Source of the DNA: Apostichopus japonicus
Taxonomy: Eukaryota; Echinodermata; Holothuroidea; Aspidochirotida; Stichopodidae
Length of the DNA stretch: 64,000 nt
Direction: 5' to 3'
NCBI RefSeq assembly: GCF_037975245.1
Contig: NC_092576.1
Location: 9,875,501 to 9,939,500 of the forward strand
Below the pieces are notes generated by a model. The model was not told the origin of the DNA. It saw only the letters and a list, made by a program, of their open reading frames with translations, and made no database searches. This document shows, in pieces, positions 1 through 64,000 of this stretch (within the stretch, counting starts at the first letter, position 1; each line of letters starts with the position of its first letter). A program made the position numbers and the translations under genes.

Positions 1-150
1 AAACTCTATCAAAATATTACAATACAAAAAAGCAAAAGTAAAAGGATAACGATAAAAATAAATGCTCTCATACGTTTAATAGGCTAATTTAAACGGATGA
101 AAGCCCCATGAAGCGATAAAAAGAAAAGGAAAAAATCAGGTTTATTTGAC

Positions 151-300
151 GAAACTGAAAACCTTTTGATTAGGAGAGGTACAAACAATACGGTAGCTTA
201 AAGGTTTAACTTGATTAGATAAGAGTGATAGAATATTATCAATTAATGATACTTTGGTATCTATTGCACGCCGATCTTAGATATTCAAGCAAAATAAGTC
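151..300. repeat. Direct repeat, partner at 851-1000
   Basis: GAAACTGAAAACCTTTTGAT, TAGGAGAGGTACAAAC and CACGCCGATCTTAGA recur at 851-1000 (GAAACTGAAACCTTTTTGAT, TACGCCGATCTTAGA). The two copies bracket about 550 bp containing the 590-800 repeat. Confidence 0.7.
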
Positions 301-589
301 AAATAATCACAAGAGACAAGCATCGGCGTAGGAGTTAAGCTAAGCCATTAGTCAGAGTGACTACCAATTAATAGCCAGTCTGTAAAACCAGTGGTTACCT
401 GTTTATAAAAACATCAGAATAGTCTTAGAATTATGTAAAAAAATTCGCAAATTCTGTTCCGTTATCATGTTCATGTTGTGCATTGTCAATGACAGTTAGA
501 CGAGTACTGGCCTAACGTCGATTTCTTTGCAAAATTTAGTATGTTTAAAGGTATGCTGTATGGGCTCCAAATATGCTAGATATTCAAAT

Positions 590-800
590 ATGGTCACCTT
601 TGGTCAAAATTTTTAAACTGGTTTTATTACAACCTTCGAGGGATATTCTCTCACTGGGACAATTCAGTCATCTTGTGTGCTCATTTAGAATGTCTGAGAA
701 CAATTTGAAAAGTAAAGACTTCCAGAAAAGTACTTTTTGAAAACTTCTAGCAATAGTAGCGTGCTATAATTTTGCTATAATTTACTGACTACCATCACAA
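590..800. repeat. Dispersed ~200-bp repeat, copy 1
   Basis: GGTCACCTTTGGTCAAAATT, TCATCTTGTGTGCTCATTTA, TGTCTGAGAACAATTTG and GCGTGCTATAATT match 29161-29360 in order at high identity. No terminal structure was recognised. Confidence 0.7.
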
Positions 801-1953
801 TTACATGAAATCGACAATACTGTTAAAGGGGACACATGATATCTTTTAGCGAAACTGAAACCTTTTTGATTAGGAGAGGTACAAACACTACGGTAGCTGT
901 TAGGTTAAATTGATTAGGCAAGAGTCACTGTGACAGAATATGATCAATAACTGATAATTGTGTAGCTAATGTACGCCGATCTTAGACAAGCAAAATACTA
1001 TTAGGAAATACAACAATATATCTGTCTTATTATTATTATTAATATATATATTATCTTTATCATATTTATTAAAGAACTTCAATGGAAAAGCCCAATAATG
1101 TAGGACTGAGGGATTATGGAAGGAAGGAAGGGAAAGGGGGGGGGGGGAGACAAATCCCAAGAGTGGTATCCTTCTATTCAAATTGGATAATCAGTAAGAT
1201 AACAAGTGGGAAATACTAAAGAGCGCCATCTATTTGCTGCCTCGCTAAACAGAGCCTCATCTTGTTAAAATAACAAGTAGGAAAAGGGTTGTTGGGTGAT
1301 AAGGGTACACCATACCATTATTGCACATCTGTCTCATACCTCTATGAAACATGAGTGGTTGTACATAAGGGGATGCATACTAATAGGAAATAATGAAGAG
1401 AGCCATCTATATTGCTCCCTCGCTAAACAAAAACTCATCTTGTTAAAATAATTGACTGCAGTGTCCTTTGGAAGATGGAACGCTTTGATTGTCCATTCTG
1501 TACAAAATATGAGAGTTATTTCAACAGCAAGAAGGTTACATTTGCTTAACCCTGTTTGTCTTCTTACGTTTATGAACACAGACTGATAACAAACGATAAG
1601 ACTATAGATGCATATTTGGCACCCTTTGTCTTTGTCAGTTTGAGCAAAGTTCGTGCCGTATCAATAATTGGGGGAGTGTGTTGGAATAGCTGGATTTGTG
1701 TTGGAGTGCGGCTGGTGGTATTTATACTAGATCACAATATTGTCGTTATGTGTTCGCCTTTTTAATTGAAGCAACTGGTCATTAGCATCGACTACGTGTT
1801 ACAATAACTTGTGGGTTGTAGTCCGTTAGTTCATTAGGAGGAAGCTTAATGATAAGTGCGACTCATTATCCGATTAATAGACGGTTAATATGCATAAGAT
1901 GGTTTGCAATAACAGTAACATTCCTCACTATATTTTATGTGGACGTTATAACC

Positions 1954-2252
1954 GGTGCTGTGGCCGAGTGGATAAAGGCGGTGGCATTTGAAGCAATGAG
2001 GCTTAGCAATCAGGAGGTTCAGGGTTCGATTCCCGGCCGGGTCATAGTACGGTGGGTTTTTCATCCAAGAGCAATCTACGGTTTTCCCATCTGAAATGAC
2101 TTTCTAATTGAAAAGATTTCAGATGGAAATTGAAGTGTTGAATTGGAAGCCACCCGACGTGTAAGTTGTAATCCACAAGCCCTTGCGGGTTTCTCCCACA
2201 TTTGTGGTCGCTTAAGCGTCGTAAAAATAACTGCTGATTATTATTATTTTTA
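1954..2252 (+). mobile_element. tRNA-derived SINE, full-length copy
   Basis: A tRNA-like head with A box TGGCCGAGTGG (1961-1971) and B box GGTTCGATTCC (2023-2033) is followed by a 200-bp body and a TTATTATT tail. TTATAACC repeats before and after (1946-1953 and 2253-2260). The A box and long variable arm resemble tRNA-Ser/Leu. Other copies are at 53214-53495 (plus) and about 50945-51157 (minus). It lies downstream of gene A. Confidence 0.8.
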
Positions 2253-3439
2253 TTATAACCATGTTTGACATCACAGATTATTGCGCTAACACTGCATACT
2301 GATAAATAGTATAATAATATAATATAATATCTATAATAATAACTAATACAAAGAAAGTTCGCCATTTTACATCTCATTTGATTCGGAAAATCCCTTAAGT
2401 TGACAACAACCTTGATTTTTTTTTTTTTACTTATTAACTTTTGAAGTTCTTTACCTGTAAGGTATTTTGAACAGTTTGGACATGCATTTGTTTATAGAGA
2501 TGAAAAAATTGCATCTTCACGAATCCGAGTGATTTGGATGAGAGGCAGCATGGGGGGGAGGGGGTGGGGGAGGGGGAGTTAATGACAAGAAGACGGCAAC
2601 AAAGCAAAGCAAAACCCCAAATGTAATGTAGGAATTAACAATGATGCCTTCTGTTTCATTTCTTCATATTTTATTCAAATTTGTAAATACAAATAGTAAA
2701 TGGTATCATACTATTCTTGTATAATTTAATGAAATATCTCAATTTTTTGTTTCTGAATATAGAATTACTCAGTATTTGGTACATCACATACAGGAAGTAA
2801 CTAACATCCACATTCAAATCAGTATATTATGTACTTTGTAATGTTGGTATTTTGAAAGTTAAAAACAAGCTATGCCAATGCACTTTGTAATTATGTATAC
2901 AATATCGTCGTTTTTCGTTTTCATTTCGAGGGCATAATTCACACTTCAAAAATTATAGTGCAATACCTTCAAACAAAAAGTTTTAAATTTCTCTCTAAAG
3001 GAGACATCAGTTGGTATGTTATCTCCGAGAGATACGAACATCTGAAGGAAATACTAACAACAAGAGTTACAATTGGTCCCTAGCAGAATATTATTTCTGT
3101 ATGTTTTATTTTTGAGAATATTTAGGAGTTAATACACATGATCTTACAGGTCTACGGACAACAATGATCAGACATTTGAAATCATGAAAATAGCTGCAAA
3201 ATCCCATCAAAATCTATCAAAGTTTGACCATTTCACAAGTCTTTTCTTAATTCTAGTTTTATTTATGAATAAACATTAGCTAATTATGCACATTAATGAG
3301 GAAGTGACTGCCTAATTTTCTGTTATGTTATTATCTGTTTTTATATTATATTTTTGTCTTCTTCAAAAGAGAAACATTACTTTATTTAAAAGATAAACGT
3401 GGGCTTGTACTTAACGATGAACTTATTGAGGGCTAATAT

Positions 3440-3640
3440 AAGACATTTTGATGAGCGCAACATTCCACGTCATAGTTTTGCACATATTTAATGAGTTTCC
3501 CCAGATTTATCAAAACTTCAAAAGTGAATATCTTAGAAACGAATAGAGCTTTTGGAAAAAATGTCAACACATTGTCAATGAGATTATCACACACAACAAA
3601 TGTACTGAATATGAGGGTAAATTAGACGTAGGTAGTACTT
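3440..3640. repeat. Dispersed repeat, partner at 32745-32945
   Basis: GCACATATTTAATGAGTTT, AGAGCTTTT, TCAACA and GAGATTATCAC-ACAACA occur in the same order at 32745-32945. One copy is downstream of gene A and the other in the shared promoter region. Confidence 0.6.
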
Positions 3641-4319
3641 TAAAAGAGACAAACGGAAAGAAAATGTGTATGTATTTATAGTCAATTTAATAATACATGG
3701 ATTAAACTGTTTCCAGATATTCGATACACTGTTTGAATCTGCTGGAATTCCGTAATGTAGGTTTGGCTCAGGCCTTTGCATCTGTAGACTAGTGGAAGAT
3801 ATCAAACAAGAAAACAGGACATAAACATTAATAAGCAAGTAGTCGTGTTGTAATACAAGTCACAAGTCGTGTTATACTATAAAACATAAGTCGTTCTTGA
3901 TAAACCTAAAGTACATTATCATAAATTTTAATATTGCATCCTGCAAAGTACCATCTTGACTGAATACCTGTCTGTGAATGTTTGCATTGGGAGTTAACAA
4001 TAGCACCTTGTATTTGCAGTTTTTCATAATAAACATAGCATCTGCGGTCAAAACATTTTTTTTTTTGCTATTTAATATATTTCAAAAGTACGCCGGCAAA
4101 TATTATACAGTCTTTAAGTGGTCAATGCAGCCTTCTAACATTTCTGCACTGTAAAATAACTGATAAAAATGTGTAATAACTTAACCCTACATGTAATTTG
4201 TTTACAACTTAATTGTGTTTCAGATTTCATTCAGAGAGGATTATTTCAATTGTTAGTGGAATTGAAACATAAATGTACAAATAATCTTATTTGAAATATT
4301 GCGCGCAGATATTTGTGCT

Positions 4320-4340
4320 TCAATTGTTAGATGTACAATT
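4320..4340 (-). CDS. Gene A candidate last coding exon
   Basis: After exon 21 the frame must end in a further exon starting in phase 0; in gene B this last piece codes five residues and the stop. At 4340 a minus-strand acceptor (ACATTTCTACCGCAG) is followed in phase 0 by NCTSNN and TGA. The site is plausible only by position and splice signal. It has no sequence likeness to the gene B end (SHSDI). Another acceptor about 70 bp below exon 21 would give a longer tail. Confidence 0.2.
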   Translation of the reverse strand, partial: NCTSNN

Positions 4341-4515
4341 CTGCGGTAGAAATGTCAGATATCTCAAAGCCTTGTGCTACATTTCATCTTCATGTTGTTG
4401 TTGTTGTTGTTGTAACTTTGTGTCATTCTGCAAGTTCACTATACATATTGAGACATCGCAATGTCTAGTTTGAAGGCGACATCTAGTACTATTTGCGATG
4501 AGTTGTATCACTTAC

Positions 4516-6699
4516 CTTCGTATCGTATGTTGGGTTCTCTAGGCCGGTAGTCCCCAAGCTTGGAGTTGGTCTAGTGTGGGATACAGAAAGATATAAAAAT
4601 AATAGGTTATTAAAAAACATATCACAACAGAAAGAAAGAAATAACAAAGAGGAAACTTCAATATGTAATGTGAGCGATATTATTATTATTATGATGACTG
4701 AGTTAGTATTTTATACAGTATGGAAACACTTTAACTTACGTTTACCTCCAACCGGGACTATGTATACCGACACTTATGAGTGAGTTTGTTTGCAACAAGG
4801 AAATTAGAAAGTTTGGGGCATCATTTTGGTCTGCTCGTTTTTATTTAGGGTAAGTTTACAGACATCGTTTGCTTGGAATAAATAAACTGAACACAGCAAT
4901 AAACAAACGCACGCATGCGTATAATCGCACACAAGCCTGTCCATATTATTGTAATGTAGTATGTAGTTATATCCCCATCATATTACATTAAACATTTGCT
5001 TCCATGCCTCTTTGTCTTAAGAGTATTTACTTACTTCCTGTTCATGACTTATTCACCCTACACCCACATCATATTCGTAGAAGCCCCCTTTGCCTTAATT
5101 CCATGAAATACTGATGCTTATAACCACGGATGAAAACCTGTTGCATCTCATGAGTATTACAAATGTGGTTAGTCATAGCCATCTCCTATATGCCTTAGTA
5201 ATTATAAGTAAAAAACTCTGTGACCAGGAGTTTATGTCACAGAGAGGTTATCGCCCTTTCACAGAAAGTTGTAATGACTTAGATACTGTAGTCTTTTAGT
5301 ATGGAAAAAGACTAAGATTCCAGACTTCAGAGAGTGTAGTTCAGCCTGATACACTCCAGCAATAAAGCTTAAATTCTACAATTATATCTATGTCTGGAGT
5401 TTCTCTTTATCTGTTGTTCATTATACTGATTTAATAACGGAGCCCGAACTAATTGAGCCGGAGCACCCCAACGTAACAGTATATAAGGATACCATTTCAC
5501 TCCTATGTCGTAGAACTTATGTTCAAAACTGTCAACCTTTTGACTCTATGCTTATACCTATGATGTGAAAGTTTAAAACAGACACTTGCGTTTAGTAAAT
5601 GTTCTCTTTCAACTTGGCGCACGTGTCCATACATTTGATAGAAAAGTGACTTACAAATCAATGTTAAAATAATGCTACTATTTTTTTTACTTTTAGAGCT
5701 TTACAGTTATAGTTATTTGTAATTTCTGTGTGAAACGTCTGTTTAGAGAGAATACTTACATTGCCTTAGATTTCCTTTGTTGAAGGAATACAATTCCTCC
5801 TATGATTATAATGAGACCCAAGATACCAAACGACACACCCAGACCGATTGCGAGACCGTTTGCTGAATTGAAAGTTGGAAGGAAACGAAAAAAAAATCAA
5901 TAATTCATGAAACGATAGTCGATAAAGACCAGTTTCGTATTACAATAAATATTATAATTAATATTTTAATTTAAAGTTAAGCAGAAATGGAGTATGAAAT
6001 CTGTTTGGACATTATAATGAATTTCAGGAGAAAATAGTATACAGGGGTCTCCAATTGGCTATAGAAAGGTTCAGGAAAATTTATATTGAGTTAATGACCA
6101 AGTTCTGTGCTGCCCAAATCATTTATAAATAAAGTCATAATACAAAGCATAAATATTATTATAAGGGATTCTTTGTTTCAATACAAGAACCTCTTCCCAA
6201 TACGCCAAACATAATATAAAAGCCAACACCAACATTTTAAACACAAAAGGTTGTAGTTATTGCGTAGAAAAAAAAACAATTACTTCAGAAGTTTAACTAC
6301 TCCAATGTATGTTCGTTAGGGTCTCTAATGTTCTATCAGTACGCATTCATACAAAGTGGAACCACTGTGGCCGATTGGTAGGGACTTAGTGCTGTGATAC
6401 AACGGCCCGTGGTGCCGACTCATAACTTCGACTGATGATTTCCTAAAGGACGGAACCGGTCGTAAAGTGGAATTTTTCTGGTGAGGTGATCTTTATATGC
6501 CTCATTTCCGAATGAGAGAAAGTACTACGTCAATACCTTCACCAAAGAAAGAGTGAACTTTTCATTACGATTTGATAGATTTTATGCAACTTGCTGAATG
6601 CTGACTTTAACTGGAAAATCACAACCATATAGTTCCACGAAATTTTAACCAGAAGAAAATCAACTTTAAACTTACGATTTTTGTCATCTATTTCCGAAC
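4516..6699 (-). CDS. Gene A exons 19-21: stalk, transmembrane helix and NPxY tail
   Basis: Exon 19 (6676-6699) is a 24-nt micro-exon coding SEIDDKN. Exon 20 (5760-5862) codes the membrane helix [20 protein letters not shown] and on to IVFL, followed by QQRKSK, a basic stop-transfer stretch. Exon 21 (4516-4570) codes [19 protein letters not shown]. Its acceptor has a good pyrimidine tract and its donor is GTAAGT, with phases 2-0 exactly as in gene B exon 21. The NPTY segment matches the NPxY signal by which LDL-receptor family tails are taken into clathrin-coated pits. Gene B lacks it. Exon 21 was found by phase and position, since the overall tail similarity to gene B is low. Confidence 0.78.
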
Positions 6700-9600
6700 C
6701 TGTAATTTTATGTAGAGAAAGAAAAACGTAGTAAGTTGAATACAAAAATCTGAAGTAAAATTTTACATAGTGGATGAAATTAGCAAATTAGGACAACAGT
6801 GTGGTTACTAATAGATTCGTGGTGAATGGAAAGTATGTTTATGTCAGCTAGACGAGATCTGTGACGTCATATATTACGTCAAGAGTGTTATTTCAATATC
6901 TCATTCTTTTTCCAAGTGAGTTCAGGCGCGTAGCCAGGAATTTGCCAAGGGAGGGGCGAAACTGTAGATTCGGCATTGCAAACTATCTAAGCGTCGCGCC
7001 ACCATAAGTTGGCGCGAAGCGTACAAGAAAATTTTGCCTGAAAATGCCTCCCAGATCGCTGGAAATGGCACTTCCCAGGCCTTGTAAGTTGCATCTTAGC
7101 ATTTTCTCTTTTGAAAATACTAGCGATATCATAAAAACATTAAATTTTTTTTTTAAAAATATGCTCAAGGGGGGGGGGGCGGATGCCCCCTTCGCCCCCC
7201 CCTTGACTACGCGCCAGAGTGAGTTCAATTTATTACGTGAGCTCCTTTAACAGAGTACATATGAGTTCGCTATTAAATCTCCCTGGCAAAGTTCATTAAT
7301 ATATTCGTCACGTGGTCGCTGATTATGCAAAGAAAAGTGAGTTAACGAGGTATAATTACCGCAGTTGTCTTCGTCACTTCCGTCTGTACAGTCTCGGACG
7401 TCGTTACAACGTTTGGATCTCGCTATACACGTATACTCGAGTGGACAGAGCCACTGGTTACTGTTACAGGGAGGAGCGTTGGCGCGGGTGCTGCCAGCTA
7501 TATGGAACAAGAAGGAAAAGTTGATATAGTTTACGAAACCGATGAAATAGATGTATGCGGTCATGTCGCAAATAAGTTGCGATTTAAGATAGTCATATTA
7601 TATAGTTCCCTTTCGAGGGGAATGGTGATGTACACCCGACGATGATTACACAGTCACAGTCCCGATGCAAGGGGACTATGGGGTTGAGAGCGGATCAGTC
7701 GTTCGGTAGTTTGGTTTTACGTGCCCAGGTTCTTTCCTGGGTGACTTTTCTTAAAAAGTAGTCATGTTATATAGCTGTTGTCAAATTAAGAAAAATCAAA
7801 GCACATTCAATACCGCCTCCCCAGGGCTCCAGTCCGAATTTTGAAAAGAAGAAGCATTTTTGTGATTTCATGGACTTAAATAAAGATGGAATTTCATAAA
7901 ATTAGACCCCCAAAAAGGGGCTGGAATCATTATATTTATCATGTGGCTCAACATACGTATATCATTATGGCTAACTGACTGCAGTAAAGAAAATCGAACG
8001 TGAAACGGTCACTACTGTAAATAACATTAGCCTGGTTGTCTATGTCTGTACGAAAATGAGAATAGAAACAGGCGACAATTTCATATCTTCAATATCTCAA
8101 AATTCTCAAAACTTTACAATCAGCAAAACTACATTTAATGGCTCAATGTCCACATCACCAGCCTGAGCTAGGTTTACTTCTTGAGGAACACACGTGTCAC
8201 TTATACAGTGTATGTAGGAGGATTACATTATTAGTAATCTGAAGCTTGTCGTAAATGGAATCAGACTCCATCACTATATCTTCTAAGACAGCCGAAGAAT
8301 AAGAACACACTACACCGATATATGTCGGTACTCAAACATAGGTATGTTGAGGAGTGCCTAGTTTATGCTTAAATGTTACATTGTGTCATCAGAGTGACGT
8401 AAAGTTTCGGGTTAACAAACGCAGTATAATGTTTTCTTGAACAAGGAAAACAATGCAATGAATGGAGATTTCAACCGGTTTGTTTTAATGATGTAAATAC
8501 CCACAACCTAGCTGTAATAGACACTTACTATAAGCAGTGGTGCTGACGGAGGGAAGTGGGTAAGGGGACTGCCCACACCTAGCTGTAATATATACTTACT
8601 ATAAGCAGTGGTGCTGACGGCGGGAAGTGGGTAAGGGGACTGTCCACAACCAGGTGTGAAAGATATGTCATCGATAGCCATATCACCTTCTTGGGTCAAA
8701 CCTCGTACACCCTCTATTACGACCTAGAGAGAAAAATTTATGGTAACTAATAAGGGGTCATATATGGATATAGAGGAGAAGAGTAACGATGAGGGGGTCG
8801 GAGAGGTGGTCGGAGAGGGGGTCGGAGAGGGGATCAGAGAGGGGGTCGGAGAGGGGAGACAATCGTGAAGTTAGGGCTAAATGATATTGAGCTATGTGTT
8901 CAGTCATTTTCAAAGATTTAATGGTGCCATCTCGGCCCTTCAGCTGAGGACATATAGTTGCACAGTCATATCTGTTTTTGAGGCAAACAATCGTAATTTG
9001 GAACAAAACATAAAGATGTAAAGGGGTATTACTCTTTTTTAAATGGGTCAGCTGTTAATTTAAGAAATTATTGGTCATCCCATCCGATCCCCAAATAGTT
9101 TTAATACAGTTTCTTGTTTACTTCATGTATGTTTAACGGAAGTTGGTCTTCAATAAATACGTATTTTGTTATCATTGCTAACAACTATGCCGATGAGTTT
9201 GATTTAAGATCGAAATAATGACCTTTGCCTGCTGGCGAATAAGTATGATCCATATGTTATTCATGGAATCAGTAACTTGAGATACACAAAGAAATGAACG
9301 TGTCTTAATGTAAACTGAATCAGTAGAATTAATAGAAATCCAAACGTATCGTAAATATAGTTGTTGCATTCCCCTTCGAAGGAACACGTGATACGTCACA
9401 TGACGTAATCCTTCATTATGACACAGCTACAACCTTGATATAAGGGGAAAGGAGTTGAGAGTTGAATAGATTTGCTTAGTTTTGTTCTAAGATATATTTG
9501 GAGTGACTTTAAAAAAAAAGTATATCTATTTTATCCTACCAGACCACATACTCCACATTATGTATTGGTGACAAACAACTGCTATACTTCTTAACAGTTC

Positions 9601-12600
9601 CATTGTGGTGACGATGTCTTCTAGATGATTCATAAACATATTTAAAAATATTATTATGAACTTATCACACCTGAAATGCCACGTTATTCGTAATAAGACC
9701 AAGAGATACAGCTGCATAAAACCAGGTATCTCCTCTTTGTGTTTCCTGTGTCCAAACCTTCGTCAATGGTCCGTTAATTATTTCTCGTGTGTAAATATTT
9801 AACGTCCCGATCCCGTTTCCTGCTAGGTGATAGAAAAACCGCATCTGAAGAAAATAGATATAGCGAGAGGAAAATGATAGGATGTGGATATGTCTAGTGA
9901 TTGTTCTCCCCTCCACCCCCCCCCCCCCCGCCCCCAACTGGATGAGCTTTTGACAACAAATAAATGCACCGAATAGGGAGGGTATCGGTTCCTCTCTTCA
10001 GTGTATACCCTGTTTTAAAATTCGAATTTATAAAATGTTTCTAGAAATGGGGAAAAAAACTAGATTGCTGGAAAAAAAGGATAAAATCGAGAAAAGACGA
10101 GTCAGTTTATTATGACGTGTCATACTGTTCTATGGAATACATGAGTAGCAGTTTACGTCACTTGCATCAAACTAGATTTGCTGGGATTACACATATCCTC
10201 AATTCTTAATGTAATCCTATGAGCACATGCTACCGATTTGTCCATCTTCTAGGAAAGATCCAATTTGACTGTTTAACAAAACTTTAAGATTTTAAAATAA
10301 TTACTCCGTTCTCTGTGAGTGTGTCGGATTCAATACTAGAACTGACACAATTTGATCCATAACTAAGCATTCCAACAATTCGAGATATAATAGTTATTAT
10401 TTCTCCTCTATTCTTGATTTAATACAGTGTACATAGGGCTGGAGTTGTTAACATGGCGGCTGAAGTTAGAGGTAATCATTCTTGTACAGTTTGTATACCA
10501 AGTTTGTACATACACCAATCAAAACACGCGATAAAAAAACAGAATCTTACGTTGCAATCCTCTGTTGCAGTAGACAATATGGTATAGCTTCCAAGTCTAG
10601 CTCTGTCGCCATTTCTGAGTGGTCTATCGACTTCTGTATACAGATAATATCCTACAAGAAGAGTAAAAAGTAAGAAAGTAGCTGACTTGTATCAGTGTAA
10701 TAAAATGACGGTCATTTTGCCACTACTTTATGTTCTCATTGGTGATTCTAGGATTTCCGGATCTGTTTCAGAAAAGTGTCGCGAAAAATCAATTGTCGTA
10801 TATGTGACTATCTCATGACGAAATCACTTCGTACGTTGTTCTCTTGACTTTTGTAATGCGTTATAAACTCCTCCTTTTATCAGGAAGAACTTATCAATAA
10901 CAACTGCACTGGATAAATAACTTCAATAATAACTTTAACTAGACAATAATCTCCATTAGAATGCAGTATCCATCTGACGTAAGTACAATTCCATACTGGT
11001 TGTGTTTGTTCGTTTCTATATCTCGGTTTGTTGGTGTTTGAAGCTATCAATAAATACAAAATAACTCCCGATAACTCATTGGTTTAATCGTTAATAAATC
11101 TCCTCTTAGCCACTCTGCATAAAGTACCGAACCTGTCATATTTTAAAATTATTGTATAAAGTAATTGTGTATACTATATATAGTGCGAAGAAAAAAGAAT
11201 GGTATTAAATTAAGTTCATAAACCTTACCATTACTAGATTTCGTCGTGTGATCGTTGCTGGGCCCGGTATTACCGCTTCCGGTACCGCCTCTATCTCTCT
11301 GCCAATCAAATTCATCGTCGTTCAGGTTCGTCCAATCACAGAAATCAGTTTCGAAGTCACACATTTTGTACGATGCTGTGCGAAAGTGTAAAAGATATCA
11401 CTAATTATGGTATGTTTGACTGGATAAAGGAGAGTAAGCCTTTTTGTTTCTTTTAATTTAGATGACAAAAGATGCGTTAACAATGGCTTGTGTAGGCGAT
11501 GATTTATTGAATGAAATCCCCGGTTGTCCGGGGGCCTCTAATGTTGGTTCCGATACTTTGACCCGACGGATCGTAACTGGCATTAAAATAAGGTAGCCAC
11601 ACCACATAATTCTTGGTTTCTATATTTATCGCTTTCTGTCAAGTGCAATTTAGCAGGGCCGTCTTAACGCATGGGCCCACTGGGCCCTGGCCCAGGGCCC
11701 CGCGATGTCAGGGGCCCCGCAATCGTAGTAACCCCATGTCTTAATCTGGGAGGAAAACTTATTGAATAGGCCATTATGCCTGATTGAATTCGATACTTGA
11801 CAACTTGTGACGAGAGTTGGTGAAACACTTGAGAGTTTGACATTAAATATTTAGATTGAGGGGCCCTGCTCCATTGCCGGGCCCAGGGCCCGGAGATCTC
11901 TTAAGACGGCCCTGCAATTTAGGTGACGAAAGGATGAAAGGCCCCAGTATTCACTTTTAAACCGAGGACCTGAAGACATGATCTGCAACTCCATGTACAG
12001 TTTGATCCTTTTGATATTCCTTCCAAGATCTAATTTTCCTACACCAGCAGCTCTAAATTTCGAGAGGAAAGTGTAGACCTATAGTAAAATATGTATTAAC
12101 TACGGACTGAGCAGTAATACCACTAAACATTAAACATAAAGCAACACTCACTGCAATGTGATGATAGCTCATCGGTGCCATCACAACAATCTAAGGAAAA
12201 GTCGCACTGTTGAGATTGTGGATAACAGACACCATTAGCGCATTGAGCTTGGCGAGCACTACACTCTCCACCCAATGATGGTAAAGGTATCGCACAATCC
12301 ACGAAGAGAAAGTCATCAATGGCAAACCCACTGTCAGCTGGTATAATTTGTTCGTCTTCCGCTTGGACTACAATCTAAATAATAAATAATAATCATAATA
12401 ATACTAATAATGAAAGAAAATATGTAATGGAAAACGATGGTAACCTGGAAATGAACGAATTACAATTATATTTCAGTTGACATTTGTGGATCAAGTTAAC
12501 TTCATGAAGAAACTTCTGTTTGCTCGCAAATGACCTCGCCAAACTACTACCGTCCATATAACTTGTCGCAAGATACAAGTTATCCTCATACTGGTGCAAC

Positions 12601-15600
12601 CTGTAACACATGTCACCGTGTCACGGACACAAAACAGGCATTACTGATACACGGTTGTGGGACAAGAACAGTAAGTAACATGTGTTACAGGTGGCACCAG
12701 TGGTTACTGTACTATAGCTATATGTGTTGGAAATAATGGAGGTACGGTACCGCTTGATTCCAGTTTACATCTCTCTTTAAATTACGCCAATTCGTCATGC
12801 CGAGAACGAAGAAAGGCCATGTTTGGGTATATCCATATGCCTCCTTATAGCATATAAAACGACTAGATACAACGTCATTTTACAATCGCGTATTAGCTAA
12901 CTCGCACTTAATGGTTGGTACAGAACTTAATGGTTGGACATGAACTACTGTTCATGTCCCACAACCGTGTATCAGTAATTACTACTTTGTGTTCGTAACA
13001 TGTGTAACGTGTGTTACAGGTCATTAACAGTAGTTACTGTTAGAGCCATGAGTATCGGGTGCTCTTGAACGAACCTTGCTCGTTCTTGTTAGTGAGCGCA
13101 CGTTCGAATACAATATCGTTTTGCACACACCCTCAGTGGATCATTACCTGGAAATCTTCAGTACACGCGTCAATGTCGGCCTCTTCGCGAAGCCATTTAT
13201 TGTATTGGGGTAGATCTTCTACAATTTTCCGCAATTTTCTTTCTTCAGTTGCTGTTTTCACGAAGATTTCGATATCGCCGTATTCAACTCCAAACATGAA
13301 AAACCAGAAAACAAACCGACATGCCCTGCTTGCAATGCGGAAGGTGGGACTAGTTAGTCGAGTCTTCTGCCCTTGTGTAGGAAGAGGACCAGCTTCAACG
13401 TAAAGGTACTTCCCTGTCGAGTAAAACGTTTTGATGTAGAATCGATACTAAGTAGTATTCTGTGATATGTATTACTCTTCCACTTTCATGAATGAGATAG
13501 CTGCTGATCTTCAAACGTGTCAGACCTCCCCCTCTCTAAAACCAAATACTTATTACTTTCATCATGTTGAACTTTGAGGAATGGATGTGATGATCTTCGT
13601 CTTGGTGCCGTTATCATGCTGTGTTTGTTCAATCCTTTATACAAAAGAGAACTCACATCTCAAATGGGCAAGTTAGTACCGCAAATAAAATGTATTGTAC
13701 CAAATGGGTGATTTGCCATTATGGTGACATGTGATAAAGAAAGTAGAACTTATGTCTGGAATATCGTTCTGTGGGGTATGCTAAACTGAAACAGAAATCT
13801 GTTAGTTAATTCAAGATGCCGGATTAGACTTATCAAAGGCAACAATTAGTGTATAGCCTGCAGCGACATATTGCTCTAGTCTGGAGGACTAGTGTAGTAC
13901 CGAATTGAAGTCATGCTAGCCAGACACAGTAGACGACAATGTTTGGTAAATGAGTTGGTTAATCACATTGAATATCATTTTCGCGCAAGAGGTATATGAC
14001 CTACGACTGAATCACATTTACACAGACTGTGCAACCGATGAAGGTCCTATTTCTGTTTACCTCTACCGGATCCTGTTGTGTGGTCACCAACCGGACCATT
14101 GAATTCTGGGTCCATTTCGCCCTGTGACGTCCTGACTTTCCAATTGCCCCCATCTTGCAAGTCTTGAGACCAATAGCATAGATCGAATTCGAAATTACAG
14201 GCAGCCGCTGTTGAATTTAAGCATTTGATTAACGGTTAAGAAGAAACGCACCCATGACAACAGGTTTTTTTTTTAAATATTGACCATTAACATTGAAGAA
14301 TTGTGTTAATCAAATAAAACTTATATTTTTGCCACATATAAATCATTTATTGATCTTAGTTTTTTTATTACATTGATAAAGTTCCAGTTAGTTCCAGTAG
14401 ATCTTTCAAAGTACAAACAAAGTACAACCACCTCTTTCTCGCCATAACGAATTGTCTACATACTGATTAATAAAGGAATTGATTTTCTAAACAACGCAAT
14501 TAGCAGCGTAGTACATGTTATGTATCCAAAATATGACAATTTAAACGTGAAGTGTAAAATATAGTATGATGATTTATAACTACGATCAGATATGACCCGA
14601 TGCTGATATCACGAAACTGCTGTGAAACAATGTGTGACCATGTGTGACGATGCGTTGCCCCGTGTCACTTGTGGCACCATGACATACGGGACCACCTTTG
14701 TCATGCATGAGCTATCGGTATTAAGGACGAAAAATGAAAGATTTTATTAATTATATACTTACGGCATTCGCTCTCGTCACTGCCATCAGCACAATCGTAG
14801 TTAAAGTCACAGTACGCACCCTGCCTCACGCATTCCCCATTCTGACATGTATATTGGGTTTCTCCACACTCTCCGCCAGGCAGGGTGAAAGCTAAAAATT
14901 AAATAATCATATACAGTTGGAAAGTTTGAAAGCCGAATTTTAAATATATTTCTTACAGCTTTAGCTTGAAAATGATGTCATATCCTTCCCATTGCAATGA
15001 ATAAATAGGTGTTTTCAGATGTTTCCTCCGTGGAATTGTAACACGTAGATGGTACGAGTATAGGACTGCGTTACAATCTTGATCGGGCCGCATGTGTAAA
15101 CTTATTTCGTTTACATTTGTGTAATGAGCATGCTGACATGTGTGGTCGCAGTGATTTTACGGTAAATCGTTCGCGCCATAAGGGCAACAGAAAATACATT
15201 TCTTTCTTTCGATTGCGACAGCTTCTCTCCATTAAACCCACCTGGTCAGAGTGCATTTTCAATAAGAAACATTGAATCTACTTTTAAGTTGGTTTTCTGA
15301 AATTCATCAGCAAACACGTATTGAGACTATGGTTTTACGATGTGACTGTTGGAACCAAGGTACGCGGTATCGACAATGGTTCGTCACTTAGTTGAACTAG
15401 ATATTCCTATGTCTTACCAATTACCAAGTTATCGCTCTCACTTAGTTAAACTAGATATTCCATTGTCTTACAAATTACCAAGTTATCGCCTCTCAATCAA
15501 TTTTCCTTGACTCGGCTACCACAGTTACAACCCCAATCAAGTCGATTGTATTTATGCGTTTGTTCTACGGATGAAAATCACTAACGTTAGGGATAACACG

Positions 15601-18600
15601 TTCTAACTACGCTGCCCTGAAAACAAATGACCTTCAAATTATCGTTACACTTATGCGTGGTTGCTGATTGGTCAGAATATTTGGGAGGAGTTAATGGTAC
15701 AATGTTAAATACAGCTATCCCAGATATGATTTTGATTTGTAACCTTCGTCGTGTTCCGATATCATATAGCAATTCTGATTACATCATCAACTTTATCTAA
15801 ATACTTAGGGGAAATGTGTTGTATTTAATAATTTCTAAATTTAATGATTAACCCATTATTGTTCCTTCCCCAAACAATGCCTGAAGGGTGGATAACAACA
15901 AGGGCGTAGGAACCGGGGGGGGGGGGGGGGGGGCTGGGGGCGCCAGCCCCCCCCAGTGAAAAATATGGAGGGGCGGAAGTATCATTCCGCCCCCCGCTTC
16001 GCAAGTCAGAAAACTCCTTTTTCATTCCCAAATGAGAAAAAAATCTCATTTGGAGCACCAAATTGCATCTAAGGAAAGGTGAAAATGCAAAATTATATAC
16101 AAAATGGAGTGGGTGGGTTGAATTGTGCTATATTGCACCAAATTGCATCTGAGGCCACCTGGAAATGCAAAAAAATTCCAAAGGGGGAACACCCCCTCCC
16201 CTTAGACCCCTCCCCAGGCCGGCCATGAGTCTTCAGCCCCCCCCCCCCCACTCAAAAGTACCTTCCTACGCCAGTGGATAACAAAGACAACATTTGATAA
16301 TGTATAATATTTCCTTTATTGTTATTACTCACGTGGTTTAATAGTTGTGTGTATCGGTAAGTTTCGGCCAGCTGCTACACATTCGGGACTGAAGCTGACA
16401 TCATCTACTGCTATGTCTCCATATGCAGTCAGACCTCTCGTAGATTTAAAAATGACCTGTGCAATGTAATTAAAAAAAACACGGCATTCTTTACTTGACT
16501 CTACTTCGACATTTTTTAATCACAATTTGATTCATAGTCACCGACACCTACCAAGTGTTTTTACTGTTGCCGCTTGGTGTATTGCTAAAAACTCTGATAA
16601 TGACAGTAGCGGAGCTCGGGGTATTGGTCAGGGGGGGGGGGGGGGCGAGAATGATCTGTAGGGGCGCTTTCGACACTATCAGAGCCTTATATAGAGAGAG
16701 TTGCGACAACTGAAATTTGGGCGCCATTTTGGGGCCAAATGGGCAACATACAGTATGTGTGGGAATGGGCGTTCAGGTGGATAGGGGAATTTTTCGATGG
16801 CATTGTAGAAGTGTGAGCGGGATTCTGGGTTTTATTTTTGGCCTGATAATGTTGTGGTGCTTTTGGGCGCCGAGGCTGTGTAAGTAGGGCGTCGAGTGTC
16901 GAACGGGAGGGGGGGGGGGGAGGGATTGGCTGCGCTCAAGTTCAAGGGGATGAGGTTGGCACATTTGGAAGTCCAAATTCAACAGTTGATATTCTGGTAC
17001 GGTAAAATTGTATTATGACTGGTTATATATCATATTGTAACACATATTGCACAGTTGCGGAATAATGTACATTCTTCCATTGTTGCCATGGTAACCAAAC
17101 AAAGCCTGTGATTGGTCAAAATTGGGATTAACTGTAACTTGAGCTAGCAATGGCTGATGAAGTTGATATTTGGACATGTGACTGGTACTGACATGGTGCA
17201 CAGAATCATGAAGCTAGGTCTTTGAAAATTGGTTGCTATGGTAACTAAATGGACCAATCACATCAGGCTTGGGGCGATTACATCTGAATGTAATCGATTA
17301 CGATTACTTGAGAATGTATGATTACGATTACGATTACAGCCTAAAGTTGAAGTAATCGATTACGATTACATTGTAATGTAATCGTGATTACAATCATGAT
17401 TACATTGTGGTTACTTGCACAATCCTCTGCATATCTGTTTAATATAACTCTCTGCCGGGAAATAGGGCAATGAAATAGGGCAAGGGAAGGGCATTTACAG
17501 TATATACGGACAAAATTGTGGAAGTATATCTACAATTCCTACCAGGCATTACACATTTATGCCTTAACACGTTTAAGATGTGTAACCCATAAGTCCAGTA
17601 AAAAATACAATTTAAACAGACAAAGAGTAAACAGACAAATACTAAAGTAAAACAAATGAAGATTTTCATGCAACACTATATTTTGTAAACTAATAATTTC
17701 TGCATAGCAGCAAAACTAAAAACTGTTTTACATTATAACACCAAAATAAAACTAAACAGCTTTGAAATGGGGCATTCCACAGTACATGGGACATGGAAGG
17801 CCAAAATAAAAGTAAATTATTTTCATCAAAAAGTGGTCAACTCTGGTAAAGCAAATTCTGATCCACCAAAATACTTAATTTGCAGAAGCATAAATATGTT
17901 GTCAGAAGTCGAAAATTAGAGTTTTCTTTTGGGGGGGGGGATTGCTGGGGGGTGAGTTGCCCGCTAACCATGGTAAAATGCTAGGCCTAGGCTCAGTCAA
18001 ATTGAATTTCCTGGGTTATGTCCTCTTTTGCTTGGAACTGCCCGGTTGTAAGAATATGAATTAGGATCTGTATACCGTACCTATGTATGACATGGACAAA
18101 CATGATTCCTGAGCCTAATTTGGCTTGTGGTTTTCAGTTGACTCTGTTAGTTTTTATCCTCTAACAGGACACAATGTTCTAGGAAATATTTTTACCTAGC
18201 CTACAGTGATATTTTAGTAACCTAATTTTTCAATATTATTTCATAAAAGATAGTGGAGTTCTGGACCAGTTCAATTCAAATCATCAAGTGCAAAGCAGAA
18301 TGATTAATCATTTCAATGGTCTGCCAGATCGCCACCCAAATTTTCATAAATAATAATCCGAACAAGCTCATGACTCAATGGAGCCAAGCAGTTTTTCATT
18401 AGGGGGCTAGGCTAGCCCTTGGAGCTTTGGATTGCACACTGTGCTTCGTAGATCCCCGATTTGTCTTGCCACGCTGGAGCCTTCAATTTAAGGAATATAC
18501 CCACTAAACTTTGCAGAGATATTTTTATGCACCTTATAACAGATCTCATCCCAACATCGCAACTTTCTTGATCAGAACTTGTTAAAAATAGACCATTTTC

Positions 18601-21600
18601 ATGCCTGAAATTTATGCTCTGTTTTCTGTGATGTTAACTATGCGTGTATGTACACTGCACCATACCCACAGTAACCCACAGTCCTGGTTATCAGGGATGT
18701 AAGTGCAGCCAAAAAAAACCCGGAAAACTATTCGGAGAAAACCGGGGGAATGTCGTCCTAACGCATCCTACTCCTAGCTCTGAATACTTACGCACTATCG
18801 TTATGTTAGGCTAGCTCAAAAGTATTAGCGCTCTAACACATCATTCCCCTAGTTCTGACTACTTTACACACTATCGTTATGTTAGGCTAGCTCCAAGTAA
18901 CGAATACGTCGCAGCGAAATCCGGAATAAAAAACAGTCTCACATTTGAAAGCGATCACGAATATCGACTATCATATGCGTATCCCGTAGATTTAGCCGCT
19001 CACAAATATCACAAGCGTTATTTCCGAAACTTATGTCGAGCACCAGCAGTTACGAATCAACGTGAATTAGGCAAGGTTTTTCAACGACAGAAATGAGCTA
19101 TGGCGATTTGAAGTTCGCACGTACGCAACGATGTTCACATGGCACACACAATGTTGTACAGTGCAATGCGATGTGTAACAGGAAATGGTATTTTGGTTGA
19201 GCGATGAGTGAAAATTGATGTTAGCTTGCTGCAACGGGCCAGGCATTTTTGCCGCGTTGTGTATTTGATATTTGTACAATTTTGTGGAACTTAATTGGAA
19301 TTAAAAAAAAAAAACGGATTTCCGTAAAAATACGGAAGACTTACATCCCTGTGGTTATGGACTAGGCTAGGCCTAGTGTTACGAATCTTAGTTCATTGTA
19401 CTAGGCCTAGGTGAAGTACTCACATCACAAAGTTTGTGATTGGAGTTCGCCTTCCAGTGAAGCCTGTTTACTTTTGCCTCCCAAGTTTTCCTCCTATCTA
19501 GGTTTGTTGGGAATCTGAAAAGTTTTGAACCATTTTCGGGACGATTTGAACAGCCCCACGCTGAACAGCCAGGCATTTTGTGATGGCAGCGCAGATGTTG
19601 ACTGCTCGAACGTACGTTGTTGTCGATCTTACGGCCAGAATTAGTTGGCCCCAAAATGGTGCCATGAGGTCACGTGATCGAAAATTCCGGGACCCGAGTT
19701 GTCGCAACTCTCTCTATATAAGGCTCTGGACACTATCTAAGCGGAGCGCCACCACAGGTTGGCGCGGAGCGTACAGAATTTTTTTGAGTAAAGATACTCC
19801 CTAGATCGCCGGAAAAGACCCTTTCCGGGCCTTGCGAATTTGTATTTAACGAAGAATAAATAGGTGTAATCGCCATTTTGTCAGAAAATTTCATCAACAA
19901 AATGTGACAAATGTCAATAGGTAGATGACAGAGCCAAAAAAACTCAATAATCGCGAATAAGTAAAAAGTTGTAGCTGAAAAGGGCGCCAGCATTCCATTT
20001 GAGTCCGTCAGGAGGGGGGCATCCGCCCCCCTGACTGTATGGACGCTCCGCCACTGGATAATGTCACTGTAACGGGACTAATAAAAGGTCTACTCGACTT
20101 CAGGTAACATGCTGTACGGAAATAATGAACATGAAAGGGACGAAAATGATAGTGGTAAGCAGCTTGCCAAATCGAATAACCGAATCATTTGTCTCTACTA
20201 TGTCAGTCAACTGCGTGTATTAGCTTCCTTATCCTTGCGGCATATGGGGATTGAGAAAAATTCAACATTCAAATATTTCAACAACAAAAACGTCACCCAG
20301 GGTAGCATCTGGGCACGGAAAACAAGTAACCAAAACGACTGATACACTCTCAACAACAGTCCGCCTGCATCGAGACTGTGACTGTGTGATCATCGTCAGG
20401 TGTGTATCACGATTCCCCTTGCAAGGGAATAGATACTTCTTTTTCAAAGAAAAGTCACCCAAGAAAGAATCTGGGCACGAAATTCAAACGCCTGATCCGC
20501 TCTCACCCCCAGTCCCTTTGCATAGATATTGTGACTGTGAAATGTTGCAATTCTGAAGTAACGTTCATTTAGAAATCGGGCAGTCTGCTTGCGTAACTTG
20601 ATGCAACACTTAATGGCTGTAGTCCACGCATGTACTATGCAAATAGAAAAGAGCCAATCAAGACACAGCTCTACTATTCAAAAATAAATAGCTAAAGTAT
20701 CGCGACGCTTGCAGATTGTCGGATTTCTAATTGAACGTTAATTGAGAAATGTAATATTTGTCCCTAAACGTTATATAAGTGAATTTTCGAAACGTGTCGA
20801 CATTACGATAATGCTGTAGGCTTTTCTAAGAAGGTTATGTTTGTGTTAAGGAACAATATAGTCTGTTTCGACCAATGGAAAGTCATTGTTTCTGCTCAGT
20901 CTCTCGTTTCCATTGGTCAATCTATTGGTCGGTTCCTTCTGGACGTTCATCTCCTAAAAGTGTAATACTTTCGAAAAAAAAAGGCTCAGCATAATGTATC
21001 CGACACAATTGCGTAGTTGACATATTGTGTTCGATACATTTAAATTATATGTTTAACCTCAAATACTTCCTTTGTTTGAACAGAAAGTGCTCGTATGAAA
21101 GAAATAATGAGCTTTAGAGCTTTGGCCAAAGCTCTCATCACGTTGCCAAAGCATGAGAACATCGTTGACATTTTAGGAATGTCCCTTGAAGACGGTAAGT
21201 TTCCCCAAACCTCTCTACATTACTCGATACATTCTTGTGAACGGCCAGTGATGTACAGGCATTGGGTTCCCAGATCGGATATTGTCTGCAGACCTATAAC
21301 TTACTTGGAAATCGTTTTCTCTGGTAACTTCGAGGACTTTGAAAAGCCAAGGATCACTGCGATCCTCTCTATCAGTCCAGATACGATGAAATGGTCCATT
21401 CTCACTCTCCCTAGTACCGACGTCAAAGCGACCGATAAACGCACCCTTCATATGATACCAAAACCTGATCTGTAATGAAGCAAAATAATAACAAAACTAA
21501 TGACATAGTGCTTGCAGATCTTTTATAGTATTTAACATGATAAACAGATGTTTGCTTCAAAAATGACTTTCTCGGAAGTTCTACTTCTGCAAATTGCTAT

Positions 21601-24600
21601 TGAACAGAGAGGAGGGCTTCAAATCCAAGATAACAACATATGCTCTATGGGGTGACAGTAAAAAGCTAGCTGACGTTTGAACACGAGTGACGTCATTCCA
21701 CTTAAAGGATACACACATATATAAGCACATACAATGTATGTTATACAATGTCACATTGGTTTATCGATCTGAGCTGCTGTTTGGGAAACCAAGGACATGA
21801 CATTTCGTCATAACCTTTCAATTAACTGGTGTGGAATATTTGTCAGGTGAGTTAGTGTCGTCCACCCATTGAGTGACAAACTGATGTGACTGTAAGACCA
21901 TCAGTCAGACACCAGCTGTTTTTTTATATAAATATTTGCTAACTTGATCAAATCACGCTTTTTTTGGGCTATATTGAATACCAAATTAAATAAAATGTCA
22001 AATCTGCTTCTTTACTGTACCTTGCAGTTTAGTGAATTTCCAGCAATGACGTAGCTAGCAATACTAGCAGAATCACCAGGTCGAACTGGTCTGCTAACGT
22101 CGGTGTAAACGTAATAACCTTTGGAACGAAATGAGATACGTGTTATTAACAAAATGGAAGCGCATTTCCAAGTACCCTATAGTGAAGTAAGATATTGTCC
22201 CCTTCCTCTCTCAGAATTTGAGTGCTATTCTTGTAAAATAAGAACACAGCACTGACGTGTCGGTCCTTTACAAAGAGGGATGAAGGATCAACATTTGGGA
22301 TCAAGGATGATTTTGAAAGCAAAGTCTACCAAAGTTAATGAGAGTGTGCTATGACCATATATAGTACACAGAGTACATATATTACATATACCATGAGGGT
22401 ACATGAAAAGATGGTTTAAATCATCGACGACATAAACCACTTAATATCATTTTTAATGACACTTATATTGTTAACATTGGCTTTAATATGCTGAGCAATG
22501 GATAGTTTAGTCTCCTGTACCACTCATTCAACACTCTTGATAACCATTGCTGCCATAATGTTTTTTTTTCTGTGTTTTTTGTTACAGTCTGTTCATCATA
22601 AACATTTTAAGAAGCATACCGGATTAAGAAGGAAGGGTAACTTGTGAGGAAAGTGGAGCGGAGGATATCTTGATTTGCGAAACAAACACTTTTTTAAAGT
22701 TATTTTTTGGGGGTCATTCCTGATTTAAAATTTGTGCTGTATATGCCATACGTACCCCTTGGATTTCACTACCTACTTCTCACACATTACCTCGTAGTAT
22801 GTATATCATCTATTACAGTACGGAACGTAAACTTTGGTAATATGAAACTATAGATGAATTTCCCCTTTGTTTCATCTCATGGTATTCTAGAGAGGAATGT
22901 TTAGCACCGTAGTATGTATATCATCTATTACAGTACAGAAAGTAACCTTTGGTAATATGAAACTTTAGGGAATTTCCCCTTTGTTTCATCTCATGGTATT
23001 CTAGAGAGGAATGTTTAGCACCGTAGTATGTATATCATCTATTACAGTACGGAAATTAAACTTTGGTAATATGAAACTTTAGGTGAATTTCCCCTTTTTA
23101 ATTTCATGGTATTCTAGAGAGGAATGTTTAGCACCGTAGTATGTATATCATCTATTACAGTATGGAGTTAAAAACTTTGGTAAGAGGAAACTATAGATAA
23201 ATTACTCAATGGTTTCACCTCACGGTATTATAGAGAGTAATGTTATTAACTTTACCGGTTGTGGTTCCAGTGGTATGGTCGAATGAGGGTCCAGTTCTGT
23301 CACTACTGGTGCTACCCTGATGTCTAGTCCAATCAAATTCGTCGTTTGTTACTTGCGTCCAGTCACACCAGCCGTTTTCAAAATCACAACTATTGTAAGC
23401 ACCTGAAATGACGAATAGAAATGTGAAGGAATAACGATCCATTAAAATTGTTAATTTGACCAAAAGAGCTATTCATTGTATGAAGCCTTAGTCGCACACT
23501 CAACTCAATTAATTAGGAGTAGTAGTCGAAAGTCGACAAGTTGGAATCAAAACACAGACAAATATATTCCAAATTGTCAAATCTTAGAAACTTTATGAAA
23601 AAGCGAGCAGGAAAGAATAGTCGGCCTAAGCAAAGCAGCGAAAAACTAGCCCAACTATAGCTTAATTGCTATCATTTGTAAATCTAGATGAGATGATATT
23701 CTAAACAAAGTGTGTATGTAAGATGAAATAGACAATTAGTTGAGACAAAGCTCCTTATTCTTACAACACTCTATACTGTCCTTCAATATAATGCTTCCAA
23801 GCACTCGTACTGACAGTACGAACAGTTCCTAACCTTACTTTGATTCTAGTGCTAAAAACAACTCCATACTGTCCTCCCTAATTATGCTTCCAAGCACTCA
23901 TACTGACGGTATGAACAGTTCTTACCCTTTATATGATATATTTTATATGATCGATAGGAGTGCTTTTGGAAGTGGGACGTGGAAGTAGGGTAGCAAGATA
24001 GAAACAAATTGTAACAATTTGGTGAAACAGGAGTAAGTTATGAGTTATGCTAATCTACAGTGAAGCCGTGCGTTCATAATAACAGCACTGGAGTTTATTC
24101 ATTTGTGCCCATTGAATCCCCTACCCCACCCCCACCCACCCACCCACCCCCACCCCACCCCTCGCCCCTCACCCCTCACCTCTCACCCCTCACCCCTCAC
24201 CCCTCACCCCTCACCCCTCACCCCTCACCCCTCACCCCTCACCCCTCACCCCTCACCCCTCACCCCTCACCCCTCACCCCTCACCCCTCACCCCTCACCC
24301 CTCATCCCTCACCCCTCACCCCTCACCCCTCACCCCTCATCCCTCACCCCTCATCCCTCACCCCTCACCCCTCATCCCCTCACCCCTCACCCCCTCATCC
24401 CCTCATCCCCTCACCCCCTCACCCCCTCACCCCCTCATCCCCTCACCCCTCATCCCCTCATCCCCTCATCCCCTGACCCCCTGACCCCCTCATCCCCTCA
24501 CCACTCACCCCTCACCCCTCACCCCTCATCCCCTCACCCCCTGCATCTCCTTCAGGCACGCTGCAAGCAATTTCCAAACAAGTTTATACCGGAGGCTTGT

Positions 24601-27600
24601 ACAAGTTGAAAAATATGTGTCCCTCCTAGCAGTGGTCTATTTCTTCTCTGGCTAAATGAAAAAAAAAACGGGTATCCCATTTCCTCACTCTGACGATGGG
24701 AGGTAAGTGAGGGAAGCATGACCCTCCTTCATCTTCCTTTGCGCAAGCGCAATGTGACTAACTGTTCCTAACCAGTTTGTCATACGAGATACAATAATGT
24801 TGCATTTGGTTCCAACGAAGATTGATTAAACTGTTACTAAGACTTACTGCAAGTAGTTTCATCGGTTGTCTCCCCGCAACAATCTGTTTGAAAATCACAT
24901 TTGTAATCCTGGCTGTAGCAATACCCCGAGGCGCATCGGCTGTATCCAGTGTCGCAAGTACTGGTGGCGGTGTTGAAAGCGCAATCAACAAACGCTATAT
25001 CGTCAATAGCTATACCTCCCTCAGAGGGTATCTCCTGTCTATCTTGACCCTCCAGAGTTATCTATACGCAACAAAGGGTCAGTAAGAATAAAACGAGGAA
25101 TTTCGAAGAAACATGGATTCAGTTAATTGGTTCTTGTTATATCTTCAGACTACTCTATAGGAGATTAAGCTGAACCGGCACTGACTGAAGTAGCTTGAAA
25201 TATCGAAGAAAAATCGTTTAGCTTCTGGGTGTAACATTTTAAGAACCATCATTTAACACTTTACATTGCCGTAAATTTATAGATCTGATCGGATATAGAA
25301 GGACTGGTTATAATAACAGATAAAGTGTAATCAGGACTATACAATGTTTTAATGTTTTTAATGTCGATTTTGGCTGGAAGTCCAGCAGACAAGGCCTGTT
25401 TGAGAACAGTTGAAGAAAGGGCATTTGAAATTCTAAGAATAGTTTTTAGGGATATGTCCAATGTAACAGAACATGAACCCATGAACCCATCTAACAAACG
25501 ATTATAACTGCTTGTTTTAGGTTGCATTTCGAAATCAAGTTCAACAATAATTTAATTATTGGGATATTTTATGAACAATTAATACCGCTAATATTTATAT
25601 ACATATTTTGTAATTAATTTTGTATTGATTTTTTTTTAAAACTTTCAGCCTGCCTGTCATTGCTACTCGTCATTGTATGAAGGACATCCACCAGTGCGGT
25701 AACTATGTATATCTCAATTTTCTACTCTTTGCTCTCTTGTGAATACATATATGTATATAGGCTACCCTTGTGGTAAAACAAGATTCTTAGATCGAAATCT
25801 CGTTATCAAAATTAATTTACACAACAGTCCAAGTCCAATATATCATAAAATAAACACTGGCAAACTACTAACACTGGCAGGTACCATTAATCGGTGGATC
25901 GTTTCAACCCGGCGATCTTTGAATTCAAATTCAAAGATCAAAAAAATAATATGATAGACTTTGTCAAATACAGTATGAAGGATATCTGTATCAGCTTTTT
26001 AACACTTTACTTAATATATGGTGATACAATCTTGTTATAGAAAAGAACAACAAAGGCACCTTGAACATTTTGGAATTGAACTGACCAGTTTGGTATTGAG
26101 GTGAACTGTAAATTTGCTTCCATAAACCACAGAAATCTTTGAGAGATTATAATTGACCTTACCTTATTGTTGGATTAGGAATGATTAGGAAAGTTTTGAG
26201 CGGCATGTGGTACTACGAATCACCTAAAATCTCTCTTTTTAATATATAGCGAAAATTGTTTTAATTAAGCTCTGTCTTGGTATGAGATCATTGAAAACTT
26301 TTGAGGGAGACATTGAGAAAGAGAGAGAGACGGGGAGAGAGAAATCCTCGAATTTATAAACAGTGAACTTCTTTGTTTCCTATACAATGTAACATTTGGA
26401 ATTTATTAGGTAGAGGATGAAATGTAGTTAGAATGGTTTGCTTCAAATTGTAACTTACAGCAGCTTTAGCTGTACAATTCAATGGAACTGATAAAAAGGG
26501 TGTCAGACGCAGTTCTCCGTGTTTATGATTTTCGTTTTGAGTTACTAACAATTGTAGACATGTTTTAACTACAGGAATGTAGTACGCTGACAACTATCAC
26601 TTTCTACAAGGACTCGAAAGGTAGCAAGTGCAATATATGTAATGGAAACTTATTCACATAATGACAGTGGCGTAGGAAGGTACTTTTGAGTGGGGGGCTG
26701 AAGACTGATGGCCGGGCTGGGGGAGGGGTGTAAGGGGAGGGGGTGTCCCCCTCCCCTTTGGAATTTTTTTGCATTTCCAGGTGGCCTCAGATGCAATTTG
26801 GTGCAATATAGCACACTTCAACTCCCACTCCATTTTGTAAAGAATTTTGCATTTTCACCTGGCCTTAAATGCAATTTGATGCTCCAAATGAGATGAAAAA
26901 GGGGTTTTCTGACTTGCGGAGCGGGGGGCGGAATGATACTTCCGCCCCCCCCCCCATATTTTTCACTGGGGGGGGGGGGCTGGCGCCCCCCAGCCCCCCG
27001 GTTCCTACGCCCTTGCATAATGACGATAAGAATAAGAATTCACACCCGATACACACAGAGAACACAGTAACTTTACTATAAATCTTAAAGTTTTGTACTG
27101 CAGTAAAAACAGGATCGTGCTATAAAAGAAAGATATGCGTAATCTCCCCCAAAAAATCTAGTTTGATACTTTATTGGATTACACACTATCCTCAGTTCTT
27201 ACTGTATAGATCTAGTAATAGCAGATTTATCAGCACGAACCAGTTTTTAAGCAGTGGTACAAACTTAAAAAGTTACAGTAGTTACTACATGTAATCTCTG
27301 TGCATGTGAATCGGTTGGAATTTAACAAGAACATACCTGGAAGTTTTCAATACATGGGTCAACGTAAACCTCCGAGTAATACCACTTCAGTCTGGATTGT
27401 CCGTCGTCGTTAACTTTCATTAAGTGTTTCCTAACACCACCGTTGACTTGTTTGATCTCCAAGTCTCCATATTCGAGACCGAAGAAATGATGCCAAACTG
27501 TTAGCTTGCAGGTTCGGGCTGCCCTTGCGAAAACTGGACTGGTAATTCTTATGTTGGAAGATATGTTCGTGGTCGCGCCGTCCACGTAAAGATATTTACC

Positions 27601-29006
27601 TATACACGGTAGTGGATGGTATAAAAGTTATTATTAACTTGAAATTGTAATTGAGGCGGCTGGAATGTTCATGTTCATGTTCCATACCGTGCATCAGTAA
27701 CTACTGCGCTGTGTAACACGGTAACATGTGTTACAGGTGGCACAGTAATGACTGGGAAGCTGTTACACGTTGAACTACGAGTCCGACAGGTAAACATTTG
27801 CAGTAGTTTTAATTTGTTTAATTTTCAATTTTTTAAATGTTTTAAATGTTTTAAATTTAAAAAAAAATTAAATTATTATTATATTTTTTTAAATTAGCAG
27901 TGAGAAAAAACTTGCAGTAATTACTGTGCCACCTATAACACATGTTACCGTGTTACGAACACAGCGCAGTAGTTACTGATGCACTGTTGTGGAACATGAA
28001 CAGTAGTTAATGTACTAGCTATGAGTATCGGGTGCTTAGTTTAAAGGTCCTATTTGGGAGGTGTTCTTTGTCATGTATTTCATATATAGGATCGAATGCC
28101 ATCATCACGTAATGTTAAAGAGTGTGCATATTTTGGATTTAGCATTTGCGAAAACCCAACCCCATTACAGGACATAACTATTGTAAATAAATAATGTAAA
28201 ACGTAATAAATTGAAGCACACATGGTTCGTTGATGTTATAGTTTGACGTGGTTCAAATATTCAGCTTTGTGTTTGAAGGAATTTTATACATCTCTGCTAT
28301 CTCCCCACATTGAATGATGATTATTCTGCTTAGCTGTTTGGGTTTTGGAGTTATATGCGACACTTATCTCTATGAAATATATTATAATGATGATGATTGG
28401 GCTATATATGTGTTTGCATTCAGTCTGTTAATGTTATGACGCCAATTTAATACAATTTCTTAATTCGTTCCTAAATTCTGGCTGGCTAATTATAATCCTT
28501 TTGAAATAGGAATGCTACAAATTGAGTTCAGAATAGTAAATGCACTTTATTATTAAATATTAAATTCACTCCTCAACAAAGTGATAATCCTCGGTACCCA
28601 TAAAGACTGAATTTGCGCACTATGGACTATAATAGGTATGTGGTCTGAACCTCATCGTGTGATTTAGATTCTGCCTACCCCGCCCCCCCCCCCCCCCACA
28701 CACACTCACACTCACACAGAGAGAGACGGTTAATCTCTTACAACACTTCGCATTAATAAAATATAAATTATCAGTTCAAAAATATTCCAATATATCAACT
28801 TCCAAAATATCAGTCTTGTAGGTCCAAGTGTTCAGTTGGGGATAAGGAATGGAATTATCAGATTAATACATTAATATATTACTATAATCCAATGTTAGTT
28901 AATGTTGTAAGCTAACATAGCTAAATAGTTCAAACAATCTTCCAAAACCTTTGACCTATAAACCTTTATATATATATATATATATGTAAATTTTATATAT
29001 ATATAT

Positions 29007-29037
<31 letters not shown>

Positions 29038-29072
29038 ATATATATATCTATATATATATATATATATATATA

Positions 29073-29161
<89 letters not shown>

Positions 29162-31628
29162 GGTCACCTTGGTCAAAATTCATTAACTGTTTTCATTATA
29201 ACCAAGGAAGTTTTCCTGACTGGGACATTCAATCATCTTGTGTGTTCGTTAACAATGTCTGAGAACAATTTGGAGAGTTAAAACCTCCAGGAAAGCACTT
29301 TTTGAAAACTTCGGGCAAATTAGAGCGTGCTATAATTCGGGGCCTATACTGACTATACCATTAAGGTTAAAACACATTTTTTTCGTTAATCTGATACCCT
29401 ACTGATATAAACAGCGAGATTTGAAATACCCGATAATGACAATGATGTATGGTCCTCATCTGGTCCACTGTATCCAGGAGGAGTGGCGCTTGAAGAGGTC
29501 CTTAGCAACCAATCATAGTCATCGTCTGTATTCTGCGTCCACCCACATAGGCCGTTCTCAAAGTCACAAGTTGCAGCTGAACGTAGAGAAAAGAGGTTAC
29601 TTTTATATCAGTTCTTTGTGTGGTCACAACGTTACGTGTCTCCTTAAGGCAGGGTTGTGGACCTATCTTGTAGTTTTGTGTTATGCATTCTATTCATAGC
29701 CTACCCATTTACACTGTCACACGTACACCTTCAAAATGTGGCTTTACATCTTCAAACTAATCATTCTGTTTAATGATAGATTGCTGTAAATATCAGAATC
29801 TCGCGTAATATTCTAGAAACATTCTTCAGTTAGATTGTAATTTATTTGAGTATTCATTTGTCATATATCTATAAGCATGATAGTTATTCTAAAAAAAATG
29901 ATGTTTTCCACATCTTAAATGTGGTTGCTTGTATACGGTGTTGTCTATCTCAGAAAATGAAAACGTGTACTTGAATGTGGAGAAATCTGATGATGGCGTG
30001 CACACATATATAACGTTTAATATAATGGGCCACAGTGGTGGCGTAACATTCCACCAGATTGCACACAGAGAACAAAGTCATTACTGTAAATCCAAACATT
30101 TTGTACCACAGTCAAGACTGGACCGTGCTGAAAAAAATCGGTAGCATGTGCTATGAGGGATTACAGTAAGAACTGAGGATATGTGTAATCCCAACAAATC
30201 CAGTTTGATGCAATAAGATTTACTGTGGGTACTGTAATATAATGTAATGTAATGTTTAATATGCACATTCAACTGTAAATTACACTTTACTCCTTATTTA
30301 ACACAAGGCATTTCTCAGTAACTTAATAAGGGTGTCGCTTCTCGAATGAAACAAAACTCACCCTATATATGTTTGTTACAATACACAGTAATGTTGCCGA
30401 TTGAAACTAAAAAAAAACTTTAGTCAGTTTACTCTGGGTGGCATGAATAAAGTAACTGGGTTTTTTTTTGAAACTGTTAAGGAAAGTCTATGCACATGAA
30501 ATATTAATTGATATAATACTTACGACAATCGGCCTCGTCAGATCCGTCTGGGCAATCCAGAATAAAATCACAGTACTTGTCTGTTGGAACACTGCACTGC
30601 GATATGACACTGGTGATACCTGTCACAAAAAGTAATATTACGTAATGTTCCGTCTTCAGATGCGATTGATGTTACATGTATTATCAAGAGTTTTAAGAGC
30701 GAACAGGCGGGAAATTGTGAGACTCGGTGGTTCCGAATAATGTGGACTCCTTAGTAAACCGCTGAAAACCGAAGATTATAAATCAAACGCGTGTTCAGGG
30801 TTTCAAATTTGCTAAAGGGAGATAGCCTCTATAGAACAGTTATACATACGCATGTATTTAAAGTGTATGCAGCATGTAATACGGCAATTGCCAACAAGAC
30901 ATCAAAGTTAGCATATTTTCCAGCTAATTTTTATACCGTCAAAGCATTTTCAAAGCAAACTTTAGAAAACTACATTTTGACATTTGTTGTTACTCCATTA
31001 TAGAACTAATGATGTTAATTATAATAAATAATAATAAATAATGATGTTAAGAGAATAATAAATTAAATGATGTTAAAAAAAAATCAGTTTTAATACCAAC
31101 ATGCAGCCATACCATACCAGCCTGCCATATTCATACCTGACATTTGAAGAACATATAAATAGCTAAGAAAGAGAATCAAAGACTGGAAACCAATCGAAAT
31201 AGATTGAAATCAGAGTGGAAAGATTAGGTTAAAACAGAAGGTAAGCTGTGACCTTTTGAAAACCGAATCGACACTTCAGCGACTGCCATATTATGCTGGT
31301 TATGTGTATTATATGCTAAGAGAGGGGTAAGTGTTGCTAGGGGGAGGGGGAGGGGGGTGGGGCGAACATAAATGGTAGGTTAAATTGTGCACCAAAACGA
31401 TTTCAAAAGTAATTTGGAAACGGTTAGGCTTGTGTAAAAAAGTATCACAAAATGATGTTCTTTTAGAGTGATTAAGCTTCGCGACTAGTTTACAATTACC
31501 TACAGATAACTTTGAGTAAATCGTCATATGTTTTTATATTGTTAGGGTTACATTTTAAAATTTCTTATTTTAATGATATGTGACTTACCAATCGACAAAA
31601 GCAGCAACATCCAGAGAAGTTTCTTCAT
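4516..31628 (-). CDS. Gene A: MAM and LDL-receptor class A domain transmembrane protein
   Basis: Multi-exon gene. Exons in transcript order: 31589-31628, 30524-30619, 29430-29576, 27337-27599, 24848-25061, 23256-23402, 22021-22118, 21305-21469, 16333-16456, 14763-14891, 14067-14207, 13148-13413, 12152-12374, 11229-11375, 10551-10651, 9671-9844, 8600-8723, 7360-7497, 6676-6699, 5760-5862, 4516-4570. These join in frame without a stop to 973 codons, and every border has AG and GT. Order of parts: signal peptide (1 to about 14), LDLa1 (22-45, truncated), MAM1 (49-209), LDLa2 (218-253), MAM2 (259-416), LDLa3 (440-474), MAM3 (478-637), LDLa4 (648-684), MAM4 (690-851), LDLa5 (877-912), stalk, transmembrane helix (924-947), tail with ENPTY. 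MAM domains are extracellular adhesion modules and LDLa domains are calcium-dependent ligand-binding modules, so a surface receptor or adhesion protein is likely; the ligand is unknown. It is the head-to-head paralogue of gene B. The last few codons and stop are not securely placed. Confidence 0.9.
6357..6493 (+). mobile_element. Decayed copy of the hammerhead SINE
   Basis: It lines up with 57458-57592: A box TGGCCGATTGG (6368-6378), a damaged B box (GGTGCCGACTC, 6411-6421), CTGATGA (6432-6438), GGACGGAACCGGTC and GGAATTTTTCTGGTG. The core GAAA has become GGAA, stem II has lost its closing pair and stem I is disrupted, so this copy should not cleave. It lies in gene A, between exons 19 and 20. 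Confidence 0.7.
6923..7217. mobile_element. hAT-like miniature element
   Basis: Ends CAGGCGCGTAGCCAGG and, inverted, CTGGCGCGTAGTCAAGG. The 8 bp AGTGAGTT are duplicated at 6915-6922 and 7218-7225. It is about 295 bp with a G-tract near the right end and no coding capacity of its own. It lies in gene A between exons 18 and 19, and is a relative of the element at 16604-20056. Confidence 0.75.
7360..7497 (-). CDS. Gene A exon 18: LDLa5
   Basis: Phase 1-1 exon of 138 nt, residues 867-912. Six cysteines from C877 to C912 with the strong calcium-binding end [10 protein letters not shown], the most canonical LDLa of the protein. It is the membrane-proximal ectodomain module. The gene B partner is 51283-51417 (135 nt). 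A hAT-like miniature element (6923-7217) sits only about 140 bp past its donor. Confidence 0.88.
8501..8653. repeat. 71-bp tandem duplication across the gene A exon 17 donor
   Basis: Two copies of a 71-bp unit (8510-8580 and 8581-8651), preceded by the start of a third partial unit. Each includes CTTACTATAAGCAGTGGTGC and GGGAAGTGGGTAAGGGGACT. Copies differ at only a few bases, so the event is recent. Confidence 0.85.
8529..8582 (-). CDS. Gene A candidate extra mini-exon from a tandem duplication
   Basis: A 71-bp tandem copy of the end of exon 17 lies immediately 3' of that exon on the minus strand. The copy keeps the GTAAGT donor, and the repeat junction places TATTACAG in front of it, an acceptor-like site. 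The resulting 54-nt segment is flanked by AG and GT, is phase 1-1 and has no stop; it would add [18 protein letters not shown]. If spliced in, it lengthens the linker between MAM4 and LDLa5 by 18 residues and adds one unpaired cysteine. The intron between exon 17 and the copy would be only 17 nt, too short for normal splicing. Use is therefore more likely as an alternative to the end of exon 17, or not at all. Confidence 0.25.
8600..11375 (-). CDS. Gene A exons 14-17: MAM4
   Basis: Exon 14 (11229-11375) reads [20 protein letters not shown]. Exon 15 (10551-10651) reads [16 protein letters not shown]. Exon 16 (9671-9844) opens with [13 protein letters not shown] and ends in NNVAFQ. Exon 17 (8600-8723) has VVIEGVRG and [14 protein letters not shown] followed by a linker ending in TTAY. 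The 3' end of exon 17, including its donor, is duplicated in tandem just downstream (8529-8582, listed separately). MAM4 is closest in plan to MAM2: both have the extra intron between the YxY exon and the RFxYH exon. Confidence 0.88.
8793..8858. repeat. GGGGTCGGAGA tandem repeat
   Basis: Five to six units of a GGGGTCGGAGAG-type 12-bp repeat, slightly varied, in the gene A intron between exons 16 and 17. Confidence 0.8.
11654..11914. mobile_element. hAT-like miniature element, GC-rich
   Basis: Ends CAGGGCCGTCTTAA and TTAAGACGGCCCTG are perfect inverted repeats. The 8 bp CAATTTAG are repeated at 11646-11653 and 11915-11922. The 261-bp body is rich in GGGCCC words and strongly foldable. It lies in the gene A intron between exons 13 and 14. 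Confidence 0.8.
12152..14207 (-). CDS. Gene A exons 11-13: MAM3 and LDLa4
   Basis: Exon 11 (14067-14207) reads [19 protein letters not shown] and ends in GDHTTGSG. Exon 12 (13148-13413) contains [20 protein letters not shown] and [11 protein letters not shown] and ends in DACTEDFQ. Exon 13 (12152-12374) completes MAM3 with [13 protein letters not shown] and continues into LDLa4 (648-684), which again carries a CC pair (DCCDGTDE). Exon 11 is 6 nt shorter than in gene B. The intron between exons 12 and 13 holds copies of a foldback repeat, described separately. Confidence 0.88.
12590..13062. repeat. Foldback repeat family, copy 1
   Basis: Contains TGTAACACATGT and CACGGTTGTGGGACA words near 12600-12670 and again, inverted, at about 12945-13050, with CGCCAATTCGTCATGCCGAG in between. 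The same blocks recur at 27665-28040, 39000-39105 and 60455-60770, so this is a dispersed element with inverted arms. It lies in gene A intron 12, directly beside exon 12 (13148-13413). Confidence 0.7.
14763..14891 (-). CDS. Gene A exon 10: LDLa3
   Basis: A single symmetrical phase 1-1 exon of 129 nt codes for residues 432-474. It has all six cysteines in LDLa spacing (C440 to C474) and the calcium-binding end [10 protein letters not shown]. The gene B partner (43991-44119) has the same length and the same lead-in, PFTLPGG. A phase 1-1 one-domain exon of this kind is the classic shuffling unit of LDLa modules. The acceptor is TTTTTAG and the donor is GTAAGT. Confidence 0.88.
15899..16276. mobile_element. 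hAT-like miniature element (reverse relative of 26665-27015)
   Basis: Begins CAAGGGCGTAGGAA and ends TTCCTACGCCAGTG; the 8 bp GATAACAA flank it perfectly at 15891-15898 and 16277-16284. It has a long G-tract close to one end. The sequence is the inverted counterpart of the element at 26665-27015, sharing the CCTTTGG, GCATTTCCAGGTGGCC and GCAATTTGGTGC-like blocks. Confidence 0.8.
16333..23402 (-). CDS. Gene A exons 6-9: MAM2
   Basis: Exon 6 (23256-23402) reads [14 protein letters not shown] and NDEFDW. Exon 7 (22021-22118) reads [16 protein letters not shown] and ends in NCK. Exon 8 (21305-21469) opens with [13 protein letters not shown] and ends in ENDFQ. Exon 9 (16333-16456) has [14 protein letters not shown], then a short linker, [14 protein letters not shown]. 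Exons 7 and 8 are 98 and 165 nt, as in gene B. Their sum equals the single 263-nt central exon of MAM1. The intron between exons 8 and 9 is about 4.8 kb and carries the nested transposons and the stray kinase exon described separately. Confidence 0.88.
17277..17412. repeat. GATTAC-rich palindromic tract
   Basis: Repeated GATTAC/GTAATC words, with several TAATCGATTA palindromes and both orientations mixed. It lies inside the P-like element. It can form hairpins but shows no coding or RNA gene pattern. Confidence 0.7.
18692..19351. mobile_element. 660-bp element nested in the P-like element
   Basis: Ends are inverted: CAGGGATGTAAGT at 18692 and ACTTACATCCCTG ending at 19351. TGGTTAT flanks both sides (18685-18691 and 19352-19358), a 7-bp match. 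The CAGGG terminus is typical of hAT-like elements. Inside are two direct repeats with ACTATCGTTATGTTAGGCTAG (about 18790 and 18870). No transposase frame was recognised. Confidence 0.6.
19424..19576 (-). CDS. THAP zinc-finger exon inside the P-like element
   Basis: ATG at 19576 opens [20 protein letters not shown] then [20 protein letters not shown] and on to NHKLCD, ending at a GTGAGT donor. It matches the THAP domain: MPxxC-x4-C start, LFRFP, the conserved tryptophan (residue 32) and the third cysteine (residue 50). The C-x2-H histidine and the rest of the domain must lie in a next exon, which I could not find. P-element transposases begin with a THAP DNA-binding domain, and this exon lies just inside the right end of a P-like transposon, read from that end inwards. 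Without the catalytic part it is probably the remnant of a transposase gene. Confidence 0.65.
20280..20540. repeat. Tandem/dispersed repeat, related to 7605-7745
   Basis: GTCACCCAGGGTAGCATCTG at 20292 and GTCACCCAAGAAAGAATCTG at 20453 start two similar units, each ending with GACTGTGACTGTG or TTGTGACTGTG. The inverse is found at 7605-7745 (CACAGTCACAGTCCCGATGC, CCCAGGTTCTTTCCTGGGTG). Confidence 0.6.
21084..21194 (+). pseudogene. Isolated tyrosine-kinase-like exon, antisense in gene A intron 8
   Basis: On the strand opposite to gene A, TTTGAACAG precedes a 111-nt open segment that ends at GTAAGT, phase 1-1. It reads [20 protein letters not shown] then [17 protein letters not shown]. The HENIV.LG pattern is typical of the helix C to strand 4 region of receptor tyrosine kinases. 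The neighbouring kinase parts (glycine loop, HRD, DFG) are not seen on the plus strand nearby, so this looks like a stranded exon from a duplicated or transposed kinase gene. It has no stop and both splice sites are intact, so it could also be a recent arrival or a real exon of a gene with very long introns. Confidence 0.5.
22793..23250. repeat. Four tandem copies of a ~114-bp unit next to gene A exon 6
   Basis: Units start at 22793, 22908, 23022 and 23135 with CGTAGTATGTATATCATCTA and contain GGTATTCTAGAGAGGAATGT. The last unit ends only a few bases from the donor of gene A exon 6 (23256), so the array fills the start of that intron. Copies differ by small substitutions and short gaps. Confidence 0.85.
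23768..23940. repeat. Tandem repeat with inverted relative at 47246-47370
   Basis: ATGCTTCCAAGCACTCGTAC and ATGCTTCCAAGCACTCATAC start two units in gene A intron 5. CAGGCACTCGTACTGATAGT and the inverse AGTACGAGTGCTCTGAAGCA at 47246-47370 show a related foldback copy in gene B. Confidence 0.55.
24118..24545. repeat. CACCCCT minisatellite
   Basis: Mainly a 7-bp unit CACCCCT, turning into 8-bp CCCCTCAT and CCCCCTCA variants in its second half. The minus strand is AGGGGTG-rich, with four-G runs every 7-8 bases, so G-quadruplex formation is expected when transcribed as part of gene A. The proline- and histidine-rich open frames across it are products of the repeat. Confidence 0.9.
24848..29576 (-). 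CDS. Gene A exons 3-5: MAM1 and LDLa2
   Basis: Exon 3 (29430-29576) opens MAM1 with [12 protein letters not shown] and the typical DYDW and GPDEDHT segments. Exon 4 (27337-27599) holds the central part with [21 protein letters not shown] and GDLEIKQ, ending in CIENFQ. Exon 5 (24848-25061) finishes MAM1 with [13 protein letters not shown] and runs straight on into LDLa2 (residues 218-253), so the two domains share an exon. LDLa2 contains an extra CC pair ([12 protein letters not shown]), also present in gene B, and its acidic end is less canonical than DGSDE. The exon 3 donor is GTATTT, a weaker consensus than its neighbours. Phases are 1-1, 1-0 and 0-1. Confidence 0.88.
26665..27015. mobile_element. 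hAT-like miniature element
   Basis: Begins CAGTGGCGTAGGAA and ends TTCCTACGCCCTTG, with the 8 bp CATAATGA duplicated at 26657-26664 and 27016-27023. It carries G-tracts and C-tracts near both ends. It lies in gene A intron 4, in the opposite orientation to the copy at 15899-16276. Its apparent proline- and glycine-rich frames are low-complexity translation only. Confidence 0.8.
27665..28040. repeat. Foldback repeat family, copy 2
   Basis: Left arm (about 27675-27755) with CCGTGCATCAGTAACTACTG and AACATGTGTTACAGGTGGCA; right arm (about 27915-28000) is its inverse, with GTGCCACCTATAACACATGT. The loop is AT-rich. It lies in gene A intron 3. Confidence 0.75.
28966..29161. repeat. TA microsatellite
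   Basis: Nearly 200 bp of TA dinucleotides with rare C and T interruptions. A dispersed 200-bp repeat starts directly at its right edge (29161). Confidence 0.9.
29161..29360. repeat. Dispersed ~200-bp repeat, copy 2
   Basis: Same order and orientation as 590-800; it begins at the edge of a TA tract in gene A intron 3. Confidence 0.7.
30524..31628 (-). CDS. Gene A exons 1-2: signal peptide and shortened LDLa1
   Basis: Exon 1 (31589-31628) starts at the ATG on 31628 and reads [13 protein letters not shown], a clean signal peptide, then a GT-AAGT donor in phase 1. Exon 2 (30524-30619) gives residues 14-45, with a [11 protein letters not shown] calcium-binding end. This LDLa module has only four cysteines (22, 30, 36, 45). 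Against gene B exon 2 it is 27 nt shorter in frame, which removes the second and third cysteines, so one disulfide pair of the fold is disturbed. The loss cannot be repaired by shifting the splice sites I can see. The ATG is chosen because it opens the hydrophobic leader and because gene B has the same exon with the same phase. Confidence 0.85.
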
Positions 31629-34600
31629 GATGGAAAGCTTTTATATGGAACATACAAACCGATAAAATGAATACAAAACAAGGCCCGTGAATACAAGTGT
31701 GTTAGGCTGGCAGCTATGCGTGTGGCATACAATTTTTTTCTTATTTACCTAACGGTTCTTGGCGAATTTAGATAATTATGTATGGGAGTTTGTAAACAAC
31801 ATCTCTCTTTACGTAGCCGGGAAAACATCAAGTTAGAATTCGATGTACAAATTGTTGAAGCAATGCATCGAGTTACTTCAAGATGGTGATTAGGAAGCTG
31901 AGAAATTAGTCCTTACTAAAAACAATAAAACTCTTGATAATCTTAAAAACCACGTTGCGGAATCTAAGTCATCATACATTCCAACACTGATAGAATTCTA
32001 AGCATGAAAAGTGATTGCTTCATCGTTTGAGGAAATTTAAACAAGTTAAAAAACACAAAATAAACTTCAAATTACTTTCAGACTTTGGAAAAGAAACTTG
32101 AAAGCACTAAAATCATTACAGAAACTACGAAACTAATGATTTTTTTGGCTTACTTTGTAGAAGATAACGAGAAAACCAGATCGCAACTGATAGAGTGCTA
32201 ACGTACTGGAAACAAGTGAAATCGCCAAAACAGGATACATAGACCAAATAAGAAATCATTGCTACGACATTTGAGGGAATTTTTAAGAAAGATAAAATTA
32301 TCTCCACATTTACTAGGAGATGTGTCTGGACTATTGGAATTATGCGAGTTTCGTTATTTCCGTTGTTTGGGCAACGTTATGGTTGCTTGCCATCAATCAT
32401 GGAGTGAGTATAGAGCTACCAACATCATAGATGTAACCATTGCTTGCACCAGGAACAATAAACTAGACTGGTTTACGAACCTCGTTTATCTATATGATCT
32501 TTTTTATCAGTCGTTTGCATTTCAGATTTTAGGGAAAAAAGGAATTGGTTTTGGCCCGGAAATCAACTTGATAGGAGTGATTTTCAATGTCAAACTATTA
32601 GAAATGATCGTTTGTAAAAATAACTAGAACATCGCCTTTAATAGAATATGTCAAACGACGAATTTAGAATAACTAAAAGCCTCCCGTAACTAGTCATGGC
32701 TTACAACTGACTTACTGGGCGTATTAATAATTTCATCGTGAACACTGGAGAAACTTGATGAACACAACACTCCACACCATAGTTGGCACATATTTAATGA
32801 GTTTTCCTGAGTTATCAATACTTAAAATGTGTATATCCTGAAAAAAAAGAGCTTTTCAAAGTATATCAACAGATTTTGAGAGATTATCACTCACAACATA
32901 TTTACTGCACATGGGACATATTGGCTAGGTGTTCTCAGTACTTCAAGGCTCCCGTAATTGTAACGCAACGTACTATTAATTTGGAAGTTGGTAGCTTTGA
33001 TTTAATCTCAAAATACCATAAGTCCAATGTCTGGTAGGAAAAAAGAAAGGTTTTAAAGTACAGTTAGTTATCTGATTACGAACTAATTAACGGCCCCTGA
33101 ATTAAGCAAATATTTAAGTTGATTACTTAAATAAAGAGCATGCATATTTTGAGGTGTGATAATCCTGGATAAGTTGTGCACAGTTTTCTCATGTTTATAC
33201 CGTTTTACTGCGTAACATTGTTATGTTATAAGGGCGAATACACTTTATAATGCCATACTTCTCACGTTATGTATATATATATGTATGTATATGAAACAGT
33301 AATGAGCAGGAAAATCAATTACAGTGAAAACATTTCCAGCCTCTACCGGAATTCGAGCCGGGGGCGATTTTTTTTTTCCCCAAACAGGTTTGCAAGTGTG
33401 CGTAAATAGTCGTTCATGATTGGTCGGAAAAGTTACGTCATCACCATAGAAACCTTCACTTCGAGGTTCTGCATCCATTTGTTGCAACGAAGATATACCC
33501 GTTCAAAATTACCCGTAGCTTTTCGTACATATATTTAGATATGTTTGGAATTGGTTTAGACATATTTAGCACACTAGTAGGCTATTGTATGATCTACTTT
33601 GATCGAAGTTTTCTGTGAAGGCATTAGGCCTAATCGATAACATCGCACAGTGAAAGTTTCGTACAGGGTGCATCACACATGCGCTGTAGGCCTATGTGTA
33701 TTACAACTCTGTACACAGTGCAGTGACGGAAATATATCATACTATACACTTTACTGTTTTGCGTATATTCACTCAAGACTCGTGAACTCGCGTCGTGAAG
33801 TTGCTTTTAGTGTATGCCTACCCATTCCACGACACGAATTCTGATTTCAATAGAACGGCTCACGAATCGTGGATAACGTAAACACGAACCAAATAGAATG
33901 TAGCGTATGTATCATAAGTGAGGTCAACATGTAATCAAAGCATTAAAAGTAAAGTTAGGGCGTTTGAAGGGAAACCCCTTAACTAGACTCAATCAAGTGT
34001 CAGTGTGTAACTCAGTATATGTCTTCGAACTTCCAAGCGATGGTTATCATTGATGCTGACGTCACGAGCAATCTGATTGGCTGAAAACTCCGTAATTGCA
34101 AACCTGTTTGGGAAAAAAAATCTCGAGCCGGGGCCTCCGCTTTATATTCGGACACCCTAACCATCTAGGCCATGGACACTGATTGTATGTCCAGAGGTTC
34201 GAAACCAGTAAAGGAAAGTATCGTGCCACTGTAGGCTTCGCCGCCTGTATCGAACAATGTTAAGCCTGTTTGATGACATTTTGCCTTACTCTAGAAATCA
34301 ATCATGAAGCTAACCGACTCGAAATCATTTGTGAATCCTAAGCCCGGATCTCGAAAGATCCAAAAAGCTTAATTAAAAAAAAAAAGTGAGAGGTAATTTA
34401 ATGGGTTGCAATGGTTGTAGGTGATTCCTAGGTCAGAGGGATGTCGTTATGACAATAACAATGAACATACTTGCAATTTTTCATTCCTAATAAACAATCT
34501 ATACATGCATAGTATACCAGATAACATAGGAACAATATATAAATAGTGGTTATTCAAATAAATCGTTATCTCGGTGACAGGTAACAGCCGGTATTGGGAT

Positions 34601-34996
34601 TTGGTTTGAAACTAAAATATTCCTATCTCTCTCTCTCTATATATATATGCGTCTAATTTAGAGGTTCAAAGTTACATATGACAAATTACTAATTAGCTCC
34701 TTAGCTAATCAATTAATAAATTAGTATAGGATAAAGTGTTTTGATACAGAATATCAATTAACCCTCACCCCCCCCCCATTTTTTTTTCTTTTGGATTTTT
34801 GATCAATGATAACACTTAATGGGGATATCGGTTCTAGTGATAATCATTAACCAATTAAATCAATCTGCGCAACGCTGTTATTATTAGTTGCGTCTACCAG
34901 TGTTATCACTATTGTATAGCCGCATGCTAGTAGTTCAAATGATCAAGGAAGAAGAAAACTGAAGTATTGAAATCGCGGTGCCGAAAACAGAGCGAA
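31629..34996. promoter_or_regulatory. Shared upstream region of the divergent genes A and B
   Basis: The start codons of gene A (31628, minus) and gene B (34997, plus) face away from each other across 3.4 kb, so both promoters and any shared enhancers should lie here. No TATA box at a sensible distance from either ATG was found by eye. The stretch contains a dispersed repeat (32745-32945), an inverted-repeat pair (33375-33443 and 34050-34114) with a perfect TGACGTCA palindrome at 34057-34064, and short TA and T tracts. The longest open frame (32259-32627) has no recognisable coding character. Confidence 0.45.
33375..34114. repeat. Inverted repeat in the A/B upstream region
   Basis: Left arm (33375-33443) reads TTTTCCCCAAACAGGTTTGC; right arm (34050-34114) is its inverse, GCAAACCTGTTTGGGAAAAA. 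Both arms continue outwards with a GATTGG and a TGACGT-like word. The outer right flank (34115-34170) reads tRNA-like on the minus strand (TGGCCTAGATGGTTAGGGTG), suggesting a SINE-related origin. Confidence 0.55.
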
Positions 34997-37475
34997 ATGA
35001 ACTATTTACTTACTTTCCTGTTTTTAATTTGTTTCACAGGTTTGTTATAACTTGTCTTATTTCATTTTAAGGCTAAGTCTTTGTTATGATTAATGATTTA
35101 TATGTTGCTGACATTCTTACAATCCTGTATATTTTTTACGAATTTGTCCACAAAAAAAAAAGAAGTGGCAATGGCTAATATACTCTATGTTTATACCGTG
35201 TAGGTTGTCTTTTGTTTTAAGAAGTATATATTTGTAGGAACGTATAACACCTTTGATCGGATTCTCTGATATTACTATCAACCGTGTATCAATATTAATC
35301 CTGTATGGTATTTATGCACATTATTATGCTATTCGTAAAGCTACACCTGCTGCGCATGTGCTGTTGGCCAATGCTAGTTGGTAATGTTCGTCAAACACAA
35401 CTGAGCCTGACATTATCATTATCTTACAATTTTTGGTATTATTGAAATGCTTCAATATAGCAATATGTATTAATATATCATGATCGTCAATACTCTGTGT
35501 TGTACGGAAAGCAAAGTACCCGTTAAAGAACAAATAATATTTTAATACACGTTAATCTGGTAAATTGAGAAATAATGAAAATGTTGTTATGTTAACAAGT
35601 TTTTCCCTCTTGAAATATCACTAAAATTGTTCCATGTCAGTTTTATGTTTATTCTAGATTTGATGTCAGAATAGTGCAGACATAATGGGGCGTATATACA
35701 GCCTTGTACTTTGGGATGACATGCTCTTTTCTTTGCCCTACTCATTCCTTAACTAACTTACCTAAAGTACTCTCTTGCCCCCATCCTAACTCCTCCATTT
35801 GTAGGAGCAATAGTTATATCCCCCTCTTTACGTCCCAGTATCTCCACGATGCTCGCCAATGTATACTTTGACTAATTGTAGTAAATGTGACGGCCAAAAT
35901 AATGGTCTTATATCACCTGTGTATTGCAACTATACCATGAAATATTATAACTTATATTATACGGTATCTTGTGACCCATAATATGTCTTCATTAATATTT
36001 TAATATCATAATAATATCTAGTGTTGTGGCCATGGATTGGCCAACTTTATCGTTTCACTAGCATTGTTGTATCTAATGGTTGGGAGTTTGGCGAGGACAG
36101 TTTATCACGATCATTTCTATATTCATTACAGTGCCTATAGGTTTGTGGGCAGGGATAGGCTGACATTACGTTAATTGAAGTATAGGCCTAGTCTCTAGTA
36201 ATACCAGTCCCCATTTATTGCTCCTACCTGCACCATACCTCAACTACAAATGCTGTGGCCATCACTACGACTACATGTCATTACTATACATCACTATACA
36301 ATATGCATCACCACCATACAGTAGTGGCCAAGGTGCGGCCATGATCATCCATACGTTATCATAGCGCTATCATGGTAATGTCTAAGATTGAGACAGGGAG
36401 AGTCGCAGGATATTATTCCCCAGCATTATAGTGTCTAATGTTGGGTTAGGAATCCTCCTATACATTATCATATCACTAACATGTAGTGTCTAGTAGTGTT
36501 ATGACCAGGAATGCTCGTACGGTACATTACTGTATCACTCTTATCATATGTGTCTAGTGTAATGGCCAGGAATGTTCCTATATTATTGTAGTGCTATCCA
36601 TATAGTGTATAATGTTGGTGTAAGAATTATCATACACTAGCAGTTCAATAACATCATAGGGTCTAGTGTTATGGCCAGGAATGTTCCTATATTATTGTAG
36701 TGCTATCCATATAGTGTATAATGTTGGTGTAAGAATTATCATACACTAGCAGTTCAATAACATCCTAGGGGGTCTAGTGTTATGGCCAGGAATGTTCCTA
36801 TATTATTGTAGTGCTATCCATATAGTGTATAATGTTGGTGTAAGAATTATCATACACTACCATATCAATAACATCATAGAGTCTAGAGGAATATTCCTAA
36901 ATATTGTAGTTTTATGAATAGTGTCTAGTGTAATGGACATGAATGTACCATCTCATTTTTAAGTTTATAACCTGAATTCTACTGTTTGGGCCAGAAATAC
37001 TATTACAATCTTATAGCACCAAATTTAAAGCGTCTAGAGTTGGTGGCAGGAATAAGGTCGAAATGATGGTAAGCCACGAATTTCAGAAAAGAGTCGAATA
37101 ATTGGTGGTGCGAAACCAAACTTGAAGTGATTTTTAACCACTGACCCTAAAACTATACATTTTTATTCATCACTAAAGCCACACCGGCATTACTTACTCA
37201 TTATGGAGGTTCATAAATACCACATGGACATCTATTTGTTGCCAAACAACATTTTCGTTTTTCATTTTTTTTAATGTATTATTTCCAATTTATATTAATA
37301 TTTAATGTTAATCCTAATATTTTACTCTGAGTTTTGTAATATTTTTACCTAGGAGAAGTTGCATCACAATGCTCGGGTCAATTCCAATGTAGAACCGTGT
37401 CTGGTTGCATACCAAGCAATCAGTACTGTGACTTCAAAGAAGACTGCGCCGACGGATCGGATGAAGTTGACTGCC
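34997..37475 (+). CDS. Gene B exons 1-2: signal peptide and LDLa1
   Basis: Exon 1 (34997-35039) reads [14 protein letters not shown], a typical signal peptide, and ends in phase 1 just as gene A exon 1 does. Exon 2 (37353-37475) gives residues 15-55, a full six-cysteine LDLa with C21, C27, C33, C40, C46 and C55 and the calcium-binding end ADGSDEVDC. Cleavage is expected near FTG-EVA. The start was chosen because it is the only ATG upstream that opens a hydrophobic leader and meets a phase-1 donor. The 2.3-kb intron 1 holds a minisatellite. Confidence 0.85.
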
Positions 37476-40400
37476 GTAAGAAACGTTTAACCTTATTGTT
37501 AACTGTGCACAAGCTGGCAGGGAAAATGACAATTTAAGTCAAAACAGTTTCATGACTATGTAGTGTTTCTTCTAGAACAGGGGCGGGCAAACTTTTTGAA
37601 TGAATAGGCCAGATATAAGGAGGGAAAAATTGACTGGGCCGCACCTAACCAACGATCTGCTGTTGATTTCAAACCTTTTATTCCGAAGATTTCAAGAAAT
37701 AGGTGTGTGTAGTCACAAAAAACAATATGTCAATACAGTACAGTTGATAATTAATGGGGATAATAGGCCTACCTGACAGCATCATTAGTGCAGATAAATT
37801 CTAAGCAGCTAGCTCGTTTTTTTGTGATGATGTAAAATAGATTGGTTTTTTCTACCTTGAGACATCTCACGGGCCGCAAAAAAATCACTGGCGGGCCACA
37901 TGTGGCCCGCGGGCCGTAGTTTGCCCACCCATTTCTAGAATGATACGTACATGGTATTCACATTCAGGTTCGTGACCATTTCCAGGGGGTCTCCACAAAG
38001 AAAAATCAAACGCCTTCGGAATAAAAGATTGTTAATGGAAATGCAAATAATCTTGAACATAAATCCCTTGAAAAGTTACAAAATATAAATAATTTGGCAA
38101 CATAAAGATCTAATCATTTCTCAAAGAAGAGAAGTTAATTCCTTCGTCAACCAGTTTTCCCTGGGCTACAACATTCGCCAAGGTCGCTGTAATGATGCAG
38201 TTGACAAGTCGGGTTACCCAAGCATAAAAAATGAGAACAAACTACTAGGGATCTCCTCAATCATATCGGCTACCTTTCCTGTAGCATATAAATTTTTATA
38301 TGAAACATGTCAAACTTATAAAACATGTAGAACTCCATACTACAAGCGAAACCGAAATAACGTGACCAAAACTGTTATCAGGGTCACGTGAACTAGGTAA
38401 ACCAGAATGTCATGTGACTGTCTCTTAGCAATGTTTGTGGACCCGTCATTGCCGACAGTTCTAATTCATCCTGTACTAATATTATGTAATAGTTCAGTTA
38501 TAACGAAATTATACGCCGTTCAAAACAGTGGGTTGGTGGGTCCAAGTCCACCACAGTATGTCGCACAAATCGTTGACATGTTTGAGAAAATGAGAAAACT
38601 CTAATAATAACCTCTCTAATAATAATAATAATAATAATAATTATACGTGGTGTATCTACAGCTACGTCATGTGACTTCGAAAGTGGCTTTTGTGGCTGGA
38701 CGCAGAATACAGACGATGACTTTGATTGGCGAGTGAGGGATGGTAGCAACGTGTCGCCAGGCTTTAGTGGCCCAAATGGAGATCACACGAGTGGTGGTTT
38801 GACAGGTAACAATTATCATAAATTACAAGGATGTAGCGCTAATATATCATCATAGTACTTTGCATCATATTTTGTGATTCGTTCCCCCCCCCCCCCCCAC
38901 CAAAAAAACAAACGGTTACTCAATGGAACACGTTAATGAGATGTGTTCCTTGGTTAAACGCAGCCGATACTAATAGCTAGGACAATAACTTCAACTGCAA
39001 CGTGTAACAAATGTTACCGTGTTACGAACAGAAAGTAGTTATTACTGATGCACGGTTGTGGGACATGAACAGTATTACAGGTGGCACCAGTGGTTACTGT
39101 ACTAGTGAAGTTAAATTCCTCCTATTAATATAGTCATAGCGAGTTAGTTGTCATAGCTACAGCAGGAAAAAAAGACAAGTTTTTTGTTGTTGTTTCTATC
39201 TTTACGGCACTGAAACTACTTAATGGCATTTTGAGTTCTCATGATAACATTTCCTTAATGTGTGATGTAATTTTGACAGAAAGTGCTATATATAGCATGA
39301 CTGGACATGACAGTAATGTTGATTAACTCATCACAGGAAAAAAATTGACAAACTAAATATTAATACTTTGCATTCGTGGTAACGCATGTGTCATGATTAA
39401 TGAGCACTTGTTTGGTTTCAGATGTGATTAAAAGTTAATCATTTTCACCAGACGCCCCATAAATTTTATAAATTTCTAAATTCGCGTTATTGTCGCAACA
39501 TTGTTTACTTTATCCTTTAAACCAACTGTTTTTTTTTACCATTGTTTACTTGAAAGGTCGGTATTTGTATTTAGACGGTACCTTCACCAATGTCTCTAGC
39601 AAATCAAGCCTGACCAGTCCACGCTTCTCGCTTGCGGCTAGGACATGCAAGCTTACGCTGTGGTATCACTTCTTTGGATTAGAGTACGGAGACCTTGAAA
39701 TCCGTCAAATTACGAATGGAAACATTAAACATCTCTACAAAGTCTTGGACAAATATCCAGCCCTTCTTACCTGGTATTATACGGAGATATATGTTGATCC
39801 ATGTGTTGAGAACTTTCAGGTAATTATTTATTAAAAGTTTAATGATTTCAATTACAAAAAAAAGATCTTAAGACGGTTTATTATACAAGCGTAAAACATA
39901 GTAATGTATGCCATTTGACTGAGTAATTAAACTATATCAAAAGACGTATGAGATGACCATTTAGATAATATCTTGGCATGATAAGTTGCTCGCTTATTTG
40001 AGTAAACCTTGATACGTTCGGTAAAACTTGTAAATCAAACTCAAATTTCGTATTAGTTGAAATATGAAGTAAACAAATGATACAAATGTCATCGACAGAT
40101 CTGGTTGGGTACCTAGGATGATAGACGGGGAGGGGAGAGGTAGGGAGGGGGTGTCCCGTCAACTTTGATAGTTCTTCGCTTAGTAAATCCCCACCCCCAC
40201 CCCCAGGACAAAAACTTTAACTTTGTAACAGTATATAGTTTTAGGATAACCATAATATAAAAACAAGTTTAATTGGACATCTGAATGATATGCTTTCTAC
40301 TTTCAAGTTTATCAGTCTTTGTCAATACAAATTGAGTAAAATATTGTTCATGTAACATTCTATATAACAGATATTAATGATCGGTGAAGATAAACAGAAG

Positions 40401-43400
40401 TTTCCTCAAGAGGGCGGTATAGCTATCGATGACGTAGAATTTAAGGACTGTGCATTTGGGCCTGGGCAAGGTACATGTGGTGCTGGCAATCAGCAATGTT
40501 CTGTTTCAAATGTCTGCTATTCCAACGACTACAGATGTGACTTTACCAATGATTGCTGTGGTTCTGGTTCGGATGAAACGGCTTGCGGTAAGTCTTATTC
40601 TTCAAGATTAATATGCATTTGTCTTTTATTTGTTTTGCATAAAATCAAACGTCACAGATGGATATGTTTCCTCGTTCGTATATGCTGATTTATTTATGTT
40701 ACAAAGTACATTTGCCTTCGTACACAGGCGATGCAATAATTCATATAAAAACATTGACACAAACGATCAACAAGGTCTTATCTTATATTATCCCATTTTT
40801 AACATTACACTTGTCAAACTGGCAGTCACAATGCGAATAATGTTCATGAGCGTATATGTGGCGTTTCCTGAAACCTACCGGCAGTCCACGAAGTTGTATC
40901 AAAACATATATTTGTATTTGTTTTCTTTACTACTTGCTTAACAACGTTTCTCTAGCTCTGACTATTTATTCTTAACAATTTAATTTCATAAAGATGTCTG
41001 TTTTTTTTTTTTTCATTTTCTTTTCTAGGCAACTACAATAGGTGTGACTTCCAAAACGGCCTCTGTGATTGGACACAACTCAACGATGATGATTTTGATT
41101 GGAGGAGAAACAAAGGGGGTACTGGCACGGACAACACAGGACCAGATTATGATCACACCACTGGAACAGTCGATGGTGAGAATTTTTGGAGGATGCTACG
41201 TACAGGGGGGGGGGGGGCGGCTGGCACAGAAAACACGTCCCCTTCCTCATCCAATTCATCAAAAATCTCTTTTAGTAAATGAGCTGTGCCCCTTATTGGT
41301 AATACAAAGGACCCTTTGAATCGTTAACACGGTAATTAAAAAGTTCCCTTATTAAGAAAAAAGTAAACAAAAATGACACTGCTGTTACAAACAATTAAAA
41401 GCTGATTATAACTGTGCCCTTTTGTTCATTAAACTTCAAAATCTGTCAAGTTTTCGGCACACAAGGTTGAGCCAAGTGCTCTGTTACTTGTTTGTATAGA
41501 GCTGTACGTGAGGGGGGGGGGGGAGGGGGTGGCGTTGTACACCATCACCAGTAGGTCCAATTCAGATATCATTGTTATCTTGAAGATGGACATAGTTACG
41601 CATGACAATGACCATGATCAAGAGCCCGGGAAACGTATATGCTACTTATATCCATAACATGCTATTACTTGTGAATTGTTGTATGGAAAAGCTCGGTCTT
41701 CATAACTTATCGGTGACGATGTTTCATAATCTCTAAACTATAGTAAACCAACGCTAAAATATGTTGATATGACCATTGTATTTTTATTCTGTTTTCTTTT
41801 TGTTAGGTTACTACATTTACATTGAAATCAGTGGAGACATTAAAATCACGGAGAAGGCAAGGATTGCCAGTTATACGATCGCAAGAAATCCTTCTAACTG
41901 CCAGGTATATACTTTCTTCGAATTACCATGTAATAAAAACACCATGAATTACTAAGCCTATACATACTGAATTGTGATTAATTCCTGTATGTGGGCCCGG
42001 GCCGACGTGAGTTGGGATCAGGTGGGGTTGCAGCTCCGGTGCCTTGGGTCAAACATGGAATAGAAAGAATAATGTATTCACCTCAGTTCGCCAAACGAAT
42101 GTGCCATGGATTTGTGAGACTTCCCGGTGACTTTGATTGTCTCCGGGTTTCGATCAACTGTGTGTTTTTTTTTCTTTTACTTTATCTTTTGTTTATATCC
42201 TATCTGAATCTGGTTCCACTAGATTAGATTCTGGTATCACATGAAGGGTAACTTCATCGGTGCTCTAACGGTATTCACTCGAGAGCAGATCAATGGCCCA
42301 CTGACGCAACTCTGGCAACAGACTCAGGATATGAGAGACCCGTGGATGTTCGTGGCTCTCGATTTGCACAGAGAAAATGACTTCCAGGTAAGATACGTCG
42401 CTGCTTGACGGAGACTAAACAGCCTACGTTTACTGTTGTATCAATGGAAACAGTAAACGTTCGTAAACAAATTACAGTGTTGCCCAACACGTTGGGATCA
42501 GACGTTGACCGGTTTGGTTCCCTCACATATCATAATGTATTTCTAAATAATGGGAGATCCCAGGTTTTACTGAGTTAATACAAACTGTGCACAGCCAGCC
42601 ATGCGGTAAATCGGATCAAGGATTATGATTCTGTTACCGGATACCTGAATATGCAAATCTGTAATAACACTTCAAACAGTGTTATCTCAATCAAAGTAAA
42701 TACCATTTTCTGAGTCAGTTTGATTATTGACCAAGTCTATAAATCACTTGAAAGGATTTTGCGGCAAGTTTGAAAGAGGGAAATTCCCCCTCAACTTCAG
42801 AAGAGTTACTCTGACAAAGATACACTATGGATGATACTGTTAACATGAAATTGGTGGAGGATACGGAGTTTGCAGAGAAACTGCAGAAGAGGAGCAGTGG
42901 AGGTGCAGAACATGGACGAGAGAGGCGTATGTTGTGCGATTCATACACATATTTGAATAGAAAATAAAATAAAAATTGAGAAAGATTTTCTGTAAATTCT
43001 CTCTATTTTATCTTTACTTAGCCTTTCTAAATGAAATCACCACGTTTCTTTTTAACGACAGGTCGTTTTCCAAGGTAGCCGTGGAATAAGCGTCGTAGGT
43101 GACATCTCACTGGACGACATCAGCTTTACACCAGGCTGCACCGCGGCGGGAAGAAATCTCCCCACAGCGACAACTATTAGACCACGTAAGCATATCAACA
43201 TTTAACTTTGCCATAGGTATAGACCAATGGGTTAGGTATGTAAAGTGACGTATCTGTAGGCAGAACCATGGGCGAACATGGCTGTTTGTATTTATTGAGG
43301 TCAGACTGGAATTTCTACTTCAGGTGTTCACGAAATGGTCGTCTGCGGGCCAACTCCAGTCGGCGAAAGTATGAATCCGGCCGGCGAAAACAAAACGACC

Positions 43401-46400
43401 ACAAGTGTGTACCAATGCGGCATGCGCACCCTTAGGGCCTTTTAGGCTTCGTCACACAACCACTGGTGTACCCTGAACATTTTTCAATTTAGGTAAAGTG
43501 TGGTTTCGTTTTCTGCATGACTTTACCCTCTGGCTCCACTGAGTTTGATATTGTTAATAAATAGACTTTGAGTTCAAAACAACCACAATATCCAGGTAGA
43601 TGCTCAATTCCGAGCTGCATTTTCTTTTCGAGATTTCAAACACTAGTCACATTTGAAAGTCGAGAGTCAACTTTAAGCAAGCAAATGTGAGCTAATGATA
43701 GAGAAAGTAAAGATAATTCTATTTATTTTTGACAAAATAGAATGTCCTAAACAAAACTTGCATTGCAAATTACACGTGCGTGCCCCCACTTTGTAATTTT
43801 AGTATTTTCTGTTTTCATTAATCAGAACAAAATTAACATCTCCCTCCAGTGAGATACTAATCCACTATTACCTATTTTAAGAATGAATCGCGTATTTATA
43901 GATATACTCCTTGCACATGACATAATTCAACAAGTTATTAATTTAACATTTCTGTTTATTTTTTCCTTCTGCGTGCATGTTTATAAACAGCATTTACACT
44001 TCCGGGAGGCGGATGCGACCCATCGTTCTATCAGTGCGTGACTGGTCAATGCGTGAGAGGCGACGCTTACTGTGACTTCCATTACGACTGCTTCGACGGG
44101 TCCGACGAAGCTGATTGTCGTAAGATTACTCACGGGTTTTAAATGAGTATCCATTCATGCCACCCAATTATTCACATCCGTGCTATAGGATATGTCCATA
44201 GGAAATGTACTTCTTTGTGAAGGACACATATGAGTAGGAAAACGGTGTTCTTTTTATCATGGAAATTGCACTTTCCATGGGATTATATCCTTACAGTTAA
44301 GGCTAACTGTGATAGTAAGGTTGTTCATTCATAAACAGTAATATATAGATTAGAATCCTTAAAGAATATGGGCGAAACAATCAGTAAATAGCAAGGAGTT
44401 ATTTAAACTGACGTATTTGATGTTGGACGTGAGGTATAAATAAGGTTAGTGTGCTCTATCGATATTGATCCAATGTGCAATCATGTTAGCTATAGCTTGA
44501 AATTTTTCAAGTCTCAGCAAAAAGTTGAAATCGATATTTAAAATAATGCGTTCCGGATTGTGTAACTAATATAGATCACAATTGGAATTGAGTTCAGTGC
44601 TATGAAATTAAAAAAAAAAAAAAAAAATAAGATTTCAAACAAAGCGAAGATGTGAAATGTGAATTACATTAATGTTATTCCGCAGCTGTGGTATGTGGAT
44701 TCGAGTTTGGTCTCTGCGGTTGGAACCAAATGAAAGATGATGAGTTTGATTGGAAGGCAAGAGAGAGCGCATCCGAGATGGACTTGAATTATAATGGACC
44801 CGTGAATGACCACACCTACAACAGCCCACAAGGTATACAGTCTATATGCTTTTATTCCACTTTTATTGATCCAGTGACTTTCCAAACGTAGACGTCTACC
44901 CTGCAACTCCCCCCCCTCCCCACCCTACCCCATTCAAGTGCAAATCGACTAACAATATAACAAAACGTACAACGATCTGGATTCAAGGTTTCGTGTCCAT
45001 GTGGTTGCATTCTTTCTTCAAGGCTTCACGTTTAGTTTTAAGGAACATTAGGGGAAGTACTATTAGCCGAAGAGCTGGTTGCTTTTTATAGGATAACTTT
45101 AGGCGGAATGTTTGTCCTGATATATCATAATACCATAAAATGTAGGATAAAATACAAAACAAAAGGGGGCTATAATTATATTTCCATAGTTGTTCCGGTT
45201 ATCAAGTTAATCAGTTTTTCATATATGATGCTAAATATATGTAGTAGTAGTAGTAAGTTGAGTCTCGTCTATCCGACATGCTCAGTGATTAACCTCCGCC
45301 ACGTATCACGATCTTGTGCAAGGTTTATTGCTTCCTCGAAATTGTTAACGTAAACGTCCTTAAATTGCGACTTTATTTTTCCAAGCAAGGTAGTCACGGG
45401 CCTTCCTACTGGTTTAGCAGTATGTCTTAATGCTTCTCTTAAAGCAACCTTTGCTGGAGCGTCCTCCTGTTACATAAATCTATGTAATGTTCTCTAATTG
45501 ATGATGACGATGACTAGAATTACATTTTTAATATAATATGCTTTATAAATTTTACTCAATCAAATCAAATGTAACTATGTTCTTCCAACTTCGTATAAAC
45601 GACATAGCAGCCTATTTGTCCTTGAATAAATTACAATGCATATAGTAACACATATTAACTCACATGATGAAAGCTTAAGTTTCCCTACTGAGTTTTAGTG
45701 ATGCATTTTAGGATCTTGCTTTATTGGTCTGCCTGTTCAGCTGCGTTATAGTTTATGAATCCCGTTATTATTATCGCTTTGTTAGTTCCCAGATACAAAT
45801 AAACGAGTGAAGAGTAAGATATAGTATACCCGTCTTAGACATAGCCAGCCATATTTGTAAATTCGCAAAACAAAAAAAGGAAAAAGAAAAAAGACATAAA
45901 AAGAGAAAAGTAAGACCAAAAAGTAAGACTTTTTTATTTTTTATTTCTCAATAGTGTTTGACAGGGGAAAGAAAACAAACATCAAGACCAGTTAGTCCCG
46001 TTTATTACACAGGAAGTTATTGTTTTAAAATTTAAATTTGCAGAATAGATAACAATAAAAGCTATTGTTTTAATATTGTTTTCAATTTTGTCTTACAGTG
46101 ACTTATGCTATGTCACCGGTTGCCAGACACCTATCAAATATATAAAATGTAGACTCCATAGTCCCGTTGACTTTCATGACCAGCAATTTGTGCACATTAT
46201 CTACATTTGAAGGAATTGAAAAGCGGAAAACAATAGGAAGTATTGTTTTTTTTTATATTGTTCTTCGTCTTTATTGTCTTTTACAGGGAACTACATGTAT
46301 GTCGTTGGTGCTCAGGTACCATTGAAGGACAGAAAGGCAAGACTGATTAGTCCCGTTTTCCACACAGCCAGCAGAGCTTGTAAATTTACGTTTTGGTATA

Positions 46401-46648
46401 ATATGTTCGGAATTGAATACGGTGATCTTGAAGTGTACATCAAGACTCCAGGTGATGATATGAGACGCTTGCGAAAAGAGCTGGATGGATTTGGACAATA
46501 CAACAAATGGAATCTTGGAGAAGCCGACATCGATGCTTGTACGGCAGAATTCCAGGTAGGTGATTTGTATTCATTCGGCGCATAAAGCATAATGATGATA
46601 ATAATGATTATGATAATGATGATGATAATGATGATGATAATGATGATG

Positions 46649-46687
<39 letters not shown>

Positions 46688-46724
46688 TAAATAAATAATA
46701 ATAATTAAAAATAATAATAGTAAC

Positions 46725-46762
<38 letters not shown>

Positions 46763-48640
46763 TAATAATAATAACAATAATAATAATAATAATAACAACA
46801 ACAACAATAATAATAACAACAATAATAATAATCATAATAATCATAAAAATAATAATAAAAGTAACCAAAAAAAAGACAAAAACGTTAATACTAAACTGTC
46901 GGTAGTTAATTGAACATGGAGGATGCGTTGCTTCTAAATATAAGTGTGAAGTATAAGCTATACATTGTCGACGGAGATGCCAGTCAGAAGTTTCAGTAAA
47001 CTGTGTAACCAGTGATGATTCAGAAAGAATATTAACGCTCTCCAACTAAGCAAAACATAATCAATGATAGTGATTTTTTGATTCAATAAATTAAAAACAA
47101 AAACAGATAGCTCTTCTTATAATAAAACCATAACTGAATAAGAAACACCATTAGACAGCAATATTTACAGGCCCCCCCCCCCCACCCACCACCTCCACCC
47201 CTCCCAGATTGTGTGTAGGCTAATGTTTACTTGCATGTCACGCTCCAGGCACTCGTACTGATAGTAGGAGCATCCCCTCTCTATCAGATAACGGTTAGAA
47301 ACTGTTTATACTTTTAGTACGAGTGCTCTGAAGCATGGTTTATGGGGGAAAGCATAGAGTGCTATTAGCATGAGAAAATTGTTCCTACTGGCATTTCTTG
47401 TTCAGATCATACATGTTAACGTTGCTATAAATATTCCTGATCATATATATAGATTATAGTGGAAGTTGAGGATACGCTGATTGTACCTGTTCAGAGTGGG
47501 TTTGCTATCGACGACTTTCTCTTCTCGGACTGTGAAGTTCCCCTCCCAGTGCTATCTGGAACATGTGGTGCCCAGCAGACACAGTGTAGCAATGGCGTTT
47601 GTTACCCAGCTAACCAGCAGTGTGATTTTGCACTTGATTGCTGTGATGGCACGGATGAGCTACCGTCACATTGTAGTAAGTAAGACTGGATTATTTGCGA
47701 CTTCTCAACTAGCCTCTGGATTGTTAGGAATAACATAGGGATTAATTTTTAATTTTCAAGTTTAAGAAGTGTATTACTTTTGAACTTATCTATACGGTGC
47801 GCCTGGTTGATGTGCGCATGGGGGGGGGGGGGGGAGCGGGAGGGATTTGGATACAAAGTATTCAAATCGACTAACGTAAATAAAGAACGGATTTCATTCA
47901 GTGTCGCCTCGAAGTTAACACTCAGTTCATACTCCAATTCAACCGAGTATTTTGTCAGGTGCTGTTTAGTATTAAAATAGGCTATGACGTAACATTTTAA
48001 TGATTAAGATTAGATAAAATGTGGTTATATACTCGTTGGTGAAATGAAACTAATCATTTTAAGTAAAGCACAGAAAGAGAGACGAAATAATACGAAACGA
48101 TACGTATGAAAATATAACAACTATATAAGAAACAGGATATAACGAAACGAAACGACGCAAATAAACCCAAAATAAAACAGAACAGAAAAGGTAAGGAAAA
48201 CAAAAGCAAATCAAAGCAAAGCGAAGCGAAACAGTAGAATGATTTCTTCATTAATCATATTTCTTTATATTTAGCCTCGTATAATATGTGCAACTTTGAA
48301 TCCGGAATGTGTGATTGGACAAATTTGAACGATGATGAATTTGATTGGACGTGGAACAAAGGAGGCACTGGTAGCGGTGGTACTGGTCCTGGAGCTGACC
48401 ACACCCTTGGAACTTCTGAAGGTAATGTGCGCTATTTCATATGCAACTAAGGGTATGACTGACGTTAAAGACATGAATGTGAGATATGTAATGGAATTTA
48501 ATATGTAATCATTTAATATAAGATAATGTAAAACTAATATATGCTTGTGTTTAGTCGTTCGGAGTGTGTAGATATTCATTGAGGGCATGGGTTCGAATCC
48601 CGGTGGAGGCTGGAAGTTTTTCCAACTCATTACGATTTTC

Positions 48641-48738
<98 letters not shown>

Positions 48739-51700
48739 GTAAAACATGAACAATATTAACTATGGTGTACCTACTATGCTCAAGGTAAGGCATCGGCATT
48801 TGTAGTGTAATATATAGTCATGTGATCAATAGTACGATCATAATTTAATATTACTGTAATACTCCAGCATAGTTAAGTAATCATTTATTTTCCTCAAGGT
48901 TATTACATGTACATTGAGGTTGATAGACCGCGCCGTCCTGGAGACAGAGCTCGTCTGGGCAGTTACTACATTCTAAAACAGATTACAGAAACCTGCACTG
49001 TAAGTGAAAACCTTGTTTTCAAGTGGAAACAGTTTATTATATTATTTTAATGTTGTCAATCAATTAATAACGCTGTATCGTTAAGCCATTTATTATAATA
49101 AACAACTTGATGTCATCCGTAAGAACTTTTACGGTCCAAAGAAAATTAATAACGTGCAGACCAGGGGTACACGAACCCTTTAAGTGCTGACGAGGGGATG
49201 GTGGGGGTGGTTAGATGTTATTACATCCAGGTGAGGGGTCTAATAGGATTTGTGCCCCCCCCCCCCCCCTCTTTGACAAATGTTGCTATAATGTAGGATG
49301 CTTGGATGCAAAATGGTGCAATTTTTTTGGCATCTTTCGAAACAAGGTTGAAAAAGAAAAAAAGCCCCTCCTCAACAGAAGTATACGTGTATACACCTCT
49401 TGTGCAGAGAGTATAGTATTGCCAGGAAATCCATAAATGGTTTTGTAATGGTTTTGAAAATGTGTGACCTTACTAGAAAGCCTGGCAAATATTGTGTATT
49501 ATTCTCTCGTTGTCGCTACAATATTACCAGGCTGAGAGAATGACTCGGTGAAAGAATTCGTTATTACATAATATTTGCTGCACTGTATTCGTAACAAGAT
49601 TAATGTGCCGTGGATACAGATCAGGGCCCCCGGGGTGAATATGGTTACCCAAAATATGGGTAGAAATATAATATATCCTTATTTCCATGGTACTTAAAGA
49701 AAGTGAAGCGGGCCTTGATGACATAATTTCCTCATAGGCCCAACCTGAATTTAGAGCTACCGTGACGTTTATAACTATGTAAAGTTTTGCGATATTTTTT
49801 TCTTCAAGTGCTTACAAATCTGATGTCTTTATGCTGTTTGAAAATAATGAAAGAAACAAAATTAATAAATAATCCGAGAAACGTCCATATCCTGAAACGA
49901 AATCAGCTTCCTGTTTATTATTCTTGTGTCTTTTATTTATTTGACCGTCCATTTTGTGTTTACATACACAATCTCTGTTCCTCTATCTCTGTTAATTTTT
50001 AAGGCAGGCGTCAATAATATTGAACTTTGGTTTGTTTAAACATTCCAGCTAATTACAAGATACCTTTTATTTAATGTTGTTTTCTTGGTTTGTATCACCA
50101 AAGATGAGGTTTTTCTACCACGTTGAAGGCATTGGTATCGGTGAACTCGTTGTCTACACTCGTACAGAAGTTAACGGTCCGTTGACCAAAGTTTGGTCTC
50201 AGGTCCAGCAAAGGGGCGATAATTGGTTCTATGCTTCCATTGGACTGGGTATAGAAACTACAGCATTCCAGGTAACATCTTTGTTGCGTGCCTCCTTAAG
50301 TTTTACACATTAAACACAAAAAAAAACAAAAACAATTTCGATTAATATTGTGTTACTTAGCAGATGAGAACCTGTATCGAAAAGTGAATACATGGACGCC
50401 GTTATTGATGGATAGGCTTTTAATGTGATGTAGTATGTTTTACCTGGTTTCAGTAATTGTCTGTCCGTATATATGTATGTATGTATGTAGTATGTATGTA
50501 GGCTATGTATGTATGTATATATGTATGTATGTATGAATGTTTGTCCGTCTTCACCATCACTTTATTACTTCTGCGTCACAACTGTGTCTAAAAAAAAAAG
50601 TGTACAATTGCTAGTTCTGGTACTTTATAAAATCAGGAGAAATTACCTCAAAGTTTATTAATCTGATCATTGATAATTTCTCATTTCTGATATTTTCAGA
50701 GTAAACCTATAGTTTCTATAATATATTTTATATTATCTGTAGGTGGTTATTGAAGGCATTCGCGGTATCACCGAAGATGGTGATATCTCTATTGACGATA
50801 TATCGTTTACACCGGGATGTAGGGCTGCCGGTTACGATATTCCGGTTGTCAGTACAGTTGCCTACAGTGAGTATATTAATTTGGTGAAAGTCAATATATA
50901 AATCATTTCAAGGGCTACTATCGAATACCATCCTCGTCTTCGTCATCCACGTCGGGTGGCTTCCAATTCAACATTTAAGTTTAATTTAGAAAGTCGATTT
51001 AGAAAGTCATTTCAGATGGGAAAACCGTAGATTGCTCTTGGATGAAAAACCCATCTAACTATTGACCCGGCCGGGTATCGAACCCTGAACCTCCCGATTG
51101 TTAACCCTTGTTGCTTCAAATGCCACCGCATTTAACCACTCGGCCACATCATCGTTATAGGACATGCATGAGCTACATGGGAGCTACCCATTTATGCAGG
51201 ATATAACACAGTGAAGGGTTTTTAGTCACTACCGTGTATCTGTCATTTTAATACCAAATTAATTTTCTACTTTGGTCAACAGCTGGCACCCAAAGTTTCC
51301 GACCGTGCGAAAGTAATGAATTCTTGTGCTATGAGGATTACTCTTGCGTATCGAATAGCCGCGTCTGTAATGGAGTTTTCGATTGTCCTCAAGGGAGCGA
51401 CGAAGACCAAGGATGTAGTGAGTACCAGCTACACTGATCGGAGAATATGTAATCGATTTAAAGAGAAATAAATAATAAAGTACCAATTTATTAGGAGAAG
51501 CAGCAAATGACAAATTACTCAGAGTTCCAGGAGAAAATCATTGTAGTATATATATATATGTATATATCTATATATCAAAGAATTTCCGTTTTGAATTAAG
51601 AAGTTCCTTTGATGTATTATATCCTTATATCAACGAAATAAATTCAAAGTCAGGATATTATCAGAAATAATATGCAATGTTTAATACAATCACCAATTAA

Positions 51701-53939
51701 CAACAAAAAGGAAACAATGTTAATACCCTCATATCGTTTTATGTTGATAACAGGTTCTTCAAAACCAGTCGAGAAGAATCGTAAGTAACATTTGTAAATC
51801 TTTCTTGAGAAAGAGTTTTGTACACTAAATAACCGGTTGTTATTCTATAGTGCGTGCTACAATATTGGCATTACTTGTCAAGTGAACGATACCTACATGA
51901 CTGGATGTTGAAACTTATAAAGTTTCATACATTCTCTGTACATTTGCAGTTTCAGCGGATAGCTGCGCAGGCAACTTCTTCTATAAGCCTGTCACGGCGC
52001 TCACAAGCGCCCTCACTTTGTAGGTACCTACATGACTATAAATCCCTGGTGTGTTGCCCGCCCCAAAAATAACACCATCAACAACCGACGAATAGTTCTT
52101 CTCAATACTGCAAGCAATTTCACGCGCATTACAATACTGCGTATATTTGCAGGAAAATGCAGTTCTATCTGTGTTTTTTCATTATGAAAGTGCACATCGC
52201 CCGCTTATAAAGGTATCTCCCAGTGACATACAGTGTAATAGATTTACCTTAAATAGGATGGGGGGGGGGGATTGGGGGCATACATATTATACACGTTTAT
52301 TTGAAAACCCCGTCTCAATTACTTAATTCTGAATCAAAATATGGTTAATTGAAATGTGACCTATTTTGATCGAGCTGGGTCTAAAAAGTAAAAAGTATAT
52401 TCCCTGGATTTGATCACAGTAGCTTACATGTCTGTGATGCTATGCTACAAAAGGCATTCTTTGCTTTCCTATGACAAATATTCTTGTTCATTTGATTTCT
52501 GGCTGGATTATTTCCTTACAAGTTTTCTTTGTTTTTTTTCTCTATATAGGTAGGCATAAAATTTCATATATATTCATTTCTTGGAAACTTTCTTTCTATT
52601 TTCCTTTCATTTCATTGATAAAAGTTATGCTTTCAGTAATCTATAAAACATATTAAGTATTCCTATTTCATTACGTTTATTTCTACTGCATCATACATTA
52701 ATTGAATTAAATTGAATTTAATAATGTATTACTTATTATATACAAAACGCAAGTTAGCCTTTTCATACTCGAGAGAAAAATAAATTATAGGATAATTGTT
52801 TCAAACACACTTTTCCCACCTATACATACATATTTTTATGGGCAGGTTTTGGGGTGTGATTTAAATTTAAAATGATTTCATTTTACAGCTAACGCCCTAG
52901 CAATATCAATGGGTGTAATCTTTGGTACCATTGGACTGGTCATTATAGTTGGTGGTGTCTATTTCTTTGTGTCGAAAAGAAACTCGAAACCAAGGTAAGA
53001 ATTTTTTTAATGACCTTATCAAATTAAAACAAAACGTAACGATTGAAGGTAACCCAGTCTGACGGGGAAAAGTTAAAGATGTGAAAAATTAAGGTTTAAA
53101 TCTGAAAGCAGACAAAACGGAAGAACAGATGAAATATAGCTCCAAAACTACTAAGGTCCGTGTATAGGAAGCTATAGGTAACTGTCAACACATTCAGTAC
53201 TATGTTAAATACCGGTGCTATGGCCGAGTGGATCAAGGCGGTGGCATTTGAAGCAATAAGGCTTAGCAATCGGGAGGTTCCGGGTTCGATAACAGCCGGG
53301 TCATAGTTAGGTGGGTTTTTATCCAAGGGTATATTGTAAGGTTTTTCCATCTGAAATCACTTTCCCAAATTTGAGTTACCATTTTGAATTGGAAGCCATC
53401 CGACGTGTAAGTTGTAATCCATAAGCCCTTGCTGGGTTCTTCCACATTTGTGGTCGCTGAAGCGTCGTAAAAATAACTGCTGATTATTAATAATTACTAT
53501 GATTGTTATTATCATAAATGGAGTATGACTATAGAAATCCAACCGTCTCTCTGAAGTATAAGGTTATGTAAAGTAAGTTGACTTACGCTCTGCCAAGACT
53601 TATATTGAAGGCGAGGCAGAAGCTCAGAAGCTCAAATCTGATTATGATTAAATATTAAATTTATGCACAGAAAAAAAGGGGAGAAAACGTTAGTTACGAT
53701 TAGTAAAGATCAACTATTTAATATATATTTTTTGTTGTTTTTCATTTTACAGTGGACTCGTTCAACATCAAGTTGATCCCTATAAGGTGAGTTAATAAAC
53801 CAACGGCTTCTCAAATAGAACACAATTTTTAAATGATAACTATATAACAAAAAATATGCCACCATTTATGTATTATTTGAAATATCAGTAAGTTCTTTTT
53901 TCCCTTTTTCTTTTTCAACAGTCCCATAGTGATATTTGA
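34997..53939 (+). CDS. Gene B: MAM and LDL-receptor class A domain transmembrane protein
   Basis: Complete 22-exon coding region: 34997-35039, 37353-37475, 38662-38805, 39557-39819, 40371-40587, 41029-41175, 41807-41904, 42223-42387, 43062-43185, 43991-44119, 44686-44832, 46287-46555, 47453-47675, 48275-48421, 48899-48999, 50104-50271, 50743-50866, 51283-51417, 51754-51780, 52889-52994, 53753-53786, 53922-53939. Total 2952 nt, 983 residues plus TGA, in frame throughout with AG and GT borders. Plan: signal peptide (1 to about 15), LDLa1 (21-55), MAM1 (59-218), LDLa2 (227-263), MAM2 (269-426), LDLa3 (450-484), MAM3 (488-650), LDLa4 (661-697), MAM4 (703-862), LDLa5 (886-922), transmembrane helix (about 935-959), 24-residue tail. 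Its likely role is as a cell-surface adhesion or uptake protein; this is inferred from domain families only. Exons of 263, 147, 98, 165, 124, 129, 223, 147 and 124 nt match gene A exactly in length, showing a recent common origin. Confidence 0.92.
36552..36895. repeat. Three tandem copies of a ~110-bp unit in gene B intron 1
   Basis: Units start at 36552, 36661 and 36772 with GTCTAGTGT and contain ATGGCCAGGAATGTTCCTAT and GTGTAAGAATTATCATACAC. Looser, older copies of the same words extend over about 36030-36990, so the whole stretch is a degenerate minisatellite. Confidence 0.8.
37578..37932. mobile_element. hAT-like miniature element in gene B intron 2
   Basis: Begins CAGGGGCGGGCAAACTTTTT and ends AGTTTGCCCACCCAT; TTCTAGAA flanks both sides (37570-37577 and 37933-37940). 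The body includes GGGCCGCA and GGCCCGCGGGCCGTAG words known from Charlie-type hAT miniature elements. The last bases have drifted from the expected CCCCTG. Confidence 0.75.
38662..40587 (+). CDS. Gene B exons 3-5: MAM1 and LDLa2
   Basis: Exon 3 (38662-38805) reads [20 protein letters not shown]. Exon 4 (39557-39819) reads [28 protein letters not shown] and ends in CVENFQ. Exon 5 (40371-40587) has [13 protein letters not shown], then LDLa2 from C227 to C263 with a CC pair and a GSGSDETAC end. A hAT-like miniature element lies in the preceding intron (37578-37932). The central MAM exon is uninterrupted here, unlike in MAM2 and MAM4. Confidence 0.9.
39000..39105. repeat. Foldback repeat family, single arm
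   Basis: One arm only: CGTGTAACAAATGTTACCGT, TACTGATGCACGGTTGTGGG and GGTGGCACCAGTGGTTACTG, in gene B intron 3. Confidence 0.65.
41029..43185 (+). CDS. Gene B exons 6-9: MAM2
   Basis: Exon 6 (41029-41175) reads [20 protein letters not shown]. Exon 7 (41807-41904) reads [20 protein letters not shown] and ends in NCQ. Exon 8 (42223-42387) starts [13 protein letters not shown] and ends HRENDFQ. Exon 9 (43062-43185) reads VVFQGSRG and [14 protein letters not shown], then the linker [14 protein letters not shown]. The exon 8 acceptor is CACTAG; a second AG lies 5 nt further on, but only the first keeps the IRFW start shared with gene A. Confidence 0.9.
43991..44119 (+). CDS. Gene B exon 10: LDLa3
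   Basis: Phase 1-1 exon of 129 nt, residues 442-484. Six cysteines (C450 to C484) and the calcium-binding end [10 protein letters not shown]. It begins PFTLPGGGC, matching gene A exon 10. The acceptor is TATAAACAG and the donor is GTAAGA. It separates the two halves of the internal exon 3-10 / 11-18 duplication. Confidence 0.9.
44686..47675 (+). CDS. Gene B exons 11-13: MAM3 and LDLa4
   Basis: Exon 11 (44686-44832) reads [20 protein letters not shown]. Exon 12 (46287-46555) reads [39 protein letters not shown] and ends in DACTAEFQ. Exon 13 (47453-47675) finishes MAM3 with [13 protein letters not shown] and continues into LDLa4 (C661 to C697; DCCDGTDE). The 1.4-kb intron between exons 11 and 12 contains the tail of a non-LTR retrotransposon and what look like decayed copies of exon 12 sequence. 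The intron after exon 12 starts with a long AAT/ATG-rich tract. Confidence 0.9.
45269..45469 (-). pseudogene. 3' end of a non-LTR retrotransposon ORF2
   Basis: On the minus strand a 66-codon frame reads [36 protein letters not shown] and then [17 protein letters not shown] before a stop. This LAxDRxxWR end is typical of the C-terminus of LINE reverse-transcriptase polyproteins. It is followed by a short 3' part ending in a TAC repeat (45241-45255 read on the minus strand), as many LINEs do. No reverse transcriptase core is present, so this is a heavily 5'-truncated copy in gene B intron 11. Confidence 0.65.
45955..46230 (+). pseudogene. Possible decayed copies of gene B exon 12 sequence
   Basis: Within intron 11, about 300 bp before exon 12, GAAAGAAAACAAACATCAAG then ACCAGTTAGTCCCGTTTATT resembles the exon 12 stretch coding [14 protein letters not shown]. 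Around 46155 AGTCCCGTTGACTTTCATGA looks like a second fragment. Both are followed by T-rich tracts and AG, like the real acceptor. The likeness is partial and frames are broken, so these would be relics of local exon duplication. Confidence 0.35.
46590..46860. repeat. AAT/ATG trinucleotide tract
   Basis: About 270 bp of AATAAT and ATGATA-type triplets right after gene B exon 12. The long leucine- or isoleucine-rich open frames on the minus strand are low-complexity artefacts. Confidence 0.9.
48275..50866 (+). CDS. Gene B exons 14-17: MAM4
   Basis: Exon 14 (48275-48421) reads [20 protein letters not shown]. Exon 15 (48899-48999) reads [20 protein letters not shown]. Exon 16 (50104-50271) reads [20 protein letters not shown] and ends ETTAFQ. 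Exon 17 (50743-50866) reads [22 protein letters not shown] and a linker ending in STVAY. The exon lengths 147/101/168/124 match gene A except for 6 nt in exon 16. A TA microsatellite (48643-48735) sits between exons 14 and 15. Confidence 0.9.
48643..48735. repeat. TA microsatellite
   Basis: TA dinucleotides with a short ACATACATAC interruption, in gene B intron 14. Confidence 0.9.
50470..50540. repeat. TATG tetranucleotide repeat
   Basis: TATGTATG units with small breaks, in the gene B intron between exons 16 and 17. Confidence 0.85.
50945..51157 (-). mobile_element. tRNA-derived SINE, 3'-truncated, in gene B intron 17
   Basis: On the minus strand the head reads ATGTGGCCGAGTGGTTAAAT and GGTTCGATACCCGGCC, then the family body up to AAGCCACCCGACGTG, where it stops. 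The tail present in the other copies is missing. Its flanks carry GACGAAGACGAGG-like simple sequence. Confidence 0.7.
51283..51417 (+). CDS. Gene B exon 18: LDLa5
   Basis: Phase 1-1 exon of 135 nt, residues 878-922. Six cysteines (C886 to C922) with a [10 protein letters not shown] end, close to the LDLa calcium-binding consensus. It is the membrane-proximal module of the ectodomain. A minus-strand SINE lies in the intron just before it (about 50945-51157). Confidence 0.88.
51754..53939 (+). CDS. Gene B exons 19-22: stalk, transmembrane helix, tail and stop
   Basis: Exon 19 (51754-51780) is a 27-nt micro-exon, SSSKPVEKN. Exon 20 (52889-52994) codes the helix [20 protein letters not shown] and on to GVYFFV, followed by SKRNSKP, giving type I topology. 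Exon 21 (53753-53786) codes [12 protein letters not shown] and exon 22 (53922-53939) codes SHSDI and TGA. The tail has no NPxY; the equivalent place reads VDPY, so uptake signals differ from gene A. A SINE (53214-53495) lies in intron 20 and a 300-bp dispersed repeat in intron 19. Confidence 0.85.
51840..52165 (+). repeat. Dispersed ~300-bp repeat in gene B intron 19
   Basis: GCTACAATATTGGCATTACT, CAAGTGAACGATACCTACAT, ATAGCTGCGCAGGCAACTTC and ATTTGCAGGAAAATGCAGTTC recur in the same order at 54957-55260. The two copies flank the last exons of gene B as direct repeats. Confidence 0.75.
53214..53495 (+). mobile_element. tRNA-derived SINE in gene B intron 20
   Basis: Same family as 1954-2252: A box TGGCCGAGTGG at 53221-53231, a damaged B box (GGTTCGATAAC, 53283-53293), the body with CCATCTGAAAT and GTAAGTTGTAATCCA blocks, and a CTGCTGATTATTAAT end. 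It is shortened within the body compared with the first copy. Confidence 0.78.
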
Positions 53940-54650
53940 TGGCCGAAGGACACGCTCTATCTTTATCATATATTTTTATGAATATATTTGGCCAACTACA
54001 GCGAATCTGTCTGCTCCATGAATGAAAGGGATATTATATGAACACATTTATTAGATTTAATAATAATATTGGCTGTGGTCATTCTATGCCACCGGAAATA
54101 TCATAATAAATGTATACACAAAATTTTAGTACGATGCAATTTTTTTTTAAATAGGGTTACATCTTTGATATATTTCAAGCTGTCTGTTATATGCGCAACT
54201 TTAATGAAGCATCTATATATATATATAAAACAAAGACTAGATAATCCAACTTCATAGCTCATTAAGATGTATGGAATTGAGTTTATCTAAAAAATCTATC
54301 AGGCGAAATAATTAAAACATCGGGCATCATAGCAACATTTAAATAAGTCAATTATATGGGGAAATACATTTACCCCTGAATTTCCTTGGAGGAAACTTTG
54401 AGGGATCTTTTAACTTTCATAATGCAGAAAAAGGGCATGGGCATTGCAAAACTGAAGAGAATTATCGGTAGTCACTGAAATTATCACAAACGGTAGATAT
54501 TTTTTACAGAAGCCATGCACGGGATAAAAAGTTTGACTTGCGTGATTTTCTTGAGGACCAGTTTTGTTTTGGTTTTATTTTTAAATAAAGAATAGTCTAT
54601 GAAATATACTACCAGTATAAAAAAAATATAACGCTAAGAGGAAATAAATG
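53940..54650 (+). terminator. Gene B 3' untranslated region with polyadenylation signals
   Basis: AT-rich sequence follows the TGA of gene B. Canonical AATAAA hexamers lie at 54594-54599 and about 54643-54648, and another AATAAA occurs near 54105. Which one is used cannot be told from sequence alone. No further coding exon in phase is needed, since exon 22 supplies the stop. Confidence 0.5.
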
Positions 54651-54956
54651 GAAGTAAACTTGAATTTATGGTTTTATAGTTGTCCTTAGTTTGCAGTTTC
54701 ACGTTATTTGTTTTAGAGAACTTAGACTTTGAGTATGAGCTGCGTTGCTTCAACCCGATAGAACATCGTATCATGGAGTTTATGAAATGGTAACATAATC
54801 ACTGCAGCTACCCATCTATAGTAATCAGAGCAGAAAGAGATGTATTTACGGGCAGGCCAACACCAATTACCATGACAACCGACAGAATTACGGACGCCAC
54901 GGAATATATTAATTGTTTTCTTAGTAGCTGTAATCTGACTAGGTCGTATTATTGTA

Positions 54957-55260
54957 GTGCGCTTGCGCGCTACAATATTGGCATTACTGGCCAAGTGAAC
55001 GATACCTACATGACTGGACGTTGAAACTTCAAATTTCATGTAGTCTCTGTACATTTGCAGTTTCAGATGCTAGCTGCGCAGGCAACTTATTCTGAGCCTG
55101 TCACAAGCGCCCTCACTATGTATATGAATATAGTCCCTGGTGTGTTGTCCGCCTAAAAGAAAGTAACACCATCAACAACCGAAAAGTTCTTCTTAATACT
55201 GTAAGCACTCCAGGCGCACTATACAATACTGCGTATTTGCAGGCAAATGCAGTTCAGGTT
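54957..55260 (+). repeat. Dispersed ~300-bp repeat downstream of gene B
   Basis: Second copy of the 51840-52165 repeat, same orientation, with small gaps. It begins GCGCTACAATATTGGCATTA. Its position is 1 kb past the gene B stop. Confidence 0.75.
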
Positions 55261-55558
55261 AACTTTGGTATCGGTTATTTATAAACAACGTACAACGGTG
55301 ATCATGAATAAGTTTCACTTACGTAGGATCTTCTAACTTCTGTCTGACATTTATAACAATTCAAGAGGAATACGGTTCTTATTCACTCAAGTAAATGATT
55401 TGAATAGTCGGACAGGCGTAGATGAACAGTTTCGCAACTCAAACAGAGTAGTGTGAATATGACGTAAACAAGTATTTATAGCTCAATGAATCATTGGACG
55501 ATGTGGTATTTACCAGTGGCCTGTTTGTGAATGCAGTACGCAACAGATGATACTATGC

Positions 55559-55967
55559 CAGGGTTGTCCAACCTTTTGCAGAGGAGGGCCACATGGAATG
55601 ATTATGATGAAGGAGGGGGCCGCATGAACCCTACGCTCGATTTTCGATTTTTTGCCCGAAGCCCAAGGCAACAAAATGTGAGCACTGCGCGCGGAGCGCA
55701 CTGATCTATTTTCCTTCCTGATAAAACAGATGAATACAGTTCAGCCGCCCCCCCCCCCACCCTCCTCCGCTGAGAGAGTGTCACACAAACTGACCTGTAT
55801 GTAGTTTTTTGGACCCACAAGGTTCGAATGATTGATTATATAGCTTCAAATTGTTATCAATAAATCTGCTCACTAAAATTTCGCACCGTAGAGCATCTCT
55901 GGCAGGCCGGACGCAACCCTGCGGCGGGCCGGACTGTGGCCCGCGGGCCGTAGGTTGGACAACCCTG
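55559..55967. mobile_element. hAT-like miniature element between genes B and C
   Basis: Ends CAGGGTTGTCCAACCTTTTG and, inverted, CAGGGTTGTCCAACCTA; the 8 bp TACTATGC flank it at 55551-55558 and 55968-55975. It includes GGCCCGCGGGCCGTAGGTTG near the right end, shared in style with the element at 37578-37932. It has no coding capacity. Confidence 0.8.
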
Positions 55968-55975
55968 TACTATGC

Positions 55976-57036
<1,061 letters not shown>

Positions 57037-58163
57037 ATGCCTGCTTATGGTACCATGATAGCCCGCACGGTCTTCACCATTATTTACTGTGCTTCTATAC
57101 TAACAAGGAACATTGTGTCTGGTAACTGTGACTTGACAGTATGTAAGTAGTATTCAGTGTTCTATAAACTGTGATTGAAAGATTAATATTATTGTAATTA
57201 TGTAATATTAGTCTGCCAGTCTTTACCACCATGGCAGACTATATAGGCCCCTTAATTTACTATTTGGCCCCATTGAAGTAACGATGATCTAATAACCTGA
57301 ATCGTTACGTGTCATGTAGTTTGTCATCAATATAGTTTATTATAAATCTATATATCTATTTAGCAATTTTTTGTTAAATATATTTATATATATTTATATC
57401 TTGATATGAACTTAATGACAGTTATTCTAAGCCAATTTATACGCTTTAACACACCAGTAGAATCACTGTGGTCGAGTGGTACGGACTTCGGTTCGTGACA
57501 CGAACATCCGTGGTTCGATTCCTACCTTCGCCTGATGAGTCCCAAAAGGACGAAACCGGTCGTGAAGTGGAATTTTTCTGGTGTGTTATTCTTTACTGAT
57601 TTACAATATATCTGTAACCACTTGCTACACATTCAATATATATATATATATATATATAGGTTTCCAACAATATTTTGAAAGCTTCAAACCTCATAAAGTT
57701 GTTTTGCTTATTCTACTTAATTTGTATCGTTAATCAACAGGTCCGATTGTCTGCAGTGGTTTGGGTTGCCCAGCCCCTGGGAGCGGCACCTCATACGTTA
57801 TCAACTCTGATAGCTCTTCCTCGACTTGTCAGGAAGTCATCATAGATACCATCGGTTACCCGAACGGATATCCGGGCACCTCTTGCGAATGGCAGTTTAA
57901 CTCACGGTTTAACTTTAGGACATCAGTTGTAGCGGAGGTCTTAGATTTTGACGGTGAACCTGGGGATAATTTACGTCTACAGGTCAACGGGTTTTTCCCG
58001 AATAGTTTCATCAGCATCTTCGATGGCGACGAAGACGCATACAATGCACGATCATTTCCGCCGTTCAGTATCAGAACGAGGCGTTTGCGAGTTGGATTCC
58101 TGCCTAATAAACATCAATATTGCAGAAGGGGACTCAGAATACGGCTTACGTTTTCTCTCGCTG
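57037..58163 (+). CDS. Gene C exons 1-2: signal peptide and first CUB-like domain
   Basis: Exon 1 (57037-57142) begins MPAYGTMIARTVFTIIYCAS and ends with GTAAGT in phase 1. Exon 2 (57741-58163, 423 nt, phase 1-1) reads CPIVCSGLGCPAPGSG, then TIGYPNGYPGTSCEWQF with the YPxxYP-C-W pattern of CUB domains, VLDFDGEPGDNLRLQVNG and SIFDGD. The C-terminal half has the usual RLRVGF strand and a final RIRLTF. Intron 1 carries the hammerhead SINE (57458-57592). Confidence 0.78.
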
Positions 58164-61100
58164 GTAATGTTGACTTTTATTTTACTCTTTTATTTTGCTT
58201 AAAAGATGGGGTGAATCGGCAGTATATATATTGCTCAAAACGATGATGATGATTCCAGACACCATATTTACCACGTACGTTGCTTCCGTAACTATAGTTC
58301 TCTTCGTTACTGTGCATATTTTAACTACTATCGGCTCTCAATCGAACTTCAGAAATGGGAAAGCTGTGATGTCACACAAAATCCGGCATACAATAAATAT
58401 TGTTGCATTCCGCTGAGACTCGACTTAAACATATTTCAAAAACCGGGAACGTATCGCTTATAAGTGCAATACCAATATTTCCCAAGCGGAATAGTACGTA
58501 ACATAATTTCAGCATAAATCACTAGAACTATTAATTCTTCAATCATGAAAGCTGTATTTTAAAACGATTCCTCTCTTTTTTTCTCTCCATACAGCTGCTG
58601 TTGAAGCATGTTTATCAACAGAAGCTGTTGAACTAACAGATACCTATCCGGTGACAGCCGTTCACACTCCCAACTATCCGTTGTTTTATGGTTCTGGGAT
58701 ACTGTGTTTTTATACAGTTACCAGTCCAGCTAATACTCAACTTATCGTAGAGTTTGTCAGTTTTCAGCTAATAGACTATCAGGATTATCTCTATATCTAT
58801 GATATAACTGATGCTGCCAATCCAAGGATCCTCCGCAGTTTCTCGGTTACAGATACCTCTGTAGCGTTCCAATCTTTCGAGTCTGGAACAAATGCTCTTC
58901 AGTTTGCGTTCCAGAATTTACCGATTGGCAGCCTACAAGGTATATTCGCTCGAGTAACATATGCAGGTGAGTTGTGCCCAGTAATCGCAACGGTGTACTA
59001 GATACGTGTACATGTTTTCAATGGCGCGGTGTTGAAGGTACGGGGGGGGGGGACGGGGGCGACGAGGGGGAGGGGAGGGGTGTTGTGGCGCCAATGGTCG
59101 GAATCAGGTTACAGCAGGGAACTTGTAGCAGAACAAGAGAGGGACGAAGTATTTGATAAAGCGGGGAGAGTGGTTCCTTTGGTTCGGTGAAGTGGAGTCC
59201 CATGTTAGACAAAATACTGCGCAGATATCATATGTCGACGGAACTTCTATATTGTTCGTATATCAGTCAGTCAATGAACAAGTTTTGAGATGAGTTACGT
59301 TATAATTTTAGTATATCTACTAGTATTACTTACAGGCTTAACATTCACAATCAGAGGGTTAAGAGCCCACTAGGGATTTTATTTTTTAGACCTAAACTTT
59401 AACAGTTGAGTCACTTGGCTACAAAGTTGTGATTCTTGTTCCGTTTGGTAGTTCTGGCAGGTTGGTGAATTATCAACGTTTCATAGCACTATAGAGGCAG
59501 TGTAAGTTTCAAGTCATGGTAGTCAGATGCTATATTTTTACTTAGCTCTCTCCTTTTCGCTATCCAAATTGAGACTCTAGTCCCGTCAGAATTGGCAACT
59601 GCTGCAGCTCTCGTGTGGTATGGGATATGTTTTATTAATTAATTGTACGTCATTGAAGGTTTTGTGACATCTACAGCTGATGATAAAAAGAGAAAATTGT
59701 GCTTAGTCTACTCGCTGCAGGGTAAAACTTTCCTTTACATTAATGCAAATGACAAACAATAGCAGATGGAATATTTCCTTATTATATAAGAATATGAATT
59801 AAGCTATACTGACTTTCTTGTTTCGCCAGATGTCATACCCACGTGTAGCGGACGTGGAACTAATACCGACCAATGCGCATGCTCTACAGTTAACGGAGGC
59901 TCACGGTGTCAAGTTGATGGAAGTATGTTAACATTTTTTTTATCTCTCCTGGGAAAGGTTTCTTTATTGTATAAAGACGTTTGAGAAAAAGAAAAAAAAT
60001 CGCCATAATATTAACATTTCAAGAACGAGCCGCTTATTGGAAAGCGAGTAAACAATACAACAAGAATTAAGAAAGTAAATAAGTTAACCAAGAATGTTAC
60101 AAGTTATTCTCAACCGCCGGGTGCCATATCTATTATTTATAAGGTTGCTATATAGAACTATATATGTTGATATAGATATGATATAAATGTAGCCTAGGTT
60201 TGATATTAAATAATATTACTTCTAGCCGACAAAATGTTCAGAGTTGAAATTTGTTCATTACGTAATCAATAATTTCCTCACATATATTTATGTGTGAGAA
60301 AATGTAGAACGTTATATCACTATGAGCTGATGACATCATAGGTTTGAAAAAAAAATACACAAATACACAAGAAAGTTACATTCCAATAATCTTATGCCCA
60401 TTTTTAGCTAAGTACTTAGCTAGTCGTTTTATGCTATAAGAAGGCATTCGGTTAAACCTAAACATGGCCTTTCTTCGTTCTCGGCATGACGAATTGGCGT
60501 TTTTTTAAAGAGAGGTGTGAACGGGAATCAAGCGGCACCGTTCCTCCTTTACTTCATCTCGTAGGCATTTTCACTTTCATAGACTCCTTGTCCAGTCGCG
60601 CAGATCTCTGTCTTACATAGGAACAAGTTAACAGATTTGCAGATGTTATAGTGCCACCCCACCTGTAACACATGTTACCGTGTAACGAACACAAAGTAGT
60701 AATTACTGATGCACGGTTGTGGGACGTGAACAGTATAGTTGCTGTACCAGCTATGAGTATGGGTGACCACAAGGTTTTAAGGAGACCGAACTATCTCTTT
60801 TGGAGCGCAAAAGTAGAGATAACTGCCATGAACAGATAAGAAAAATCTGATGCAGAATTTGGGAGATATCACAGACTTAATGTTTCTTCCAACACTTGAA
60901 CAGTCTACATATGACATTCATCGAGTCACATGTCCTTCACTTTGTTATTGTATATGTTTGTTATTTTAGGGTTTAATCCTCCGTTAACAAGATTACTTCA
61001 AGTCAGTAAATAAACAATCTCACGAAATATCTGATTATTTTGTCATTATTTTGTGATATCGTTCTGTTTCAACACTATGGCAGTTACATGCTTTCTTTTA

Positions 61101-62974
61101 AATAGATATTAAGCAGCGAGTGAATGGCTAGAAACTCTTGAGTTATGGTTAACATTTTGAAATCTTTGTCAACTTATTATGATATTCTATTTGTAATAAC
61201 AATCTAGAATATTGTGGCAACTTCATACAGTTTTCCTATAGGAAGCAGGTTGAAGATAATTTAACTAACAGAGAAACTATTGTATTTAATTTATACTTTG
61301 ACCTACGAGAAAATCATAATTAATACTTTGACTTTGACCTACGAGAAAATCATATTTAATTAACATATACAATCGTTTGTCAAACTGATACGCCTATGCA
61401 GTATTTGGCCGGAAAGAAACCCAATTGGTCTGTATAGTTGTGAACTCAAAGCAAAGCAAAGCAAAATTGATTAAATGGTTCGGAATAGCACGATTTTCCA
61501 CGTGACCTGTTAGGGTAATAATAATAACGCATGCAACCAGGTAATTGCATATTATCTGTTACGTTGAGCCGCGACGAAGTAGTTTAAAATAAATTGGTTG
61601 AAAATAGTATCAGCAAACTATAAACCACCCGGTCTGTGTGGGTGGGGTCTCCTAACGCAACCATATAGAAAAAATATAATTTAGTAAGATAGAATAATTG
61701 GTGTAATCAAATAATTGTGAACGCAAAAGAAAAGGTCTTTGTTTAATTCAAGTTCAAGGCCGTGCACACTATATTTTATTATAATCCTTTCCGATTGAGT
61801 AATCAAGGTACGGTAATAATAGAAAGGTGTGGACCAAGCTTCACTCAATGAAGCTATAGCACAAAATAAACTAGGTCCTTTCATTTCATATGGTGTAAAA
61901 GGTAAGGAATATTTGAAAGGGAAGGTCAAGTTTAGGGAGAAGGAACGGTGATATATATTAGATGAAAGGATTCAACTGAAATAGTCCTAATGGGTGTACT
62001 TGACCATCCCCCCCCCCCCAAAAAAAAGGCATCAAATAATTTTGATATTTTAGCTTATTTAATATATTGTAAGTAATTAGTATTAATTTTTTATATATAA
62101 TCTGTCAAATAGGTAGGGAAAAGGAATGGTGATATATATTAGATGAATGAATTCTACTGAAATAGTCCTAATGGGTGTACTTGACCCCCCCCCCCCCGAC
62201 CCAACCCAACCCCCCCAAAAAAAGGCAGCAAAAAAATTGTAATATTTTTTATTTTTTATTATAATTTTTTATTATAATTATAATTTTTTTATTTTATAAT
62301 ATATTGTAAGAAATTAGTATTAAATGCTTAAGTATAATCTGTCCAAGATGTAGGCCTATACTTTGTAAAGTAGTAACTGAGGTCTGAGGCAATATTTAGA
62401 GTATTTATCAAACGGGGAAAATAAAGAAAAGAAGAAATCACATCATATATTATTTTAATTAATATTATATGAAATTATTATTAGGTTCTAATTATATCAT
62501 TTCCTCATGCAGGTACTGACTTCATTGTGTTGACTCCACCGACATCAAATGCCGATATTCCGACTGACCAGCTTTGTGGACCTGCCACGACAATCACCCT
62601 GACACAAGATTCCTCCAATGCAAATGCAAACTTGGTGACGGGTTTTTATTTCGGTGCCACTGGCGCTTCTGTATCGTGTCAGTGGGACTTCGTCGGTGAA
62701 CCCACATCCAAGTTCGCATTGATAATTCGCGATTTTCAACTTGATAATGGGGATACATTCGAAGTTGTGTATAACGATGGAAGATCGCTGGATTATCTCA
62801 TGCGATTTTCATCGTCCTCAGTGACACTCCCGTATACCAGAGACCTCACTACGTTTTCATTGTTAGATAGCCCCATCATTTTAGACTCGCATTTAGTTCA
62901 AATCAGATATTCTGGAGCAGGGGACTTTGCTACTTTCCCTGGCGTAAGATTCGAAGTTCACTTACTTGATTCCG
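57037..62974 (+). CDS. Gene C: CUB-domain protein, 5' part
   Basis: Five exons join in frame: 57037-57142, 57741-58163, 58595-58966, 59830-59922, 62513-62974, giving 485 codons and running on past the window in phase 1. Residues 1 to about 31 form a signal peptide (TVFTIIYCASIL core; an alternative ATG lies 17 nt downstream but is out of frame). Residues about 36-176 are a CUB-like domain, 177-300 a clear CUB domain, 302-331 a short cysteine-rich EGF-like piece, and 333-485 a third CUB-like domain. All introns are phase 1. CUB domains mediate extracellular protein-protein contacts. The 3' part, and so whether this is a secreted, membrane or kinase-linked protein, lies outside the window. Confidence 0.8.
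57458..57592 (+). mobile_element. Short SINE: tRNA-like head plus hammerhead ribozyme
   Basis: About 135 bp. The head has A box TGGTCGAGTGG (57469-57479) and B box GGTTCGATTCC (57512-57522), the two internal RNA polymerase III promoter elements. Directly behind the B box comes a hammerhead motif (57526-57567), then AGTGGAATTTTTCTGGTG and ATTCTTTA. A second, decayed copy lies at 6357-6493 with the same order and end, so this is a dispersed element and not a chance motif. A pair AACACACCAG / CTGGTGTGTT borders this copy as an inverted repeat. It lies in gene C intron 1. Confidence 0.75.
57526..57567 (+). ncRNA. Type I hammerhead ribozyme
   Basis: Core CTGATGA at 57532-57538 and GAAA at 57552-57555. 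Stem II: GTCC (57539-57542) with GGAC (57548-57551), 4 bp with a 5-nt loop. Stem III is the self-complementary ACCGGT (57555-57560), with no room for a loop. Cleavage triplet GTC (57559-57561), predicted cut between 57561 and 57562. Stem I: CTTCGC (57526-57531) with GTGAAG (57562-57567), 6 bp including one U-G pair. All invariant core bases are in place. Type I hammerheads of animal retroelements with such tiny stem III helices are known to work as dimers, so cleavage of tandem or paired transcripts is the likely mode. Confidence 0.8.
58595..58966 (+). CDS. Gene C exon 3: CUB domain
   Basis: Phase 1-1 exon of 372 nt, residues 177-300. It shows TPNYPLFYGSGILCFYTVTS, IVEFVSFQLIDYQDYLYIYD and FQSFESGTNALQFAF, a well-preserved CUB fold pattern. 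The usual first cysteine is present in VEACLSTEAVEL. Only two cysteines are seen, so one of the two classic disulfides is missing. The acceptor is CCATACAG and the donor is GTGAGT. Confidence 0.82.
59830..59922 (+). CDS. Gene C exon 4: small cysteine-rich exon
   Basis: Phase 1-1 exon of 93 nt coding VIPTCSGRGTNTDQCACS and then TVNGGSRCQVDG. It has four cysteines and a GG-C pattern that resembles half of an EGF-like module, but it is too short to name with certainty. The acceptor is TTTCGCCAG and the donor is GTATGT. Intron 4 (59923-62512) is the longest of this gene. Confidence 0.65.
60455..60770. repeat. Foldback repeat family, copy in gene C intron 4
   Basis: Holds CTCGGCATGACGAATTGGCG, the inverse of the copy at 12790-12815, then CACCTGTAACACATGTTACC and CTGATGCACGGTTGTGGGAC. 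The order shows that the two blocks belong to one element. Confidence 0.7.
61940..62345. repeat. Two tandem ~180-bp units in gene C intron 4
   Basis: GATATATATTAGATGAA, AATAGTCCTAATGGGTGTAC, a C-tract and an A-tract, then AATATATTGTAAG occur twice (from about 61950 and 62130). The C-tract and A-tract lengths differ between copies. Confidence 0.75.
62513..62974 (+). CDS. Gene C exon 5: third CUB-like domain
   Basis: Phase 1-1 exon of 462 nt, residues 332-485. It includes DQLCGPATTITLTQDSSNAN, SVSCQWDFVGEPTSKFALII, FQLDNGDTFEVVYNDG and a C-terminal VQIRYSG and RFEVHL. Spacing and hydrophobic strands match CUB. The donor GTAAGT at 62975 shows the gene continues. No further exon is visible up to 64000. 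Confidence 0.78.
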
Positions 62975-64000
62975 GTAAGTGTTTGTTATTTTATTTTCTG
63001 TTACCTCCTTAGTTTCCTTGGTTGTCTACTAGTAGTAGTGGCGGTAGATAGAATTGTACGAGAAATGTCATTCTCTTCTGTTTATGTTTTAACTCCCTCT
63101 GTAGCAAATTTCGGCATTGAACAACAATTTCTAGTGATTATATGGAGATACTCATACAAGTAAGTTAGAGTGAAAATGAATAATCTACCAATGCAACTAT
63201 AAGTTTTATGGTGGAGAATTTTTATGAGTTATTACTAACAATAAAACAATATTTTTAATATTTATCACCTTTCAGCCTACTGGAATATTTAACATTATTC
63301 ACATAGTATTTGCATTTTGTAAAATCTTATTTCTATTAATTATAAACTAATTAACAGTAAGTGTGTACCTTCGTACTTTGCCGAACGAATTCTTGGCAGT
63401 GGCTCCGAAATAATACAAATAGATGTTTCAAAATAACATCAACTTTAACATGAAAACAACATTGAAATCCATATAAAATCACATCATCACTTGAAGACGT
63501 CAACTTAGGTACCGCCCCTAAGTAGAACAATGGGTGACGTGAGAAGACTTATGAAGCAAGAGAACATAATACGGTAATTTGATTAAAGTTTATCACAGAA
63601 TTGCATAAGTGCCACCACTAAAAACAAAGGAAATAATAGAAATGAAACGAGCCATTACCTAATTGGTATAACCGAAAGACTTTTCTTTTCCATTTTGGGG
63701 ACCAATGTCATAATCACCACTTTATAGATTTAACCGTCAGTTTAAAGAAACTTGTTAACATAGACAGAATACTCTAATGTTGTAATGTTAAAATGTTGTA
63801 ATGTTGTTTCAACTTGAAGATATGCTAATCCTCTGAAAAGCCAAAACTGTTAATGTAAATCCATCGTTTGATAACGCCTAATAAATTATCAAACACATGT
63901 TTCTTTTAACTCCCTTAAATGAACCACAGAACCAGTGGTCTTGAATGATATTCAGAACCAGTTAATTCTTGCAAATGTCTAAAGCAATTTAAAGCAGGTT
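62975..64000 (+). other. Gene C intron, no coding signal seen
   Basis: AT-rich sequence after the exon 5 donor. I see no exon with cysteine-rich or CUB coding potential on either strand, and no strong repeat beyond a short direct run of TGTTGTAATGTTAAAA-like words near 63780. Confidence 0.4.

Follow-up and report, generated by a model that had tools for sequence, protein, structure and literature searches.

The stretch of DNA analysed here (the window) covers 64,000 nucleotides of the sea cucumber Apostichopus japonicus (C16:9875501-9939500), and the genome searched comprises 671,581,487 bases in 35 contigs. On the forward strand, positions 57411-57637 hold a 5'-truncated copy of a short repeated element that we assign to the non-LTR retrozymes; the copy is 229 nt long, runs from position 312 round to position 199 of the 341-bp family unit described below and is 96% identical to it by blastn, and alignments of the copies give the same limits. 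On the same strand it carries an A box (TGGTCGAGTGG, 57469-57479) and a B box (GGTTCGATTCC, 57512-57522) of the type used by RNA polymerase III (pol III), as well as a type I hammerhead ribozyme (57515-57582) that matches Rfam Hammerhead_HH9 with an E value of 1.1e-6 for the window, its 40.0 bits falling short of the gathering score, which is 52. The A box was identified from the sequence, a pattern search with shuffles and its conservation, and the B box from the sequence, the same pattern search and the Rfam match. The last six bases of the B box, GATTCC, double as the 5' strand of the outer portion of stem I. The core motif CTGATGA lies at 57532-57538, and stem II (GTCC/GGAC), GAAA and GGTC are also present; these motifs and the B box are in the sequence just as the first-pass annotation had placed them, and the cleavage position that it expected, 3' of GTC between 57561 and 57562 (unit 121/122), agrees with the hammerhead alignment. 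Stem III, on which that annotation was silent, is formed by the palindrome ACCGGT (57555-57560) and consists of ACC/GGU without a loop. A run of TTTTT at 57574-57578, singled out by its conservation across copies, is a possible pol III terminator. An inverted repeat matching in 15 of 17 positions (57447-57588, arms 57447-57463 and 57572-57588, no strand assigned) closes head and ribozyme in the predicted fold and is not a terminal repeat. The region 57604-57637 contains the two 3' stops of the family, J1 near 57611 and J2 near 57637, and the window copy ends at J2, at the start of a (TA)n tract (57637-57658, no strand assigned) that, from its sequence and the TA-tract analysis, we take to be the target.

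Chance is ruled out as the origin of these motifs, because the 25-nt hammerhead core matched once in the window and never in 100 shuffles, and the pair of A and B boxes, searched for with the general consensus of such boxes, has two occurrences in the window, at 57469 and at 1961, against none in 100 shuffled windows. A tRNA gene is likewise ruled out, since the element head gave no tRNA match with RF00005 at E up to 10 and none with ARAGORN; of the tRNA-like pol III promoter proposed initially, the two boxes thus remain and the tRNA fold does not. A MITE with terminal repeats is incompatible with the inverted repeat being internal to the unit and with copies that extend past its arms, and no match to any phage relative was found. 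Elsewhere in the window, positions 1954-2044 (+) hold the head of a tRNA-derived SINE that has both boxes (its Rfam tRNA match, at 21.8 bits, falls short of the gathering score, 29), and the open stretch directly 3' of the retrozyme copy, 57734-58246 (+), looks like a CUB-type exon. An older second copy lies at 6340-6496 (+). It had been described as sharing head, ribozyme and end with the first, and it does belong to the family, being 77% identical to the unit, but it reads GGAA in place of GAAA and its B box is decayed.

A genome search with positions 57441-57600 scored 40 of 1154 candidates, and 40 of 40 matched over the query at 96-100% identity. A second search, with the old copy 6340-6496, scored 40 of 450 candidates, ten of which were that copy itself or loci already in the set, while 30 were additional; over the 141-bp core of the unit, these divergent copies show 87-98% identity to it. 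Approximately 70 loci were examined across the genome. Direct copies at locus L009 lie 341 bp apart, and the unit was therefore defined as 341 bp, with a single copy rather than a consensus as reference and unit position 1 set at window position 57441. Aligned with their flanks, the near copies agree far outside 57458-57592, the interval in which the first-pass annotation had seen a minimal SINE of 135 bp; that delimitation did not hold, given the longer unit, the longer window copy and the absence of a fixed 5' end. A search of the genome with the Rfam HH9 model returned 33 matches among 58 scored of 44310 candidates; the best reached 47.0 bits and none attained the gathering score. Matches from this search lie at C8:12813202 and 12813540 (338 bp apart), C15:15238134-15243047 and C23:7701020-7993617. 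At L092 (C5:1759010-1759760) three hammerhead repeats derived from the 3' part of the retrozyme form a local array, which has spacings of 145 and 157 bp and contains (TA)n.

Mapping on three consecutive units was done for 35 insertions with 59 segments, after leaving out L012, which is the L009 insertion, and the duplicates L010, L013 and L034 (of L005, L006 and L022, respectively). The 5' ends are scattered round the unit (3, 2, 5, 8, 5, 5, 8, 7, 7, 9 and 0 segments in consecutive bins), where the ends of the main copies are conditioned on the selection of the near set by a match to unit 1-160 and those of the partner copies are unconditioned. One of the 59 segments starts near the pol III start (unit 5-25), and two, both in L025, start near the cleavage site (unit 117-127). 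Tandem copies, which the first-pass annotation had proposed to look for, are seen both in the direct spacing at L009 and in the 11 of 59 segments that are longer than one unit; the longest continuous copy measures 642 bp, and no long tandem array was seen in the loci examined. Since there are copies longer than the unit, the template must have been either circles or tandem transcripts. The unit has a GC content of 41.6%, and its predicted circular fold scores -91.6, compared to -76.1 (sd 5.6) in 100 shuffles.

Preservation of the ribozyme core extends well beyond two copies: it is intact in 36 of the 45 near copies, a count that takes in three duplicated loci, and in 20 of 30 divergent ones, so that the genome bears out what had been postulated from the window, a dispersed family in which pol III-type boxes accompany the intact core of a type I hammerhead. 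Within the 45 near copies, CTGATGA varies by 3.5%, part of which is one deletion, compared to 2.4-3.0% in the flanks. Stem III comprises the pairs A-U, C-G and C-G, and no base remains for a loop. A monomer could form just the A-U pair, with CCGG as the loop, and this form is predicted at -9.3 kcal/mol against -17.4 kcal/mol for the best monomer, which is misfolded. Two copies, on the other hand, co-fold without constraints into an exact double hammerhead at a predicted -38.9 kcal/mol, compared to 2 x -17.4 kcal/mol, the palindrome of one copy pairing with that of the second; the ribozyme is thus predicted to act as a dimer through its loopless stem III. Pairing holds for 95.1% of stem cells in an alignment of 33 copies, against 32-50% in slid versions, but shuffles of the letters do as well. 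Compensatory changes, which had been named as a check, were absent from the same 33 copies, where none of the 19 stem pairs is altered on both sides. Covariation inside the family therefore gives the fold no support; as the copies are young (2-13% from the unit), the missing compensatory changes do not refute it.

The 3' ends are of two kinds. The 58 3' regions come from 38 loci, of which three are duplicates; 33 of them end at J1 (...TTTACTATATAT, unit 171), 19 at J2 (...CACATTCAATTCTTAT or shorter, unit ~199-208) and six read through into the next unit, the distance between J1 and J2 being 28-37 nt. By eye, a TA tract follows 50 of the 52 stops, the exceptions being one stop in L009 and one 33-bp fragment in L025, while TA-rich 40-nt flanks make up from 1.8% of places (in the window) to 3.2% (in the locus flanks) of the background. 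The divergent copies have matching 3' ends where these are readable, some of them decayed (by eye, uncounted). By our classification, 16 of the 35 insertions contain a head-to-head partner, with the 5' ends meeting. Twelve of these have TA tracts on both outer flanks (L002, L004, L007, L014, L016, L021, L022, L026, L028, L033, L036 and L039, the partner in L039 ending near unit 221, beyond J2); in L009, L017, L025 and L030 the partner ends elsewhere and there is no TA tract outside. The comparison of insertion ends took in a Penelope-like element and one tRNA-derived SINE family (window 48540-48655 (+) and 30642 (-)). The SINE family, which is often found beside retrozyme copies, gave 14 matches in the loci examined, about ten of which run into TA tracts by eye, and it has one end point; a TA tract alone is thus not diagnostic. 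A different hammerhead of minimal appearance (AGTTGTCTGA..GAAAC..ACAACT) was also noticed, carried by small elements in L014, L039, L060, L067, L068, L082 and L083. Several of these elements lead into TA tracts, some possessing a longer tail and others lacking it, and in L082 two of them stand head to head.

Penelope-like elements usually carry a hammerhead. A genome search for GIY-YIG gave 37 matches among 150 scored of 626 candidates, and 30 of the matches became loci. All three frames given to Pfam contain RVT_1 and GIY-YIG in one frame; two of them (L078 and L079) have identical scores and are possibly duplicates of each other, and RVT_1 in the third reaches 29.0 bits, compared to a cut-off of 29.6. 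No relatives of the protein were found in the PDB. In the main family of these elements the 3' end was readable in 19 of 30 loci, 12 ending at a J1 of their own (...TTTTTCTACTA) and seven after 31 nt more, and a TA tract follows 17 of the 19 by script count and L084 by eye. The copy in L070 runs into the next unit, L087 shows a tandem arrangement, and head-to-head partners occur in seven of the 24 loci with a mapped main copy, in six of which a TA tract lies on the outside; L067 and L068 are apparently a single insertion that was duplicated. Hence the target, two 3' ends about 30 nt apart, a tandem arrangement and head-to-head joins are common to the retrozyme and the Penelope-like element. 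Their sequences have little in common: the tails share TGCTAC...ACATT, 11 bases in two blocks with a score that 1.6% of shuffles reach, the best blastn E of the retrozyme unit against the 30 Penelope-like loci is 2.2, and a motif search did not find the hammerhead core in the Penelope-like copies of L087.

A purified Penelope-like protein, PAc of Anolis, starts reverse transcription at two adjacent internal sites, which match an optional genomic tail of 30-40 bp described as unique to Penelope-like elements; its preferred target is AT-rich DNA, in which it cuts as well as extends both strands (Frangieh et al., 2024; PMC11167929). Because the two-site 3' ends, the AT-rich target and the extension of both strands each have a corresponding scar in the retrozyme, we regard Penelope-like machinery as the best candidate for moving it. 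The sea-cucumber family resembles PAc in its two 3' ends ~30-40 nt apart, the AT-rich target, the extension of both strands, the tandem copies and a hammerhead near the start sites; in contrast to PAc, it has no reading frame and can at most be a user of such machinery. Moreover, the start sites on PAc RNA are not homologous to the cut DNA (Frangieh et al., 2024), whereas J1 of the retrozyme ends in TATATAT, like its (TA)n target. Penelope-like elements were already put forward as strong candidates for the mobilisation of retrozymes, in passages that point to co-occurrence and to common ribozymes and tandem copies (Cervera and de la Pena, 2020; PMC7229834), while a statement in the 2020 companion paper holds that no motif in retrozyme repeats helps to deduce the mobilising partner (PMC7761336).

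Every retrozyme feature tested was found: a type I hammerhead, the unit size and GC, multimeric copies and a self-paired RNA. As in the account of metazoan non-LTR retrozymes in PMC7229834, the unit falls within 170-400 nt with a GC content below 45%, copies are tandem or partially tandem, the circular fold is self-paired and no protein is encoded. The A and B boxes with their conserved TTTTT set the sea-cucumber family apart from that account, as does its palindromic loopless stem III compared to the more stable stem III of the invertebrate retrozymes described there; the passages on metazoan retrozymes make no mention of two 3' stops in (TA)n or of head-to-head pairs. Of the SINE features, the boxes are present and the tRNA fold and a fixed pol III 5' start are absent, and on account of these two failures we do not count the element among the SINEs, even if its head may function in the manner of one; the first-pass annotation was right in calling it a non-autonomous retroelement, one that perhaps circularises. 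Schistosoma already provides a SINE-like element in which a tRNA part and a hammerhead are joined. Compared by description, Sm-alpha and Sj-alpha likewise combine a tRNA-related part with a type I hammerhead in a dispersed element, there of ~335 bp (PMC8490949, PMC2770079, PMC4918200), but the portion describing Sm-alpha of S. mansoni has a tRNA-Gln recognised by tRNAscan-SE, where our family has boxes without a tRNA fold. A comparison, again by description, with the amphibian satellite HHR_Amex1 of axolotl shows a one-pair stem III closed by a palindromic tetraloop (here A-U over CCGG) and a predicted dimer, and the passage on HHR_Amex1 in PMC7229834 has it working much better as a dimer; unlike the amphibian satellite hammerheads treated there, ours sits in an echinoderm and next to pol III-type boxes. 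Our searches of open-licence papers found no echinoderm retrozyme, no retrozyme bearing Penelope-type scars and, Schistosoma aside, none equipped with a set of pol III-type boxes.

Whether the boxes act as a promoter is close to evenly balanced. With L092 set aside, 29 divergent copies have 1.05 changes per site over the boxes, the core and TTTTT combined, compared to 2.11 elsewhere. No circular shift out of 140 gave so low a value, and TTTTT stands out as the one stretch of this kind free of changes; it is unchanged in 30 of 30 divergent copies, and the 45 near copies contain one T to A change. This pattern argues for pol III transcription of the unit, to which we would give about an even chance. 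Because the B box overlaps with the ribozyme, constraint on the latter may explain part of the low change rate. With a probability only slightly lower, the boxes may instead be relics, the unit being transcribed by read-through from outside: both boxes are strictly kept in only 15 of 30 divergent copies, and in the 29 copies changes per site are more frequent in the A box (1.64) than in either the B box (1.09) or the ribozyme (1.10). Furthermore, TTTTT sits between the boxes and both 3' stops in use, yet copies ending at J1 or J2 come from a longer RNA, so that either pol III leaks through it, or it makes a separate short RNA, or the boxes are indeed relics. For a plant retrozyme, PMC9695139 and PMC12029980 report a promoter located in the LTR, and retrozymes are stated to seem to lack promoters in a passage of PMC7761336; a promoter inside the retrozyme would explain expression without read-through.

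The form of the template, too, allows more than one reading. The same element and the same Penelope machinery may have used linear multi-unit or read-through RNA from tandem source loci, the ribozyme being unnecessary for insertion and circles a side product, and we hold this to be a real possibility, somewhat short of an even chance. For PAc, hammerhead mutants had no effect on insertion and unprocessed RNA was the main substrate (Frangieh et al., 2024), and in ten insertions (two over at most 21 nt) the repeated parts within one insertion are 90-100% alike, no more than copies elsewhere (means of 90-98% to copies at other places). These identities fit circles followed by later mutation equally, however, and both the retention of the ribozyme core and the lack of any tandem array above 642 bp in the loci examined speak against such a linear template. 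An ordinary tRNA-type SINE moved by a LINE with insertions ending in (TA)n, with the hammerhead as a passenger, is unlikely: the boxes with TTTTT would suit it and the tRNA-derived SINE family of this genome also runs into (TA)n, but it leaves unaccounted for the two 3' stops, the 5' ends all round the unit with a single start at unit 5-25, the copies exceeding the unit, the head-to-head pairs and the missing tRNA fold. Very improbable, finally, is DNA recombination among (TA)n tracts without reverse transcription, with the ribozyme as a fossil; copies do sit in readily recombining (TA)n, and the array in L092 and the duplicated pairs L005/L010, L006/L013 and L022/L034 would be in keeping with it, but the fixed 3' stops are not, nor are 5' ends that scatter or outer flanks that are unrelated and spread over many chromosomes.

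We therefore favour, as the probable though by no means certain explanation, that the short element is a non-LTR retrozyme with a 341-nt unit moved by Penelope-like machinery, and that the window holds a 5'-truncated copy of it. The weak sharing between the tails, the TATATAT at J1 that resembles the target, the missing hammerhead core in L087, the SINE family that also runs into (TA)n, the variation of CTGATGA in the near copies, no lower than in their flanks, the position of TTTTT 5' of J1 and the lack of compensatory changes all count against this explanation. Under Penelope-driven retrozyme movement, the unit would be transcribed, perhaps in part by pol III from its own A and B boxes with leakage at TTTTT, a step to which we give about even weight. 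Two hammerheads would then pair via the ACCGGU palindrome, as in the predicted fold, and cut as a double hammerhead, and the cleavage products may be ligated into circles. The Penelope-like protein, with its reverse transcriptase and GIY-YIG nuclease, would take the RNA by the region 3' of the ribozyme and cut (TA)n DNA; the insertion signature suggests this protein as the mobilising enzyme, and the scars of this step are seen in the genome. Reverse transcription would start at J1 or J2, the cDNA could stop anywhere and may exceed one unit, and with both DNA ends extended two cDNAs could join head to head.

More tentatively, and as a proposal that we think may well prove wrong, animal retrozymes in general may be parasites of Penelope-like elements that mimic the Penelope tail, so as to obtain two-site starts on retrozyme RNA, probably a circle, from both ends of cut (TA)n. 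In A. japonicus this would be combined with the fusion of a pol III promoter to the ribozyme, in which the B box provides a strand of stem I and the terminator follows stem I, and with a ribozyme that acts only as a dimer. The literature cited here leaves open which enzyme mobilises animal retrozymes, and both kinds of element are present in this one genome. Since the retrozyme and the Penelope-like element occur here together with matching ends, target and joins, the question becomes testable with one protein and one RNA.
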